Assembly (NCBI RefSeq): GCF_029870955.1
Contig: NZ_PGFQ01000001.1
Span: 1,426,001-1,490,000, forward strand
DNA: 64,000 nucleotides
Origin: Sulfitobacter faviae
GTDB taxonomy: Bacteria > Pseudomonadota > Alphaproteobacteria > Rhodobacterales > Rhodobacteraceae
Direction: 5' to 3'
A program made the position numbers and the translations under genes. Under the pieces are notes generated by a model, which was not told the DNA's origin, did no database searches, and worked only from the letters and a program-made list of their open reading frames with translations. Shown in pieces: positions 1 through 64,000 of this stretch (its first letter is position 1; every line of letters begins with the position of its first letter).

Positions 1-1151
1 GCAGGTGAAACGGCTCGGTCACCAAACGGTCGACCCTGTGGCGCGGGTTGAAGCTGCCGAAAGGGTCTTGAAACACCACCTGCATCTTGCGGCGCACGGC
101 GAGGTTCGGCTGCGTCCCGGTAAAGACCGGCTGGCCATCGACAGTGATACTGCCCTCTTGCACCGGCTCCAGACCCAAAATCGCCCGCGTCAGGGTCGAT
201 TTCCCGCAACCGGATTCCCGACCAGCCCCAAACGCTCCCCCGGTTCAGGGTAAAGCTGAGGTGGTCCACCGCGCGGAACGTGCCGGGCGCGCCGAAGAGT
301 GTCTTGCGCGGCAGATGGTAGTCGCGGCAGACGCCTTTGACCTCTAACAGAGGCTGAGGCGCGGGCGGTGCGGGCAGGTTCACCTCATGGCGTGAGGCGT
401 CGAAAAGCATTTTGGTATAGGGATGCTGCATGTTGTGCAGCAGGGCCTGCGTCTCCCCCTGTTCGACGATCTGCCCCTTGCGCATGACGATGATCCGGTC
501 GGCCATATCCGCCACGACGGCAAGGTCGTGGGTAATCATCAACAGCCCCATGCCGTCTTCGCGCGCCAAACGGGTCAGCAGGGCGAGGATCTGCGCCTGT
601 GTGGTGACATCCAGCGCGGTGGTCGGCTCATCGGCAATTAGCAGACGGGGGCGCAGGGCGATGGCGATGGCGATCACCACCCGCTGGCGCTGCCCACCGC
701 TCAGCTCATGCGGATAGCGCGACAGGGGGAAGCGGTCTTGGGGCAGGCCGACGCGGGTCAGCGTATCGGCGGCACGGGCCTCGGCCTCGGCCCGGGAGAC
801 GCTGGGTTCATGCACCCGGATGGTCTCAGCCACTTGGCGACCGATGCTCTGCACCGGGTTGAGCGCGGTCATCGGCTCTTGGAACACCATGCCGATGTCA
901 TTGCCGCGCATATCGCAAAGCGCTGCCTCGTCCATCTGGGTCAGATCGTCCTCGCCCAGCATGATATGCCCGGTCGTCGTCGCGCCCTTGGGCAAGAGTT
1001 GCATCGCCGCCAGCGCGGTCATCGACTTGCCCGAGCCGCTTTCCCCGGTCACGGCCACAATCTCTCCCGGTGCGACGGAAAAAGTCACCCCGTCTAGGAT
1101 GCGCAGCCCGTGGATCGAGAGCGAAAGATTGGAAACGGTCAGAAGCGTCAT
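1..1151 (-). CDS. ABC transporter ATP-binding protein with two fused ATPase domains (peptide type), partial, frameshifted
   Basis: This is the ATPase of an oligopeptide/dipeptide-type importer, energising the two permeases encoded upstream. The N-terminal domain has Walker A GESGSGKS, a Q-loop VFQEP, signature ELSGGQRQR and Walker B LLIADEP followed by TTALD. A second domain begins near base 245 with [12 protein letters not shown] and [14 protein letters not shown], so this is a DppD-DppF fusion as in GsiA-like proteins; the C-terminus lies beyond base 1. The ATG at 1151 overlaps the stop of the preceding permease (ATGA). Two single G losses on the coding strand (C runs at 237-241 and 217-219) break the frame at Walker A of domain 2; restoring both gives a perfect family sequence, so I treat them as sequence errors. 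Confidence 0.9.
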
Positions 1152-1963
1152 GTGCGTGCCACCCTCAGACGGGGATCAAGCAGATCGCGCAGCCCGTCAC
1201 CCATCAGGTTCAGCCCCAGCACCGTCAGGATGATCGCGAACCCCGGCATCAGGGCCATATGCGGCGCAATGCTGACCATGGTCTGCGCATCGGCCAGCAT
1301 CCGGCCCCAAGACGGCACCGGCGGCTGCGCGCCGAGGCCGACATAGCTCAGCCCCGCCTCGGCGAGGATGCCGAGAGAGAATTGGATGGTCCCCTGCACG
1401 ATCAGCAGATTGGCGACATTGGGCAGGATATGCTCGAACGAGATCCGCGCCGCGGATTTGCCCGCCACCCGTGCCGCCATGATGAACTCCCGCTGCCACA
1501 GCGACAGCGCCGCACCACGGGTGATCCGAGCGAAAACGGGAATGTTGAAGATGCCGATGGCGATAATGGCATTGATCGCCCCCGCCCCGAAAACCGCCGT
1601 GATCAGAATGGCGATGACGATGGCCGGAAAGGCAAAGACCAGATCATTGCCGCGCATGATGACCTCATCCACAAGGCTGCCGCGCCGCGCCGCGGCCCAA
1701 AGCCCCAACGGCACACCCACGCCCATGCCAATGCCCACCGCCACCAGCGCCACGGCGATAGAGGTGCGCGCACCGACCATGATCATGCTCAGAATATCGC
1801 GGCCAAAGTGATCCGTGCCCATCGGATGCGCCAGCGACGGGCTGCGCAGCTTGTTCGCAATATCAAGCCCGGCATAGTCATAGGGCGTCCAGACAAAGGA
1901 GATCAGCGCGGCCAGCAGAAAGACCGAGGTCAGCACGGCCCCAAGAAACAGGTTGCGGTTCAT
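1148..1963 (-). CDS. ABC transporter permease, DppC/OppC type
   Basis: Inner-membrane permease of 271 residues. It starts with a short cytoplasmic stretch and one membrane segment (about residues 5-25), then the GTDHFGRDIL motif typical of DppC-type subunits, then the BPD_transp_1 domain. The C-terminal PRLRVAR tail is also typical. The start ATG at 1963 overlaps the stop of the upstream permease by ATGA, and its own stop overlaps the ATPase start, so the three genes form one operon. The frame stays open upstream to 2707, but that part only shadows the other permease. Substrate specificity cannot be read from the sequence. Confidence 0.93.
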   Translation of the reverse strand: MNRNLFLGAVLTSVFLLAALISFVWTPYDYAGLDIANKLRSPSLAHPMGTDHFGRDILSMIMVGARTSIAVALVAVGIGMGVGVPLGLWAAARRGSLVDEVIMRGNDLVFAFPAIVIAILITAVFGAGAINAIIAIGIFNIPVFARITRGAALSLWQREFIMAARVAGKSAARISFEHILPNVANLLIVQGTIQFSLGILAEAGLSYVGLGAQPPVPSWGRMLADAQTMVSIAPHMALMPGFAIILTVLGLNLMGDGLRDLLDPRLRVART

Positions 1964-2907
1964 GTGCGGGCCCTCAACCGGGGATCGACGGCGGCATAGG
2001 CCAGATCGACAAGGAAGTTCACCAAGATCACCGAAAAGACCAAGAGCATCACGACCGACTCGACCACGATCAAATCCCGCGCCGAGATCGACTGAAACAC
2101 CAGTCGCCCCAACCCCGGCAGGTAAAAGACCTGTTCGATAATGATCGACCCGGCCAGCAGGAAGGAGAATTGCAAGCCGATGATGGTCAGCACCGGGATC
2201 AGCGCATTGCGCAGCCCGTGCCGCCAAAGCGCCTGCCGCGCCGTCAGCCCCTTGGCCCGCGCGGTGCGCATGAAATCTTCGCCCAGCACATCCAACAGGG
2301 CCGAGCGCATGACCCGCGCAAGGATCGCCGCCTGCGGCAAGGCCAGCGCGATGGCGGGCAGGGTCAGCGCGTGCAGCCCGACGAAAAGCCCCTTGTCCCA
2401 TCCGACGAAACCGCCTGCCGAAAACCAGCGCAGGTTGATCGAAAAGATCAGCACGAGGATCATTGCGAACCAGAAGTTCGGCACCGCCACGCCCAATTGC
2501 GTCGCCCCCATCACGCCCACATCCCCCGCCCGACCGCGGCGCGAGGCGGCATAGATGCCCGCCGGAAAGGCCACGATGACAGAGAGGAAAAGCGCATAAA
2601 GCGCCAAGGGTACAGAGACCCAAAGCCGGTCGCCGATCATCTCGGTCACCGGGGTGCGATAGGTGTAGGAGGTGCCGAAATCCCCCTGCAACATGCCACC
2701 GACCCATTCCAGATAACGCTCTGGCCGGGACTGATCGAGCCCCAGTTCACTGCGCAACGCGGCCAGTGTTTCGGGCTGGGCATTCAAGCCCAGCATAAAG
2801 GAGGCCGGATCGCCGGGGGCGACCTCGATCACCATGAAAATCACCAGCGACGCGACTGCGAGACTGATGAGCAAGGAGAGAAATCTTTTCAACGCATAGC
2901 GCAACAT
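1960..2907 (-). CDS. ABC transporter permease, DppB/OppB type
   Basis: Inner-membrane permease of 315 residues. The start at 2907 is chosen because the protein then opens with MLRYALKRF followed at once by the first membrane segment and EVAPGDPA, exactly where the family begins; longer in-frame starts add non-homologous residues. The Arg-rich end DPRLRAR matches the family. It is the first gene of the permease-ATPase operon running towards base 1. An 18-bp perfect palindrome lies about 70 bp upstream. The likely cognate binding protein (3672-5154) is on the same strand but separated by an unrelated gene on the other strand. Confidence 0.92.
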   Translation of the reverse strand: MLRYALKRFLSLLISLAVASLVIFMVIEVAPGDPASFMLGLNAQPETLAALRSELGLDQSRPERYLEWVGGMLQGDFGTSYTYRTPVTEMIGDRLWVSVPLALYALFLSVIVAFPAGIYAASRRGRAGDVGVMGATQLGVAVPNFWFAMILVLIFSINLRWFSAGGFVGWDKGLFVGLHALTLPAIALALPQAAILARVMRSALLDVLGEDFMRTARAKGLTARQALWRHGLRNALIPVLTIIGLQFSFLLAGSIIIEQVFYLPGLGRLVFQSISARDLIVVESVVMLLVFSVILVNFLVDLAYAAVDPRLRART

Positions 2908-2974
2908 AGCGCGGAGGTTAGGCGGCACGCTCGGAGGGTCCAGAGCCCGCGTGCAGTTTCCCCCGCGAGAAAGA

Positions 2975-2992
2975 AAAAAATGATCATTTTTT
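2975..2992. promoter_or_regulatory. 18-bp perfect palindrome upstream of the peptide permease operon
   Basis: AAAAAATGATCATTTTTT is self-complementary over all 18 bases and is markedly AT-rich compared with its surroundings. It ends about 68 bp before the permease ATG at 2907, in a 250-bp intergenic region. It could be a regulator binding site for the operon. A terminator is less likely because the arms meet without a loop. No cognate regulator gene is adjacent. Confidence 0.4.
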
Positions 2993-3097
2993 GGATGTTC
3001 GGCAAGCTGCGCCCCGAATGATCGCCGAAAGAATCCAGTCAAGGCATGCCCTTAGCCACTCTGGGAGCGGTTTTCGCGGGGCTTATTGCTATGCGCT

Positions 3098-3122
3098 GGA
3101 ACCATATCGGTTATGCGGTGTT
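3098..3122 (+). promoter_or_regulatory. Candidate EcfG (general stress) promoter of the HdeA-like gene
   Basis: GGAAC at 3098-3102, a 16-base spacer, and TGTT at 3119-3122 resemble the alphaproteobacterial EcfG consensus GGAAC-N16/17-CGTT. The -10 element lies 35 bases before the ATG at 3158, a reasonable leader length. The same GGAAC-N16-TGTT arrangement occurs before two other small stress-type genes here (51108-51132 and 53081-53105). Confidence 0.5.
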
Positions 3123-3157
3123 GTTTTCGGGAGAACAGACAAAACTGGAGAATGAAA

Positions 3158-3595
3158 ATGAAGACGACTTTGAAAACACTTGCGATCGCCGGCCTTTTGG
3201 GCACCGTTTCCGCACCCGCTTTTGCCGCCGCTCACATGGACATGGCCACCATGACCTGCGCCCAGTACCAAGAACTGAGCGATGACGACAAAATGAAAGT
3301 CGCATCCATGGCAATCGCCGAGCTGGAAGATGGCGGCCACGGTGGCTCCCTGATCACCGAAACCAAGAGCGACGGTTCCGAGCCGAGCGACATCTCCGCT
3401 GAAGAAGCGACAGATTCCGAAGAGACCGAAGATTCCCTGATCGACAACACCAAAGCCGTTGAAGATTCCGAAGACGCCGACGTGATGGCCGACACGGACA
3501 TGCAGCAGGAAATGGAAGACTTCATGGTCGTCTGCAACCAGAACCCTGACGCGCTGGTAAGCGAAGCCGCTGCTGGTATGCGCGGCAAAGACTAA
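3158..3595 (+). CDS. HdeA-like acidic periplasmic protein
   Basis: A 145-residue exported protein. Residues 1-22 form a signal peptide ending ...APAFA. After it, TCAQYQELSDDDK near the N-terminus and VVCNQNPD near the C-terminus supply the two cysteines expected to form a disulfide in HdeA/HdeB-type acid chaperones. The middle (about residues 65-115) is a Ser/Glu/Asp-rich low-complexity insert absent from short enterobacterial HdeA. The ATG at 3158 is preferred over the one at 3152 because GGAG at 3147-3150 is then correctly spaced. A candidate stress promoter lies upstream and a strong terminator downstream, so the gene is monocistronic. Function as a chaperone is inferred from family resemblance only. 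Confidence 0.65.
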   Translation: MKTTLKTLAIAGLLGTVSAPAFAAAHMDMATMTCAQYQELSDDDKMKVASMAIAELEDGGHGGSLITETKSDGSEPSDISAEEATDSEETEDSLIDNTKAVEDSEDADVMADTDMQQEMEDFMVVCNQNPDALVSEAAAGMRGKD

Positions 3596-3616
3596 TAGGT
3601 CTTCGCATCTAATTAT

Positions 3617-3646
3617 AAAGGGCGCGCCTCACGGCGCGCCCTTTTT
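3617..3646 (+). terminator. Rho-independent terminator after the HdeA-like gene
   Basis: GGCGCGCC (3621-3628), loop TCAC, GGCGCGCC (3633-3640), then CTTTTT. AAAG precedes the stem, so it may also act on the opposite strand for the binding-protein gene ending at 3672. Confidence 0.9.
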
Positions 3647-3671
3647 GGTGTCTCAACATGATCCTTTCAGA

Positions 3672-5154
3672 TCACTCCGCCCAGCTGACGCCGGTCAGAT
3701 CGGTCGCCTGTGTCGGTGCGTTCACCCAAAGCCCTTCGACCCCAGCCTTGGCAATCGTCGGGAAGGCGAGCTGGAACAAGTAACCGTTCACATAGTCTTC
3801 GGCGATGATACGCTGCGCCTTGGCCAGCATCTCGCTCCGTGCGGCGGGGTCTGCCGTCTTGTTGAACTCGGTCATCAGCGACTGGAATTCGGCATTGTCA
3901 TACTGGAAGTAATAGTCCGGGTTGGCATAGATGTTGATGTCCATCGGCTCGGTATGGCTGACGATCGACAGGCCGAAATCCTTGCCCTTGAACACGGTTT
4001 CCAACCACTGCGCCCATTCGACATTGGTGATCTGCGCCTTGATGCCAACCTCGGCCAGCTGCGCGGCGATGATCTCACCCCGCGGCGGGCGTAGGAGGGG
4101 GCGGCAGGTGCAATGTCGTCTCGAACCCATCGGGGAAACCGGCCTCGGCCAGCAGCGCCTTGGACTTTTCGGGATCGTAGCTGCTCATCTCCGTCAGGTC
4201 GACGTAGTCCGGGTTATGCGGTGCGAAATGGGTGCCGATGGGCGTGCCATAGCCGAACATCGCGCCGTCGATGATCGCTTGCCGGTCGATGGCATGGGCC
4301 ACGGCCTCACGCACTTTGACGTTATCAAAAGGTTCGCGCTGGTTGTTGATCGACAGGATCGTTTCCCCTTCGGTCGAGCCGATCAGAACCTGAAACCGCG
4401 GGTCGGCTTCGAACTGGGGGATATTCTCGGGCGCAGGGAAGCCGGTGAAAACATCGACATCTTCAGCCATGACGGAGGCGAAAGCCGCTGTCGGGTCCGA
4501 GATGAATTTGAACGTCGCGCTGGCCAGCGCGGGCGCTTCGCCCCAATAATCTTCATTCCGAGTCAGGGTGATCTTGTCGCCTTGGTTCCAGTTCTCAAAT
4601 TTGAAAGCGCCGGTGCCGATTGGGGTCTGTTTGATCGTCTCGACAGACTCTGGCGCCACGATCACCGCATCGCCCCAAGCGAGGTTGAAAAGCATGTTGC
4701 CGTTCGGCTCGCTCAGTTTGACCTCAACGGTCTGCGGGTCGATGACATTCACCTCGGAAATCGCGGAGTAAAGTGCCTTTTGCGCGTTGGCGCTGTCTTC
4801 GGCATTGATCCGGTCGAGGGTGAATTTCACATCCTCGGCATCCATCGTGGTGCCATCGTGAAAGGTTACCCCCTCGCGCAGCTTGAAGGTATAGGTGAGC
4901 CCGTCTTCGGAAATCTCCCAAGATTCCGCCAGCCCCGGCACGACAGAGCCGTCGCCCATGAAGCGGGTCAGCCCTTCGAAAACATTGGTATATAGCACCG
5001 AGTCGATGGCGCCCGCAGCGGCGGAAGTCGGATCGAGGTGCGGCGGCTCAAGCTGCATGGCGACGGTGATGTCGTCCTTGGCAAGGGCCGTTGTGGCGGC
5101 AGCGACCAATGCGGCGCTGGCCACACCGGTCATCAAGCGGTTCAAACGGTTCAT
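3672..5154 (-). CDS. Peptide-type ABC transporter substrate-binding protein, frameshifted
   Basis: Periplasmic binding protein of the SBP_bac_5 (DppA/OppA) family, about 495 residues when repaired. The start at 5154 has GGGAGA eight bases upstream and a signal peptide (two RL-rich repeats, then ALVAAATTALA). Family motifs follow: LDPTSAAAGAIDSVLYTNVFEGL, and LREGVTFHDGT near residue 85. The frame breaks at 4078-4101: one C is missing on the coding strand at 4097-4101 and one G at 4078-4081. Restoring both gives LPPPSYARRGGEIIAAQL, the usual sequence at this place. It probably serves the permeases at 1148-2907, although the genes are not contiguous. The ligand is unknown. Confidence 0.88.
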
Positions 5155-5312
5155 GAAAGTCTCCCATATTGGTGTATTTTTTGCGAGGCTAGCCAAAAGC
5201 CACGCGGCACGCCAGCCTTCGTTGCCAAGCGCGCGCGAGAAGGGTATCGCGGGTGCTTTGCACGAGCGCGCCGCGCATCGGGGCGACCGTGAAAAGGCAT
5301 CAGGAGAACATC

Positions 5313-6575
5313 ATGGCCACGCTGGGGATTGATTTCGGAACCTCCAACACCGCGGCGGGCATTGCCGTTGACGGCACGCCGCGTCTGATCCCGCTGGAGG
5401 CTGAGGCGCAGACCCTTCCGACGGCGGTCTTCTTTGATTTCGAAGCGCGGGAAATGCGGATCGGTGCCGCGGCATCCGACGCGCTGCTGGCCGGGGCCGA
5501 GGGCCGCTATATGCGCGGGTTAAAAAGCCTGCTTGGCACCCGGCTGATGCGCGAACGAAGGGTGCTTTTGGGCGAAAGGCTCGACTTTATCGACATCGTG
5601 GCGCGGTTTCTGGCGCGGGTCAAAACGCAGGCCGAGGCCACCACGGGACTGCACTTCGACAGGGCGCTCTCGGGCCGTCCGGTGCGCTTTCATTCCGCCG
5701 ATGATGCTCGCGATGCACAAGCCCTGACAGACCTGCGCGAGGCCTATGGTCGGGCGGGTTTCGATCATGTGGACTTTATGAACGAACCCGAAGCCGCCGC
5801 GATTGCCAATCGCGCGGCCTTGCGTCCCGGGGATCTGGGGCTGGTCATCGATATCGGCGGCGGCACCTCGGATTTCACGCTGTTCCGGCAGCGCGGGAAT
5901 GATGAGATCGACATTCTGGAAAGCCACGGCATTCGGCTGGGCGGGACCGATTTCGACCGGTCCCTGTCGATCGGGCGGGTGATGCCGCAGCTTGGCATGG
6001 GCAGCGAAATTCGCCACGCTTTCGGGGGTGACACCCATATCGCGCCCAATGCGATCTTTAACGACCTGGCCACTTGGGCGAAGATTCCGTTTCTCTATGG
6101 GCCGGAGACCCGCAAGGCGGCGGCGGAACTCCATAAGTTCGCCGAACATCCCAAACATCTGGCTCGCTTGGTTAAAGTACTCGACGAAGAGCTTGGCCAT
6201 GACCTCGCCTTTGCTGTCGAAGCGGGCAAAATCCGTGCCAACGGGGCGGGGGGCGCGGGGGATGCTGATCCGGTGATCGACGTGTCGATGCTCAAACCCC
6301 GCGCGACCTTGCCCCTGCCCCGCGATTGGATGCGCAAGCGGCTGTCGAAACTCGGCGTGCAGATGGGGGATGCGGCAGAGGCGACGGCGCAGAAGGCAGG
6401 CCTCGGGCCCGAGGCAGTGGACCGGCTGATCTTTGTCGGCGGGTCGAGCCTGATGGCGGTGGTCGAAGAGGAGATGCGGGCGCGCTTTCCACGGGCGGAA
6501 CTGCATCGCGGGGCAGCGCTGACGGCGATTGTTGAGGGGTTGGCCTTGCGGGCCGGTGGGGATGAACACGGCTGA
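5313..6575 (+). CDS. Hsp70-family protein, YegD-like
   Basis: A 420-residue ATPase of the actin/Hsp70 fold. It opens with GIDFGTSNTAAGIA (phosphate 1), has VIDIGGGTSDFTLF near residue 185 (phosphate 2) and FVGGSSLMAVVEEEM near residue 375 (adenosine motif). It lacks the substrate-binding domain of DnaK, matching YegD-like proteins. AGGAG at 5302-5306 supports the ATG at 5313. It is divergent from the peptide-binding protein gene. Client or role is unknown. Confidence 0.85.
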   Translation: MATLGIDFGTSNTAAGIAVDGTPRLIPLEAEAQTLPTAVFFDFEAREMRIGAAASDALLAGAEGRYMRGLKSLLGTRLMRERRVLLGERLDFIDIVARFLARVKTQAEATTGLHFDRALSGRPVRFHSADDARDAQALTDLREAYGRAGFDHVDFMNEPEAAAIANRAALRPGDLGLVIDIGGGTSDFTLFRQRGNDEIDILESHGIRLGGTDFDRSLSIGRVMPQLGMGSEIRHAFGGDTHIAPNAIFNDLATWAKIPFLYGPETRKAAAELHKFAEHPKHLARLVKVLDEELGHDLAFAVEAGKIRANGAGGAGDADPVIDVSMLKPRATLPLPRDWMRKRLSKLGVQMGDAAEATAQKAGLGPEAVDRLIFVGGSSLMAVVEEEMRARFPRAELHRGAALTAIVEGLALRAGGDEHG

Positions 6576-6702
6576 TCCGGCAGGTTGAGAGTGCGGGATC
6601 GGTATTTGAGAAAGGATGAAGGTGAAGGGGGGCTCGAAAGGGCCGCTGGTGATGCGGCATGGGGCTGCGGTCTTTTTACTGTGCAGATGGTGGGGGCGGG
6701 CT

Positions 6703-7584
6703 ATGTTCATCATGTCCATAGTTTTTAGGAAGAACGCGCATGGCCCCACTGATCCAGAAGAAACCCCGACCTCTGCTGTGCAGGAGGAAGCGGAAGAACG
6801 CTCTGTCAGTGATGCGGCGGCGCTGTCGCCCAAGCTGATTTATGAGGTGATCCGCCGCGAGGGGCGCGATGAGTTGAACCGCACCAACCGGTCGCTGATC
6901 TGGTCGGGGATTTCCGCGGGGATGCTCATCAGTCTTTCTGTCTTGGGCGAGGCGATTTTCCGGACCTATCTGCCGGATGCGGAATGGCGGTTCCTGCTGG
7001 AGAACCTTGGCTATTCCTTGGGTTTCATCGCGGTCATCATGGGCCGGATGCAATTGTTTACCGAGAACACCATCACCACCGTCTTACCGCTGATGCAGGA
7101 GCGTAGTTTGGGTGTCTTATGCAGCCTATTGCGGCTTTGGGGTGTTGTATTGGGGGCGAATGTTGTCGGGGCTTTTGCGGCGGCCACGCTGTTTATTTAT
7201 ACGCCTGCGATTCCAGAAAACATTCTGCCCGCCATTATCAGCCTTTCGGAACATGCCACCGGGATGGGGGTGTCGGAGGCGTTCTGGCGGGGCATTCCGG
7301 CGGGCGTGATCGTGGCGCTGATCGTTTGGATGCTTCCGCAGGCGGATGAGGCGGCGTTTTTCCTGATCCTGACCTTTACTTGGCTGATCGCGGCGGGGGA
7401 TTTCACCCATATTGTCGCCGGGTCGGTCGAGATGGCGGCGCTGCTTTTGCATGGCGGCTTGGGGGTCGGTCAGGCGATCTTTGGCTTCTTCCTGCCGGTG
7501 CTTGTGGGCAACATCATCGGCGGCACGGTGGTCTTCACCCTTGTTGCCTGGGGCCAGGTCCGCGACGATGTGGAGGACAGTTGA
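6703..7584 (+). CDS. Formate/nitrite transporter family membrane protein, YfdC-like
   Basis: Integral membrane protein of the FNT family. After an acidic cytoplasmic N-terminus of about 60 residues come six membrane segments. LLENLGYSLGFIAVIMGRMQLFTENTI and RLWGVVLGANVVG are close to E. coli YfdC, as are DFTHIVAGSVE and LVGNIIGGTVVF. YfdC-type proteins are a divergent FNT branch whose substrate is not established. Start choice is uncertain: 6703 and 6712 are both possible, and an in-frame ATG at 6616 would add a non-homologous extension. Confidence 0.8.
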   Translation: MFIMSIVFRKNAHGPTDPEETPTSAVQEEAEERSVSDAAALSPKLIYEVIRREGRDELNRTNRSLIWSGISAGMLISLSVLGEAIFRTYLPDAEWRFLLENLGYSLGFIAVIMGRMQLFTENTITTVLPLMQERSLGVLCSLLRLWGVVLGANVVGAFAAATLFIYTPAIPENILPAIISLSEHATGMGVSEAFWRGIPAGVIVALIVWMLPQADEAAFFLILTFTWLIAAGDFTHIVAGSVEMAALLLHGGLGVGQAIFGFFLPVLVGNIIGGTVVFTLVAWGQVRDDVEDS

Positions 7585-7626
7585 GGCAAAGCGGTCCCGA
7601 TCAATGGCGGGGCCGAATTGAGAGGA

Positions 7627-8562
7627 ATGGCATTCGTGTTGCGCAGACCCCCGACCCGACCGGCAATCTATTGGGATGCTTTCAAAGCGAGCCTGAAACA
7701 GGCGGCGGAGGACAACCTTGCGCTGATCTCGGCCGGGGTGGCGTTTTTCGCCATGTTGTCGCTGTTTCCGGCGCTGGCGGCATTGATCGCGCTTTTGGGG
7801 CTGATTTCAGACCCTGTCGTCGTCGTCGCCCAATTGGAGGAAGTGCGCGGGCTGCTGCCGGATGATGTCTATGACATCATTAATACGCAGGTGACCGGCT
7901 TGGTCACTGCGCGGGCCGATACGCTGGGTTGGGCCGGTATCGTGTCACTGCTGGTGGCGCTTTGGTCCGCCCGGGCCGGGGTGGGGGCGATGGTGATCGG
8001 ATTGAACGCCGTTTACAACGAGCGCAACCGCAATGCCGCGAAACACTACCTTCATGCCCTGCTTCTGACGGTGAGCCTTGTGGCGGTGGGCATCGTGGCG
8101 CTGCTGGCGGTGGTGATCGCGCCGATCATTCTGGCCTTCATCCCGCTTGGCCCCTTTGGCAATGCGGTGGCCGACCTTTTGCGTTGGACCGTGGCAACGG
8201 TGGTTTTGTTTGCCGGGGTTGGGGTGCTTTACCGCTTTGGCCCGAACCGGCGGGCGGCGCGGCTGCCGTGGCTCAGCAGCGGGGCGATCTTGGCGGTGCT
8301 GTCTTGGGCGGTGCTTTCCATCGGTTTTTCCTATTATGTGGCCAATTTCGGCAACTACAATCAGGTCTATGGCTCGATCGGGGCGGTGATCGCGATGTTA
8401 ATCTGGCTTTGGATCAGCAGCTTTCTGATCTTGTTTGGGGCCGCGTTGAACGCGCAGGTGGAGCGGCGGACGCGGCCTGACAGCACCGTTGGCCCGGCCA
8501 AGCCGCGCGGGCAGCGCGGGGCGGAGGCGGCGGATACCTATATCGATGTGGCGCAGGACTGA
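7627..8562 (+). CDS. YihY/BrkB family inner-membrane protein
   Basis: About 311 residues with six predicted membrane segments. Family features include NLALISAGVAFFAMLSLFPALAAL near residue 30, WSARAGVGAMVIGLNAVYNE, and SYYVANFGNYNQVYGSIGAVIAMLIWLWI near residue 240. Molecular function is unestablished; the old 'ribonuclease BN' name is wrong for this family. The start is uncertain: the ATG at 7627 has AGAGGA directly against it, so TTG at 7618 or GTG at 7636 is possible. It ends four bases before the convergent Crp/Fnr gene. Confidence 0.85.
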   Translation: MAFVLRRPPTRPAIYWDAFKASLKQAAEDNLALISAGVAFFAMLSLFPALAALIALLGLISDPVVVVAQLEEVRGLLPDDVYDIINTQVTGLVTARADTLGWAGIVSLLVALWSARAGVGAMVIGLNAVYNERNRNAAKHYLHALLLTVSLVAVGIVALLAVVIAPIILAFIPLGPFGNAVADLLRWTVATVVLFAGVGVLYRFGPNRRAARLPWLSSGAILAVLSWAVLSIGFSYYVANFGNYNQVYGSIGAVIAMLIWLWISSFLILFGAALNAQVERRTRPDSTVGPAKPRGQRGAEAADTYIDVAQD

Positions 8563-8565
8563 CGG

Positions 8566-9282
8566 TTAGAGCAGCGGGCGTTTTTGGCGGCTTTCCAGAT
8601 CGGTCATCCCCTCTTTCGCCAAGGCGGCGAGATCGTTGATTTGCAGCACCCTGTCGGACCATGACAGCAACTGACGCTCTTTCAGGGCGCCGAGGGTCTT
8701 GTTGGTGTGCACCACCGAGAGGCCAAGCGCATCGGCCAGATCGCGTTGCGAATAGGGCAGCAGCATTTGGTTGTGGGTAACCATCCCGAGCGACTGGCCG
8801 CGTTCGAAAATCTTGACCATCGCCCAAGCGATGGCCTGCATCGCGCTGCGTTGGCCGATGGTTGCGAGGACTTCGCCCATGAAATGCTCTTCGATGGCCG
8901 CCAGCCAAGTGATGTCAAAGGCGCGTTCGGGGTGGGATCTGAAGAAATTCCAGAACTCACTGCGGTTAAAAACGCAGAGCCGCATATGGGTCCGGGCTTC
9001 GACGGAATGGCCCATTTCACCCATGATGCCAGCCTGTAGCCCGATGAAATCGCCGGGGAAGACAAAGCTGATGACCTGCCGGCTGCCGTTCTCTAGCGTC
9101 TTGTCGCGGATGCCCATTCCGGTGAGCGCCGTGTAAAGCTGGGGCGAGTTCGACCCTTCCAGCAGGATCGGCGTGCCCGGTTCGACGGTCAACTCACCTG
9201 ACTTGAACTTCTCCATGAAGCTCACTTCTTCTTTCGACATCGGCAGGAAGGCATCCTTGCGCCGAAGGGGCAATAGCGGCAT
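8566..9282 (-). CDS. Crp/Fnr family transcriptional regulator without iron-sulfur cysteines
   Basis: A 238-residue regulator. An N-terminal cyclic-nucleotide-binding-like beta-roll (about residues 15-130, with FVFPGDFIGLQAG) is followed by a dimer helix and a winged HTH near residues 175-215 (LPYSQRDLADALGLSVVHTNKTL). Only one cysteine is present (LCVF), so it cannot carry the N-terminal [4Fe-4S] cluster of FnrL. HTH_Crp proteins of this kind are common next to stress loci in Rhodobacteraceae. The effector is unknown, and it is divergent from the small pseudo-receiver gene at 9384. Confidence 0.85.
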   Translation of the reverse strand: MPLLPLRRKDAFLPMSKEEVSFMEKFKSGELTVEPGTPILLEGSNSPQLYTALTGMGIRDKTLENGSRQVISFVFPGDFIGLQAGIMGEMGHSVEARTHMRLCVFNRSEFWNFFRSHPERAFDITWLAAIEEHFMGEVLATIGQRSAMQAIAWAMVKIFERGQSLGMVTHNQMLLPYSQRDLADALGLSVVHTNKTLGALKERQLLSWSDRVLQINDLAALAKEGMTDLESRQKRPLL

Positions 9283-9383
9283 TGTGTCGTCATTAGATAA
9301 AATTTGCCTTCATATGTCTTAGTTTAATGCGCGTGTTTTGCGCACCCCCTACACCGACGACTTTGCTTACCCGGGGGAAGACC

Positions 9384-9755
9384 ATGTCGATCTTGATCTA
9401 CGAACCGGACCCATTGGTCTGTTCAGACATAAATGAAACGCTTTCTGCCGCGTTTCCGCAATCTCAAATTGAAGTATTGGAAAGCTTTGATCTCAACGCC
9501 TTGGTGGACAACGTCAACGACACGGAATTCGCGGTCCTGTCGCTGCGGCGCGAACAGTTGCATCAGCATCTGTCGGAACTGTCGAACTTGCAGGAGTGGT
9601 TTCCGATCATCTGCATCATGAACGATACGCCACGGCTGGCAAAGGTAGGCGAGCGGCTGAAATTCATCACCCGCCCGTTTTCCAGCAGCAACCTGCTGGC
9701 GGCTGTTAACGGCGCGCTTTCTGACCCGCGGTTATGCCAGCCAGAAATGCCATGA
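9384..9755 (+). CDS. Stand-alone degenerate receiver-like protein
   Basis: A 123-residue protein. The ATG at 9384 is preceded by GGGGGAAG, which sets the start. It has the alternating hydrophobic pattern of a CheY-like domain: ILIYEPDPLVCSDI at the N-terminus (in place of the acidic pair), AVLSLRRE where the phosphoacceptor Asp should be (Ser instead), and FITRPFSSSNLL where KP is expected (Arg-Pro). The key residues are therefore missing and phosphorylation is unlikely. I assign the fold by pattern only. Its last 50 bases overlap the convergent gene at 9706. Confidence 0.6.
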   Translation: MSILIYEPDPLVCSDINETLSAAFPQSQIEVLESFDLNALVDNVNDTEFAVLSLRREQLHQHLSELSNLQEWFPIICIMNDTPRLAKVGERLKFITRPFSSSNLLAAVNGALSDPRLCQPEMP

Positions 9756-10056
9756 CCAGGTTCTTCAGGCCATCCTGATCGGAGGCGGCGGGATCTTCTT
9801 GCCGGGACGGCTGCGCAGCGGCCGCACCGTCTGATCCGGCGATGGCGAGCAAGAGAAAGCCCATCCCGAAATAGACAGCGCCGAGGATCAGCGCGGCGGT
9901 GAGCGCTGTGGTGACGGTGATGAGGTAAAGCCATGCCGCCAGCGTCAGAAACAGCAGGCCGATCAGCAGAAAAAGCGCGGCCCCGGCGCTGAGCATGGCG
10001 GTACGCAGCGCCCGTCGCAGGGAGCCGCGCAGATGTTGCATCACCGAAGACAGCAT
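9706..10056 (-). CDS. Phage-holin-3_6/YqjE-like membrane protein
   Basis: A 116-residue protein with two adjacent hydrophobic segments (about residues 22-45 and 50-75) separated by a short turn, then a polar, Asp/Gln-rich tail. It lies immediately downstream of a DUF883/YqjD-like gene, reproducing the yqjD-yqjE arrangement, so despite the family name it is probably an envelope protein and not a lysis protein. It overlaps the convergent gene at 9384-9755 by 50 bases. Confidence 0.65.
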   Translation of the reverse strand: MLSSVMQHLRGSLRRALRTAMLSAGAALFLLIGLLFLTLAAWLYLITVTTALTAALILGAVYFGMGFLLLAIAGSDGAAAAQPSRQEDPAASDQDGLKNLVMAFLAGITAGQKARR

Positions 10057-10362
10057 TTAGCGGCGGGCCGTCACAAGACCGACGAGGAAACCGATGCCTG
10101 CGGCAATCCCCAAAGCGGTTCCGGGCTGGGCCTTGAGGAATTCCTCGGCCTGTTGCTGAACTTCCATCGCCTTGAGGCGCCCCGTATCGGCGAAATCATT
10201 CGCCGCGTTGCGAGCATTGTCGCGCATCTCTTCCGACTTGGCCTTGCCATAGTCGCCCAGGGTTTCGGTCAGCGATGCGATGTCTTTTTTGAGAAGTGCG
10301 ATCTGATCCGAAAGATCGTCAATCGTCACCTCTTTTGCGGCAGCGGTTGTGGTCTTGGCCAT
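10057..10362 (-). CDS. DUF883 (ElaB/YqjD-like) membrane-anchored protein
   Basis: A 101-residue protein: Ala/Thr-rich N-terminus, a long amphipathic helical region (about residues 14-75) and a C-terminal membrane anchor ALGIAAGIGFLVGLV followed by TARR. ElaB/YqjD proteins are inner-membrane, ribosome-associated stationary-phase proteins in E. coli; the same role here is inference. The stop adjoins the start of the next gene, so they are likely cotranscribed. AGGAGG lies just upstream, and a possible EcfG promoter at 10398-10423. Confidence 0.8.
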   Translation of the reverse strand: MAKTTTAAAKEVTIDDLSDQIALLKKDIASLTETLGDYGKAKSEEMRDNARNAANDFADTGRLKAMEVQQQAEEFLKAQPGTALGIAAGIGFLVGLVTARR

Positions 10363-10397
10363 GCGGACCTCCTGAATGTTTGGGTGATGTTAGGCGG

Positions 10398-10423
10398 CAC
10401 GCGCTTATAATGCAAAAGGTTCC
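10398..10423 (-). promoter_or_regulatory. Possible EcfG-type promoter of the DUF883 gene
   Basis: On the minus strand GGAAC (10423-10419), a 17-base spacer, then CGTG (10401-10398), one mismatch from CGTT. The -10 element is 36 bases before the ATG at 10362. The GGAAC lies inside the 3' arm of the phyR terminator hairpin. Confidence 0.35.
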
Positions 10424-10449
10424 CGGCGCGACGTTGCGCGCGGGGAACC
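10414..10449 (-). terminator. Terminator of phyR
   Basis: Reading the minus strand after the phyR stop, a 13-bp stem with one mismatch (10449-10437 with 10430-10418) closes a 6-base loop and is followed by TTTT (10417-10414). The stem begins GGTTCCCC and ends GGGAACC. Confidence 0.75.
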
Positions 10450-10468
10450 CTGTTTTCGTGGCTCAGCT

Positions 10469-11278
10469 TCAGGCGTTGAGCGTTTCCGTGGAGGAAAAGA
10501 ACATCGCTTGCGACACGGCCGAGACGACCTGATCCACCGAATAGGGTTTGGAGATCAGGAAGGCAGGCTCGGGCTTGTCGCCGGTCAGCAAACGTTCGGG
10601 GAAGGCGGTGATGAAGATCACCGGACGCATGCCCAGCTCGTTCAGCAGGTCGTTCACTGCGTCGATGCCCGAAGAGTTGTCGGCCAGCTGGATATCGGCG
10701 AGGATCAGGTCCGGCACATCGGCCTTGCCCAGTTTCACCGCCTCTTCACGGGTGCGGGCGATGCCGGTCACCCGGTGGCCCATCTCGGCCACGATAGATT
10801 CAATGTCCATCGCTATGATGGCTTCGTCCTCGATGATCATCACCGAACCCGAGGTGCTGTCGGCCATTTCGCGATGGGCGATCTGGATCAACTCACCCGC
10901 TTCGGCCTCATCCACACCGATGATCTTGGCGATTTCCCCGTGAGAGAAGCCTTCGATCGTGTGCAGCAAAAGCGCTTCACGGCTGTTGTTCGTGAGGCTG
11001 GAAAGATGGCGCTGTGCCTTGGCCCGTGGGCCGCTTTCGCCCTCTTCCACCGGGGCGCCTGCGCTGGCCCAAATACCGTACAAAACCTTGAAAAGACCCG
11101 TCTTTGTATCTACTCCATCGAGCACCGAGCGATCAACCAAGATGGCTTCGAGGGCTGCCGCGGCAAAGGTGTCGCCACTGGTCTGGCTGCCTGTCATCGC
11201 CCGCGCGAACCGGCGAAGGTAGGGGATGTTGGCTCCCAGTTCATCGCTGATGCTGGTCTTTTGTGTCGCATCGTTCAT
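10469..11278 (-). CDS. phyR: PhyR, general stress response regulator (anti-anti-sigma factor)
   Basis: A 269-residue two-domain protein. Residues 1-140 are an EcfG sigma-like domain (PYLRRFARAMTGSQ; REALLLHTIEGFSHGEIAKIIGV). Residues 145-265 are a receiver with acidic pair IEDE, phosphoacceptor Asp195 in ILADIQLAD, and ISKPYS. In the known mechanism, phosphorylated PhyR uses its sigma-like domain to bind NepR and free EcfG. It is divergent from nepR-ecfG across a palindromic promoter region and close to the sensor kinase gene at 12102, so the complete module is here. Confidence 0.96.
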   Translation of the reverse strand: MNDATQKTSISDELGANIPYLRRFARAMTGSQTSGDTFAAAALEAILVDRSVLDGVDTKTGLFKVLYGIWASAGAPVEEGESGPRAKAQRHLSSLTNNSREALLLHTIEGFSHGEIAKIIGVDEAEAGELIQIAHREMADSTSGSVMIIEDEAIIAMDIESIVAEMGHRVTGIARTREEAVKLGKADVPDLILADIQLADNSSGIDAVNDLLNELGMRPVIFITAFPERLLTGDKPEPAFLISKPYSVDQVVSAVSQAMFFSSTETLNA

Positions 11279-11303
11279 CTAGTCGAATCCTTTTTACTTT
11301 TCT

Positions 11304-11338
11304 TGGAACCAAACACGTCGACATTGTGTTTGGTTCCA
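11304..11338. promoter_or_regulatory. Palindromic divergent EcfG-type promoters of phyR and nepR-ecfG
   Basis: TGGAACCAAACAC (11304-11316) and its exact reverse complement (11326-11338) flank a 9-base spacer. On each strand this gives GGAAC-N17-TGTT: plus strand 11305-11309 and 11327-11330, minus strand 11337-11333 and 11315-11312. Both sets fit the EcfG consensus, so the two promoters overlap completely and face apart, implying that EcfG autoregulates both sides. Confidence 0.75.
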
Positions 11339-11371
11339 GTATGCATGCATAATTATTCAAACGAGACGACG

Positions 11372-11542
11372 ATGCCAGAGGTGATGTTAGTGAATTCAGG
11401 AAACAAGGACGAGCGCGAGCGCGTCATCGACGACAACCTCAAACGGGTCTTCGATGAGACGCTCGAAGAAGGCATCCCTGATCGTTTCAAGGATCTGCTT
11501 CAGAAGTTGAAGGAACAGGATTCAGAAAAAGGAACGTCATGA
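11372..11542 (+). CDS. nepR: NepR, anti-sigma factor of the general stress response
   Basis: A 56-residue protein with the NepR core IDDNLKRVFDETLEEGIPDRFKDLLQKL (two short helices joined by a loop) at about residues 19-46. It sequesters EcfG until PhyR is phosphorylated. The stop overlaps the ecfG start (ATGA, 11539-11542), implying translational coupling that keeps sigma and anti-sigma levels matched. The ATG at 11372 is the first plausible start after the palindromic promoter; ATG 11384 is also possible because the core begins later. Confidence 0.93.
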   Translation: MPEVMLVNSGNKDERERVIDDNLKRVFDETLEEGIPDRFKDLLQKLKEQDSEKGTS

Positions 11543-12099
11543 TGACCCGTCCCGATCCGCGCGACGAGCTGGTAGAACATCTGCCGGCCATGCGGGCCTT
11601 TGCCATCAGCCTGACACGCAATGGTGCCACGGCAGACGACATGGTGCAGGACACCTTGGTCAAGGCGTGGACCAACATCGAAAAGTTCCAAGAAGGCACA
11701 AATATGCGTGCTTGGCTCTTCACGATCCTGCGTAACACCTACTATTCCTCGCGCCGCAAGGCGAAGCGCGAAGTCTCGGATGTGGATGGCGTGCTGACCG
11801 ATGGGCTGGCCGAAAAGCCCGCGCACGATGGCCACATGCAGATGACCGACTTCCGCAAAGCGCTGGCCCTTTTGAAGGACGAACAACGCGAAGCGCTGCT
11901 TCTTGTCGGAGCCTCCGGTTTCTCTTACGAAGAGGCTGCGGAAATGTGTGGTGTCGCTGTTGGCACCATCAAAAGCCGCACCAACCGGGCGCGCGCCCGC
12001 CTTGCCGAACTGCTGGGTCACCATGACGACGAGTCGCTTGAAATGACCGATGACGCAACAATGTCTGTCCTATCCGCATCTAAAGTTTCCTCTTTTTAA
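11539..12099 (+). CDS. ecfG: EcfG, general stress ECF sigma factor
   Basis: A 186-residue sigma factor. Region 2 has MRAFAISLTRNGATADDMVQDTLVKAW and RAWLFTILRNTYYS (about residues 17-75). Region 4 has LKDEQREALLLVGASGFSYEEAAEM, then a recognition helix and GTIKSRTNRARARL (about residues 110-165). Together with the neighbouring phyR and nepR this fixes it as the EcfG group. It should direct transcription from the GGAAC-type sites listed in this window. Confidence 0.95.
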   Translation: MMTRPDPRDELVEHLPAMRAFAISLTRNGATADDMVQDTLVKAWTNIEKFQEGTNMRAWLFTILRNTYYSSRRKAKREVSDVDGVLTDGLAEKPAHDGHMQMTDFRKALALLKDEQREALLLVGASGFSYEEAAEMCGVAVGTIKSRTNRARARLAELLGHHDDESLEMTDDATMSVLSASKVSSF

Positions 12100-12101
12100 A
12101 T

Positions 12102-13826
12102 ATGACATCTGGCTTCTTCAGCGGTGATCTGATGCGTGGGCTGACGATCCGTATCCTGCTGTTTCTGTCTCTCGCGCTTTTGCCCATCGGGCTGATCGCG
12201 GTTGTACAGACACGGCAGATCGCGGATCAGAGTCGCCAAAGCGCGGAGCTATCGCTGATCGCCGTGACGGAACAAGCCTCCGCGGCGGAACGCCGGGTGA
12301 TCCAAGAGGCTTTTGGCGCGGCCGAAGCGCTCACCGCCATTGTGCGGCTCAGGCGGGAAGATCCCGAGGAATGCACGGCCTTCCTTAGGGAATACAAACA
12401 GGCGTCAGACATCTATTCGCTTGTGGGTTTCATCGGGCTAGACGGACAAATGACCTGCTCCTCCACGGGGCAGGATCATGACTTTTCGCAGGATGAGAAT
12501 TTCCAGACCCTGCTGGAAAACCCGGTCCGCCGCGCGATGCCAGTGTTGCAGGGAGCGGTCAGCAACCAAGTGGTGACGCTGATCAACGCGCCGGTCTACG
12601 AAGAGCGCGAGTTGATCGGCTTCATGGCACTTAGCATCCCCGAGGATGCGATCAACGCGATCCGCGAGCCCAAGAGCAAACACAGAAGCGTCGCGATGAT
12701 GACCCTCAATAAGATGGGTCATATTCTTACCACCGAAAACGGGCTAGAGGTGGCCAAGACAGAATATCCCAGCGATGTCGCCCTGTCGCTCTTGACCACC
12801 AAAGAGCCCAATGTCTTTCTTTCGCAAAATTCCGACGGCCAAGAACGCGCCTATGTGATCGTGCCGATCGTGCCCGACACGGTCTTCGCGCTTAGCGTTT
12901 GGCCCAGCAACACCCCGTTTTTGGACACCGGCGTTTCGACCCGCCTCAGCGCGCTTTTGCCCATCGTCATGTGGCTGGCGAGCCTTATCGTGGCCTTCTG
13001 GGCGCTGAACCGTCTGGCGATCAACCATATCCGCAAGCTCGGGCGGCAGATGCGGCGCTTCGCGCTGAACCGTACCCTGCCGCGTGGGACACTCGGCCCC
13101 TCGGTTCCCACCGAATTGGTCGAGATGGAGGCTGCTTTTGTCGGCATGGCGGAATCCATCCTACGGGACGAGGCGACGCTGGAAGACAGCCTTCGGCAGA
13201 AAAATATCCTGCTGAAAGAGGTGCACCACCGGGTCAAAAACAACCTGCAACTGATCTCTTCGATCATGAACATGCAAATCCGGCAGGCCAAAAGCGAAGA
13301 TGCGCGTTTCGTGTTGCGCCGGTTGCAAGACCGTATCCTCAGCCTCGCCACGGTGCATAAGAACCTCTATCAGAATGATGATCTGGTCCGTGTCAACGCC
13401 AGTGAGTTGTTGACCGAGATCGTGGGCCAGATGCTCTCCGTCGGCCTGGCTTCCGGGTCTGGCGTGAAGGTGGAACAATCCTTTGAGCCGATCAAGATCG
13501 ACGCCGACGATGCCGCGCCGCTGACCCTGCTGGTCTCTGAGGCGCTGACCAATGCGCTTAAATACGTCTCGACGGTCGAACATGGCAAAGGCTTCATTTC
13601 GCTCAAACTGATCCAAACCGGACCAGAGCAGGCGATGCTCGAAGTGCGCAACACCATCGGCAACCCCGAAGAGGTGAAGTCCGGCACCGGGCTAGGCTCG
13701 CGTCTAATCCTCGCCTTTACCCGCCAGTTGAACGGCCAGGTCGAGGTCGAAACCAACGACGACATCTATCAGATCAGGGTGAACTTTCACGTCCCGACGG
13801 ACAGTAAAATGATCTACGATTACTGA
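12102..13826 (+). CDS. Membrane-bound HisKA_2-type sensor histidine kinase of the general stress locus
   Basis: A 574-residue kinase. A membrane segment at about residues 15-35, a periplasmic sensory region of about 240 residues (dCache-like by its size and position; one CTAF and one MTCSST cysteine), and a second membrane segment near residue 290 precede a cytoplasmic linker. The phosphoacceptor is His375 in LLKEVHHRVKNNLQLI, followed by a HATPase domain with EALTNALKY and GTGLGSRLI. The HHRVKNNLQ box marks the HisKA_2/HWE class known to phosphorylate PhyR (PhyK-like). It begins three bases after ecfG and is probably cotranscribed. The signal is unknown. Confidence 0.88.
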   Translation: MTSGFFSGDLMRGLTIRILLFLSLALLPIGLIAVVQTRQIADQSRQSAELSLIAVTEQASAAERRVIQEAFGAAEALTAIVRLRREDPEECTAFLREYKQASDIYSLVGFIGLDGQMTCSSTGQDHDFSQDENFQTLLENPVRRAMPVLQGAVSNQVVTLINAPVYEERELIGFMALSIPEDAINAIREPKSKHRSVAMMTLNKMGHILTTENGLEVAKTEYPSDVALSLLTTKEPNVFLSQNSDGQERAYVIVPIVPDTVFALSVWPSNTPFLDTGVSTRLSALLPIVMWLASLIVAFWALNRLAINHIRKLGRQMRRFALNRTLPRGTLGPSVPTELVEMEAAFVGMAESILRDEATLEDSLRQKNILLKEVHHRVKNNLQLISSIMNMQIRQAKSEDARFVLRRLQDRILSLATVHKNLYQNDDLVRVNASELLTEIVGQMLSVGLASGSGVKVEQSFEPIKIDADDAAPLTLLVSEALTNALKYVSTVEHGKGFISLKLIQTGPEQAMLEVRNTIGNPEEVKSGTGLGSRLILAFTRQLNGQVEVETNDDIYQIRVNFHVPTDSKMIYDY

Positions 13827-13903
13827 GGCCCCAAAGCCCCAATGGAATCTGGCCCGAAACGTGGCGGACCGATCACAGACTCGTCATAGGCGAAAAATTT
13901 GTC

Positions 13904-13928
13904 GGAACCCTTTGGCCTGCGCGCGGTT
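13904..13928 (+). promoter_or_regulatory. Candidate EcfG promoter of the small membrane protein gene
   Basis: GGAAC (13904-13908), a 16-base spacer and GGTT (13925-13928), 38 bases before the ATG at 13966. It has one mismatch in the -10 compared with CGTT. Confidence 0.45.
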
Positions 13929-13965
13929 GAGCACCTGAAACGCAGTGCTAAAAAGGAACACGGAG

Positions 13966-14133
13966 ATGACCACGGAGCTTTTTCTCGGCGGTCTGACCAT
14001 CCTGACCTTAGCGGCGGTCATCATCTTTGCCCTCACCACGGGCCGAAGGGAACTTCACCCGGATGAGGACCGCGCCGGGCGCGAAAAACAGCAACCGGAG
14101 ACCCAAAGGTCGAACTACCGGTCAGACTACTAA
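13966..14133 (+). CDS. Small single-pass membrane protein
   Basis: A 55-residue protein with AAGGA eight bases before the ATG. Residues 5-28 (LFLGGLTILTLAAVIIFALTTG) form one membrane segment; the rest is a charged, Glu/Arg/Gln-rich tail. It resembles no family I can name. The EcfG-type site upstream and a strong terminator just downstream make it a monocistronic unit of the stress locus. Confidence 0.6.
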   Translation: MTTELFLGGLTILTLAAVIIFALTTGRRELHPDEDRAGREKQQPETQRSNYRSDY

Positions 14134-14148
14134 GACCTGACACCCCCT

Positions 14149-14188
14149 ATCGACCGCCCCGAGCAGAATGCTCGGGGCGGTCGATATT
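14149..14188. terminator. Bidirectional terminator between converging genes
   Basis: A perfect 16-bp stem (14149-14164 with 14170-14185) closes loop AGAAT and is followed by an AT-rich stretch. It separates the small membrane protein gene from the converging XRE-cupin gene ending at 14204. Confidence 0.8.
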
Positions 14189-14203
14189 TATGGGGCACCT
14201 TTT

Positions 14204-14791
14204 CTAGAAACTGGGCGGGGTACAGGCGCTGACGATCTCACAACTCTCGGACCCGGTGTTGCGGAACCGATGCGGCAGGCGGCTGTCGAACAGATATCCA
14301 TCCCCGGCATGAAGCAGGCTGACCGCGCAATCCACCGTCACTTCGATGCTCCCGCGCACCACGACCCCGGCCTCTTCGCCCTCATGGCTCAGAAACTCAG
14401 GTCCGGTATCTGCGCCGGGCTCATAGGTTTCATGCAACACCTGAAGCGCGTGATGCGCGGCACTGCCCAACTGGCGCAGGGACACGCCGCCCTGATGGCT
14501 TGGCGAGATTTCGGTCAACTCCTCCGCGCGGTAGAAGACTTTGGCGCTGTCGTCTTCTTCCAAAATCGCAAAAAACTCGGCCATGCTGATGGGAATCGCG
14601 TCCAACAGGCTTTTGAGCGAGGCTACCGAGGGGCTGGTTCGGTTCTTTTCGATCAGCGATATCGTGCCATTGGTCAGCCCGGCCTTGGCCGCAAGCTCCC
14701 GTTGGGAGAGCCCATGTTTCTTGCGGATCGCTCTGAGTTTATCGCCGACGTTCAATGGCTTGTCCTTTGTAGGCCCCCGCGCCGCCGCCAC
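14204..14791 (-). CDS. XRE-family regulator with C-terminal cupin domain
   Basis: A 195-residue regulator. Residues 15-70 form a helix-turn-helix (LRAIRKKHGLSQRELAAKAGLTNGTISLIEK). Residues 115-190 form a cupin_2 sensor domain (FLSHEGEEAGVVVRGSIEVTV; DGYLFDSRLPHRFRN). This PuuR-like design often controls polyamine, GABA or amino-acid catabolism. It is divergent from the GABA aminotransferase gene and very likely regulates it through the AT-rich region 14845-14900. Confidence 0.85.
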   Translation of the reverse strand: MAAARGPTKDKPLNVGDKLRAIRKKHGLSQRELAAKAGLTNGTISLIEKNRTSPSVASLKSLLDAIPISMAEFFAILEEDDSAKVFYRAEELTEISPSHQGGVSLRQLGSAAHHALQVLHETYEPGADTGPEFLSHEGEEAGVVVRGSIEVTVDCAVSLLHAGDGYLFDSRLPHRFRNTGSESCEIVSACTPPSF

Positions 14792-14853
14792 GGGGCACGG
14801 CCTTGGGTCAACCGGGGGTCACGGGAATTGTTAGATAGAGGCTGCGATCGCGA

Positions 14854-14893
14854 TTGACAATTATATTAAACGGAATATGGATTTTTTAAACGA
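14854..14893 (+). promoter_or_regulatory. AT-rich promoter/operator region upstream of gabT
   Basis: TTGACA at 14854-14859 matches a sigma70 -35 element; TATGGA sixteen bases later is a weak -10. TTAAACG occurs twice (14867-14873 and 14887-14893), 20 bases apart. This is a plausible site for the divergent XRE-cupin regulator, but the pairing is inference. Confidence 0.35.
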
Positions 14894-14935
14894 CACGTCA
14901 CTGCCCCCTCTCTTTCGCAATAAGGTATCTGTTCC

Positions 14936-16334
14936 ATGCCCAGCACCGTCAAGAAATCACCCCGGAAATCCGCGGCCAAGGCCAAAGCCGCGCCGCAGAT
15001 CTCCGTGGTCGAGACCAACCCGCGACCCAGCCCGACGGTCAGACCAACGCCGATCTCATCGCGCGCCGCGATGCCGCCGTGCCGCGCGGCGTCGCCTCCG
15101 CCGCGCCGATCTACGCGAAATATGCCGAGAACGCCGAGCTGTGGGACGTGGAAGGCAACCGCTACATCGACTTCGTCGGCGGCATTGGCGTGCTGAACAC
15201 CGGGCACCGTCACCCCAAGGTGGTCGAGGCCGCCAAGGCGCAGGAAGATCACTACACCCACACCAGCTTTCAGGTCGTGCCCTATGGGCCTTACGTCGAC
15301 CTGGCCGAGAAGCTGAACGCGCTCGCCCCCGGTGACGCGCCCAAGAAGACGCTGCTGGTCACCACTGGTGCCGAAGCCGTCGAGAACGCGGTGAAAATCG
15401 CCCGCGCTGCCACCGGCCGCCCCGGCGTCATCGCCTTTACCGGCGGCTATCATGGCCGCACCCTGCTGACGCTTGGCATGACCGGCAAGGTCACGCCCTA
15501 TAAGAAAGATGTCGGCCCCTTCCCGCGGATGTCTTCCGCGCGCCTTTCCCTTCTGTGCGCGACGGGATCACCGTGCAGGACGCGCTGACCGGGCTGAAAA
15601 ACCTCTTCCTCACCGATGCCCAGCCCGAACGTGTCGCCGCGATCATCATCGAACCGGTCCTTGGCGAAGGCGGCTACACCCCCGTGCCTTTCGAGATGAT
15701 GCAAGAGCTGCGCGCGATCTGTGACCAGCATGGCATTCTCCTGATCGCTGACGAGGTGCAGGCGGGCTTTGGCCGCACCGGCACATGGTTCGCGATCGAG
15801 CATTCCGGCGTGGTGCCAGACCTGATCACCGTGGCGAAATCCATGGCAGGTGGCTATCCGCTGGCCGGTGTCATTGGCCGCGCCGATGTGATGGACGCGA
15901 TGGCCCCCGGCGGCTTGGGCGGCACCTATGGCGGCAACCCTGTGGCCTGCGCTGCGGCACTGGCAGCCATCGAGGCGATCGAAGACGAAGGTCTGCTGGC
16001 CCGTTCGACCGCGATGGGCGACACGCTCAAAGCCCGCTTTGCCGAGATTGGCGAGCGTTCCGCGCCCTTCCGGTTCTGGGACATCCGCGGCCTTGGCGCC
16101 ATGGTCGCCGTTGAATTCGTGACCGACTTCGACAGCGCCAAGCCCGATGCCGACTTCACCAAACGCGTCATCGCCCATGCGCTGAAGCGCGGCCTGCTGC
16201 TGCTGAGCTGTGGCATGTATGGCAACGCCGTGCGCGTGATGGTCCCGCTGACAGCTTCCGACGCCATCGTCGAAGAAGGGCTCGCTATCTTCGAAGAGGC
16301 CGTCGCCGCCGCTGTCGCCGAAGAGCAGAAGTAA
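14936..16334 (+). CDS. gabT: 4-aminobutyrate aminotransferase, frameshifted
   Basis: PLP-dependent class III aminotransferase converting GABA and 2-oxoglutarate to succinate semialdehyde and glutamate, about 466 residues when repaired. Motifs: AVPRGVASAAPIYAKYAENAE, GIGVLNTGHRHPKVVEA, TTGAEAVENAVKIARAAT, ADEVQAGFGRTG, and AKSMAGGYPLAGV with the PLP lysine. The N-terminus carries an unusual Lys/Ala-rich extension of about 35 residues compared with E. coli GabT. One C is missing at 15031-15033 and one at 15522-15524; both repairs restore family sequence (SPDGQTNADLIARR, PFPADVFRAPFP). The divergent XRE-cupin gene is the likely regulator. Confidence 0.9.
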
Positions 16335-16360
16335 ACCAAGCGGTCACACCGGACGGATCC

Positions 16361-16391
16361 GGCGCGCGGGGCAATCTGCGCGCCCATTTTT
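16361..16391 (+). terminator. Terminator after gabT
   Basis: GGCGCGC (16361-16367) pairs with GCGCGCC (16378-16384) and is followed by CATTTTTAT. Confidence 0.7.
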
Positions 16392-16532
16392 ATGGCGTGC
16401 CTCCGGCGGGGGCATCCTGTCCCACCTCGGCCCTTGGCATCCGCCGAGCAAGCGCGCAAACTCCGCCCGAAATCAACGCCGGAGTGACGATGCCCTTGTT
16501 AGCCCCCTGCCCCATGTGCACCCTTGCGGGGA

Positions 16533-16548
16533 TGTTTCACGTGAAGAG
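16533..16548. promoter_or_regulatory. parS-like palindromic site upstream of the P1 peptidase gene
   Basis: TGTTTCACGTGAAGAG matches the ParB-binding consensus TGTTTCACGTGAAACA at 13 of 16 positions, with a perfect central 10-bp palindrome TTCACGTGAA. The mismatches are all in the last three bases. No parA or parB gene is in the window. Confidence 0.35.
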
Positions 16549-16554
16549 CCTGCC

Positions 16555-17554
16555 ATGAGCGCGCCGATGCGTCCCGGCCCGCGCAACCTGATCACCGATG
16601 TGGCGGGGCTGAAGGTGGGCAATGCGCAGGATGCGCGGTTGAAATCCGGCAGCACCGTGCTGATCGGCGATGCGCCCTTCACCGCCTCTGTCCACGTCAT
16701 GGGCGGCGCGCCCGGCACGCGCGAGACAGACCTGCTGGCCCCCGACAAGACCGTCGCGGCGGTCGATGCGCTGGTGCTCTCGGGCGGCTCTGCTTATGGG
16801 CTGGATGCCTGTTCGGGCGTGGTCGATGCCCTGCGTGCACAGGGCCGCGGCTTCCGCGTGGGGGACGCGCTGATCCCGCTGGTGCCCGGCGCGATCCTCT
16901 TCGATCTGCTGAACGGCGGCGATAAGGATTGGGCGCAGACCCCCTATGCCGATCTTGGCCGCCAAGCCTTGGAAGCGGCGGGCGAAGATTTTCAGATCGG
17001 CTCGGTCGGCGCGGGCACCGGCGCGCTGAGCGCGATGGTCAAAGGGGCCTCGGCTCCGCCAGTTTGCAATTGCCAGATGGCAGCACGGTCGGCGCGCTTG
17101 TCGGGGCCAATCCGGTGGGCGCCGTCACCACCCCGGCGACCGCTACTTCCACGCCGCCCCCTTTGAGATCGACAAAGAGTTCGGCGGGCTGGGGCCGGAC
17201 CCATCCGCCGGGCTGGGGCTAAGCTTCGAGAGCCGCAAAATGGCGGCCATGTCGGCCCGCGCCAATACCACCATCGCCATCGTCGCCACCGACGCCACGC
17301 TGACCAAGGCCGAATGCCAGCGCGTCGCCGTGGCGGCCCATGACGGCATCGCCCGCGCCGTGGTGCCTGCGCATATGCCCAATGACGGCGATCTGGTCTT
17401 CTCCCTCTCCACCGCAGCGCGGCCTGCGGGGGATGTGGCGATGATCGGCCATGCCGCGGCGCTCTGCCTGTCGCGCGCCATCGCCCGCGCCATCTATGCG
17501 GCCACCCCCGCCGATGGGGATCTTTTGCCTTGTTGGAGCACGTTGAATGCCTGA
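16555..17554 (+). CDS. P1 family (DmpA-type) aminopeptidase, frameshifted
   Basis: N-terminal-nucleophile hydrolase of peptidase family S58/P1, about 333 residues when repaired; members release N-terminal amino acids or beta-amino acids and self-cleave. Seen: NLITDVAGLKVGNAQD, VLSGGSAYGLDACSGVVDALR, VPGAILFDLLNGG, and NTTIAIVATDATLTKAE, where the Thr after Asn is the expected nucleophile. One G is missing at 17044-17047 and one base at 17134-17136; repair restores KGGLGSAS and TTPGDRYFHAAPFEID. It overlaps the next gene by eight bases. With gabT nearby, a role in breaking down GABA- or beta-amino-acid-containing peptides is possible but inferred. Confidence 0.82.
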
Positions 17555-18355
17555 TCTGCCCCTCTCCGATATTTCACTTCATTACGAGGTCGACGGGCGC
17601 GGCCCGCCGCTTTTGATGCTGGCCGGGATGCTGAGCGACAGCGCGAGTTGGGGCGCTCTCGCCCCTTTGCTGTCCGATCACTTCACCCTGATCCGACCCG
17701 ACAACCGCAGCACCGGGCGCACGACCCCTTGGGATGCGGAAACCTCTGTCGCGCAGATGGCGCGGGATGCGCTGGCGCTGATGGATCATCTGGGGCATGA
17801 CACCTTTCACGTCGTCGGCCATTCGATGGGTGGGCTGATGGCGATGGAGCTTTTTGGCCTCGCGCCGGGTCGCATCCAAGCGCTCAGCATCCTCGCCTCT
17901 GCCCCGGTTCGCGCCCCCGGACCATGGCAGTCTTCGATGCGCTGCTCGCCGTGCGCCGCGCGCCGGAAGGGGAGCAGCTTTGGCTGCGCGCGCTCTACCC
18001 TTGGATCTTCGCCCCCGGTTTCTTCACTGATCCTGACAATACCGAGGCCGCCCTCGCCGCAGCGCTAGCCTATCCCCATGCGCAGAGCGCGGATGCTATG
18101 GCCCATCAACTCGAAACGCTGCGCGGGTTCCGCCCCACGGTACGGCCCTCTGATCTGACCTGCCCGACCAAGGTGCTCCACGGGGCCGAAGACCTGCTGA
18201 TCCCCCGCGCCGCCGCCGAGAAGGCTTTTGCAGAAATTCCCGATGTGACCCAGACCACCCTGCCCGATGCGGGCCATTCGATCCATTGGGACGCAGCCCC
18301 TGCCGTTGCCCAACACCTGCGCCAGTTCCATGACACCGCCGGAGACCCGAGATGA
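17547..18355 (+). CDS. Alpha/beta hydrolase, frameshifted
   Basis: About 269 residues when repaired. HYEVDGRGPPLLMLAGM gives the oxyanion-hole region, VVGHSMGGLMAMELF the nucleophile Ser (about residue 94), VLHGAEDLLIP the acid, and DAGHSIHWD the His. One C is missing in the run at 17914-17918, giving APRTMAVFDALL when restored. It is translationally coupled to the peptidase before it and the TPR protein after it (ATGA-type overlap at 18352-18355). The substrate is unknown; lactone or ester hydrolysis (RutD/PcaD-like fold) would fit. Confidence 0.8.
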
Positions 18356-19718
18356 AACAAGACCTTTACGGATTGGAAACTTCTACCGACCGCCCGGAAA
18401 CCTTGCAGGCGATCAATGACTTCATCCACGGCTTCTTGTCCTACCAACCCAAGGCCGCGGGCATCATCGCCGCCGCCGATGCCGACCCCGACGGCCCGCT
18501 GGTCAATGCCTATGCGGCGCTCTTGTGGATGTTCCTCGAACACCCCATCGCCCCCGAGAAGGCCCGCCCCTATCTGGACCGCGCCAAGGCAGCCCCCGGC
18601 GCCAATGCTCGCGAACAAGAAGTGATCCGCGCCGTTGGGCATTGGATCGACGGCGATGTGCCCGCCCTCGTCGCCACCTGTGATGCCATCACCGATCAAT
18701 GGCCGCGCGATCTGGCGATGCTGAAACTGGCGCAATACCACCTGTTTAACACCGGCGATGCCGCAGGCATGCTGCGCATGGCGTTGAAATCCCTGCCCGA
18801 GGCCGAAGACATCGCCTATACCCACGGCATGATCGCCTTTGGTTATGAACAATGTCATCTGCTCGACCGGGCCGAGGCTGCTGCCCGCCGGGCGATGGAA
18901 TTGCGCCATGATGAGCCTTGGGCGCACCACGCCCTTGCTCATGTGATGCTAACGCAAGGCCGTGTCGCCGAAGGCGCGCGTTTCATGGAAAGCGTGGCCG
19001 AGACGTGGAGCGATCTGAACTCCTTCATGCGGAGCCACAATTGGTGGCATCTGGCGCTGTTCTACCTGTCGCAGGGCCGTCACGACGATGTGCGTGCCGC
19101 CTATGACCAGCATATCTGGGGGCTGGAAAAGGACTATTCCCAAGACCAAGTCGGCGCTGTGTCCCTGCTGGCGCGGATGGAATTCGCGGGTGTCGATGTG
19201 GGCGATCGTTGGGGCGATGTGGCCGACCATGTGGCGGCCCGGGGGCGGATACGGTGAGCCCCTTCCTGACGCTTCAATATCTCTATGCCCTTTGCCGCAC
19301 CGGGCGTCCCGAGGCGGCAGAGATGCTCAGCGCAATCGACGCCCGCGCGAGTGAGACTGCCGCCCATGACCATGCCGCATGGGCCGAGGTCGCACTGCCC
19401 GCCGCCCGGGGCATCGCCGCCCATGCCAAGGGGGAGTGGACTACGGCGATCCGCGAGCTTGGCATGGCCCTGCCGCGCATGGGCGAATGTGGCGGCAGCC
19501 ATGCGCAGCGTGACCTGTTCGAGCAAATCCACCTCGACACGCTGGTGCGCGATGGACGGGCCTCTGCCGCGCAGCAGGTGCTTGAGATGCGCCGCACCTA
19601 TGACCCCGATGGCGTGCCGCTGAACCTGATGCTGGGCGAGGTCTATGAAAAGACCGGCCTGCCGGATCTGGCGGCCCAAGCCCGCGCGCGGGCCGAACGC
19701 ACGCTGGCCGGGGCCTAG
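18352..19718 (+). CDS. Tetratricopeptide repeat protein, TTC38 family, frameshifted
   Basis: About 455 residues when repaired. The helical repeats are easy to see (for example YEQCHLLDRAEAAARRAMEL, AHHALAHVMLTQGRVAEGARFM, NWWHLALFYLSQGRHDDVRAAYDQH), and NWWH..LF.L is characteristic of TTC38-like proteins. One G is missing in the run at 19241-19245; restoring it joins the halves as VAARGADTVSPFLTLQ. It is the last gene of a coupled peptidase-hydrolase-TPR set. Function is not known in bacteria. Confidence 0.75.
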
Positions 19719-19733
19719 ACCGAGCCGCGCGCT

Positions 19734-20422
19734 TTAGGCGCGCGGGCCGACGGTGACTTCAAACTCGGAGATGCCGTCGACCCCCCGGTGATCACATCGC
19801 CGGGCTGCACCGCCGCGACACCGGCAGGCGTGCCGGTCATGATGATGTCACCCGGCGCCAAGGTCACGGCCTGCGACAGGGTGGCGGTATGCTCCCGCAC
19901 CGACCAGATCATCTGCGACAGATCGGCCTCCTGCTTCATCTCGCCGTTCACCGCGAGCCAAAGGCGGCCCTTCTCGACCGAGGGGACATCGGCCATGGGC
20001 AGGATTGGCGCGATCGGCGCGGAGTTGTCAAAGGCCTTGGACCAGTCCCACGGGCGGCCCATCTTCTTGGCCTGCGCCTGAAGATCGCGGCGGGTGAAAT
20101 CGATGCCCACCGAGGCGCCCCAAATGTGATCCATCACATCGGCTTCCGCGATATTCGCGCCGCCCTTGCCGATGGCGATGACAAGCTCTGCCTCGAAGTG
20201 GAAATCCTCCGTCAGCGGCGGATAGGGCACGGTACAGGGTGTATCCAGCGTGGCATCGGCGGGCTTGGTGAAAAAGAACGGCGGGTCGCGCATGTCATTG
20301 CCCATCTCAAGCACATGCGCCTCATAGTTGCGGCCCACGCAAAAGACACGGCGCACCGGAAAACGGTCGCTGGTGCCTTGAACGGCAAGGCTGCTTTGCT
20401 TGGGGGGATCAATCACATACAT
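19734..20422 (-). CDS. Fumarylacetoacetate hydrolase family protein, frameshifted near C-terminus
   Basis: About 229 residues when repaired. FCVGRNYEAHVLEMG at the N-terminus, and FEAELVIAIGKGG and GASVGIDFTRRDLQ, provide the metal-binding acidic residues of the FAH fold; GDIIMTGTPAGVAAVQPGDV is the C-terminal family signature. One G (coding strand) is missing in the C run at 19781-19786; repair gives ITGGVDGISEFEVTVGPRA and moves the stop to 19734. The start at 20422 has AAGGAA eight bases upstream. Such proteins act as acylpyruvases, or hydratases/decarboxylases of aromatic ring-cleavage products. The specific reaction is not determined. Confidence 0.85.
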
Positions 20423-20520
20423 CACGGGTGTTCCTTTTGGCATAATGCCGCCAAGGAACACCCGCGCTTTGTAACAGTCAATGACCCCTTGCGCTTATAA
20501 GCCTTTGAGCGGCCACTCTT

Positions 20521-22230
20521 TCACAGTTCGGCGCCTTTGCGGATGGCCTCTTGCACCTCGGCGATCTCCTCGGCGCTCAGACCATAATCCGCCGCCGCCA
20601 CCTCGGCGCTGATGTAGCCGCGCAGAAAGTCGCGTTTGACCTGCGCCTTGGGGCGTTCCTCGGCGGGGCCGTAGCCGGCGCCGCCCGGGAAGGCCATCAT
20701 CACCTTCGCCCCATGTGGCACGAACTGTTTGCCCTTGCCGCGCATCGGCGTGCCGTCATCGCGGGCGATGGTGGTGGGCGCGCCGGGCTTGCCGCCCTGT
20801 CGCCCGCGCGCCGGGTGATCGACGCGGTCAAACATGGCCTGCATGTCGAACTCATGCCCCTCGCGTGCGCCGACCACCATGTATTGCCCCAGCCCGCCGC
20901 GCTGGCGGCCCGCGCCGCCGCTGTCGGGGCGCAACTCCTTGCGCCAGATGACGACGGGACCGGCATGTTCCGTGGCCTCCACCGGCATGGTCATCACGCC
21001 CGAGGGGAAGGCCGTGGCATTGAGCCCGTCATGCTGCGGCCGCGCGCCCGAGCCGCCGGAGTTGAAGGTCAGCACCTCGGCCCGGCGCGCGCCTGCGGGC
21101 GCTTGCGCATCGGTGCGGGGGCGCAGGCTGACTTGGAAGTTGCACAGACACCCTGCCCCCTCGGCCGGCACGAGGTTCGGCAGGATCTGATCCAGCGCTG
21201 CATAGACCGTATCGGGCACGAAGTGACCCACGATATGCCGCAGCGCCACCGGCGCGGGGTGGACGGCGTTGACGATGGTATCTTCGGGCGCGGTGATCCG
21301 GAACGGCTCCAGCGAGGCGGCGTTATTAGGAATTTCCGGCGCGATGGCGCATTTCAGCGCGTAGCAGGCATAGGCCTTGGTATAGACCAGCGGGCAGTTG
21401 ATGCCCTTCTTGTCGATCCCGCTGGTGCCCGCGAAATCCGATAGGATGTGATCCTCGGCGATGCTCACGGTGACCTTCAGCGTGATCGGCGTGTCGAACC
21501 CGTCAATGGTCATCTCGCCTGTCGCCCGCTGGCGCGGCAGGGCGGCGATGCGCTCCAGCGTGGCGCGGCGCGAGTTGTCGAGGATAAAGGCGGCGATGCC
21601 GGTGAGATCGTCGAGGGCGAACTCTTCCATCATGTCGATGAGGCGGCGATGGCCGATCTCGTTGCAGGTGGTCAACGCGTAGATGTCGCCGATCAGCTGA
21701 TCCGGCTCGCGCACATTGCCACGGATGATCCGCACCAGCGTCTCGTCGACCTTGCCTGCATCGGCGAACTTCATGATCGGTAGATAGAGCCCTTCTTCGT
21801 AGACGCTCGCCGCATCCGCGCCGAACCCGCGCCCGCCGATGTCGACGATATGCGCGGTGCAAGCGAAGAACCCCACGAGTTTGCCGCGGTGGAAAGAGGG
21901 CGTGACCATGGTGATGTCATGCAGGTGGCCCGTCCCCTCCCAAGGGTCGTTGGTGATATAGACGTCGCCTTCGAGGATGTTCTGCCGCCCGATGCGTCGG
22001 ATGAAATGCGCCACCGCGTCGGCCATGGCGTTGACATGGCCCGGCGTGCCGGTGACCGCCTGCGCCAGCATCCGGCCATCGGTGTCATAGACCCCGGCCG
22101 AAAGGTCGCCCGCCTCGCGCACCGAGGTCGAAAAGGCGGTGCGCACCAGCGCCTGCGCCTGCTCCTCGACCACCGAGATGAGGCGGTTCCACATGACCTG
22201 ATAGGCGACGTTGGAATGTGTCTGTGCCAT
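20521..22230 (-). CDS. Hydantoinase B/oxoprolinase family protein
   Basis: A 569-residue HyuB-type subunit. The N-terminus NRLISVVEEQAQALVRTAFSTSVREAGDLSAGVYD and later DPWEGTGHLHDI, ADAASVYEEGLYLP and GGAGRQRGGLGQYMV are family hallmarks. It partners the HyuA-type subunit whose stop lies four bases upstream; together they form an ATP-dependent N-methylhydantoinase, 5-oxoprolinase or related ring-opening enzyme. Acetone carboxylase is a relative but has a third subunit, absent here. The substrate is unresolved. Confidence 0.88.
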   Translation of the reverse strand: MAQTHSNVAYQVMWNRLISVVEEQAQALVRTAFSTSVREAGDLSAGVYDTDGRMLAQAVTGTPGHVNAMADAVAHFIRRIGRQNILEGDVYITNDPWEGTGHLHDITMVTPSFHRGKLVGFFACTAHIVDIGGRGFGADAASVYEEGLYLPIMKFADAGKVDETLVRIIRGNVREPDQLIGDIYALTTCNEIGHRRLIDMMEEFALDDLTGIAAFILDNSRRATLERIAALPRQRATGEMTIDGFDTPITLKVTVSIAEDHILSDFAGTSGIDKKGINCPLVYTKAYACYALKCAIAPEIPNNAASLEPFRITAPEDTIVNAVHPAPVALRHIVGHFVPDTVYAALDQILPNLVPAEGAGCLCNFQVSLRPRTDAQAPAGARRAEVLTFNSGGSGARPQHDGLNATAFPSGVMTMPVEATEHAGPVVIWRKELRPDSGGAGRQRGGLGQYMVVGAREGHEFDMQAMFDRVDHPARGRQGGKPGAPTTIARDDGTPMRGKGKQFVPHGAKVMMAFPGGAGYGPAEERPKAQVKRDFLRGYISAEVAAADYGLSAEEIAEVQEAIRKGAEL

Positions 22231-22234
22231 GGGC

Positions 22235-24308
22235 TTACCCTTTCACGGTGATGTCGATGCAGCCGTCGGGCTGGCAGATCGCCCGGCGCGAGGCGGGCAG
22301 GATGATCGTCGTCTCATCCTCGGTGATGGCGGCGGGGCCTTCGGCGGTCTGGCCCGGGGCCATCTGACCGCGCAACACGACGTCGGCCTCGCAGTATTCA
22401 GAAAGCGCCGGGTCGAAAATGCGCCGTGTTAGAGCCACATCCGCCGCATTCCCCGGCGTCTCTTCCGCGACCCGCGCGACTACTTCGGGCGGGGTGGTGG
22501 CATTGACCGACCAAACCGTGATCTCGATGTCCAAGCCCTCGACGGTGCGACCGAAAAGCTTGGCGTAATCGGCCTCAAACAAGACCTCGAAACGCGCGGC
22601 ATCGGGGTTCAGCGCGTCCGCCTCGTCCAGCACGATGGGGATCTCCCAGCCCTGCCCGCTGTAGCGCATGTAGACCTTGTATTCCGACAGGATCTCGGCC
22701 CCGGCATCGCAGTTGCGGACAAAGCCCCTGGCCTCGTCGCGCAGTTCCGCCAGCAGCGTCTTGATGCGAGTCGCGTCGAAATCCGACAGCTTCATATAGA
22801 CCGAGCGGTTGGCCTCGAAGCTGAAGGGCGCGCGCAGGAAACCGATGGCCGAGCCGACCCCGGCCCCGGGCGGCACCAGCAGGCGCTCGACGCCGAGCTT
22901 CTCGCACAGCCGCCCGGCATGCAGCGGGGCCGCGCCGCCGAAGGCGATCATTGTGTAGTCGCTGGGGTCCTCGCCGTTCTCCACCGCATGGACCCGCGCG
23001 GCATTGGCCATGTTCTCGTCCACCACCTCGGCCAGACCGAAGGCGGCGGTGGCAGCGTCCATGTCGAGTTCCTGCCCGATGACCTGATGCAGCGCAGTCT
23101 CTGATTTGGAGGTTTCGAGCCGGATCGAACCGCCGGCGAAATTGTCGGGATCGAGTTTGCCCAGCACCAGATCGGCATCGGTCACTGCGGGCTTCTGACC
23201 GCCGCGGCCATAACAGGCCGGTCCCGGCTCGGAGCCCGCGCTTTCCGGCCCCACGCGGATCTGCCGCATGGCGTCCACATGGGCAAGGCTGCCGCCGCCC
23301 GCGCCGATCTCCACCATGTCGATCACAGGGATCGAGATCGGCATGCCGGAGCCTTTCTTGAAGCGATAGGTCCGCGCCACCTCGAAGACCCGGCTGGTCT
23401 TGGGTGTCTGGTTCTTGATCAGGCAGATCTTGGCCGTGGTGCCGCCCATGTCGAAACTCAGCACTTTGTCGAGCCCATAGCGCGCGGCAATATTGGCGGC
23501 AAAGACCGCCCCCCTGCCGGGCCGGATTCCACCAGCCGCACCGGGAATTCGGCGGCGCTTTCGATCGAGATGATGCCGCCGCCCGAATGCATCAGGAAGA
23601 TGTTGCAAGAAACCCCTCTTCCTGCAGCCGCCCTTCGAGCCGTCCGAGGTAGCTCTTCATCAACGGCTTGATATAGGCATTGGCGACCACGGTGTTGAAC
23701 CGCTCATACTCGCGCATCTGCGGCGAGACCTCGGAGGAGATCGAGATCATGACGCCGGGCAGACGCTCTTCCAACACCTCGCGGACCATGCGCTCATGCG
23801 CGTCGTTCAGATAGCTATGGATCAGCCCGACCGCGACACTTTCATAGCCCGCTTCGGCAATGCGGTCCGCCAGCGCCTCGACCTCGGCACGGTCGAGCGG
23901 CAGCAGAACCGCCCCCGTGGCATCGACACGCTCGCTCACCGTGTAGCGCATCTGGCGCGGCAGCAGCGGTTCGGGGAGGTTGAGGTTCAGATCATATTGC
24001 TCGAACCGGCTTTCGGTGCGCATCTCGATCACGTCGCGGAAGCCCTGGGTGGTGATCAGCGCGGTCTTGGCCCCGCGCCGTTCGATCAGCGCGTTGGTCG
24101 CCAGCGTGGTGCCGTGGATGATCTGCGTGAGATCGGCGGGCGTGATCCCGGCCTTGGCGCAGACCTGATGCATCCCGTCGATGATCGCGTTCTCGGGCGC
24201 GGCATAGGTGGTCAGCACCTTGGTCGAGAAACTCTCGCCGCCCTTTTCCAGCACCACGTCGGTGAAGGTGCCGCCGATGTCTACGCCCAGTCGGATGGTT
24301 GATGCCAT
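22235..24308 (-). CDS. Hydantoinase A/oxoprolinase family protein, frameshifted
   Basis: ATP-binding subunit, about 691 residues when repaired. LGVDIGGTFTDVVLE at the N-terminus and FDMGGTTAKICLI near residue 290 are actin-like ATPase phosphate loops. GTTLATNALIERRGAKTALITTQGFRD is typical. One T (coding strand) is missing at 23610-23612 and one G in the run at 23509-23514; restoring both gives EGFSCNIFLMHSGGG and AGGAVFAANI. AGGAG lies six bases before the ATG. Transcribed with the B subunit and preceded by a same-strand LysR gene that probably controls it. Confidence 0.9.
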
Positions 24309-24370
24309 GTCTCACTCCTGTTTGGACGCAGGATAGGGGTGGGCACAGCATCGGTGCAAATTATTATATT

Positions 24371-25303
24371 CTATGGGTGTGAAAGATTTTTTCGATCCTC
24401 AACATCGAAGCTTCGGGCGCAATCCCGGGCCAGTTCGGCAGCGCGGGCGACATAGGCGGGGGTGCGATCCGCGTGATAACGCGCGGCGACTTGCAGCGGG
24501 CGCGGGTGCCATTCGGCGGGCAGAATCCGCAGCGCCCCATCGGCCAGCGCGGCTGCCACCATCACACGCGGCATCACCGCCACACCCATCCCGTCGAGCA
24601 CCATGTTCATCGCCGCCGACAGGCTGCTGGAGGGCACCAAACGGGCCTTGGGGGCGGTCGTGCCGTCGAAATGGCCGATAAGATCGGAATGGGCCTGCGT
24701 GTGGCGCGCATGGCCTAGCACCGGATGGCGCAGCATCGCGGAAAAATCGGGTGCGGGGCCGATCTGGGCGGCCAATTCCGGCGCGGCCACCCAGATGTAG
24801 TCATAGGTCGCCAAGTCCAGCTGGCCACTCGCCGGGGTCGAGAAGGGTGCGGTTTGCAGGGTCAGGTCGAGCGCATGGGCGGCAAGCTCCTGATCCAGAT
24901 CGCGCGACAGATCGACGGTAAGTTCGACAGTGAGATTGGGATAGACCTCAGCCAGAGCGCGCAGAAAGGGGCGCAGCCATGTGCTGGCAACCACTTCGGT
25001 CACCCCAAGGCGGAGGCTGTCGTCGATCAGGTCGGGCCGCGCGGCGGTCTCGACCAGCGCTTCGGCCTCGCGCAGGACACGGCGGGCTTGGGCCAGCAGG
25101 GCGGTGCCCTTTTCGGTGAGCCGGATCGACCCGGCATCGCGCTGCATCAGGGTGACGCCCAAGGTTGCCTCCAGCCCGGAAATCCGGGCCGAGATATTGG
25201 GCTGTGTCGTGTTCAGATGCGCGGCGGCGCGGCGGAAACTGCCGAGGTCTGCGACCCAGATCAGCGCTTCAAGCTGTTTCAGCGTGAAGAGATTGCCGAT
25301 CAT
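24371..25303 (-). CDS. LysR-family transcriptional regulator
   Basis: A 310-residue regulator: winged HTH at residues 5-65 (FTLKQLEALIWVADLGSFRRAAAHLNTTQPNISARI) and a type-2 periplasmic-binding-like effector domain from about 90 to 295. It lies between hemC (its start overlaps the hemC stop by ATGA) and the hydantoinase A gene 62 bases downstream on the same strand. The AT-rich gap 24309-24370 is a possible regulatory site. Control of the hydantoinase genes is inferred from position. Confidence 0.88.
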   Translation of the reverse strand: MIGNLFTLKQLEALIWVADLGSFRRAAAHLNTTQPNISARISGLEATLGVTLMQRDAGSIRLTEKGTALLAQARRVLREAEALVETAARPDLIDDSLRLGVTEVVASTWLRPFLRALAEVYPNLTVELTVDLSRDLDQELAAHALDLTLQTAPFSTPASGQLDLATYDYIWVAAPELAAQIGPAPDFSAMLRHPVLGHARHTQAHSDLIGHFDGTTAPKARLVPSSSLSAAMNMVLDGMGVAVMPRVMVAAALADGALRILPAEWHPRPLQVAARYHADRTPAYVARAAELARDCARSFDVEDRKNLSHP

Positions 25304-26247
25304 TCGCGCCAGTCAAAGAAACCCGGTCCGGCTTCGGCCAGTAGCTTGCGGGCCATCGCCTCACCCGCCGCGGCGCCGTCGGAAATGGCGCAGGTCACGT
25401 CATCGCCGATCGCATCAGACCCGTCGGGGCGCAGCACCTGCCCGCGCAGGCGCATCTCGCTGCCGTTGAGTTCGGCCAGACCGGCGATGGGCGTCTCGCA
25501 AGAGCCATCGAGCGTGGCGAGGAACGCGCGTTCGGCAGCAAGCTGTTCGCCAGTCTTGCGGTCATGGATCGCCGAGAGCATCTCGGCGGCGCGGCTGTCG
25601 TCCTCGCGCCGCTCAACCCCAATGGCCCCCTGCGCGATGGCGGGCAGCATGTCGTCGGGGTGCACGGCGGCCTGCGGCACGTCGTCCATTTGCAAGCGGT
25701 TCAGCCCGGCCATGGCGAGGAAGGTCGCCTCGGCCACACCGTCATCCAGCTTCTTCAACCGGGTTTGCAGGTTGCCACGGAATTCGACGACTTCCAGATC
25801 CGGGCGGCGCAGTTTCACCTGCGCGCGGCGGCGCAGGCTGGAGGTGCCGACGACCGCGCCTTCGGGCAACTCGCTAATGGATTTCAGATGTGGCGAGATG
25901 AAAGCATCGCGCCAATCCTCGCGCGGCAGATAGGTATCGATCAACAGCCCCTCGGGTTGGAGTGTCGGCATGTCCTTCATCGAATGCACCGCGATGTCGA
26001 TGGAGCCGTCCAGCAGCGCGGCCTCGATCTCGCGGGTGAACAGCCCCTTGCCGCCGATCTCTTTCAGCGGGCGGTCGATGATCTTGTCGCCCGTGGTCTT
26101 GATCACAACGATGGTGAAAGCCTCGAACGGCAGATCGAAGGCGGCGGCGAGCCGGTCGCGCACCTCATTCGCCTGCGCGAGCGCCAGAAGCGATCCGCGT
26201 GTGCCGATGTTGAGGGGCCGGGCCGGGGTGGGAAGCTGATACGTCAT
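25300..26247 (-). CDS. hemC: Porphobilinogen deaminase (hydroxymethylbilane synthase)
   Basis: A 315-residue cytosolic enzyme that polymerises four porphobilinogens in tetrapyrrole synthesis. It has NIGTRGSLLALAQAN, KEIGGKGLFTREIE, DIAVHSMKDMPT (catalytic Asp), GTSSLRRRAQ and FRGNLQTRLKKLD. The dipyrromethane cofactor cysteine is Cys250 in LDGSCETPIAG. It is divergent from hemE across 84 bases, a shared promoter region. Confidence 0.97.
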   Translation of the reverse strand: MTYQLPTPARPLNIGTRGSLLALAQANEVRDRLAAAFDLPFEAFTIVVIKTTGDKIIDRPLKEIGGKGLFTREIEAALLDGSIDIAVHSMKDMPTLQPEGLLIDTYLPREDWRDAFISPHLKSISELPEGAVVGTSSLRRRAQVKLRRPDLEVVEFRGNLQTRLKKLDDGVAEATFLAMAGLNRLQMDDVPQAAVHPDDMLPAIAQGAIGVERREDDSRAAEMLSAIHDRKTGEQLAAERAFLATLDGSCETPIAGLAELNGSEMRLRGQVLRPDGSDAIGDDVTCAISDGAAAGEAMARKLLAEAGPGFFDWRE

Positions 26248-26331
26248 GACGCATCCCTACCCCCGTCGACATGAACTGACAACTGCTGTACCTGCGCTAC
26301 CTACGGGTTTGCCACAAATAGGAACGCCATA

Positions 26332-27372
26332 ATGACTGCGAACAAGACCATCCTGCGCGCCCTTGCGGGCGAAACCCTGCCGACGCCGCCGATCTGGATG
26401 ATGCGGCAAGCCGGGCGCTACCTGCCCGAGTATCGCGCAACCCGGGCCGAGGCGGGCGATTTCCTGTCGCTGTGCTACAACCCGGAACTGGCCGCCGAGG
26501 TGACGTTGCAACCGATCCGCCGCTATGGTTTCGACGCTTCGATCCTTTTCGCCGACATCCTACTGGTGCCACAGGCGCTTGGCGCCGATCTGTGGTTCGT
26601 CACCGGAGAGGGGCCGCGTCTGTCGACGATCACCACCAAGGCCGAGATGGAAGCGCTGAAACCGGCGGACGCCATTCACGACCACCTTGCCCCGATTTAC
26701 GAGACCGTGCGCATCCTGTCGCGCGAACTGCCCGAAGAGACGACGCTCATCGGTTTCGCAGGCGCGCCTTGGACGGTGGCGACCTATATGATCGCGGGCA
26801 AAGGCACGCCGGATCAAGGGCCAGCCCACGCGCTGAAGGACGAGAACCCCGAGGTATTCGATGCGCTGATGGAGCGGATCACGCTGGCGACGATCGAATA
26901 CCTCGACATGCAGATCAAGGCGGGGGCCGAGGTGGTAAAGCTCTTCGACAGTTGGGCCGGATCGCTGGAAGGCACGGATTTCGACCGCTATTCGACAGAG
27001 CCGCTGCGCCAGATCATCAGCGCGCTGAAGGCGCGTCATCCGGGCGTGCCGGTGATCGCCTTTCCGCGTGGAGCCGGGGCGCGTTTCGCCAATTTGCATG
27101 CCGCCACCGGGGCCGATTGCATCGCCGTCGATGACGGGCTGAGCGCCGAGTGGGTGGCCGAACATGTGCAGCCGCATGGCTGTGTGCAGGGCAACCTGAA
27201 GTCCTCGCATATGGTGACGGGTGGGGATGCGCTGGTGCAGGAGACGCGGGCGATTTGCGATGCGCTGTCGAAGGGGCCGCATATCTTTAATCTGGGGCAT
27301 GGGATCACGCCGGATGCGGATCCTGAGAATGTGCAGTTGATGATTGATACGGTGCGCGGGACGCGGGGGTAA
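26332..27372 (+). CDS. hemE: Uroporphyrinogen decarboxylase
   Basis: A 346-residue enzyme making coproporphyrinogen [20 protein letters not shown] near residue 23 is the substrate-binding signature, [14 protein letters not shown] carries the key Asp, and [14 protein letters not shown] is the second signature. [16 protein letters not shown] closes the protein. GGAAC-like purines (AATAGGAACGCC) before the ATG act as ribosome binding site. Divergent from hemC; hemF lies convergently beyond a repeat region. Confidence 0.97.
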
Positions 27373-27391
27373 CTAGCCTCATTAGACAAGG

Positions 27392-27751
27392 GCCATCGCC
27401 TGCCCGCGGGTGGGCGATCTGACGGCTGGCATAGCCACTTTATGTTTCAGCCTTGATGTGCGCCCTCGAAGTCACGCCAAACCTTACCAAATCGCCTACC
27501 CGGTGGGGCGGGCAGGCGATGGCCCGGCGCCTGCGGCTTGACTCCGGGCCGGGATGGTAACCGTCACCGAAGGGTCAGCGCCTGACCGCGGGTTGGCGTA
27601 CCGGAGGCTGTCAAAGCCACTTTATGGTTCAACCATGATGTGTGTCCGACACGGGGCGCCCAGCCTAACCAAATCGCCTACCCGTCCGGGCGGGCAGGCG
27701 ATGGCCCGGCGCCTGCGGCTTGATTCCGGGCCAAGGTGGTAACCGTCACCG
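27392..27751. repeat. Two tandem copies of a 178-bp intergenic repeat (period 182)
   Basis: The 419-bp gap between hemE and hemF contains no gene. Copy 1 is 27392-27569 and copy 2 is 27574-27751. The last 84 bases of each (from 27486 and 27668) differ at about seven positions; the first halves are more diverged but alignable (TAGCCACTTTATG versus AAGCCACTTTATG). Each copy contains nested inverted repeats: GGCCATCGCCTGCCCG at 27391-27406 is the exact reverse complement of 27509-27524 and also of 27691-27706, and GGCCCGG/CCGGGCC flank the segment at 27521-27550. This looks like a REP/BIME-style element. Confidence 0.8.
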
Positions 27752-27791
27752 CTCGGTCTCGCCGAGACTTGGTTCCGGGACTAGGTTCTGC

Positions 27792-28671
27792 TTACACCCA
27801 CTTCGCCATCGGCGGCAGGCTCATCAGAACCGCATCCGGATCATGCCCCGTCTCCAGACCAAACTTCGTCCCCCGGTCATAGACGAGGTTATACTCGGCA
27901 TAGATCCCCCGGTGGCGCAGTTGCACGTCCTTGTCGTCCATGTCCCACGGAATCTCGCGCCGTTTGTCGACCACGGGCACATAGGCGGGCAGGAACGCGC
28001 GGCCCACATCCTGTGTCAGCGCGAAATCCGCCTCCCAATCGCCGCTGTTGCGGTCATCGTAAAAGATGCCACCCACACCCCGCGCGCGTTTGCGATGGGG
28101 ATGTAGAAATACTCATCCGCCCAAGCCTTCAACTCATCATAGAGCGTGGCCCCATGCGGATCGCAGGCGGCCTTCATCTCGGCATGGAAATGGTCGGTGT
28201 CCTCGTCATACTCGATACAAGGGTTCAAATCCGCACCGCCGCCAAACCACCATGCATGGGGGTCCAGAACATGCGGGTGTTCATATGCACCGCTGGCACA
28301 TGTGGGTTTTGCATATGCGCGACCAGACTGATGCCCGAGGCCCAAAAGCGCGGTTCTTCGGCCATGCCGGGCAACCCCTTGCGCGCGGCCATGGCGGCCT
28401 GCGCCCGCTCGCCCAACTCGCCGTAGACGGTGGAGATATTCACGCCCACCTTCTCGAACACACGCCCCCCGCGCATGACGGACATTTCACCGCCACCGGC
28501 GTCCGATCCATCGGGGGCAGTACGGGTGGTGTTGCTGACCACGAAACGCCCGGCCTCTTCCTCGCCCACATGACGCGCTTCGATGTGGTGAAACGCCTGA
28601 ACGATGTCATCGCGAAGCTTGCGGAACCAATCCGCCGCGCGTGTCTTTTGATCTTGCATGTCGTCGGTCAT
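27792..28671 (-). CDS. hemF: Oxygen-dependent coproporphyrinogen III oxidase, frameshifted
   Basis: Aerobic enzyme converting coproporphyrinogen to protoporphyrinogen IX, about 294 residues when repaired. [56 protein letters not shown] and [21 protein letters not shown] are family signatures. One C (coding strand) is missing in the run at 28258-28262 (giving [12 protein letters not shown]) and one at 28097-28100 (giving [17 protein letters not shown]). Such an essential gene being broken twice supports sequence error rather than decay. It converges on hemE and is followed by idi upstream on the same strand. Confidence 0.93.
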
Positions 28672-28689
28672 CTCTGGCCCGCCTTTCTG

Positions 28690-29220
28690 TTATTCCATCG
28701 CCCCGCCGCCAAGGATCAGACCTTCGTGTTCGGCCATGTAAATCCGCAGCCAAGGCGTATATGCATCGGGGTGCTGCGCGAGGTCGGCATGTAGATCGCC
28801 GAGGGTGATCCAGCGCGTCGCCATCACCTCATCAGGATTTTCCATGATCGTCAGATCCGGCGCGGCATGGGCGAGATAGACCTCAACCACCTCATGCTCG
28901 ATCAGCCCGCCGCCGACATCGGCACGGTATTCGACCCGGCCCCGGTGCTGCAAGGTCAGCCCGGTGATCCCCAACTCTTCGTCCAAACGCCGCGCGGCGC
29001 AGTCCTCGGACGGCTCATCCCAATGCGGATGCGTGCAGCAGGTGTTCGCCCAAAGACCGGGGGTGTGATATTTGCCAAGCGCGCGCTGCTGCATCAGCAG
29101 CTTGCCGTTGGAGATGACGAAAACGGAAACCGCCATATGCCGCAAACCGCGTTCATGCGCGGCGAGCTTTTCGACCGGTTGCAGGGTGCCGTCGACCCAG
29201 GCGGGGACCATGATCTCCAT
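28690..29220 (-). CDS. idi: Isopentenyl-diphosphate delta-isomerase, type 1
   Basis: A 176-residue Nudix-fold enzyme interconverting IPP and DMAPP. Metal and catalytic residues are in NTCCTHPHWDEPSEDCAARRLDEELGI (catalytic Cys in the TCC motif, plus the Nudix-type glutamates), with AVSVFVISNGKLLMQQRAL upstream. It ends 18 bases before the hemF start, so the two are probably one transcript. Pairing isoprenoid and haem genes fits quinone/haem supply, but this is inference. Confidence 0.93.
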   Translation of the reverse strand: MEIMVPAWVDGTLQPVEKLAAHERGLRHMAVSVFVISNGKLLMQQRALGKYHTPGLWANTCCTHPHWDEPSEDCAARRLDEELGITGLTLQHRGRVEYRADVGGGLIEHEVVEVYLAHAAPDLTIMENPDEVMATRWITLGDLHADLAQHPDAYTPWLRIYMAEHEGLILGGGAME

Positions 29221-29415
29221 CAGATGCGGCTTACCGTTGTGTTCATCTCACCCTCGGCGCAGAAGAAATTCACCGGCAGTTATCGGGGGATTTCCCCCTA
29301 GTCTCAACCGCTAACCGGCCCGCCCTGCGCCCGTGCTACCTTTTGGCGCAGTGAGCATCCTTTACCCCTTCGCCCCAAACGCTAGTTTCAAGCCAGACAG
29401 ACAAAGGAACTCACA

Positions 29416-29885
29416 ATGAACATGCGTATCGCGTCGATCTTCGCCATCTACCTTGGGGCCACCCCCTTTGGGCGGAAAGCCATGCCTCCGGTGACGCCGA
29501 AGCCGGGGAAAAGGTCTTTCGTAAATGCAAAAGCTGCCACATGATTTCGGATGATGAGGGCAACGATATCCAAAAAGGGGGCCGTACGGGGCCGAACCTT
29601 TATGGGATCTACAACCGCGTGGCGGGGTCCGTCGAAGACTACCGCTATGGCGATTCCATCGTGGCTGCGGGCGAGGCCGGGCTGACATGGGACGAAGAGA
29701 GTTTCACAGGCTACGTCGCCGACCCCAAGGGGTTTCTGGCCGAGTATCTTGATACGAAACGGGCCAAGTCGAAAATGTCTTATCGTCTGAGAGACGAGGA
29801 AGACGCGAAAGACGTATGGGCCTATCTGGTCTCCGTCGGGCCGGAAGTGACCGAGACTGAAGAAGCGGCAGAGCCGACCGAGTAA
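29416..29885 (+). CDS. Periplasmic class I cytochrome c (c2-like), frameshifted in the signal peptide
   Basis: About 156 residues when repaired. AAAGGAA precedes the ATG. One C is missing at 29462-29466; adding it gives a signal peptide MNMRIASIFAIYLGATPLWA directly followed by ESHASGDAEAGEKVF. CKSCH is the covalent haem motif; the sixth ligand is the Met in KSKMSYRL. GPNLYGIYNR is typical of cytochrome c2/c552. An acidic Glu/Thr tail extends the C-terminus. It probably shuttles electrons between the bc1 complex and an oxidase or other reductase. A strong terminator follows. Confidence 0.85.
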
Positions 29886-29907
29886 TTCGCGCATTCAGCG
29901 CAATGCG

Positions 29908-29934
29908 AAAGGGGGCCATCTGGCCCCCTTTTTT
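29908..29934. terminator. Terminator between cytochrome c and the Fe-ADH gene
   Basis: AAAGGGGGCCA, loop TC, TGGCCCCCTTTTTT. The stem is symmetric with A and T runs on either side, so it can serve both converging transcripts. Confidence 0.9.
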
Positions 29935-29942
29935 GTTTTGGA

Positions 29943-31088
29943 TCAGAAGCAGTCGCGCAGCAGTTGCGTGACGTTCTCTTTGTTAAGCTCAATGGGGTTG
30001 CCACCGCAGCTGGGGTCTTGCAGGGCCGAGGCCACCAGCGCGTCGATGTCGGGGTCGGTCACCCCAAGGGCAGTCAGCGAGCTGGGGATGTTCAACTCTT
30101 CGTTCAGCTTGCCGACGAAATCGTAGAACCCGTCAGAGCCGCCCACGATATCAAGATAGGCCGCCGCCTTGGCCAGCCGCTCCTCGATTGCGGGGCGGTT
30201 CATGCGCAGAACCGGCTGCATGACCACGGCGTTGGTGGTGCCGTGATGCGTGTGATGCACCGCGCCGATCGGGTGGCTGATGGCATGGATCGCACCCAGC
30301 CCCTTTTGGAACGCCGTAGCGCCCATGGCGGCTGCGGACATCATATGACCCCGCGCCTCAAGATCACTGCCATCGGCATAGGCGCGGGGCAGGTATTCCT
30401 TGACCAGACGCATCCCTTCCAGCGCCATGCCTTGGCTCATCGGGTGGTAATGCGGCGAGCAGAAGGCTTCGAGACAATGGGCGAAAGCATCCATCCCAGT
30501 GCCTGCCGTGATCATCGGCGGCATGCCGACGGTCAGTTCTGGGTCGCAGATCACGACGGCGGGGAGCATCTTGGGGTGGAAGATGATCTTTTTCTCATGG
30601 GTCTGGGAATTGGTGATGACGCTGGCACGCCCCACTTCCGAGCCTGTGCCGGCGGTCGTCGGCACGGCCACGATGGGCGCGATGCCGCCGGCGTCGGCGC
30701 GGGTCCACCAATCGCCGATATCCTCGAAATCCCACAGGGGGCGGGTTTGGCCCGCCATGAAGGCGATGACCTTGCCCAGATCGAGACCGGAGCCACCGCC
30801 AAAGGCGATCACACCGTCATGGCCGCCGTCGCGGTAGACCTTGATGCCCGCCTCGGCGTTCATCTCGGTCGGGTTCGGGTCAACGTCTGAGAACATCGCG
30901 CGGCCCAGACCTTCGGCCTCCATCAGGTCCAGCGTGGACTGGGTGATGGGCAGATAGGCCAGCCCCTTGTCGGTGACCAGCAGCGGCTTCTTGATACCCG
31001 CGGCGGCGCAGGCCTCGGCAATCTCTTTAATCCGGCCCGCGCCGAAACGGATGGCGGTAGGGTAAGACCAATTGGCAGTCAGGGACAT
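29943..31088 (-). CDS. Iron-containing alcohol dehydrogenase
   Basis: A 381-residue NAD(P)-dependent dehydrogenase of the group III Fe-ADH family. FGGGSGLDLGKVIAFM is the nucleotide-binding region and VPTTAGTGSEVGRASVI the first signature. The metal ligands are in GTGMDAFAHCLEAF (Asp, His) and HAISHPIGAVHHTHHG (two His). It is the last gene of the TRAP-ligase operon, starting three bases after the aldehyde dehydrogenase. In context it would oxidise the hydroxyl of a gamma-glutamylated amino alcohol to the aldehyde. Confidence 0.9.
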   Translation of the reverse strand: MSLTANWSYPTAIRFGAGRIKEIAEACAAAGIKKPLLVTDKGLAYLPITQSTLDLMEAEGLGRAMFSDVDPNPTEMNAEAGIKVYRDGGHDGVIAFGGGSGLDLGKVIAFMAGQTRPLWDFEDIGDWWTRADAGGIAPIVAVPTTAGTGSEVGRASVITNSQTHEKKIIFHPKMLPAVVICDPELTVGMPPMITAGTGMDAFAHCLEAFCSPHYHPMSQGMALEGMRLVKEYLPRAYADGSDLEARGHMMSAAAMGATAFQKGLGAIHAISHPIGAVHHTHHGTTNAVVMQPVLRMNRPAIEERLAKAAAYLDIVGGSDGFYDFVGKLNEELNIPSSLTALGVTDPDIDALVASALQDPSCGGNPIELNKENVTQLLRDCF

Positions 31089-31091
31089 GTC

Positions 31092-32465
31092 TCAGGCTTT
31101 CTTGAGGTGGTAGGATTTGGGGCGTGTCAGCGCGTGATAGCCCAGTTCAGACAGGCCCGCGCCGCGCCCGGTTTGCTTGCAGCCGGTCCAGCACAGCGCC
31201 GGGTCCAGATAGTCGGCACGGTTCATGAAGACGGTGCCGGTTTCCAACCGCTGGCCGATGGCCTCGGCGGCCTCGGCATCGGCGGTAAAGATCGCGGCGC
31301 TGAGGCCAAACTGGCTGTCGTTCATCAGCGCAATGGCTTCTTCGTCGTCCTTGACCGGCATGATGCCGACAACGGGGCCGAAGCTTTCGTCACGCATGAC
31401 GCGCATCTCATGGGTCACATCGGTGAGCACCTGCGGGGTCAAATAGGCACCGCCATCGTCGGCGGGCATTCTATCGATGTGCGCCTTGGCACCAGCGGCG
31501 ACGGCCTCATCAATCTGCGCGCGAACCTCATTGGCGAAACGCACATTGGCCATCGGGCCGAGCGTCGTGGCCTGATCCAGCGGATTGCCGAGGTTGAGGT
31601 TATTCACCCATGCCACGGCTTTCTCGACAAAGGCGTCATAGAGGCTTTCGTGCACATAGATCCGTTCGATCCCGCAGCAGCACTGGCCCGCGTTGAACAT
31701 CGCCCCGTCCATCACGCCATCAACCGCCGCGTCGAGATTGGCATCGGCCCGGACATAGGCGGGGTCTTTGCCGCCCAACTCGGTCGCGACGCCGGTGAAA
31801 GTGCCCGCCGCCGCGCGCTCCATCGCCTGACCACCGCCGACAGAGCCGGTGAAGTTGACGAAATCAAAGGCGTTGTCGGCGATCAACGCCGAGGTGGTCT
31901 CATGGCTCAGCACGACGTTCTGAAACACATCCTCGGACACGCCGGCGGCGCGGTAGGCATCGGCGAGGTGTTCACCGACCAGAATGGTCTGCGAGGCATG
32001 CTTCAGGATCACCGAATTGCCCGCGATCAGCGCAGGCGCGATGGTGTTGTTCGCGGTCATATAGGGGTAGTTCCACGGTGCCACGACGAAAACCACGCCA
32101 TGCGGCTCACGCATAATCTTGCGGCTGAAGGCGGCGCTGTCCTCGATCACCTTGGGCGCCAGCGCATCGGCGGCGATCTTGGCCATGTGGCTGGTGCGCT
32201 CCTGCAGCCCGCCGAACTCACCGCCGTAGCGCACCGGGCGGCCCATCTGATGGGCCAGTTCCTCGGTCATCCGGTCGGTGGAATTCTCAATCTCTTTCAG
32301 CGCGGCCATCACCAGATCGACACGCTCCTGCAAGGGGCGCGCAGCCCATGCCTTTTGCGCGCGGCGCGCGCGGGCGACAGCCTCTTGCGCTGCTTCCGTG
32401 CTCAGGGTTTCGCGCTCCGCATAGACCGAACCGTCAATCGGAGAGATACATTTTACCGTCGTCAT
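31092..32465 (-). CDS. Aldehyde dehydrogenase
   Basis: A 457-residue NAD(P)-dependent enzyme. APWNYPYMTANNTIAPALIAGN is the cofactor site, FTGSVGGG the dinucleotide loop, Glu229 in TELGGKDP the general base, and Cys263 in NAGQCCCGIERIY the nucleophile. It sits between the glutamine-synthetase-like ligase (two-base gap) and the Fe-ADH (three-base gap). The expected reaction here is oxidation of a gamma-glutamylamino-aldehyde to the acid, as PuuC does in the Puu pathway; this is inferred from context. Confidence 0.9.
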   Translation of the reverse strand: MTTVKCISPIDGSVYAERETLSTEAAQEAVARARRAQKAWAARPLQERVDLVMAALKEIENSTDRMTEELAHQMGRPVRYGGEFGGLQERTSHMAKIAADALAPKVIEDSAAFSRKIMREPHGVVFVVAPWNYPYMTANNTIAPALIAGNSVILKHASQTILVGEHLADAYRAAGVSEDVFQNVVLSHETTSALIADNAFDFVNFTGSVGGGQAMERAAAGTFTGVATELGGKDPAYVRADANLDAAVDGVMDGAMFNAGQCCCGIERIYVHESLYDAFVEKAVAWVNNLNLGNPLDQATTLGPMANVRFANEVRAQIDEAVAAGAKAHIDRMPADDGGAYLTPQVLTDVTHEMRVMRDESFGPVVGIMPVKDDEEAIALMNDSQFGLSAAIFTADAEAAEAIGQRLETGTVFMNRADYLDPALCWTGCKQTGRGAGLSELGYHALTRPKSYHLKKA

Positions 32466-32467
32466 TC

Positions 32468-33832
32468 TCAGGCCCTTTCAAAGCCGCGGGCGATTTCCCA
32501 ATCGGTCACCACCCGGTCATATTCTTCCTGCTCCCATTCCGCCGCGCGGGTGTAATGGGTCACTACATCGTCGCCCAAGACCTCGCGCAGGAACGTCGAG
32601 CCGCGCAGGGTCTCGGTCGCTGCCCGCAGGGTCTGGGGGATATCGACAGCGTCGGACTCGCCATAAGCATCGCCGCGTGTGGGCGGGGCAAGCTCCATCT
32701 TGTCTTCGATCCCTTTGATTCCGGCAGCCAGCATGACCGTCTGCGCCAGATAAGGGTTTAGGTCCGATCCGCCAATACGGCATTCGACCCGCACGCCCTT
32801 TGTCCCTGCCCCGCAGAGGCGGAAACCCGCGGTGCGGTTGTCGACGGACCAGACGGTCTTGGTCGGGGCGAAGGTGCCTTTGGCGAAGCGCTTGTAGCTG
32901 TTCACATAGGGGGCGAGGAAATAGGTATATTCCGGCGCATAGGCGATCAGACCGGCCATATAGTGGCGCATCAGGTCGGACATGCCCAACTCGCCCTCGC
33001 TATCAAAGAAAGCCGCTTCGCCGTCTTTCCACAGCGACTGATGGACGTGGCTGGAAGAGCCGACGCGGTCCTTGTGCCACTTGGGCAGGAAGCTTGCCGC
33101 ATGACCCTGCTGCCAAGCGATCTCCTTGACCGCATGTTTGGCAATCGTGTGATAATCGGCGCAATCAAGCGTCTTTGAATAGCGGATGTTGAGCTCTTCC
33201 TGACCGGCCTCGGCCTCGCCTTTGGAGTTCTCAATCGGCAGACCGGCGGCGAAGAGATGGTTGCGCAGCGGGCGCATCACGTTCTCTTCCTTGGTGGTCT
33301 GAAGGATGTTGTAGTCTTCGTTATAGCCGCTGATCGGCGTGAGGTCGCGGTAGCCGCCCTTGCGGATCGCGTCAAAGCTCTGCTCGAAAAGGAAAAACTC
33401 CAGCTCGGTCGCCATCATCGCGTCGAAACCCAGTTCCTTCAGCCGCGCGATCTGTTTCTTCAGCATGGCGCGCGGGGAATGCGGCACCGGCTGGTGGGTG
33501 TCGTGATCCAGCACGTCGCAGAGCACCATCACCGTGCCCTCGAGCCACGGCACCGGGCGGATCGTGTCGAGGTCCGGCTGCATCACATAGTCGCCGTAAC
33601 CCGTCTCCCACGAGGTGGAGGCAAAGCCTTCGGGCGTGGCCATCTCAAGGTCGGTGGCCAGCAGGTAGTTGCAGCAATGGGTTTCTTTGTAAGAGGTCTC
33701 GACGAAGTTGACGGCATGGAAGCGCTTGCCCATCAACCGGCCTTGCATATCCACAAGGCAAGCAAGAACCGTATCGACGGATCCCTCTTTGACCAGTTTT
33801 TTCAGCGCGTCGAATGTCAGTGTGCCGGGCAT
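32468..33832 (-). CDS. Glutamine-synthetase-like ligase (gamma-glutamylamide synthetase type)
   Basis: A 454-residue GlnT/PuuA/IpuC-type member. ATP and metal ligands are kept: ATELEFFLFE (Glu143, Glu145), ENSKGEAEAGQEELN (residues 201-215), SSSHVHQSLW (residues 249-258), NSYKRF, and GVRVECRIGGSDLNPY. It lacks the adenylylation Tyr loop of GlnA-I, and it is embedded in a catabolic operon, so ammonia assimilation is unlikely. Relatives attach glutamate to putrescine, ethanolamine or alaninol. Flanked by the TRAP binding protein and the aldehyde dehydrogenase. Confidence 0.88.
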   Translation of the reverse strand: MPGTLTFDALKKLVKEGSVDTVLACLVDMQGRLMGKRFHAVNFVETSYKETHCCNYLLATDLEMATPEGFASTSWETGYGDYVMQPDLDTIRPVPWLEGTVMVLCDVLDHDTHQPVPHSPRAMLKKQIARLKELGFDAMMATELEFFLFEQSFDAIRKGGYRDLTPISGYNEDYNILQTTKEENVMRPLRNHLFAAGLPIENSKGEAEAGQEELNIRYSKTLDCADYHTIAKHAVKEIAWQQGHAASFLPKWHKDRVGSSSHVHQSLWKDGEAAFFDSEGELGMSDLMRHYMAGLIAYAPEYTYFLAPYVNSYKRFAKGTFAPTKTVWSVDNRTAGFRLCGAGTKGVRVECRIGGSDLNPYLAQTVMLAAGIKGIEDKMELAPPTRGDAYGESDAVDIPQTLRAATETLRGSTFLREVLGDDVVTHYTRAAEWEQEEYDRVVTDWEIARGFERA

Positions 33833-33857
33833 GTTCTGTCCACTTCAGGGGTAAGGC

Positions 33858-33880
33858 GGGGGCGCAGGCAGCGCGCCCCC
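33858..33880 (-). other. Intercistronic stem-loop between the TRAP binding protein and ligase genes
   Basis: GGGGGCGC (33858-33865) and GCGCCCCC (33873-33880) form an 8-bp GC stem with a 7-base loop, and no T-run follows on the minus strand. Such structures after binding-protein genes usually protect the upstream mRNA or cause partial termination, so the binding protein is made in excess. Confidence 0.6.
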
Positions 33881-33890
33881 GGTTGTCGGT

Positions 33891-34928
33891 TCAGCCGTTG
33901 GTGTAGGGCGGACCGGCTTTGTTGATGACTTCGTTATAGTCGCGGAAGATTTGCACAATCTTGGCGTGCACTTCGCCTTCTTCGGCGATCTCTGTCCAGA
34001 AGTCCTTGGCCGCGTTTTCAACCTCGGCCCATTCGTCGGCAGGCACGGTGCTGAGCTTGAGCTTGTCGCCCTGCGCCCGCAGACGCGCCTCGCCGCCCCA
34101 GTACCACTGGTTGCGGTAGGTGTGGCCTGCTTCGATCCCCGCCATGACCAACTGTTTGAGGTGATCCGGCAAATCGGCCCACTGCTGCTGGTTGACGAAG
34201 AACGACCCGATCCAAGCACCTGAGATGTTGTTGGTCAGGAAGTAGTCGGTCACATCGGCCCAGCCGACGGTGTAGTCCTCGGTGATGCCGGACCACGCCA
34301 TGCCGTCGAGCTCGCCTGTTTGCACGGCGACCTCGGCGTCCTCGTAGGGAATGTTCACCGGCACCACGCCGAACTTCGACAGGAAGCGGCCCGCGGTGGG
34401 GAAGGTGTAGAGCTTCAGACCGTCCAGATCGGCGACCGATTTGATCTCTTTGGTGGTGTTGAAGTTGCAGGGGTCTTGGCCCGCAGCCGACAGCCATTCA
34501 ACGCCGACCTTGGCGTATTCCTCTTTCCAGATTTCGGCCAAACCGTACTGGTTGAACAGCACCGGCACGTCGAGGATGTGCTTGGTGGCAAAGGGGAAGT
34601 AACCGCCGAATTGTTGCAGCGGCGTGGGCGAGGCCATGGAGTCGTCATCGGAATGCACCATGTCGATGGTGCCGCGCTGCATGGCTTGGAACAGCTCACC
34701 GGTGGGCACGATCTGGTCGGCGTAGAACAGTTCGATCTCCATCTCGCCATTGGCGGCGGCATTGATGTAATCGACCGCGGGTTTGGTCACCTGCTCACCC
34801 AGAGCGGCGCCGGCATAGGTCTGCATGCGCCATTTGATCGGCGCTTGGGCATGCACGATAGAGGGCGCGGCGAGGGCCGCAGGGGCGGCGACGGCGGCCC
34901 CGGATAGAAACTTTCTGCGAGTGGTCAT
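33891..34928 (-). CDS. TRAP transporter substrate-binding protein, DctP type, with Tat signal
   Basis: A 345-residue periplasmic receptor. The start at 34928 has AAAGGAGA six bases upstream. The signal has the twin-arginine pattern TTRRKFLSG followed by a hydrophobic Ala-rich stretch and VHAQA, so export folded through Tat is likely. The mature part shows WRMQTYAG, YADQIVPTGELFQAMQRGTIDM and PDHLKQLV, typical of DctP. DctP proteins with this Tat/TTRRKFL type bind carboxylates or amines; the ligand here should carry an amine or alcohol if the operon model holds. Confidence 0.9.
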   Translation of the reverse strand: MTTRRKFLSGAAVAAPAALAAPSIVHAQAPIKWRMQTYAGAALGEQVTKPAVDYINAAANGEMEIELFYADQIVPTGELFQAMQRGTIDMVHSDDDSMASPTPLQQFGGYFPFATKHILDVPVLFNQYGLAEIWKEEYAKVGVEWLSAAGQDPCNFNTTKEIKSVADLDGLKLYTFPTAGRFLSKFGVVPVNIPYEDAEVAVQTGELDGMAWSGITEDYTVGWADVTDYFLTNNISGAWIGSFFVNQQQWADLPDHLKQLVMAGIEAGHTYRNQWYWGGEARLRAQGDKLKLSTVPADEWAEVENAAKDFWTEIAEEGEVHAKIVQIFRDYNEVINKAGPPYTNG

Positions 34929-34978
34929 ACGTCTCTCCTTTGTTGAAATGTCAGGCCGTCTTTGCGCGGCTCTCATTG

Positions 34979-36304
34979 TTATTTGTCGTAGATGTAATCG
35001 GGCAGCCATGTCGCGATCTCGGGGAAGACCATGACAAGTATCAGCGCCAAGACCATCACCAGCACGAAGGGCGTGATCGACGCATAGATGTCGCGCAGGG
35101 TGATCTCGGGCGGGGCCATGGCGCGCATGAGGAACAGGTTATAGCCGAAGGGCGGCGTCATATAGGCGATCTGCGTGGTGATCGTGTAAAGGATACCATA
35201 CCAGATCAGATCAAAGCCCAGCGCACCGACCAAGGGCACATAGAGCGGCGCCACGATCACCAGCATCGCCGTATCATCTAGGAAGGTGCCCATGATGATG
35301 AAGCTAAGCTGCATCATGATCAGGATCATCCAGGGGCTGAGGTTCATCTTTTCGGTGAACAGGCTCTCAATCGCCTTCACCGCGCCCAGCCCGTCAAAGA
35401 CCGCGCCAAAGGCGAGGGCGGCGAGGATGATCCACATGAACATGCAGGTGATGCCCAAGGTGTTGCGCACGGAGTTCTCGAAAACTTCGCGGGTCATGCG
35501 GCCCTTGAGAACGGCAGCAAAAAATGCCGCCGCAGCCCCGATGGCCGAGCTTTCGACCAAGCTGGTCCACCCGTTGACGAAAGGCACCATCATCACCGCA
35601 AAGATCACCAGCGGCAGGATGCCCGCCCGCAGCAGACGCAGTTTCTCGGCACGGGGAATGTCGCGATCCTCGGCCGAGAGGATGGGACCAAGTTCGGGAT
35701 TCATCCGGCAGCGGATGACGATATAGGCGATGAACATCGCTGCCATCATCAACCCCGGGATGACCCCGGCAAGCCACAACTGCCCCACCGGCTGCCGCGC
35801 GATCATCGCGTAGAGCACCAGCACCACCGAAGGCGGCACGAGGATGCCAAGGCTCGACCCCGCTTGGATCACCCCCGTGACCATCCTTTTGTCATAGCCG
35901 CGTTTCAGCAGTTCCGGCAGCGCGATGGTCGACCCAATCGCCATGCCCGCCACGCTGAGCCCATTCATCGCCGAGATCAGCACCATCAGGCCAATCGTGC
36001 CAATCGCCAGCCCGCCGCGCACCCCGCCCATCCAGACGTGGAACATGCGGTAAAGGTCATCGGCGATGCGGCTTTCGCTGAGGACATAGCCCATGAAGAT
36101 GAACATCGGCAGCGTCAGCAGCGGATACCATTTCATCAGCTTCATCGCGGCGGCGAAACCGATGTCATAGCCGCCCTTGTCGCCCCAGAGCAGCAGCGCC
36201 GAAACCACGGCGATAAAGCCGATGGCGCCAAACACCCGCTGGCCGGTCAGTAGCATCAGCATCATTGACGAGAACATCAATGTCGCAATCATTTCATAGG
36301 ACAT
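34979..36304 (-). CDS. TRAP transporter large permease, DctM type
   Basis: A 441-residue protein of about 12 membrane segments. LPMFIFMGYVLSESRIADDLYRMFHVWMGGVRGGLAIGTI, SAMNGLSVAGMAIGSTIALPEL and GSSLGILVPPSVVLVLYAM are standard DctM signatures, with MTPPFGYNLFLMRAM near the C-terminus. The start overlaps the small permease stop by one base (TGATG). With DctQ and DctP it makes a sodium-driven secondary importer. Confidence 0.94.
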   Translation of the reverse strand: MSYEMIATLMFSSMMLMLLTGQRVFGAIGFIAVVSALLLWGDKGGYDIGFAAAMKLMKWYPLLTLPMFIFMGYVLSESRIADDLYRMFHVWMGGVRGGLAIGTIGLMVLISAMNGLSVAGMAIGSTIALPELLKRGYDKRMVTGVIQAGSSLGILVPPSVVLVLYAMIARQPVGQLWLAGVIPGLMMAAMFIAYIVIRCRMNPELGPILSAEDRDIPRAEKLRLLRAGILPLVIFAVMMVPFVNGWTSLVESSAIGAAAAFFAAVLKGRMTREVFENSVRNTLGITCMFMWIILAALAFGAVFDGLGAVKAIESLFTEKMNLSPWMILIMMQLSFIIMGTFLDDTAMLVIVAPLYVPLVGALGFDLIWYGILYTITTQIAYMTPPFGYNLFLMRAMAPPEITLRDIYASITPFVLVMVLALILVMVFPEIATWLPDYIYDK

Positions 36305-36870
36305 CAGATGGCCTCACCCTTGAGCCGCAGCACGTCTTTCGCGAGCTCGGACAGACATTGCAGCAGCATCAGAAAGATGCCGACGATCATCACGACCTTG
36401 ATCGGCCAGAGATACGGGCGCCATGCGGAACTGGATTGCTCCATATGGCCAACCTCTTCACTACCGGTGATCAAGCCACCGAAAAAGCTGAACGGCTCTG
36501 TCCCCCAGTAGCCCAGCGAATAGGCGGTAGAGCTTACCGCCCCATAGAGCAGCACGCAGAGATAGAAGATCAGGAAGAAAACGGTGAATAGGTCAAACCA
36601 TGCTTTGCGGCGCAGCGACCAATCGCCATAGAGCAGATCCATCCGCACGTTCGACCCCAGTTGGATCGAATAGGGACCGCCCAAGATGTAATAGCCCACC
36701 ATGACAAACTGCGCCATTTCCAGCGTCCAAAGCGAGGGGACGAAGAAGGCTTTGCTGACGGTGGACCACAACAGCACCCCCATCAGGACAAATATGCCAT
36801 ACATCATGATCCGCCCGATCCGCCGGTTCATCGCGTCGATGCCCCGGATATAGCCCCGGATGAACCTCAT
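36304..36870 (-). CDS. TRAP transporter small permease, DctQ type
   Basis: About 188 residues with four membrane segments, starting MRFIRGYIRGIDAMNRR. FVMVGYYILGGPYSIQLGSNVRMDLLYGDW is the family-conserved stretch. The ATG at 36870 has GGAGGT nearby and overlaps the stop of the amidohydrolase-like gene (ATGA). A longer in-frame start at 36918 is less likely because it runs into the upstream coding region. Confidence 0.9.
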   Translation of the reverse strand: MRFIRGYIRGIDAMNRRIGRIMMYGIFVLMGVLLWSTVSKAFFVPSLWTLEMAQFVMVGYYILGGPYSIQLGSNVRMDLLYGDWSLRRKAWFDLFTVFFLIFYLCVLLYGAVSSTAYSLGYWGTEPFSFFGGLITGSEEVGHMEQSSSAWRPYLWPIKVVMIVGIFLMLLQCLSELAKDVLRLKGEAI

Positions 36871-37634
36871 GGTTTGACCTCCTCCATCTCGGGCCGAGCC
36901 ATGGCGGCACGGAGCCAATTGCTGATCATCTCGGCCATCTGCCGCTGTTCGGCTTCGGTCGTGATGAGGTCGTTACGGATCTCTAGCATGACATGGGGAT
37001 GACCATGGGCCAGCCCATGCTCTTTCAGCGTATGGGTCACCCCGTCCTGCGGGCCGTAGGGCTCATTTCGTTCGACATTCAGATCCGTGAACTCGGACGC
37101 CACCGCGAGCATCGCATCGGCAAGGCGCGTGTCGCTGTCATGCAGAATGCCGATCTCAACGCTGCGCGGTTTGCCATGGTAGATCGGCGTGAAACTATGC
37201 ACCGTGACGATCGCAGGCGCATTGACCCGTTTGATCGTTGCCGCCAAAGTCTTGCGGAATGGCTCGTAATAGCGCGCCACCCGCTCGGCCCGGCCAGCCT
37301 CATCAAGCGTGGCATTGCCGGGGATCGCGAAAATCTCGCTCTGCGCTGGCATCGCGCCCGGGGCTTCGGGCGGGCGGTTACAATCGTAGACCAGACGCGA
37401 GACGCGCCCCGCCACCAGCACCGCATCCAGATCCTGCGCCATGGCCCGGGCCACGCCCAAGGCACCGGGATCCCAAGCCACATGGCTTTCGCGGGCCGCA
37501 GCATCCAGCCCCAGACCGTCGTAGCAGGCCGGTATCTCACGCGCCGCATGTTCGCAGACCAACACCAGCGGGGCCTGTGCCCCGGCGTTGATCACCTCGA
37601 CGGCTTCATTCGAAAGATCTGACTGTTCTGACAC
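36867..37634 (-). CDS. N-formylglutamate amidohydrolase (FGase) family protein
   Basis: About 255 residues from the GTG at 37634, chosen because GAGGGGG lies six bases upstream; an ATG at 37664 or 37685 is also possible. LVCEHAAREIPACYDGLG, AWDPGALGVARAMAQDLDA, YDCNRPPEAPGAMP and VTVHSFTPIYHGKPR are FGase-family motifs holding the zinc ligands. No other histidine-utilisation gene is present, and this is the first gene of the TRAP-ligase operon. It may therefore hydrolyse a gamma-glutamyl or N-acyl-glutamate intermediate; that is inference. Confidence 0.85.
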   Translation of the reverse strand: MSEQSDLSNEAVEVINAGAQAPLVLVCEHAAREIPACYDGLGLDAAARESHVAWDPGALGVARAMAQDLDAVLVAGRVSRLVYDCNRPPEAPGAMPAQSEIFAIPGNATLDEAGRAERVARYYEPFRKTLAATIKRVNAPAIVTVHSFTPIYHGKPRSVEIGILHDSDTRLADAMLAVASEFTDLNVERNEPYGPQDGVTHTLKEHGLAHGHPHVMLEIRNDLITTEAEQRQMAEMISNWLRAAMARPEMEEVKP

Positions 37635-37689
37635 CCTGTCCCCCTCAGTTAGATCAAACCTCATTCGGGCGGGGGCTTCTGTCAACAGA

Positions 37690-37733
37690 ATAATGTCAAA
37701 TTTATTACAACGCCGTTCAGTTTGTGTTATTAC
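37690..37733. promoter_or_regulatory. AT-rich divergent promoter/operator region of the TRAP-ligase operon and rpiR gene
   Basis: This stretch is far more AT-rich than its surroundings. TTATTAC occurs twice in direct orientation (37702-37708 and 37727-37733, 25 bases apart), and AATAA...TTATT forms a short inverted repeat around 37690-37706. It lies between the GTG of the FGase gene and the ATG of the RpiR gene, making it the likely RpiR operator. Confidence 0.45.
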
Positions 37734-37753
37734 TCGTCAAAAGAGGGGCATCC

Positions 37754-38625
37754 ATGGCTGAACCGACGCTGACCATTTCCGACCGTATCCAGCAAGAACT
37801 GGACCGGCTAACCCGTGCGGAACGGCAACTCGCCCATTCGATTCTGGAAAACTACCCCGCCTCCGGCCTAGGCCCGCTGACGGCGCTGGCGAAGGATGCC
37901 AATGTCTCCACCCCCACCGTGGCGCGGATGGTGCAAAAGCTGGGGTTCAAGGGTTACCCCGAGTTTCAGAACGAGCTGCGCGAAGAGCTCAAGGCCAAGG
38001 CCAAGAACCCCATCGCCAAACATGACAACTGGACCGAAGGCGCGCCCTCGGGCCATGTGTTGAACCGGTTCACCGACGCGGTGATTGACAACATCCGCCA
38101 CACGTTGGGCCAGATCGAGCCTGCCACCTTCGACCGCGCCTGCGCGATGATCGCCGACACCGCGCACCCGCTCTATATCGTGGGGGGCGCATCACCCATG
38201 TGATGGCCGAATATCTGTTCCTCCACGCTCAGATCATCCGCCCACGGGTGACACATATTCAATCCACATCAAACGCTTGGCCGCATTACCTGCTGGACGT
38301 GGGCGAAGGCGATGTCTTCGTCATTTTCGACGTGCGGCGCTATGAGAACAACACGCTGAAACTGGCAGAAATGGCCCATGCGCGGGGGGCCAAGATCATC
38401 CTCTTCACCGATCAATGGCGCTCTCCGGTGCATAGCCTGGCCGATATCTGTTTCTCCAGCCGGATCGTCGCGCCTTCGGCTTGGGACAGCGCGGCGGCCA
38501 CGCTGCTGCTGGTAGAAAGCGTGATCTCGGCCATGCAAGACATCAACTGGGCCGATACGAAGGACCGGGCCGAACGGCTGGAAGACATGTTCGACCAGAC
38601 CCGTTTGTTCCGCAAATTCACCTAA
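37754..38625 (+). CDS. RpiR-family transcriptional regulator, frameshifted
   Basis: About 290 residues when repaired. Residues 1-80 are the RpiR HTH_6 domain (LTRAERQLAHSILENYPASGLGPLTALAKDANVSTPTVARMVQKLGFKGYPEF). Residues 125-275 form a SIS domain, which normally senses a phosphosugar or related metabolite. One G is missing in the run at 38182-38187; adding it gives LYIVGGRITHVMAEYLF. AAGAGGGG precedes the ATG at 37754. It is divergent from the TRAP-ligase operon and is its probable regulator. Confidence 0.88.
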
Positions 38626-38759
38626 GCCCCCAGCAAGAAACGCCTTGTCATAAAGGGTATTGGCTTGCCCAAACCCCGCCAGTCGTCTATGGCCAGCACG
38701 CCGGGTGTGGTGTCCAGCGCGGTGCCGTGACACGCGCCAAGGCCGGAGGGGGACCGACC

Positions 38760-39812
38760 ATGCGTGATGAAATCTTTTCGCCCAGCGAGCTTGAGCGCCA
38801 TTATGACCTCGCGCCATCGCCAGCGCTGGCGGCTGAAATGGCCGATATCTACGCCAAGATGGACCGTGTCGTCTCGCCCCCCGATTGGGCCATTCACGCG
38901 CCCTATGTCGCCGCGATCAACAAGCTCAAGAAAGAGCGCAACGCGGTCATCCTCGCGCATAATTACATGACGCCCGACATCTACCATGGCATCGCGGATT
39001 TCGTCGGCGACAGCCTCCAACTGGCCATCAAGGCGACCGAGGTCGAGGCCGATGTCATCGTGCAATGCGGCGTGCATTTCATGGCCGAGACCTCGAAGAT
39101 CTTGAACCCCGCGAAAACCGTGCTGATCCCCGACATGGAAGCGGGTTGTTCACTGGCCGAAAGCATCACCGCCGAGGGCGTCGCACAGATGCGCGCGCAG
39201 TATCCCGGCGCGCCGGTTGTCACTTACGTCAACACCACGGCCGAGGTGAAGGCGGCGTCGGACATCTGCTGCACCTCGTCGAACGCGGCGCAGATCGTGG
39301 CGGCGCTTGAGGCCGAGACGATCATCATGACGCCCGACAAATACCTCGCCCAGAACATCGCCAAACAGGTGCCGCAAAAGCGCATCGTCTGGTGGGACGG
39401 CGCCTGCATCGTGCACGAACGCTATACCGCGAAAGACATCGCCGACTACCGCGAGTGGAACCCAGACACCCGCATCATCGCGCATCCCGAATGCCCGCCC
39501 GACGTGGTGGCAGAGGCGGATTTCTCCGGCTCGACCAGTGGCATCCTTGACTATGTGCACCGCGAGAAACCGGCCAAAGCGATGCTGGTCACCGAATGCT
39601 CCATGGCGTCGAACATCGCCGATGAATTGCCCGAGGTCGATTTCGTCGGCCCTTGCAACATGTGCCCCTACATGAAGAAGATCACGCTGGAGAAGGTGCT
39701 CTGGTCGCTGCACACGATGTCCGGCGCCGTCGAAGTGGAGGCCGAGGTTGCCAGCAAGGCGCGGGTGGCCGTGCAACGGATGATCGACCTCTCCCGCGAA
39801 CTCGGCCTCTGA
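38760..39812 (+). CDS. nadA: Quinolinate synthase
   Basis: A 350-residue [4Fe-4S] enzyme condensing iminoaspartate with dihydroxyacetone phosphate to quinolinate. Three cluster cysteines occur in the expected places: CGVHFMAETSKIL region, DMEAGCSLAES, and the C-terminal FVGPCNMCPYMKK. ILAHNYMTPDIYHGIADFVGDSLQLA and HPECPPDVV are family motifs. The ATG at 38760 has GGAGGGGG upstream. First gene of nadABC. Confidence 0.96.
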   Translation: MRDEIFSPSELERHYDLAPSPALAAEMADIYAKMDRVVSPPDWAIHAPYVAAINKLKKERNAVILAHNYMTPDIYHGIADFVGDSLQLAIKATEVEADVIVQCGVHFMAETSKILNPAKTVLIPDMEAGCSLAESITAEGVAQMRAQYPGAPVVTYVNTTAEVKAASDICCTSSNAAQIVAALEAETIIMTPDKYLAQNIAKQVPQKRIVWWDGACIVHERYTAKDIADYREWNPDTRIIAHPECPPDVVAEADFSGSTSGILDYVHREKPAKAMLVTECSMASNIADELPEVDFVGPCNMCPYMKKITLEKVLWSLHTMSGAVEVEAEVASKARVAVQRMIDLSRELGL

Positions 39813-39823
39813 AGGGCGCGCGC

Positions 39824-41379
39824 GTGGAGCAGATCACAACCGGCAGGATCATCATCGTTGGGGCCGGTCTGGGCGCGCTCTATGCCGCGCTTTGTCTTGC
39901 GCCGCGTCCGGTTTTGCTGATCTCGCCCGATCCTCTGGGGTCAGGGGCCAGTTCCGCTTGGGCGCAGGGCGGCGTGGCCGCCGCGATGGCGCAGGCCGAC
40001 AGCCCCGAGGCCCATGCGCTCGACACCATCAAAGCCGGGGCGGGTACGGTCGAGCCGCGCGTCGCCGCCACCGTAACGGATGAGGCCCGCGCCCATATCC
40101 TCACCCTGACCGATTTCGGCACCGCCTTCGACCGCAGCGCCGATGGCGGCTATGTCATGTCGCGCGAGGCGGCGCATAGCTTTGCCCGCGTCGTGCGCGT
40201 GCAGGGCGATCAAGCGGGAGCCGAGATCATGCGCGCCCTGATCGAAAAGGTGCGCGAAACACCCTCGATCCAAGTGCTCGAAGGGGTGCTGGCCCGCGGT
40301 TTGGAAAGTGACGGTACCAAGGTCACCGGGGTCGAGATCGAACTGGCACGGCCCGAAGGCTCCGCCCCCGTGATGCTGCGCGGCGCGGGGTCTTGCTGGC
40401 GGGCGGCGGGTCTGGCGGGCTTTATGCGCTGACCACCAACCCGGCCCGCATTCGCGGGCAGGTGATCGGCATGGCCGCCCGGGCGGGCGCTCTTACTGCC
40501 GATGCGGAATTCGTGCAGTTTCACCCCACCGCCATCGACTGCGGCGAAGACCCCGCCCCCTTGGCGACCGAAGCACTGCGCGGGGCCGGGGCGCATCTGA
40601 TCAATCGCGAAGGCGCGCGTTTTATGGAGGCGGTTCACCCCCTCGCCGAGCTTGCCCCGCGCGATGTCGTGGCCCGCGCCATCTTTGCCCAGACCCAGAC
40701 GGGGCTGCGCCCCATGCTGGACACCCGCGCGGCCTTGGGTGCGGCGGTGCTGACCGACTACCCCGCCGTCGCAGCCGCCTGCGCGCGCAATGGCATCGAC
40801 CCGGTGACCCAGCCCATCCCCGTCGCCGCCGCGGCGCATTACCATATGGGCGGTGTGGCCACGGATGCGCATGGGCGTTCCAGCCTTGCCGGACTGTGGG
40901 TCTGCGGAGAGGCGTCTTCGACCGGGCTGCACGGCGCGAACCGTCTGGCATCCAACGGGCTGCTCGAAGCGCTGGTCTTTGCCCGCCGCGCGGCGCAGGA
41001 CATGCTTGAGGAATGCGAGACGGGCGAGGATGACGCCGTACAACTGCCGGATTTGCCTGCTGGTGAGACACCGAACGAGACCCTCGTCACCCGCCTGCGC
41101 GAAACCATGACCGCAGAGGTCGGCGTGCTGCGGGATGCGGCGGGCTTACAACGCGCCTTGACGGCCATCGCCGAGATTGAAGCGGCGCAACCCGATTGTG
41201 CCCAGTTGCAAAACATGACCGCCACCGCGACGCTCATCGCCGCCGCCGCCCTCGCCCGCCGCGAAAGCCGGGGCGCGCATTGCCGCACGGACTATCCCGA
41301 AACGCTCCCCGAAGCCGCCCGCAGCTTCATGACATTGGCCGAGGCCACGGCCCACCGCTCCAACCCCGAGGACGCCTGA
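39824..41379 (+). CDS. nadB: L-aspartate oxidase, frameshifted
   Basis: FAD enzyme producing iminoaspartate, about 518 residues when repaired. IIIVGAGLGALYAAL is the FAD site; SSAWAQGGVAAAM, REAAHSFARVVRVQGD, FVQFHPTAI and CGEASSTGLHGANRLASNGLLEALVFARRAA are diagnostic. One G is missing at 40387-40390; adding it joins the halves as GVLLAGGGSGGLYALTT. It starts at GTG 39824, eleven bases after nadA, with GAAGG upstream, and stops two bases before nadC. Confidence 0.95.
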
Positions 41380-41381
41380 AG

Positions 41382-42227
41382 ATGACCACCGCCCTGCCCG
41401 ACCTGATCCTTGAGCCGCTGGTCCGTGCCGCTTTGATGGAAGACCTCGGCACCTATGGCGATGTCACGACCCGCAGCGTGATCCCCGAGGGCACGACCTA
41501 TACCGCCCGGCTGCGCGCCCGCGCCGAGGGGGTCGTCTCTGGCATGCAAATCGCGCGGCTGGCCTTTCACCTTGTCGACCCCACGCTTGAGGTGCGCACG
41601 CTGAAAGAAGACGGCAGCAAAATCGCCAAAGGCGACACGCTGATGGAGATCGAAGGCTCCGCCGCTGCGATCCTCTCGGCGGAACGTGTGGCGCTGAACT
41701 TTTCCGGGCGGCTCTCGGGCATTGCCACCCTCACCGCGGCCTGCGTGGCCGAGACGAAGGGGACTGAGACCCGGATCACCTGCACCCGCAAGACCACGCC
41801 GGGCCTGCGCATGGTCGAGAAACAGGCGGTGTTGCATGGCGGCGGGTTCAACCACCGCTTCTCCCTCTCCGACGCGATCCTGATCAAGGACAACCACATC
41901 GCTGCCGCCGGGGGCATCCGGCCTGTGTTGCAGGCGGTCAAGGCCAATGCCTCGCATATGATCCGGGTCGAGATCGAGGTCGACACGTTGGCGCAGCTTC
42001 AAGAGGTCTTGGACGAAGGCGGCGCGGATGTGGTGCTGTTGGATAATATGGATACGCCGACGCTCACGCAGGCGGTCGAAATGGCACAGGGCCGCATCGT
42101 GCTGGAGGCCTCGGGCAACATGACCCTGCCGCGCTTGGCCGAGGTCGCGGCAACGGGGGTGCACTATATCTCTATGGGCGCGCTCACACATTCTGCGACA
42201 ACGCTGGACCTTGGGCTGGATTTCTGA
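41382..42227 (+). CDS. nadC: Nicotinate-nucleotide pyrophosphorylase (quinolinate phosphoribosyltransferase)
   Basis: A 281-residue enzyme forming nicotinate mononucleotide. EDLGTYGDVTTRSVIP near the N-terminus, ALNFSGRLSGIATLT, TRKTTPGLRMVEKQAVLHGGGFNHRFSLSDAILIKDNHI and LEASGNMTLPRLAEVA contain the substrate-binding Arg, Lys and His residues. Last gene of nadABC, completing the aspartate route to NAD. Confidence 0.97.
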   Translation: MTTALPDLILEPLVRAALMEDLGTYGDVTTRSVIPEGTTYTARLRARAEGVVSGMQIARLAFHLVDPTLEVRTLKEDGSKIAKGDTLMEIEGSAAAILSAERVALNFSGRLSGIATLTAACVAETKGTETRITCTRKTTPGLRMVEKQAVLHGGGFNHRFSLSDAILIKDNHIAAAGGIRPVLQAVKANASHMIRVEIEVDTLAQLQEVLDEGGADVVLLDNMDTPTLTQAVEMAQGRIVLEASGNMTLPRLAEVAATGVHYISMGALTHSATTLDLGLDF

Positions 42228-42271
42228 ACCAACTGGGGCAAATATCGCGCAGCCAGCGAAGGGAGCCCGCC

Positions 42272-42721
42272 ATGTCCGACCTTACCATCCGAACCGTGAG
42301 AGACCATGACCGCGCCGATTGGGAGCGGCTTTATCAAGGCTATGCCGAATTCTATAAAGTCGAGCAGACGCCGGAGATGCGCGCGCGGGTCTGGTCTTGG
42401 CTGCATGATCCGCTGACCGAGGTCGAAGGGCTGGTCTGCGAAGATGCTGAAGGGCGGGTGATCGGACTGACCCATTTCCGGCATTTCGCCCGCCCACTCG
42501 CTGCGGCGACGGGCTGTTTCCTCGACGATCTTTTCGTGGCCCCCGAAGCCCGCGGCAGCGGGGCTGCCGATGCGCTGATCGGAGAGGTGAAGAAGATCGC
42601 CCAGAAGCGCGGCTGGAGCCTCGTCCGCTGGATCACGGCCGAGGATAACTACCGCGGCCGTGGTGTTTATGACAGGCTGGCCACCCGGACCAACTGGGTC
42701 ACCTACGACATCAAGCTGTAG
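42272..42721 (+). CDS. GNAT family N-acetyltransferase
   Basis: A 149-residue acetyltransferase. LDDLFVAPEARGSGAADALIGEVKKIAQKRG is the acetyl-CoA loop (motif A), and the ending RWITAEDNYRGRGVYDRLATRTNWVTYDIKL matches the common 'GNAT, YD.L' class. It follows nadC by 44 bases. Its last 11 bases overlap the convergent hemY. The substrate is unknown. Confidence 0.88.
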   Translation: MSDLTIRTVRDHDRADWERLYQGYAEFYKVEQTPEMRARVWSWLHDPLTEVEGLVCEDAEGRVIGLTHFRHFARPLAAATGCFLDDLFVAPEARGSGAADALIGEVKKIAQKRGWSLVRWITAEDNYRGRGVYDRLATRTNWVTYDIKL

Positions 42722-44216
42722 GGTCCGGCGCTTTCTTGGGCGTCTCGGGATCGGTCGGCTTTTCCGGTTCGGTCACCAGTTCCGCATCTTCGATATCCTC
42801 CGTCCGCGTGGTCAACGCCCCCTCTGTCGGGGTCGTTTCCGGCGCGCCGACGATCAGGGGCAGCATCTGAACACCGCTCGGCATGGCCACCTCCGACAGC
42901 GGCGGCGTCTTCCATTCCAGCGTGTCAAAGCTCTTGCAGTTTTCGCAGATCGGCACCCATTCGGCATGGATGTGGTGGCAGTTCTCGCAAATCCACTGCG
43001 GCCCGCGTGAGACGTTCAGCGCGCGGGTCAGCCAGCCTTTAACCACGGTGTCCGGCGCGCCCTCGCCCCGCTCGATCGCCGCCATCAGGGTGACGGACCG
43101 GGCCGAAGGATCGGTCTCAACCAGATTGCCAAGCGCCCGGCGCGCTTCGGGGAAGTCTTCGTTGGCGATGTGGAGTTCGGCCAGCAGCATCTTGGTCTCG
43201 GGATGGTCGGGCTGAGATTTGGTCAGCGCGCGGAACCGTTTGATCCGCTGGGGCGGTGTCTCATCCGGCTGAATCTCGGCAAAGGCGGCGGCAAGATCGG
43301 GGTGCGGCTGCACGCTCCACGCTTTTTGCAGCACTTTGGAAGCATTGCGCGGCTTGTCCTGCGCGATATAGCTGCGCGCGGCCATCACGGCGGCGGGCAC
43401 CAGATCAGGCGACAGACGGTTCGCTTCAATCGCGGCCTCGCGGGCTTCGACACTGTTGCCCTCGTCAATGACCTCGCGCGCCTCGGAGAGCGCCAGAACG
43501 GCGTCGCGGCGCTTGTGCACATCGCGCGGCAGATGGCCGTTTTTATACTTGGCCTGCAGAGTGCCACGCGCACCGGTCCAATCATGTTTCTCGGCCTGCA
43601 ACTTCAGGAGCGTGTCGCCGGTTTCCTCATGTTTGGGCTTCAGCGCAAAGGCCTTTTCGGCCAGTTTCAGCGCCGTTTCGGTATCTCCGTCGGCCAGCTT
43701 CTGCTTCATGATGCCGCGCACACCGACGAAACGGGTCTTTTCGTCTTCGACCAGCTTGCGATAGGTCCGTTCGGCCTTGCGACGGTCCCCCGCCAGCTCT
43801 GCCGCCTGCGCGGTCAGCAGATTGGTCAGTGCCGGGCGTTTGAGATAGCGGTCGGCCTTGGCCGCCTTGGCCATCGCGACCTGTCCCTCGCCGCTGGCCA
43901 GCGCCATCAACCCGTCCGACAGTGCTTCATAGCCCTTACGCTCGCGGTTGCGGTCAAAGTAGCGCGACAGCGCCGTCTCATCGCCATTCAGAAAATGCCA
44001 GACTGCCGAGAGCAGCGACACGATCTTGAGCAACACCCAAACCGCAAGCATCAGCAGCAAAACGGCGATCACCGATTGCAGCGGCCCAAGGGTATATTCC
44101 GTGCCCGCCACGGTCAGCTGAATGCCACCTTCGCTTTCCAACAGGAAGCCTGCACCCCAAGCCAGAGCGGCGACCAGCACGACGAAAAGAACGATTTTAA
44201 TAAGAGACCAGAGCAT
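42711..44216 (-). CDS. hemY: HemY-family TPR membrane protein with C-terminal zinc-ribbon motif
   Basis: A 501-residue protein. Two membrane segments (residues 5-25 and 43-65) precede the HemY_N domain and a TPR array (about residues 85-390). A rubredoxin-like CENC-x16-CENC pair (WICENCHHIHAEW...PICENCKSFDTLEW) follows near residue 425, as in LapB-type proteins, and then an acidic Pro/Glu tail. This is the TPR protein of the hem operon, not the protoporphyrinogen oxidase also called HemY. It follows the Mic60-like gene by ten bases. Confidence 0.88.
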   Translation of the reverse strand: MLWSLIKIVLFVVLVAALAWGAGFLLESEGGIQLTVAGTEYTLGPLQSVIAVLLLMLAVWVLLKIVSLLSAVWHFLNGDETALSRYFDRNRERKGYEALSDGLMALASGEGQVAMAKAAKADRYLKRPALTNLLTAQAAELAGDRRKAERTYRKLVEDEKTRFVGVRGIMKQKLADGDTETALKLAEKAFALKPKHEETGDTLLKLQAEKHDWTGARGTLQAKYKNGHLPRDVHKRRDAVLALSEAREVIDEGNSVEAREAAIEANRLSPDLVPAAVMAARSYIAQDKPRNASKVLQKAWSVQPHPDLAAAFAEIQPDETPPQRIKRFRALTKSQPDHPETKMLLAELHIANEDFPEARRALGNLVETDPSARSVTLMAAIERGEGAPDTVVKGWLTRALNVSRGPQWICENCHHIHAEWVPICENCKSFDTLEWKTPPLSEVAMPSGVQMLPLIVGAPETTPTEGALTTRTEDIEDAELVTEPEKPTDPETPKKAPDPTA

Positions 44217-44226
44217 TTTTCGTTCC

Positions 44227-45807
44227 TCAGTTGGCCGTCAGGCGTTGGGAGAGTTCATTGGCGGCGGTTTCAGCCGCCTGACGCGCGCGGGCATCGGCGA
44301 GCCATTCCGCCATCGCATCCTGCGCGGGGGCTGGCAGCGTGTCGATCTCAGCCAGCGCATCGGTCAAACGGCCATCGCGCACCGCCGCTTCGGCGCGAGA
44401 CAGGACAGCATCGGCATCCGTCCCTTCGCGCGGCGCGACCGAGCGGGCACCCAGTTGACGTTTCAGGAAGTTGCCAAAGCCGCCTTCGCCCTCTTCCGGC
44501 AAGGCGGCACGGGCGGTGGCCAGCGCCTGCCGCGCGGCATCGGGATAGCGCGCTTGGAGATTGGCGAGGGTGACAACACCGCCGGCGGCGCTTTCACGCA
44601 GGGTTTCGGGTATGTCCTCGACCCCGGCCTGCTGCAATTCGGCCAGCGGCGCTTCGAAGGGGCGACCGGCGCTGATCGCGGCATTCATCTGGGTCATCGC
44701 AGTCTGGGCACGGGCCGCTTCCGCCGCGGCGGCTGTTGCCTCCTCAGCAGTTTGGGCATTTTCCAGCAGGCTCTCGATTTCGCTGCGCTGTTCGGCGACA
44801 GAGGCGCGCAGGGCTTCCATCTCACGCTCAAAAGCCGCGACCGCGACTTGGTTGTCACCGCCGGTGGCGGGTTGCTTTTCAACCGTGGTGAGGCGGCTGT
44901 CGATCTCGGCCAATTGGCTTTGCAGCGCCGAGAGGGCCTCGCGGCTGGCGGTCAGTTCTTCGCGCAGCGCGTCGACCTGCGGCAGGCGTTCCGGCAGGGT
45001 GGCAGGCTCTTCGACGCGGGCTTCCAGTTCCGCGATACGAGCCTGCTGCGCTTCCATCGCGCTCTGCAATTCTGCCGCGCTTTGTGCCCGGGTGCCCAAG
45101 ACATCATATTCCGATGCGGCAAAGCCGAGGCCCGCAGCGATGGCACCGCCGAGCAGCATGGGGAAGAACACGCTGCGCTTGCGCTCTTTCGGGGCAGGCT
45201 CAGGGACCGGGGTCGATGCAGGTGGGGACGTCGGTTTGGACGTGGCAGCGCTTGGCTTTTCAGCCTTTTCCGGCGCGGGTTTGGATGAGCTACCGCTCGG
45301 CTTAGACGCAGCCGCCGAGGCGCGTGAGGGCGCGGGATCAGCGGCCGGTTTGTCCTTGGCAGCCGGTTTGTCCTTGGGTGCAGCGCTGGTGGCGCTTGTC
45401 TTGGGATCGTCCTTGGGCGAAGCCGTCTGGGGCTTCGTCTCTTTAGCCGGTGTGGCGCTCTCGGGCTTGTCTTTAGCCGGCGTTGCGCTTTCGGGCTTGG
45501 CCGGGGCTTTGTCGTCCGGCTTGGCCGCAGCGGCGGGCGTTGCCGTTGCTTTATCCGTAGTGGGCGTGGTGCTGGATGTTTTCGACGGGTCGGCCTTGGC
45601 CGTTTCGGTTTTCGCCGCGTCGGTCTTCACATCCTCGGTTTTCGGCGTGTCGGGTTTTGCCGTCTCCGCCCCCTTACCATCGGTCTGGCTGGGTTTCGCG
45701 GCCTCGGCCTTCTCTGCCGTGGTTGCCTCGTCCGCCGCGGGAGGCGTCTGATCGGCTGTGGTCTTGTCCGCTTCGCTTTTGCTGACCGTCTTCTTGGGTT
45801 TTGCCAC
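44227..45807 (-). CDS. Alphaproteobacterial Mic60/mitofilin-like protein
   Basis: A 526-residue inner-membrane protein. Residues 1-205 are a long Lys/Pro/Ala/Asp/Thr-rich cytoplasmic region. One membrane segment follows (about 212-230, FFPMLLGGAIAAGLGFAAS), then a periplasmic coiled coil (about 245-370) and a C-terminal mitofilin-type helical domain. Location between hemD and hemY is the arrangement described for the bacterial ancestor of the crista-organising protein Mic60. A role shaping inner-membrane invaginations is known for relatives and inferred here. Confidence 0.83.
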   Translation of the reverse strand: MAKPKKTVSKSEADKTTADQTPPAADEATTAEKAEAAKPSQTDGKGAETAKPDTPKTEDVKTDAAKTETAKADPSKTSSTTPTTDKATATPAAAAKPDDKAPAKPESATPAKDKPESATPAKETKPQTASPKDDPKTSATSAAPKDKPAAKDKPAADPAPSRASAAASKPSGSSSKPAPEKAEKPSAATSKPTSPPASTPVPEPAPKERKRSVFFPMLLGGAIAAGLGFAASEYDVLGTRAQSAAELQSAMEAQQARIAELEARVEEPATLPERLPQVDALREELTASREALSALQSQLAEIDSRLTTVEKQPATGGDNQVAVAAFEREMEALRASVAEQRSEIESLLENAQTAEEATAAAAEAARAQTAMTQMNAAISAGRPFEAPLAELQQAGVEDIPETLRESAAGGVVTLANLQARYPDAARQALATARAALPEEGEGGFGNFLKRQLGARSVAPREGTDADAVLSRAEAAVRDGRLTDALAEIDTLPAPAQDAMAEWLADARARQAAETAANELSQRLTAN

Positions 45808-45878
45808 GCCTCACGCCTTTCGATTCTGAACCTGTCATTCACTCGCAATGGCGAGCTTACCCGGCATACCTATGCCCC

Positions 45879-46577
45879 TCAAGGCAAGGTGGTGCAGCGG
45901 AAAAGTTTTTCAACGGCCTCTGCCATGGCTTCGCCGGTGGGTTCTGCGGCGACATCATGCGCATAGAGCGGCAGAGCTTCAAGCGCCTGAGCGGCGGCGC
46001 GGCTGATCGACAGGGCCATGACCCGTTCCGTCGAGCTTGCCTCCCGGGCGAAATGCTGTGCGCTGCGCGGGGAAAACAGCGGCACGATGACAGGGTTAGG
46101 GCCCTTTAGAAGGGTCTGCGCGGCGGTGGAGAGCGGCAGAAGGGTCTGATCATAGACCGTGGCGGTTTCCACTTTCAGACCTGCGGCGCCTAAAATTCCG
46201 GCAATATCTGCCCGCCGGTGCCGCCCGGCAAGGTGCAAGAGCGGGCCGGTCTGGGCGCGCTTCGACAGGGTCGCGATCAGCGCCTCGGCATCCAGCCCGA
46301 CCATCTGCGCCTGCCAGCCCGCTTTGCCCGCTGTCGCCGTGGTCTGCGGGCCGACGCAATAGGCAGGCCGCCCCTCCCCCAGAGGCGCATGGGCCACGGC
46401 ATTGGCCGAGGTAAAGATCACCCCGGCATAGGGCGAAAGATCGACAGGGTCATCCGTCGCGGTAATCTCGATCAGCGGAGAGATCACGGCCCCGTCGCGC
46501 AGCGCAGGCGAAAGCCGATCCAGAAACTGCGCGGCACCGGGCTGGGGACGTGTCAGAAGCAATCTTGGCTGCGGCAT
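45879..46577 (-). CDS. hemD: Uroporphyrinogen-III synthase
   Basis: A 232-residue two-lobed enzyme closing hydroxymethylbilane to uroporphyrinogen [20 protein letters not shown] starts the first lobe; [12 protein letters not shown] and [11 protein letters not shown] are family-typical, as is [17 protein letters not shown] in the second lobe. The ATG at 46577 has GGAG upstream; the open frame continues further only as antisense to tsaD. First gene of hemD-mic60-hemY, divergent from tsaD. Confidence 0.9.
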
Positions 46578-46652
46578 CGCAAGGCTCCGGCATTGTTTGC
46601 GCGTGAGAGCGGTGTTACCTGCGGTACAGGTGCCTTGCAACGGAAAGCCCCC

Positions 46653-47756
46653 ATGCCCTCTACCCAGTCTCAGACCCGCTTGATCCTTGGTTTGGAAAGC
46701 AGTTGCGACGATACCGCCGCCGCCGTGGTGCGCATGGAGGAGGACGGGCGCGGCAGGGTGCTGGCCTCGGTCGTGGCGGGCCAGACCGAGTTGCACGCCG
46801 ACTTTGGCGGCGTCGTCCCCGAAATCGCCGCCCGCGCCCATGCCGAGAAATTGGACCACTGTGTCGAGGATGCCTTGGCCGAAGCCGGGATCGGCCTGCC
46901 GCAGATTGACGCCATCGCGGTGACCGCCGGGCCGGGGCTGATCGGCGGCGTGGTGTCGGGCGTGATGTGCGCCAAGGGGCTCTCGGCGGCGACGGGCAAA
47001 CCGCTTTACGGGGTGAACCACCTCGCGGGTCACGCGCTGACCCCGCGGCTGACCGATGATGTGCCCTATCCCTATCTGATGTTGCTGGTCTCGGGCGGAC
47101 ATTGTCAGTTTCTACTGGTGCGCGGGCCGGAAAGTTTCGACCGTCTCGGCGGTACGATCGACGATGCCCCGGGCGAGGCGTTCGACAAGGTCGCGCGGCT
47201 GTTGGGCCTGCCCCAGCCGGGCGGGCCGTCGATCGAAAAATGCGCCCAAGAGGGCGATGCGAAACGCTTTGCCCTGCCGCGCCCTCTGCTGGATCGCGAG
47301 GGCTGCGACATGTCCTTCTCGGGTTTGAAAACCGCTGTGCTGCGCGCGCGCGACAAATGCGTGGCAGAGCGTGGCGGGCTGACGCGACAGGATCAGGCGG
47401 ACCTCGCCGCAGGGTTCCAAGCCGCCGTCGTCGATGTGCTGGCCCATAAAACGCGCCGCGCCTTTGCAGAGTACCCCGCGCAAGGCGCGCGGAGCCTGTG
47501 CGTGGCGGGGGGCGTGGCGGCAAACAAGTCCATCCGCGCCGCGTTAGAGACTGTTGCGGCAGCGCAAGAGGCCACCTTTGTGGCGCCACCCTTGGCGCTT
47601 TGCACTGACAACGCCGCGATGATCGCCTTCGCGGCGGGAGAGCAAGCCACCCTGCGGGATGCCGATGACCTGACCCTTGCCGCGCGGCCCCGCTGGCCGC
47701 TGGACACCGCGCGCCCGTCGATGCTGGGCAGCGGCAAGAAGGGGGCCAAGGCATGA
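46653..47756 (+). CDS. tsaD: tRNA threonylcarbamoyladenosine transferase TsaD
   Basis: A 367-residue enzyme of t6A37 tRNA modification. [15 protein letters not shown] is the N-terminal signature, [12 protein letters not shown] and [12 protein letters not shown] carry the metal-binding His residues, and [10 protein letters not shown] and [10 protein letters not shown] are conserved. Its partner TsaE is encoded at 58575. The stop overlaps gpsA (ATGA at 47753-47756). Confidence 0.97.
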
Positions 47757-48704
47757 GCGTTTCCGTTCTCGGCGCAGGGGCATTCGGCACGGCGCTGGCC
47801 ATTTCGCTTGCGGGCAAAGGGCCGGTAACACTCTGGGCGCGTGACGCGGGGGATATGGCCGCGCGGCGCGAGAACGCCAAACGCCTGCCCGGCCGCCCTT
47901 TCCCCGAGACGCTCAGCGTGACCGAAAGCCTTGCCCAAGCGGCTGAGGCCGAGACCCTTTTGCTGGCCGTGCCGATGCAAAAGCTGCGCAGCGTGTTGGA
48001 GGAACATCGCGCAGCGCTTCACGGGAAACATTTGGTCGCCTGCTGCAAAGGGATCGAACTCAGCAGCGGCGTGGGGCCGGTCAGGGTGATCGAAGAGACC
48101 ATTCCCGAAGCGACCGCCGCGATCCTGACGGGGCCCAGCTTTGCCGCCGATATCGCACGGGGCCTGCCCACCGCGCTGACCTTGGCCTGTGCAGACCCTG
48201 CGGCGGGCGAACAGCTGCAAGCGGAACTCACCACGACGAACCTGCGGCTTTACCGCACCACGGATACCACCGGCGCGGAATTGGGCGGGGCGCTGAAAAA
48301 TGTCGTCGCCATCGCCAGCGGGCCGCGATAGGGGCCGGATTGGGCGAAAGCGCCCGCGCCGCGCTGATGACCCGCGGCTATGCCGAAATGCAGCGCCTCG
48401 CCGCCCATCTGAAGGCCGAGCCGACAACGCTGGCCGGGCTTTCGGGCTTTGGTGATCTCACGCTGACCTGCACCTCCGAGCAATCGCGCAACTACCGTTT
48501 GGGGCAATCGCTGGGCCAAGGCACCCCTTTGACCCATCGACCACGGTCGAAGGGGCCGCGACCGCCCGCGCCGTCGATGCGCTGGCCCGCGAAGCGGCGC
48601 TTGATATGCCGATCACCCGCGCGGTTGCCGGATTGCTCGACAACCAGTTAGATGTGGCTGGTGCCATGAAATCTTTGCTGACACGCCCCCTAAAGGAAGA
48701 ATGA
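47753..48704 (+). CDS. gpsA: Glycerol-3-phosphate dehydrogenase (NAD(P)+), frameshifted
   Basis: Phospholipid-precursor enzyme, about 317 residues when repaired. [19 protein letters not shown] is the NAD site, [28 protein letters not shown] and [20 protein letters not shown] are typical, and the catalytic Lys is in [13 protein letters not shown]. One G is missing at 48320-48322 (giving [13 protein letters not shown]) and one T at 48528-48530 (giving [16 protein letters not shown]). The repaired stop is at 48702-48704. Confidence 0.93.
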
Positions 48705-48705
48705 T

Positions 48706-48978
48706 ATGTTTGTTGCCCTGATCGCCCATGACAAAGCCGATGGCCTGCCGATCCGTCAGGAAAACCGGCCCGACCATCTGGCCTATCTGAAATCCAGCGA
48801 TGCCGTGGCACAGGCTGGCCCGCTTTTGGATGCAGAAGGCGGCATGATCGGTTCGCTCATCATTCTGGACGTGCCCGATATGGCCGCGGCCGAGGATTGG
48901 GCCGCGAATGACCCCTATGCCAAGGCCGGCTTGTTCCAAAGCGTTACCCTGACCCATTGGAACCGGGTGATCGGCTGA
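48706..48978 (+). CDS. YciI-like protein
   Basis: A 90-residue protein of the YCII fold. LIAHDKADGLPIRQENRPDHLAYL contains the conserved His-Asp pair, and DWAANDPYAKAGLFQSVTLTHWN is the C-terminal hallmark. It begins one base after the gpsA stop, and its own stop overlaps the next ATG, so gpsA, this gene and the EVE gene are one unit. Biochemical role is unknown. Confidence 0.9.
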   Translation: MFVALIAHDKADGLPIRQENRPDHLAYLKSSDAVAQAGPLLDAEGGMIGSLIILDVPDMAAAEDWAANDPYAKAGLFQSVTLTHWNRVIG

Positions 48979-49397
48979 TGGCCTATTGGTTGTTCAAATC
49001 CGAACCCGCAACTTGGAGCTGGGCCGACCAAAAGGCCAAGGGCGACGCGGGTGAGGAATGGGACGGCGTGCGCAACTATCAGGCGCGCAATTTCATGCGT
49101 GAGATGAAGGTCGGCGACCTCGGGTTCTTTTACCATTCGCAAAAGAACCGTGAGATCGTCGGCATCGTAGAAGTCTGCGCCGAGGCTCACCCCGACAGCA
49201 GCACCGATGACCCGCGTTGGGAATGTGTGGACATCAAAGCGGTGCGGTCGTTCAACCAGCCGGTCAATTTGGATACGATCAAAGCGGACCCAAGGCTGGA
49301 GGACATGGTTCTGGTGAAGAATTCGCGCCTATCCGTGCAGCCCGTGACCGATGCGGAATGGCAGCTTATCTGCGCCTTGGGCAAGACCGCGCCCTAA
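48978..49397 (+). CDS. EVE domain protein (PUA-like)
   Basis: A 139-residue single-domain protein. YWLFKSEPATWSWADQ at the N-terminus, WDGVRNYQARNFMREMKVGDLGFFYHS and SRLSVQPVTDAEW at the C-terminus are characteristic of EVE/thymocyte-nuclear-protein-1 family members, which bind modified bases in DNA or RNA. The ATG overlaps the previous stop (TGATG). A role in modified-nucleic-acid recognition is family inference. Confidence 0.9.
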   Translation: MAYWLFKSEPATWSWADQKAKGDAGEEWDGVRNYQARNFMREMKVGDLGFFYHSQKNREIVGIVEVCAEAHPDSSTDDPRWECVDIKAVRSFNQPVNLDTIKADPRLEDMVLVKNSRLSVQPVTDAEWQLICALGKTAP

Positions 49398-49422
49398 TAC
49401 CGGCGCGGCCATCGGAAAAACG

Positions 49423-49454
49423 AAAAAGGGTTCCGGCACCCCGCCAGAACCCTT
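49423..49454 (-). terminator. Terminator-like hairpin in the 49398-49648 gap
   Basis: AAGGGTTC (49426-49433) pairs with GAACCCTT (49447-49454); on the minus strand it is followed by a T-run. It would stop transcripts from the DUF2853 gene. The rest of this 251-base gap shows no gene or other clear signal. Confidence 0.55.
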
Positions 49455-49648
49455 CTCACCCCATGTGCTCCCATAACCACCACACATGTTCGTAACTCTT
49501 ACCAGCCGCTCTGGCCGATATAAGAGAGATAGCAGAAACCGGTGATTTACTCAACTTTCGACTGTGTCAAAGCCCGCGCAAAAACGAAACGCGCGCTTAA
49601 CCAAGCGCGCGTCTGAGGTAAGGTTTTAGTAGGGTTTCCCACCGCCCT

Positions 49649-49990
49649 TCAGGCGTAGACGGCCTCTTTGCCGAAGTGTTTGACCAGCATGTAATAGACC
49701 ACCGCGCGGTATTTGTTCCGCTCGGACCGGCCATAGGTCTCGATCACTTTTTGAATGCCGCCCATAAGATGCTCATCATCCGGCAGACCGAGTTTCTTGA
49801 TCAGGAAGTTGTCCTTCACGGTGTTCAACTCAGCCGTATCGCTGGAAGACACCGTCTGCGCGTCGGCGTTATAGATCGACGGACCGCAGCCGATGGTCAC
49901 CTTGGTCAAAAGGTCCATATCCGGCTCCATGCCGCATTTGTTCTTCAGGTCTTCGGCGTATTTGGCGATCCATTCGTCACGCTTGCCCAT
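49649..49990 (-). CDS. DUF2853 family protein
   Basis: A 113-residue soluble protein starting MGKRDEWIAKYAEDLKNKCG. Its helical pattern and ending YYMLVKHFGKEAVYA match DUF2853, a small helical family common in Rhodobacteraceae. Two cysteines are present (KCG, GCG). GGGAGAG precedes the ATG. Monocistronic. No function is known. Confidence 0.8.
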   Translation of the reverse strand: MGKRDEWIAKYAEDLKNKCGMEPDMDLLTKVTIGCGPSIYNADAQTVSSSDTAELNTVKDNFLIKKLGLPDDEHLMGGIQKVIETYGRSERNKYRAVVYYMLVKHFGKEAVYA

Positions 49991-50111
49991 AAAATCTCTC
50001 CCAATAGTGTCTTCGGCCCGTCAGGGGTTCCTGAGACCGGAGCCTAAGGCCATATCCCTGTATTGCAAAAGATTTATTTCGGGCGCGGCGGGCTGACCCC
50101 GGAGCCGCCAG

Positions 50112-50140
50112 AAAAAGAGGCGCCCGAATTGGGCGCCTCT
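50112..50140 (-). terminator. Terminator of the PRC-barrel gene
   Basis: A perfect 10-bp stem (50116-50125 with 50131-50140) closes loop GAATT and is followed on the minus strand by TTTTT. It lies 22 bases after the stop at 50163. Confidence 0.9.
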
Positions 50141-50162
50141 CAGTCAGGATATCGGCTGTCGC

Positions 50163-51074
50163 TTAGGAAGCGTCGTCAAGGCGGACGTCGTCTTCGAGCC
50201 CTTCGATGTTGCCTTCATCGACCTCCGGCTGGGCTTCCAGCTCGGCTTTGGTCCAGGAGCTCAGCTTCAGGTCGTTCTCGGCTGCCATGGAAATTTCCTC
50301 AAGCGGTACGGCGACGGTGTGTTCGCCAAGGCCAAGGAAGCCGCCCACGCCAACAACGGCGGCATAGCCATCGTCGGTCTTGATGACATAGTCGACGTCA
50401 CCAATGCTGTCGCCATCGGCTTCGACCACGGTCAGGCCGACCAAATCACCTACGACCATGCCGGAGAATGCGTTGCTCATGCCGGTGTCGGTGCGTGTCA
50501 CATCTGTTTCCATGTCCGCTTCGGTGTTGGAAGCGACATTCTCATCCAGATCGGTCTCGGCTTCGCCTTCGATCTCGGCAGTGGTTTCATTGTCGAAATC
50601 GGCATCTTCATCGGCTGCGAGATCGGTGTCAGTCTCGGTGGTGACGGTGCCGCTGGTGTCGGTGCTGAGGGTCGAATTCGACTCTGAATCGGCGTTCCCG
50701 GCCAGATCCGCTTCGGCATCGGTTGTCGGCGTCACGCCATCGGTCTCGGCGGTCAGTTCCGCTTCGTTGTCGACTTCGGTATCACCTTCAAATTCTGCGC
50801 CCTGTGTCGGTGCGGTCAGGATTTCGTCGGTGGTGTTGGGGTCGTTGGTCCCCTCGTAGTCGTCGGAATTTTCGCGCGACATCTCAGCGGTGCGCTCGGC
50901 CTGCTGCTCAACAGTGGCGGTCAGATCGTTGGCCGTGTTGGTGACGCTCTCGCCCGAGATGGTGGCCTCGGCTTCCGCGGCGGCACCGGCTTCGGTGTCG
51001 GCGGTCTGAGCGAATGCGGTACCCGCAGTCAGAGCGAGGGCGGCGACGGTGGACTTCAGGAATGTACGTTTCAT
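50163..51074 (-). CDS. Exported acidic PRC-barrel domain protein
   Basis: A 303-residue protein. Signal peptide at residues 1-22 (KRTFLKSTVAALALTAGTAFA). Residues 23-200 are extraordinarily acidic and Thr/Ser-rich low-complexity sequence dominated by Asp, Glu, Thr and Ala. Residues 205-275 form a PRC-barrel (VGDLVGLTVVEADGDSIGDVDYVI; AAVVGVGGFLGLGEHTVAVPLEEI), and a short acidic tail follows. A candidate EcfG promoter lies 34 bases before the start. PRC-barrel proteins are frequent stress-regulon members; the acidic linker may span the periplasm, but that is inference. Confidence 0.85.
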   Translation of the reverse strand: MKRTFLKSTVAALALTAGTAFAQTADTEAGAAAEAEATISGESVTNTANDLTATVEQQAERTAEMSRENSDDYEGTNDPNTTDEILTAPTQGAEFEGDTEVDNEAELTAETDGVTPTTDAEADLAGNADSESNSTLSTDTSGTVTTETDTDLAADEDADFDNETTAEIEGEAETDLDENVASNTEADMETDVTRTDTGMSNAFSGMVVGDLVGLTVVEADGDSIGDVDYVIKTDDGYAAVVGVGGFLGLGEHTVAVPLEEISMAAENDLKLSSWTKAELEAQPEVDEGNIEGLEDDVRLDDAS

Positions 51075-51107
51075 CTTCGATACTCCTTTTGAATGGTCTG
51101 GGGATGA

Positions 51108-51132
51108 AACACCGCCCGATTGACTATGTTCC
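51108..51132 (-). promoter_or_regulatory. Candidate EcfG promoter of the PRC-barrel gene
   Basis: On the minus strand GGAAC (51132-51128), a 16-base spacer, then TGTT (51111-51108), 34 bases before the ATG at 51074. Confidence 0.5.
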
Positions 51133-51212
51133 GCCCGCCCTCCGCCGCTGGTGGATATGTGCTTGAATCCGCCGATTGAGCTGATTTTCCTATATATCGC
51201 AGTCTCTTGATA

Positions 51213-51248
51213 GAGAAACGCCGCCCCGGTGATCTTCGGGGCGGCGTT
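51213..51248 (-). terminator. Terminator of ahcY
   Basis: AACGCCGCCCC, a 10-base loop and GGGGCGGCGTT form an 11-bp stem (51217-51227 with 51238-51248), followed on the minus strand by TCTC after a short T-run at the stem base. It is 33 bases past the ahcY stop. Confidence 0.8.
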
Positions 51249-51280
51249 GAAAATTGCTGAAAGAGGGAACTCTTCGCGGC

Positions 51281-52672
51281 TTAGTAGCGGTAATGCTCGG
51301 GCTTGAACGGCCCCTCGGGCGTCACGCCGATATAGGCCGCTTGCTCCGGGTTCAGCTTGGACAGTTTCACGCCGATCCGGTCGAGGTGCAGACGGGCGAC
51401 TTTCTCATCCAGATGCTTGGGCAGGATGTAGACATCGTTCTCGTATTTGTCGGTGTTTTCCCACAGTTCGATCTGCGCCAGCACTTGGTTGGTGAAGGAC
51501 GCGGACATGACGAAGGATGGGTGCCCGGTGGCATTGCCGAGGTTCAGCAGACGGCCTTCGGAAAGCAGGATCAGACGATTGCCATTCGGCATCTCGATCA
51601 TGTCCACCTGCTCTTTGATGTTGGTCCACTTGTGGTTTTTCAACGCGGCGACTTGGATTTCATTGTCGAAGTGGCCGATGTTGCCGACGATGGCCATGTC
51701 CTTCATCTCGCGCATATGCTCGATGCGGATCACGTCCTTGTTGCCGGTGGTGGTGATAAAGATATCTGCGGTGCCGACCACGTCTTCCAGCAGCACGACC
51801 TCGAAACCGTCCATCGCGGCTTGCAGCGCGCAGATCGGGTCGACTTCGGTGACCTTCACGCGGGCACCCGCACCGCGCAGAGACGCGGCGGAGCCTTTGC
51901 CCACGTCGCCATAGCCCATGACAACGGCGACCTTGCCCGCCATCATCGTGTCGGTGGCGCGGCGGATACCGTCGACGAGGCTCTCTTTACAGCCGTATTT
52001 GTTGTCGAACTTCGACTTGGTGACAGAGTCGTTCACATTGATCGCGGGGAAGGGCAACTGGCCCTGTTTCACGAGGTCATAAAGACGATGCACGCCGGTC
52101 GTGGTCTCCTCAGACACGCCCTTGATCTGGTCGCGCATCTTGGTGAACCAACCGGGGCTTTCGGCCATACGCTTTTTGATCTGCGCGAAAATTGCCTCTT
52201 CCTCTTCGGACTTCGGCACGGCGGTCAGCTCGTCTTCGCCATTTTCCACGCGCGCGCCAAGAAGGATGTAGAGCGTCGCATCGCCGCCATCGTCGAGGAT
52301 CAGGTTCGGCCCTTCGGGGAACATGAAGGATTTATCGAGGTAATCCCAATGCTCAACCAACGACTGGCCTTTGATGGCGAAGACCGGCACGCCCGCTTCG
52401 GCGATGGCCGCGGCCGCGTGGTCTTGGGTCGAGAAGATGTTGCAAGATGCCCAACGCACATCTGCGCCAAGAGCGACCAGCGTTTCGATCAGAACGGCGG
52501 TCTGGATGGTCATGTGCAAAGAGCCGACGATCCGTGCGCCTTTCAGCGGCTTGCTGTCACCGTATTCATCGCGCAGCGCCATCAGGCCCGGCATTTCGGT
52601 CTCGGCGATGTCCAGCTCTTTCCGCCCGTAGGCCGCCAGATTGATATCCTTAACAATATAGTCGTGGGCCAT
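51281..52672 (-). CDS. ahcY: S-adenosylhomocysteine hydrolase
   Basis: A 463-residue NAD-dependent enzyme splitting S-adenosylhomocysteine. [69 protein letters not shown] and [18 protein letters not shown] (NAD site) are diagnostic; it ends KPEHYRY with the C-terminal Lys-x-x-x-Tyr seen in the family. The internal insert of about 40 residues ([17 protein letters not shown] region) is typical of the long bacterial/plant type. AGGAG precedes the ATG at 52672. The 84-base upstream gap shows no convincing riboswitch. Confidence 0.97.
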
Positions 52673-52756
52673 GCGGCGCTCCTGTTTAAAGTGTTGCAGG
52701 GCGGTTAGCACCTTCGCCGCGAATTCTCAACGTGAATGGGGAAAGGCCGCGCCGGA

Positions 52757-53059
52757 TCAGTCCAGAAGAGCGGCCAGTTGCTTATCGCCCGAAAGACCCG
52801 CCATCCAATCGTCGCCCTGGGCCAGCACGCAGGCATTGCCATCGGCCAAAGTCTTGACCAAGGTCCATGTCCCCGACTGATCCGATGCCCAAAGCTGGCT
52901 GTTGTCCTCACGCTGACCCGGCACCGGCTCTTCACCGTACCAATCGATCAGGGCAGACTTCATTTCCTTGGCGGGCATGCAGACTTCTTCTGCCTGTGCA
53001 GCACCGGCGAGGGTGGCCAAGGTAACTGCAACTATCGTACCGGAAAAAACGGGTTTCAT
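52757..53059 (-). CDS. Small exported protein of unknown function
   Basis: A 100-residue protein. Residues 1-23 form a signal peptide ending GAAQAEE. The mature part is about 77 residues with two cysteines (EEVCMP and NACVLAQ) that could form a disulfide, plus several tryptophans. AAGGAG is well spaced before the ATG at 53059. A candidate EcfG promoter lies upstream. I recognise no family. Confidence 0.7.
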   Translation of the reverse strand: MKPVFSGTIVAVTLATLAGAAQAEEVCMPAKEMKSALIDWYGEEPVPGQREDNSQLWASDQSGTWTLVKTLADGNACVLAQGDDWMAGLSGDKQLAALLD

Positions 53060-53080
53060 GATCATCTCCTTCGTGGGATG

Positions 53081-53105
53081 AACAGGTTTGACAGGGATTT
53101 GTTCC
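53081..53105 (-). promoter_or_regulatory. Candidate EcfG promoter of the small exported protein gene
   Basis: On the minus strand GGAAC (53105-53101), a 16-base spacer, then TGTT (53084-53081), 22 bases before the ATG at 53059. Element sequences and spacing match the site at 51108-51132. Confidence 0.5.
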
Positions 53106-53133
53106 CAAGGCTCACGAGGTAAGGACCCCGCGA

Positions 53134-53729
53134 ATGGCGCAGAAACCACGCGCATGGCAAAGGATGCTGTCAGGTCGGCGGCTTGACCTGCTCGACCCCA
53201 CGCCGGTCGATGTCGAGATCGAAGACATCGCCCATGGTCTGGCCTTTGTCGCGCGCTGGAACGGGCAGACACGGGGCGACTATGCCTATTCGGTGGCCGA
53301 ACATTCGCTATTGGTGGAAACGATTTTCGCCCGCATCGCCCCCGCGCGCCTGCGAAATGGCGCCTCGCCGCGTTGCTGCATGATGCGCCGGAATATGTGA
53401 TCGGTGACATGATCTCACCCGTGAAGGCCGCCGTAGGGCCGGATTATCGCGCTTTGGATGAGCGGTTGACCACTGCCGTGCATGTCCGCTTTGGCCTTCC
53501 CGCCAGCTTGCCCGTGCGGGTCAAGCAGCAGATCAAGAAAGCCGACCGCGTTAGCGCTTGGATGGAGGCCAGCCAGATCGCAGGCTTTTCCGAGGCCGAG
53601 GCGACCCGTTTCTTTGGCCGCCCCGATGCGGCGCTGATGGAGGGGCTGAGCATCCTGCTGCGCCCGCCGGTTGAGGTACGGGCCGAGTTCACCGAACGCC
53701 ACGCGGCGCTGCTGCGCGAAATGGCGTGA
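53134..53729 (+). CDS. HD-domain phosphohydrolase (YfbR-like), frameshifted
   Basis: About 198 residues when repaired. VDVEIEDIAHGLAFVARWNGQT and YSVAEHSLLVETIF provide the first His, and AALLHDAPEYVIGDMISPVKAAVG the HD metal pair. One A is missing at 53355-53357; adding it gives RLRKWRLAALLHDAPEY. Relatives are nucleotidases or metal-dependent hydrolases. It overlaps the next gene (GTGA at 53726-53729). Confidence 0.83.
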
Positions 53730-54204
53730 TCCACATCCGCCGTGCCGGGGCGCTCGATACCCGCGCCTTGGCCGATTTGCTGAACGCCATTATCGCCAAG
53801 GGCGGGACCACCGCCATGGTCAGCCCCGTCACCCCGCACGAGTTGCAAGGTTGGATGGCCGCGCCCGACAGCGCGTGGCATCTGGCGGAGGACGAGCAGG
53901 GCGTGCTGGAAGGCTTTCAATACATCGAACCCCACCCCGACCTGCCCGAAGGCGGTGTGGATGTCGCGACTTTCGTGCGGTTGGGAGAGACGGGTTTGGC
54001 ATCGGCTCGGCCCTGTTCGAACAGACAAAGCGGGCCGCGCGTGACTTGGGCTATGCCCATATCCACGCCATCGTCCGCGCAGACAATCAGGGCGGGCTGG
54101 CCTATTATCAAAGCCGCGGCTTCGAGGATTTCAGACGGCTGCCAAACTGCACATTGGCCGATGGCACCCGCGTTGATAAAATCTGGAAACGGTTCGAGCT
54201 TTAG
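53726..54204 (+). CDS. GNAT family N-acetyltransferase, frameshifted
   Basis: About 159 residues when repaired, starting from GTG 53726 which overlaps the HD gene stop. HIRRAGALDTRALADLLNAIIAKGGTTA opens the protein, GETGLGIGSALFEQTKRAARDLGYAHIHAIVRADN holds the acetyl-CoA loop, and LAYYQSRGFEDF is motif B. One G is missing at 53998-53999. Its last four bases overlap the converging regA gene. The substrate is unknown. Confidence 0.82.
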
Positions 54205-54755
54205 CGCGGCGAGCGTTTGGCCAAGATGCGCTGCAAGGTCCGCCGGTGCATGTTCAGCCGCCGCGCAGTTTCCGAGACATTGCGGTCACAGAGTTCATAG
54301 ACCCGCTGGATATGCTCCCACCGCACGCGATCCGCGCTCATCGGGTTTTCCGGCGGTTCGGGCAGGTCCCCTCCGGTGGCCAAAAGCGCATTCACAATGT
54401 CATTGGCGTCAGCGGGTTTAGACAGGTAATCCGTCGCCCCGGATTTCACCGCCGCCACCGCCGTGGCAATCGCTCCATAGCCCGTCAGCACGACGACCCG
54501 CGCATCGGCGCGTTTGTCGCGCAGCACTTCGACCACGTCGAGCCCATTGCCATCCTGAAGCCGCAGATCGACCACGGCAAAGGCCGGGGGGCGCGCGGTG
54601 GCGATGGCTTTGCCCGCAGCGACAGAGCCTGCGGTTTCCACCTCAAAGCCGCGTTTCTCCATCGCCTTGGCCAAACGGCGCAGAAACGGCTCATCGTCAT
54701 CGACCAAAAGCAAGCTGCGGTCCGCGCCTAAGTCAGAAATATCCTGCATCAACAT
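54201..54755 (-). CDS. regA: RegA/ActR-type redox response regulator
   Basis: A 184-residue regulator. The receiver has acidic residues in LLLVDDDEPFLRRLAKAMEKRGFEVE, phosphoacceptor Asp63 in AVVDLRLQDGNGLDV, and LSKPADAND. A proline-rich linker leads to a Fis-type HTH at residues 150-184 (NVSETARRLNMHRRTLQRILAKRSPR), which is almost invariant in RegA/PrrA/ActR. It is the partner of the RegB kinase at 55515. The order regA-SCO1-regB with regB divergent is the classical Rhodobacter arrangement. Confidence 0.96.
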   Translation of the reverse strand: MLMQDISDLGADRSLLLVDDDEPFLRRLAKAMEKRGFEVETAGSVAAGKAIATARPPAFAVVDLRLQDGNGLDVVEVLRDKRADARVVVLTGYGAIATAVAAVKSGATDYLSKPADANDIVNALLATGGDLPEPPENPMSADRVRWEHIQRVYELCDRNVSETARRLNMHRRTLQRILAKRSPR

Positions 54756-54801
54756 CCCCTCTCAAAGGCTAATATGGGGCGGCCAAGGCGGCGGGTCAAT
54801 T

Positions 54802-55415
54802 TCAGCGTTGATCCAGAAAACAACCGATGCTGTCGGCCATCTCTTCGGGGCGTACTTCGCGGCGGAAAAAGTCGACAACGCCTTCTTCGGGCATGACCAG
54901 ATAGCTGAAGGTCGAGTGATCGACGAGGTATTCGCCATTCTCATCTTCGGGGTGCACCTTGTAATAGGTGCGATACGCTTGGCTGGCGGCTTTGACCTGC
55001 TCGGGCGAGCCGGTCAGCCCGACCATGCGCGGATGCATCACCTCGGCAAAATCACCGACCACTTCGGGCGTGTCGCGCGCAGGGTCAACGGTGATGAAGA
55101 CCGGCGTGATGCTCTGGCCGCGCTCATCCAGAATTTCGGTCGCCGCCGCGTTGCGGTCCACGTCCAGCGGGCAGACATCGGGGCAGGAGGTATAGCCGAA
55201 ATAGAGCAAGGCCGGCTCTTTGATGACATCGGCATCGGTCACGGTCTCGCCCGCGCTGTTGACCAGTTCGAACGGCCCGCCGATATCGCCGCCCGCCACT
55301 TGGCTCGACCGGCAAGAGGCATAGGGATCGTCCTCCCCCGCAGCACCATGAAAGCCGTCCCGGCCAAAAATACCGCCGCAACCCCAGCCGCGCCAAATGC
55401 AATCATTCGTTTCAT
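54802..55415 (-). CDS. senC: SCO1/SenC family copper chaperone, frameshifted
   Basis: About 204 residues when repaired. The start at 55415 has GGAGG upstream. An N-terminal anchor (residues 5-25, IAFGAAGVAAVFLAGTAF) precedes a periplasmic thioredoxin-fold domain with the copper site Cys-x3-Cys in YTSCPDVCPLDV and the His in VDHSTFSYLV. One G (coding strand) is missing in the run at 55335-55339; adding it gives LRGEDDPYASCRSSQ. Family members deliver copper to cytochrome oxidase. Located between regA and regB. Confidence 0.92.
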
Positions 55416-55514
55416 GTCAGTCCTCCGCCGTGCTGGCCGGTCTTGATCGTGTTTCGCCGCAGACCTACGCTAGATGGCAGGTGATGCAAGACGCAATAAA
55501 GTGATGGGGCTAAG

Positions 55515-56906
55515 ATGACGCAGGCAAATATCCGGCCCCTCGATGGGCGCACCCGCGCCAGTTGGATCCGCCTGCGCACGATGATCCTGCTGCGCTGGTT
55601 CGCCATCGCCGGACAGTTGACCGCCGTCACCGTGGCGCAATGGGCGCTTGGGCTGCAACTGGCCTTTGGCCTATGCTACCTGACGATCGGGGCCTCGGTG
55701 GTTGGCAATCTCGTGGCGGCCTTCGTCTTTCCGCAGAACAAACGCCTGTCGGAGCGCGAGAACCTCGCCATGGTGCTCTTCGACCTGCTGCAACTGACCG
55801 CGCTTTTGGCGCTGACCGGCGGGTTGCACAATCCCTTTGCGCTGCTGCTGCTGGCCCCGGTGACGATCTCGGCCACCGCGCTCAGCCTGCGCTCGACACT
55901 GGTTCTGGGCGGCACGGCGATTATCGCGGCCTCGGTGCTGGCGCTGTGGCATCTGCCGTTGGTGACGCAATCGGGCGATGTGCTGCGCCAGCCCGGCATC
56001 TTCGTCTTTGGGCATTGGGCGGCGCTGCTCATCGCCATCGTCTTTACCAGTGCCTATTCGCGGCGCGTCACGACCGAAGTCCACTCCATGGCCGACGCGC
56101 TCTCAGCCACGCAGATGGTGCTGGCGCGAGAGCAGAAACTCTCGGACCTCAGCGGCGTCGTCGCCGCCGCCGCGCATGAATTGGGGACGCCGCTTGCCAC
56201 GATCAAACTGGCCAGCACCGAACTGCTGGGCGATCTGGAAGACCGCCCCGATCTGGCCGAAGACGCCGCGCTGATCCGCGATCAGGCCGACCGCTGCCGG
56301 GATATCCTGCGCGATATGGGCCGCATCGGGAAAGACGATCTGCACATGCAGCGCGCGCAGCTGACCGCCGTGGTGAAAGAGGCCGCCGAGCCGCATCTGG
56401 AGCGCGGCAAGACGGTTATGTTTTCCGACAATCCGATGGCCCGAGACCCGGCCCGCGCCCCGACAATCCCGCGCAAGCCCGAGATCATCCACGGGCTGCG
56501 CAATCTGGTGCAGAACGCCGTGGATTTTGCCGAAACCACGGTTTGGATCGAAACCGAATGGTCCGCAGAGGATATCTCGGTACGGATCATCGACAACGGG
56601 CCGGGCTTCCCGCCGCAGCATCTGGGCCGGATCGGCGATCCGTTTTTGCGCCGCCGAGGGGGTGCATCGAGCGAGACGGCGCGGCCCGAATACGAGGGCA
56701 TGGGGCTGGGGCTGTTCATTGCCAAGACCTTCCTCGAACGCTCGGGCGCGCGGTTGCGCTTTGCCAATGGGTCCGACAGCGGTTGGCTGCGCGGGCTGCC
56801 CCCCGCTGGCAGCGGCGCTGTGGTCGAAGTCGTCTGGCCACGCCGCCTGTTGGACCTTGGCCCCGATGACAGCGTGATGGGCGAGAACCAGCGTCTGACG
56901 GCCTGA
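55515..56906 (+). CDS. regB: RegB/PrrB-type redox sensor histidine kinase
   Basis: A 463-residue inner-membrane kinase. Six membrane segments occupy residues 25-180, with the quinone-site motif GGLHNPF between segments. His221 in AAAAHELGTPLATIKL is phosphorylated, the redox-active cysteine is Cys261 in QADRCRDILRDMGRIGKDDL, and the ATPase domain has NLVQNAVDFA, DNGPGF and GMGLGLFIAKTFLERSGA. All features needed for RegA control by redox state are retained. Confidence 0.96.
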   Translation: MTQANIRPLDGRTRASWIRLRTMILLRWFAIAGQLTAVTVAQWALGLQLAFGLCYLTIGASVVGNLVAAFVFPQNKRLSERENLAMVLFDLLQLTALLALTGGLHNPFALLLLAPVTISATALSLRSTLVLGGTAIIAASVLALWHLPLVTQSGDVLRQPGIFVFGHWAALLIAIVFTSAYSRRVTTEVHSMADALSATQMVLAREQKLSDLSGVVAAAAHELGTPLATIKLASTELLGDLEDRPDLAEDAALIRDQADRCRDILRDMGRIGKDDLHMQRAQLTAVVKEAAEPHLERGKTVMFSDNPMARDPARAPTIPRKPEIIHGLRNLVQNAVDFAETTVWIETEWSAEDISVRIIDNGPGFPPQHLGRIGDPFLRRRGGASSETARPEYEGMGLGLFIAKTFLERSGARLRFANGSDSGWLRGLPPAGSGAVVEVVWPRRLLDLGPDDSVMGENQRLTA

Positions 56907-56926
56907 CGGCGGGATTGGCGCGTTTG

Positions 56927-56941
56927 TTAACCCACCGTTAA
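56927..56941. promoter_or_regulatory. Perfect CtrA-type box upstream of the PAS protein gene
   Basis: TTAA (56927-56930), seven bases, TTAA (56938-56941) is an exact TTAA-N7-TTAA CtrA site, with the final C of the extended consensus also present. It lies 50 bases before the ATG at 56992 in the short gap after regB. Confidence 0.6.
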
Positions 56942-56991
56942 CTATTGGGGCTCAAAATAGGGCGTCGCATTTGCCGAAAGGGGTCTCAGTC

Positions 56992-58518
56992 ATGGCATTG
57001 CCGGATGTCATCATCATGCTTGCCGCCGCCTCCGTCACCGCGCTGGCCGCTCTTTGGTGGCTCGGCGCGGCTGCGGGGCGACCTGCGACGGCACCCCCCG
57101 GCATCGACGACATGAGCCTGCTGTTCGAAGAGGGGCAGTTGGTTCATGGCTCCGACAACGCGCTGACCCGCTTTGCCCTCGCCCCCGGCTACCACCAGTG
57201 GGAGGATATTCGCGATGCGCTGCTGTCGCGATTTCCCGAATTCCCCCGCACGCCCCGGCATGGGGCCACCGGCAAGCTGACCCTCAGGGCAGAGGATGGC
57301 GACAGCCCGTCGGAGCTGCGCATCACATGGCGCGACGCGCTCTGTTGGCTGCACCTGCCCCAAACCCGCGCGGCCGAAGAGATCACGGAAGAGACGTTTC
57401 AGAAACTCGCCGCCCTGCGCCGGGCCAGCGAAACCAGCCCGAACCCCGCGTGGCAGACCGACGCAGGCGGGCGGATCATCTGGCACAACCGGGCCTACGG
57501 GGCCTTGAAACGCAAAGCTCAACCCGACCCGGACTGCGGCGGCGCCGCCCTGTTCAGCACCCCCTCGCCCGACCACCCTAACCGCGTCTGCCTGCGCCGT
57601 AGCGATGGAGAAAAGCCCGATTGGTACGCGCTCACCACCACGACCGAAGACAATGTGCAGGTCTATCACGCCACCTGCATCAATGCCGTGGTCGCCGCCG
57701 AAGAGGCGCAGCGCAACTTTGTCCAAACCCTCGCCAAAACCTTTGCGCATCTTTCTATCGGGCTCGCGATTTTTGACCGCAACGGGCAATTGGCCCTGTT
57801 CAACCCCGCGCTGGTGGACCTGACCGATCTGCCTGCCCCCTTTCTCAGCGCCCGGCCTACGATGGTCTCTTTCTTTGACCAATTGCGCGAAAGCCGCCGC
57901 ATGCCGGAGCCGAAGAATTACAAGAATTGGCGTCACGAGATTGCCGAGGTTATCGCCGCCGCAACCGATGGCCGCTATCAAGAGACTTGGTCGCTGGAGA
58001 ACGGCCAGACCTACAGCATCCGGGGCCGGCCCCACCCCGATGGCGCCACCGCTTTCCTGATCGAAGACATCACCGCCGAGGTGACCCTAACCCGCAATTT
58101 TCGGGCCGAACTTGAACAAAGCCAAAGCCTGCTCGACACGCTCGAAGATGGTTTCGCCGTCTTCTCTGCCTCCGGCGTGCTGACCTTTTGCAACGCCGCC
58201 TATCGCGCCCGATGGAAACAAGACCCGGACAAAAGCTTTGCCGAGATCACCATTAACGATGCGATCCGGGTCTGGCAGGAAATGTCGGCGGCCAATCCGC
58301 TCTGGCCCGATGTTGTGGAATTCGTCATGGGCAGGGGCGACCGCGCGGGCTGGAACATGCCTATCTACCCGCATCAGGGCGCGCCGCTTTCTTGCGAGGT
58401 CTCGGCCATCGCATCGGGTGCCACGCTCATACGCTTTCGTCCGATCCCCGTCGGCGCGGACCGTTCGGAGCCTACCAATGTCCCTTCGGCGGGCGACCGG
58501 CGGCAACCCTCCAACTAG
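56992..58518 (+). CDS. Membrane-anchored multi-PAS protein without kinase domain
   Basis: A 508-residue protein. Residues 5-27 are a membrane anchor. PAS-like modules follow: WQTDAGGRIIWHNRAYGALKRK near residue 155, FDRNGQLALFNPALVDLTDLP near 265, and FSASGVLTFCNAAYRARW near 390. No histidine-kinase, GGDEF or EAL motif follows; the protein ends in a polar tail. The N-terminal region resembles the PAS-containing DivL-like proteins of Rhodobacteraceae, but here the catalytic domain is absent. AAAGGGG is well placed before the ATG at 56992. A CtrA box lies upstream. Confidence 0.75.
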   Translation: MALPDVIIMLAAASVTALAALWWLGAAAGRPATAPPGIDDMSLLFEEGQLVHGSDNALTRFALAPGYHQWEDIRDALLSRFPEFPRTPRHGATGKLTLRAEDGDSPSELRITWRDALCWLHLPQTRAAEEITEETFQKLAALRRASETSPNPAWQTDAGGRIIWHNRAYGALKRKAQPDPDCGGAALFSTPSPDHPNRVCLRRSDGEKPDWYALTTTTEDNVQVYHATCINAVVAAEEAQRNFVQTLAKTFAHLSIGLAIFDRNGQLALFNPALVDLTDLPAPFLSARPTMVSFFDQLRESRRMPEPKNYKNWRHEIAEVIAAATDGRYQETWSLENGQTYSIRGRPHPDGATAFLIEDITAEVTLTRNFRAELEQSQSLLDTLEDGFAVFSASGVLTFCNAAYRARWKQDPDKSFAEITINDAIRVWQEMSAANPLWPDVVEFVMGRGDRAGWNMPIYPHQGAPLSCEVSAIASGATLIRFRPIPVGADRSEPTNVPSAGDRRQPSN

Positions 58519-58574
58519 GTCACTCCCAGCCGCTTTAATCTTGCGGCTGCGCGTCGGGACGCTAAGCATGGGGC

Positions 58575-59048
58575 ATGTCCGACGATACCCTTTCCCTCCT
58601 GCTCAGCGGCCCCGATGACACCGCTGGGCGCGCCCGGCAACTGGCCCGCCGCCTGTCTCCCGGCGATGTCATCCTGCTCAGCGGCGATGTCGGCGTGGGC
58701 AAGACCCATTTCGCCCGCGCACTGATCACCGAATTGCTCGACCACCCCGAGGATATCCCCTCACCCACCTTCACCTTGGTGCAGACCTATGACACGGCAA
58801 GCAGCGCGATCTGGCACGCCGATCTCTACCGGCTGACCTCCACCCATGAGATTGAGGAGCTCGGGCTGATCGACGCCTTTCACGATGCGATCTGTCTGGT
58901 GGAATGGCCGGATCGGCTGGGCCCCCTCGCGCCCGCCGACGCGTTAGAGATCAGCCTGAGCCCCTGCACCGAAGAAGACAGCCGCAGGCTGACCGCAGAA
59001 TGGTCCGGCGGCGATTGGGCCGAGAAGCTAGCCGCGTGGCGCAAATGA
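58575..59048 (+). CDS. tsaE: tRNA threonylcarbamoyladenosine biosynthesis ATPase TsaE
   Basis: A 157-residue P-loop ATPase. Walker A is GDVGVGKTHFARAL, followed by PSPTFTLVQTYD and IWHADLYRL, and LVEWPDRL near residue 112. It works with TsaD (46653), TsaB and TsaC in t6A synthesis. It is first in a coupled run tsaE-amgK-murU-addB-addA; its stop overlaps amgK by ATGA. Confidence 0.95.
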   Translation: MSDDTLSLLLSGPDDTAGRARQLARRLSPGDVILLSGDVGVGKTHFARALITELLDHPEDIPSPTFTLVQTYDTASSAIWHADLYRLTSTHEIEELGLIDAFHDAICLVEWPDRLGPLAPADALEISLSPCTEEDSRRLTAEWSGGDWAEKLAAWRK

Positions 59049-60022
59049 CCGAACGCGCCGCATTGATCAAAGGTTTTTTGCGAACCGCGGGCTGGGCCAA
59101 AGCCTCCCGCAAGCTGCTGGCAGGCGATGCCTCCAACCGGCGCTATGACCGGTTGCGCAAAGCGAATGGCGCGCGGGCCATCTTGATGGACGCCCCACCG
59201 GAACGCGGCGAAGACGTGCGACCCTTCCGTCATGTCGCGGCGCATCTGGCAGGCTGTGGCCTCAGCGCGCCCGAAATTTACCATGCGGACAATGACAACG
59301 GTCTGCTGCTGATCGAAGACCTTGGCGATGACCTCTTTGCGCGGCTCATGGCGGCGGATCCGGCTCGGGAACTCCCCCTCTACCGCGCGGCAGCTGACGT
59401 TTTGGTCAAACTGCACGCCGCCCCCCTGCCGGAACTGTCGATTTGCGATGCCGATTGGCTGACCGATATGGCCTCCCCCGCCTTCGACTTTTACGCGCCC
59501 ATAGGCGGGCAGAGCGCAAGCGCTGCTTTCGCGCGGGTTTTCCGCCCCCTCGCCGCAGCGCTGGATGACAGCCCGAAGGTCGTGATCTTGCGCGATTATC
59601 ACGCCGAGAACCTGCTTTGGCTGCCAGAGCGCGAAGGGGCGGCGCGGGTCGGTTTGCTGGATTTTCAAGACGCGCTGCTCGGCCACCCGGCCTATGATCT
59701 CGTCTCGATCCTGCAAGACGCCCGCCGCGATGTGCCCCGGGCGGTAGAGGCGCAGATCATCGACGATTATCTTGCCCAAACCGGACAGGCGGAACCCCCC
59801 TTCCGCCGCGCCTATGCACTGCTTGGCGCCCAGCGCAATCTGCGCATCTTGGGCATCTTTGCGCGCCTCTGTCTGCGCGACGGCAAACCGCATTACGTCG
59901 ATCTGATCCCCCGCGTCTGGCAGCATCTGCAACATAACCTGCGCCATCCCGCGCTTGCCGATGTGGCGGAGGCAATCGCAGACGTGCTGCCCCCGCCGAC
60001 CCCGAATTTCTGGAGCAACTGA
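59045..60022 (+). CDS. amgK: Amino-sugar kinase AmgK (N-acetylmuramate/N-acetylglucosamine kinase)
   Basis: A 325-residue aminoglycoside-phosphotransferase-fold kinase. GDASNRRYDRLR is the nucleotide loop, LLIEDLGDDLFARL the hinge, VILRDYHAENLLWLP the catalytic loop, and VGLLDFQDALLGHPAYDLVSILQDAR the metal-binding loop. With MurU directly downstream it makes the anabolic peptidoglycan-recycling route from MurNAc to UDP-MurNAc. Confidence 0.92.
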   Translation: MTERAALIKGFLRTAGWAKASRKLLAGDASNRRYDRLRKANGARAILMDAPPERGEDVRPFRHVAAHLAGCGLSAPEIYHADNDNGLLLIEDLGDDLFARLMAADPARELPLYRAAADVLVKLHAAPLPELSICDADWLTDMASPAFDFYAPIGGQSASAAFARVFRPLAAALDDSPKVVILRDYHAENLLWLPEREGAARVGLLDFQDALLGHPAYDLVSILQDARRDVPRAVEAQIIDDYLAQTGQAEPPFRRAYALLGAQRNLRILGIFARLCLRDGKPHYVDLIPRVWQHLQHNLRHPALADVAEAIADVLPPPTPNFWSN

Positions 60023-60029
60023 AAAGCCA

Positions 60030-60722
60030 ATGCGCGACAATCCCGACGCCATCATGATGTTCGCGGCCGGGTTCGGCACGCGTATGAAACATCTCACCCA
60101 AAACCAACCCAAGCCCATGGTGCCGGTCGCGGGCCGCCCCTTGATTGACCATGCGCTCGATCTTGCCCGCGGGATATCCCCTGCGCGGATCGTGGCGAAC
60201 CTGCACTACTTGCCCGACCAGTTAGAGGCACATCTGAAAGCGCAGAATGTGCAAACGGTGATCGAAACGCCCCAGATCCTCGACACCGGCGGCGGGCTGC
60301 GCAACGCGCTGCCGATGTTGGGGACTGGTCCGGTTTTCACCATGAACAGTGACGCGATCTGGGCCGGGGTGAACCCGCTCGAAATGCTCCACAACGCATG
60401 GGATCCGGCACGGATGGACGCGCTTTTGATGACCGTGCCGTTGGAAAACACCCTTGGCCATGGCGGCACGGGCGACTTTACCCGCGCCGCGGATGGCCGC
60501 CTGCAACGGGGGCCGGGCGAGGTCTATGGCGGGGTGCAGATCATCAAGACCGATCTGCTGGCCGATATCGACGCCGAGGCATTCTCGCTCAACCTGTTGT
60601 GGGACATGATGCTGGCACGCGGGACGCTGTTTGGCCTGCCCTATAGCGGGCGCTGGTGCGATGTGGGGCACCCGGGCGGCATCCCCCTTGCCGAAAGCCT
60701 TTTGGCAGGTGCCGATGTTTGA
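60030..60722 (+). CDS. murU: N-acetylmuramate alpha-1-phosphate uridylyltransferase
   Basis: A 230-residue nucleotidyltransferase. MMFAAGFGTRMKHLTQNQPKPMVPVAGRPLIDHAL is the nucleotide-sugar pyrophosphorylase signature (with LTQNQPKP), ETPQILDTGGGLRNAL and FTMNSDAIWAG give the metal-binding Asp, and GRWCDVGHPGG ends the domain. Small size and adjacency to amgK identify MurU. Its end overlaps addB by eight bases. Confidence 0.92.
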   Translation: MRDNPDAIMMFAAGFGTRMKHLTQNQPKPMVPVAGRPLIDHALDLARGISPARIVANLHYLPDQLEAHLKAQNVQTVIETPQILDTGGGLRNALPMLGTGPVFTMNSDAIWAGVNPLEMLHNAWDPARMDALLMTVPLENTLGHGGTGDFTRAADGRLQRGPGEVYGGVQIIKTDLLADIDAEAFSLNLLWDMMLARGTLFGLPYSGRWCDVGHPGGIPLAESLLAGADV

Positions 60723-63669
60723 GCCGCAGGACAGCCCCCGCGTCTTTGGCCTTGCCCCCGGTGTCGATTTCCCGCGCGGATTGGTGCGCGGGCTGTGCGA
60801 CCGGTTGGAGAATGGCCCGCCCGAGGCAATGGCCCGTGTCGAGTTGCTGGTGAACACCAACCGCATGGCGCGTCGGCTGCGCCATGATTTCGACGCGGGT
60901 CCGGCAGGATTTCTACCGCGCATCCGGCTGATCACTGACCTTGATGCACTGGCCCCCGGCATCGCGCTGCCCGCCCCGACACCGCCGCTGCAACGGCGGC
61001 TGGAACTCATTCAACTCGTGTCCCGCCTGCTGGATGCCGCACCCGATCTCGCGCCGCGCGCCTCGCTCTATGCCCTTTCGGACAGTCTTGCGGGGCTGAT
61101 CGACGAAATGCAGGGCGAAGGCGTCTCGCCCGAGACGGTGGCCGGGCTAGACGTTGGCAACCTCTCGGCCCATTGGGAGCGGGCGCAGCGGTTCCTCGCC
61201 ATTGCGCATGACTATCTGGGCCAAACCACCACCCGCCCGGATGCCGAGGCACGGCGACGGCAGCTGGTCGCCCGGATCATCGCCCGCTGGCAGGACGCGC
61301 CGCCGCAGCACCCGGTGATCCTTGCCGGGTCCACCGGGTCGCGCGGGACCACCGCGCTGTTGATGGAGGCCGTGGCCCGCCTGCCGCAGGGCGCGATCAT
61401 CCTGCCGGGGTTCGATTTCGAGATGCCAACCGCCGTTTGGAACGAGTTGGATCAGGCGCTTCTGGCCGAGGATCACCCGCAATACCGCTTCCGCAAGCTG
61501 ATGAATATGCTCGGCGTGGCGCGTGGCGCGGTCGCGCCGTGGTGCGAGATGCCCCGGTATCGACCGCCCGCAACAAGCTGGTGTCGCTCTCGCTCAGGCC
61601 TGCGCCCGTCACCCATGCTTGGCTGAACGAAGGGCCGAAGCTGGAAGACCTGCAAGGTGCCACCGCTGGCATTACCCTGATCGAAGCGCCCACCCCACGG
61701 GTCGAGGCTTTGGCCATCGCGCTGCGCCTGCGCCAAGCTGCCGAGGATGGTGTGAAGGCCGCCTTGATCACCCCCGACCGGATGCTCACCCGGCAGGTCA
61801 CCGCAGCGCTCGACCGGTGGGGCATTCTGCCCGATGACAGCGCCGGGATGCCGCTGCAACTCTCCCCGCCGGGGCGGTTCTTGCGCCATGTGGCAGCGCT
61901 TTTTGTCCGGAAACTGGATGCCGAAGCGCTGCTGACCCTGCTGAAACACCCGCTGACCCACAGCGGCGCGGGGCGGAATTTCCACCAGCTCTATACCCAG
62001 CGCTTGGAGGCTGAGATCCGCCGCCACGGGCTGCCCTACCCCGACGCCGAAGGCTTGGCCGAGATTGCAGAGCGCGCCGCGAAACGGATGGAAGACCCCA
62101 GCGGTTTCCGCGATTGGGTCGCTTGGCTGGGCGAGGTTTTCCCCGGCCATGACACCCCGGAGAGCGGCCCCTGCCCGAATGCGTCGCCGCGCATTTGGCG
62201 CTGGCTGAAAGGATCGCCGCCGGGCAACCCGCCGATCCCGACCACCTGCTTTGGCAGCAGGGCGCGGGCATCGCGGCCGAGGCGGTGATGGCGAACCTCA
62301 CGGAACATGCAGCCCACGGCGGGGCGATGAACGCCGCCGATTATGCCGATCTCTTGGGCGCACTCTTGGCCCAAGAAGAGGTGCGCGAGGCCGATACCCC
62401 GCATCCCGACATCATGATCTGGGGCACGATGGAGGCGCGGGTGCAGGGGCCGAGCTGGTCATCCTTGGCGGTTTGAACGAAGGTACATGGCCCGAAGCGC
62501 CGCCGCCCGATCCATGGCTCAACCGTCAGATGCGCGAGAAGGCCGGGCTGCTGCTGCCCGAACGGCGCATCGGCCTGTCGGCGCATGACTATCAACAGGC
62601 CATCGCCAGCCCCGAGGTTTGGATCACCCGCGCGATCCGCTCGGACGAGGCCGAGATGGTGCCGTCACGCTGGCTGAACCGCTTGGGCAATCTGCTGGGC
62701 GGCTTGGGCGACACCGGCGGGCCGGAGGCATGGAAGGCCATGCAGCAGCGCGGCAACCACTGGCTGGATCAGGTGCGCGCCTTGGAAGCGGTGGAGCGCA
62801 CCGCCCCGGCCACGCGCCCCTCGCCCCGCCCGCCGCGCGCGGCGCGCCCCCGCAAACTGTCGGTGACCGAGATCAAGACGCTGATCCGCGATCCTTACGC
62901 GATCTATGCCAAACACAGCCTGAAACTGCGCCCGATCAACCCGCTGGTGCAATCGCCCGACGCGCCGGTGCGCGGCATCGTCCTGCACCGCATCATGGAA
63001 GATTTCGTCAAACTGGTGGCCCGCGATCCTGCGCGGCTGACCCGCGACACGCTGATGCAAGTGGCCGCCGAGGTGCTGGAGGAAGAAGCCCCCTGGCCCG
63101 CCGCCCGCGCCATGTGGCTCGCCCGTATCGACCGGATCGCCGATTGGTTCATCGCCCGCGAAAGCCAACGCGCTGAGTTCTCTAGCCCCGTCGCTTTTGA
63201 ACAGGGCGCGCGGGGCAGCTACACCTTTGCCGACCTCGGCTTTACCCTCAGCGGCTTTGCCGACCGGATCGACCAGACCGATGACGGCGATGTGCTGATC
63301 TACGACTACAAAACCGGCACCCCGCCCGGCAAAAAGGAGCAGCGGCTGTTCGACAAGCAACTCTTGATCGAAGCGGCGATGGTCGAACGGGGCGGTTTTC
63401 CCGAGGTGGGCGTGGCCCATGTGGCCCATGCTGCCTTTATCGGTCTAGGGTCGAAACCCGTCGAAGTCCCCGCCCCGTTGGAGGAGGAAAACCCGCAAGA
63501 GGTGCTGGCCGGTCTGCACGCGCTGCTCTCGCGCTACCTCGATGAGGGGCAGGGCTTTACCGCGCGGCGGATGGTACAAAGCGATGCCTTTGCCGGAAAC
63601 TTTGACCAATTGGCGCGGTTCGGGGAATGGGATGGCACCAGCCCCGCCCGACCGGAGGATCTGGAATGA
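60715..63669 (+). CDS. addB: Double-strand break repair protein AddB, frameshifted
   Basis: Alphaproteobacterial AddB subunit of the AddAB helicase-nuclease, about 985 residues when repaired. RVELLVNTNRMARRLRHDF and GFLPRIRLITDLDAL lie near the N-terminus; GLNEGTWPEAPPPDPWLNRQMREKAGL and the C-terminal PD-(D/E)XK nuclease with VLIYDYKTGTPP (Asp, Lys) are diagnostic. Three losses break it: one G near 61541, one C at 62169-62172 and one G at 62446-62449. The stop overlaps addA (ATGA). Confidence 0.92.
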
Positions 63670-64000
63670 TGCGCGATTTCAACGATGCCACCCGCGCCCA
63701 GATCGAAGCGGCGCGGCCCGATGCCTCCACCTGGCTGACCGCGAATGCGGGCTCGGGCAAGACCCGCGTGCTGACCGACCGCGTGGCGCGGCTGCTGCTC
63801 GACGACGTGGAGCCGCAGCATATCCTTTGCCTGACCTATACCAAGGCGGCGGCCTCGGAGATGCAGAACCGCCTGTTCAAACGCTTGGGCGAATGGGCGA
63901 TGCTGAAAGATCAGGCACTGCGCAGCGCCTTGGCCGATCTTGGCGTTCAGGGCGAATTGACGCCCGAGCAACTGCGCAATGCCCGCACCCTTTTTGCCCG
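63666..64000 (+). CDS. addA: Double-strand break repair helicase AddA, partial (N-terminus)
   Basis: The first 111 codons of a UvrD-type helicase-nuclease, running off the window. ASTWLTANAGSGKTRVLTDRVARLLLD is the Walker A region and ILCLTYTKAAASEMQNRLFKRLGEWA motif Ia; both match alphaproteobacterial AddA. It is coupled to addB through ATGATG at 63666-63671. Confidence 0.94.
   Translation, partial: MMRDFNDATRAQIEAARPDASTWLTANAGSGKTRVLTDRVARLLLDDVEPQHILCLTYTKAAASEMQNRLFKRLGEWAMLKDQALRSALADLGVQGELTPEQLRNARTLFA

What the first reader, a model, noticed from the sequence alone, without database searches (positions are those of the whole stretch)
29943..38625. Operon for import, gamma-glutamylation and oxidation of an unknown amino alcohol
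Seen: eight genes with gaps or overlaps of only a few bases. Divergent RpiR/SIS regulator, then FGase-family hydrolase, dctQ, dctM, dctP (Tat signal), glutamine-synthetase-like ligase, aldehyde dehydrogenase, Fe-alcohol dehydrogenase. Known: GlnT/PuuA/IpuC-type ligases cap amines with glutamate before oxidation (putrescine Puu pathway; the alaninol/isopropylamine route of Pseudomonas KIE171). Inferred: an amino alcohol such as ethanolamine or alaninol enters by TRAP, is gamma-glutamylated, its hydroxyl is oxidised to aldehyde and acid, and the FGase-like enzyme releases glutamate plus an amino acid (glycine or alanine). A TRAP-fed gamma-glutamylation pathway with an FGase-type terminal hydrolase is not one I know to be characterised.
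Basis: partly seen in the sequence, partly recalled or inferred. Interest (0 to 1): 0.8.

Follow-up and report, generated by a model that had tools for sequence, protein, structure and literature searches.

The report
Known marine ethanolamine-use operon
This is a marine bacterium's copy of an already described gene set that imports ethanolamine, a membrane-lipid fragment, caps it with glutamate, oxidises it and releases glycine; it is correctly read but ordinary.

Summary
The operon is real and in place: seven co-oriented genes (FGase, dctQ, dctM, dctP, glutamine-synthetase-like ligase, aldehyde dehydrogenase, Fe-alcohol dehydrogenase) and a divergent RpiR/SIS regulator, in a Sulfitobacter-like genome. 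The same eight genes in the same order are published for Phaeobacter sp. MED193 (PMC10132767): five of the proteins rise on phosphorylethanolamine, and EtoX binds ethanolamine with Kd 7.9 uM. The window's DctP matches the ethanolamine-bound structure 4UAB at 486 bits, next chain 78 bits. The full order recurs in 61 of 80 named loci. Additions made here: the regulator reads as two ORFs through a frameshift that none of the compared relatives shares; two other genes in the same 15 kb are broken the same way, so an assembly error is likely. An inverted repeat beside TTGACA, conserved in relatives, is a candidate operator. Verdict: already known, low interest.

The parts
37754..38203 (+). RpiR-family regulator, N-terminal HTH half (ORF ends soon after a frameshift at a G run, 38182-38187)
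   Evidence: PF01418; different frame from the SIS half; G run read; both halves in one open frame in 69 of 69 relatives where both matched
38200..38625 (+). RpiR-family regulator, C-terminal SIS half
   Evidence: PF01380
37680..37709 (-). candidate operator/promoter block: imperfect inverted repeat followed by TTGACA, upstream of FGase
   Evidence: conserved block in the alignment of 24 related intergenic regions plus the window; single match in the window, 0 expected (the pattern was drawn from an alignment that included the window); TTGAC in 85 of 88 relatives' regions (no control for this count)
36867..37634 (-). gamma-glutamylglycine amidohydrolase (GGAH), FGase family
   Evidence: PF05013; one solved relative, 2ODF 'Hypothetical protein Atu2144', 263 bits; start discussed under observation check
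36304..36870 (-). TRAP small permease (EtoV, DctQ)
   Evidence: PF04290; start by three relatives
34979..36304 (-). TRAP large permease (EtoW, DctM)
   Evidence: PF06808
33891..34928 (-). ethanolamine-binding TRAP periplasmic protein (EtoX, DctP) with a twin-arginine-type signal (read from the sequence)
   Evidence: PF03480; 4UAB/4XF5 sequence, 485.6 bits; seven pocket-region residues invariant in 80 of 80 relatives
32468..33832 (-). ethanolamine gamma-glutamylase (ETAGA), glutamine-synthetase-like ligase
   Evidence: PF00120; 5DM3 748 bits, 11zs 593 bits, the other 36 matched chains 195 bits or less
31092..32465 (-). gamma-glutamyl-acetaldehydeamide dehydrogenase (GAADDH), aldehyde dehydrogenase family
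   Evidence: PF00171; Cys262-264 and Glu229 invariant in 67 of 67 matched loci
29943..31088 (-). gamma-glutamylethanolamide dehydrogenase (GETADH), iron-containing alcohol dehydrogenase
   Evidence: PF00465/PF25137; Asp200, His204, His268, His282 invariant in 68 of 68 matched loci
29907..29932 (+). hairpin with T tract between the operon end and the convergent neighbour, possible transcription terminator
   Evidence: 11-pair stem, 7 GC pairs, listed on the + strand (consensus scan only, 12 such sites found against 6.7 expected)

Best explanation
It is the roseobacter ethanolamine-utilisation operon. Ethanolamine enters through the TRAP transporter EtoVWX. The glutamine-synthetase-like ligase joins it to glutamate with ATP, giving gamma-glutamylethanolamide. 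The iron alcohol dehydrogenase and the aldehyde dehydrogenase oxidise the alcohol to the aldehyde and then to gamma-glutamylglycine. The FGase-family hydrolase splits that into glutamate and glycine. A divergent RpiR/SIS regulator controls the operon. Shown in a relative (published): induction of five of the proteins on phosphorylethanolamine and ethanolamine binding by EtoX. Inferred for this genome: every enzymatic step and the regulation.
For: Same eight genes in the same order in Phaeobacter sp. MED193, five of the encoded proteins induced on PE, EtoX Kd 7.9 uM for ethanolamine (PMC10132767 section 9). Window DctP matches 4UAB at 485.6 bits, next chain 78 bits. 4UAB is the ethanolamine complex with an acidic platform residue Glu220 and aromatic walls (PMC12410723 passage); the acid and aromatics that appear to correspond are kept in the window and in 80 of 80 relatives. 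The arginine that selects carboxylates in TRAP proteins is Tyr201 here (alignment to 4yzz; meaning from PMC4646407 passage). Ligase matches 5DM3 at 748 bits and has Phe321 (72 of 72 matched loci) where the genome's own GlnA (L001) has a Glu. Gene order kept in 61 of 80 loci. No EutB homologue in this genome while the E. coli control rings.
Against: No biochemistry on this strain. Ligase and hydrolase substrates are inferred from context; for MED193, in the parts I read, they are annotations supported by induction, not enzyme assays, and the paper's own figure legend says 'predicted' pathways. EtoX in MED193 also rose under phosphate starvation alone. The window's regulator is broken as sequenced. 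Five of 80 EtoX loci have no ligase in the held sequence although their contig continues downstream (L055, L056, L069, L079, L093); all five genomes carry a ligase relative elsewhere, 59-76% identical. Two genomes (L040, L059) have no close relative of the aldehyde dehydrogenase, best 30-31% identity. Two (L071, L078) have no FGase match at all (their held genomes are small, 1.5 and 2.0 Mb).
Confidence: 0.93

Rival explanations
1. The operon mainly serves another short amino alcohol, such as L-alaninol or 1-amino-2-propanol, through the same chemistry, with alanine or a related acid as product.
For: The Csal_0678 sequence has a second structure entry, 4XF5, which I recall as an (S)-2-amino-1-propanol complex (recalled, from no call). 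The KIE171 alaninol route uses the same chemistry (recalled).
Against: The published relative with the same gene order binds ethanolamine with Kd 7.9 uM and is induced by phosphorylethanolamine; aminopropanols are not among the analogues named as tested in the section read.
Confidence: 0.05
2. A TRAP dicarboxylate transporter next to unrelated amine-metabolism genes.
For: Only the generic family names DctQ, DctM, DctP point to it.
Against: The carboxylate-selecting Arg is absent (alignment). The transporter adjoins the ligase in 74 of 80 loci, ligase matched, and the whole operon in 61 of 80.
Confidence: 0.01
3. The regulator is a genuine pseudogene in this strain, so the operon is constitutive (or, if the regulator is an activator, silent).
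For: Two ORFs in different frames.
Against: Not shared by any relative compared. A coproporphyrinogen III oxidase gene and a NadB-like gene in the same 15 kb are also split by frameshifts, which points to assembly indels.
Confidence: 0.12

Closest known systems
Ethanolamine operon of Phaeobacter sp. MED193 (RpiR-GGAH-EtoV-EtoW-EtoX-ETAGA-GAADDH-GETADH, MED193_10021 to 10056; PMC10132767)
   Same: All eight genes, their order by locus tag, and proposed roles.
   Different: The window's regulator is split by a frameshift, probably an assembly error. Sequence identity to MED193 was not measured here.
Chromohalobacter salexigens Csal_0678 ethanolamine binding protein (4UAB, 4XF5) and the C. salexigens / A. 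tumefaciens C58 pathway cited as ref. 32 in PMC10132767
   Same: Binding-protein sequence and ligand-site residues; 5DM3 ligase and Atu2144 (2ODF) hydrolase are the best solved relatives. That 5DM3 comes from C. salexigens is recalled.
   Different: Gene arrangement in those species was not inspected; the original paper is not held under the DOI I tried.
Streptomyces coelicolor GlnA4 ethanolamine pathway (PMC6529630)
   Same: Gamma-glutamylethanolamide synthetase, two dehydrogenations, and a proposed FGase-family gamma-glutamylglycine hydrolase.
   Different: No TRAP transporter is named in its cluster legend; a short-chain dehydrogenase is listed there; regulator EtuRI.
Puu putrescine pathway and Ipu isopropylamine/alaninol pathway (recalled)
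   Same: Glutamate capping before oxidation.
   Different: Different substrates and terminal hydrolases (recalled). The window ligase scores 195 bits against the NCBIfam GGputSyn cut-off of 650.

Membership tests
EtoVWX / gamma-glutamylation ethanolamine operon | Eight genes in the order RpiR (divergent), GGAH, EtoV, EtoW, EtoX, ETAGA, GAADDH, GETADH | tested here: met
   against the locus-tag order in PMC10132767; the regulator is interrupted, and strand in MED193 was not seen (figure not held)
EtoX ethanolamine-binding TRAP protein | Clusters with Csal_0678 rather than other TRAP SBPs | tested here: met
   485.6 bits to 4UAB versus 78 bits for the next of 51 matched sequences; no tree built
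EtoX ethanolamine-binding TRAP protein | Ligand-site acid (Glu220 in Csal_0678) and aromatics kept; carboxylate-selecting Arg absent | tested here: met
   E244, W239, Y246, W250, F203 kept and Tyr201 at the Arg column, 80 of 80 loci (numbering from the ORF start at 35009). That Glu220 corresponds to E244 rests on an assumed numbering offset; which aromatics line the site is assumed too
EtoX ethanolamine-binding TRAP protein | Binds ethanolamine | not testable with these tools
   needs protein
Ethanolamine gamma-glutamylase | Glutamine-synthetase fold with catalytic residues kept but not a true ammonia ligase | tested here: met
   below the NCBIfam GlnA cut-off, 240 of 429 bits; E206, E213, H262, E350 kept and Phe321 at the column of a GlnA Glu (residue roles recalled). 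Activity not tested
N-formylglutamate deformylase HutG | TIGR02017 score at or above 278.75 | tested here: not met
   27.6 bits; so an FGase-family relative, not HutG
EutBC ethanolamine ammonia-lyase route | EutB in the genome | tested here: not met
   0 matches to PF06751 in the genome, E. coli control positive

The most novel reading that the evidence does not exclude
The SIS-domain RpiR regulator, a class usually taken to sense phosphosugars (recalled), here senses a gamma-glutamyl intermediate or ethanolamine itself, and acts at the conserved TGTGA-N8-TCACA-like repeat just upstream of the TTGACA box. The window's own clade uses a diverged form of that site.
Probability: 0.35. Interest if true: 0.35.

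Novelty: already known. Interest (0 to 1): 0.12.

Why it matters
It shows that the published marine ethanolamine pathway is widespread in this genus: a strong EtoX match (434 bits or more) in 47 of 58 genomes searched, the window's own included. It links phospholipid turnover to nitrogen and carbon supply. What remains open, as far as the papers seen here go, is the regulator's ligand and operator and direct assays of the enzyme steps; the candidate operator makes the first directly testable.

Tried and rejected
Plain dicarboxylate transport: rejected on the lost Arg and the 4UAB match. HutG and Puu membership: scores far below cut-offs. A variant pathway without the ligase, suggested by EtoX loci L055, L056, L069, L079 and L093: weakened, since all five genomes hold a ligase relative at 59-76% identity elsewhere; in the four whose surroundings I compared it lies near one or more of the ADH, ALDH or FGase genes (the surroundings of L159 were not looked at). 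Regulator decay as biology: considered, thought less likely than assembly error. Sigma-70 promoter scan: 2 promoter-like sites against 2.7 expected and none in the regulator/FGase gap, so it gave nothing. The TGTGA/TCACA form is only weakly matched in the window itself (2 mismatches, spacer 6); 15.6% of shuffled regions reach a best of 2 mismatches. Of the 88 relatives' regions, 59 have 2 or more mismatches to it. The Csal_0678 paper was sought by one DOI and is not held. No structure prediction and no search of the large protein database was run.

Full report
What is there. Seven genes on the minus strand (29943-37634) face a divergent RpiR/SIS regulator (37754-38625). The nine ORFs scanned hit the expected Pfam families. 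Junctions are tight at four of six places; dctM/dctP and dctP/ligase are separated by 50 and 58 bases if dctP starts at 34928. The closest named records carrying the DctP are Sulfitobacter dubius, S. maritimus and S. delicatus, each 99% identical over the best segment.

What it is. The binding protein matches the Csal_0678 sequence (4UAB, 4XF5) at 485.6 bits, with 78 bits for the next of 51 matched sequences. PMC12410723 (passages) states that 4UAB is the ethanolamine complex, held by Glu220 and aromatic side chains. The window keeps a Glu in what appears to be the matching motif (E244, counted from 35009) and the aromatics W239, Y246, W250 and F203, invariant in 80 of 80 relatives. At the column where 4yzz carries the arginine typical of TRAP proteins, the window has tyrosine. 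PMC4646407 (passage) links loss of that arginine to the ethanolamine ligand of Csal_0678. The ligase matches solved chain 5DM3 at 748 bits and 11zs at 593 bits, the other 36 matched chains at 195 bits or less. It keeps residues that I recall as metal and substrate ligands, but a Glu present in the genome's own GlnA is phenylalanine (I recall that Glu as the flap residue). The hydrolase matches one solved chain, Atu2144 (2ODF), at 263 bits, and is not HutG.

It is published. PMC10132767 (section 9 read whole, other passages by find) describes MED193_10021 to 10056: RpiR, gamma-glutamylglycine amidohydrolase, EtoV, EtoW, EtoX, ethanolamine gamma-glutamylase, gamma-glutamylacetylaldehydeamide dehydrogenase and gamma-glutamylethanolamide dehydrogenase. 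By locus tag that is the window's order, gene for gene. Five of the proteins rise on phosphorylethanolamine (EtoX also under phosphate starvation), and EtoX binds ethanolamine with Kd 7.9 uM. It cites earlier work in C. salexigens and A. tumefaciens. PMC6529630 (passages) proposed the same chemistry in Streptomyces, including an FGase-family last step. Five literature searches were made.

How common. All pieces in the same order and orientation: 61 of the 80 loci kept from genome contigs, and 18 of 20 loci fetched from the same genus. Of the 19 incomplete loci, eight (L018, L021, L034, L057, L062, L070, L080, L083) appear to miss only genes beyond the end of a short contig. The other eleven are L040 and L059 (no ALDH between ligase and ADH), L052, L055, L056, L069, L071, L078, L079, L084 and L093. 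Of these, L055, L056, L069, L079 and L093 have no ligase by the transporter; their five genomes hold a ligase relative elsewhere at 59-76% identity. In L040 and L059 no close ALDH relative is found genome-wide, best 30-31%, though both have the FGase. Four more genomes searched for the FGase (those of L052, L055, L079, L084) give only 31-39% matches. So the terminal steps are less fixed than the transporter and ligase. Strong EtoX matches (434 bits or more) were counted in 47 of 58 genus genomes, own included. Thirteen of those carry a diverged EtoX at 54-68% identity. Twelve of the thirteen were fetched. Ten are complete, with DctM 90-92% and ligase 74-84%. All twelve keep E244, W239, Y246 and W250; one (L158) has Val at 203 and lacks RpiR and FGase nearby.

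The regulator. The two halves are in different frames, the break lying at a run of six G at 38182-38187. Intact copies exist in 69 of 69 relatives where both halves matched and 18 of 18 loci of a second, overlapping set. In the same 15 kb, a coproporphyrinogen III oxidase gene (three frames) and a NadB-like flavoprotein gene beside nadA (two frames) are also broken relative to each of three relatives L014, L015 and L016 (family scan on L014's copies only, the name NadB by family and position). Protein identity of the regulator halves to L014 is 98-99%. Assembly indels are the simplest reading.

Control region. An alignment of 24 related intergenic regions (of 70 available in that call) plus the window shows one block, an inverted repeat followed by TTGAC. 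Among 88 relatives' regions, from two overlapping sets, 29 have TGTGA-spacer-TCACA with at most one mismatch, 27 of these with spacer 8, against about 1% of mononucleotide shuffles; 59 have two or more mismatches. TTGAC occurs in 85 of 88. The window and its closest relatives carry a diverged repeat at 37680-37709. This is a candidate only; related sequences are not independent.

Verdict. The genome lacks EutB, so this operon is probably its ethanolamine route; other routes were not searched for.

Noticed in passing
27795-28671 (-) and 39824-41373 (+): Coproporphyrinogen III oxidase gene read in three frames and a NadB-like gene read in two, relative to intact copies in L014, L015 and L016; suggests indel errors in this assembly.
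   Followed up: partly
L147-L157, DctP: A diverged EtoX (62-65% identity) sits inside an otherwise better conserved operon (DctM 90-92%), as if the binding-protein gene alone had been exchanged; most pocket residues kept. No tree was built.
   Followed up: partly
L056:264-3153: RpiR-FGase-EtoVWX without ligase, next to a GMC oxidoreductase and a DAO-family flavoprotein gene; a ligase relative lies elsewhere beside an Fe-ADH.
   Followed up: partly
L040:7517-10030 and L059:8114-10743: Ligase followed directly by Fe-ADH with no aldehyde dehydrogenase between, and only 30-31% relatives of it elsewhere in the genomes: the aldehyde step may be done by an unrelated ALDH or be lost. L155 also shows no ALDH match.
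   Followed up: partly
L071 and L078: Rhodobacteraceae records AG-390-B07 and AH-326-E22 with transporter, ligase, ALDH and ADH but no RpiR or FGase nearby, and no FGase match anywhere in the held genomes, which are small (about 1.5 and 2.0 Mb).
   Followed up: partly
G000:C2:5964-9629 and 204798-208463: Two identical-scoring pairs of other TRAP binding-protein genes on contig C2 about 199 kb apart, which may mean that contig C2 repeats itself at its ends.
   Followed up: no
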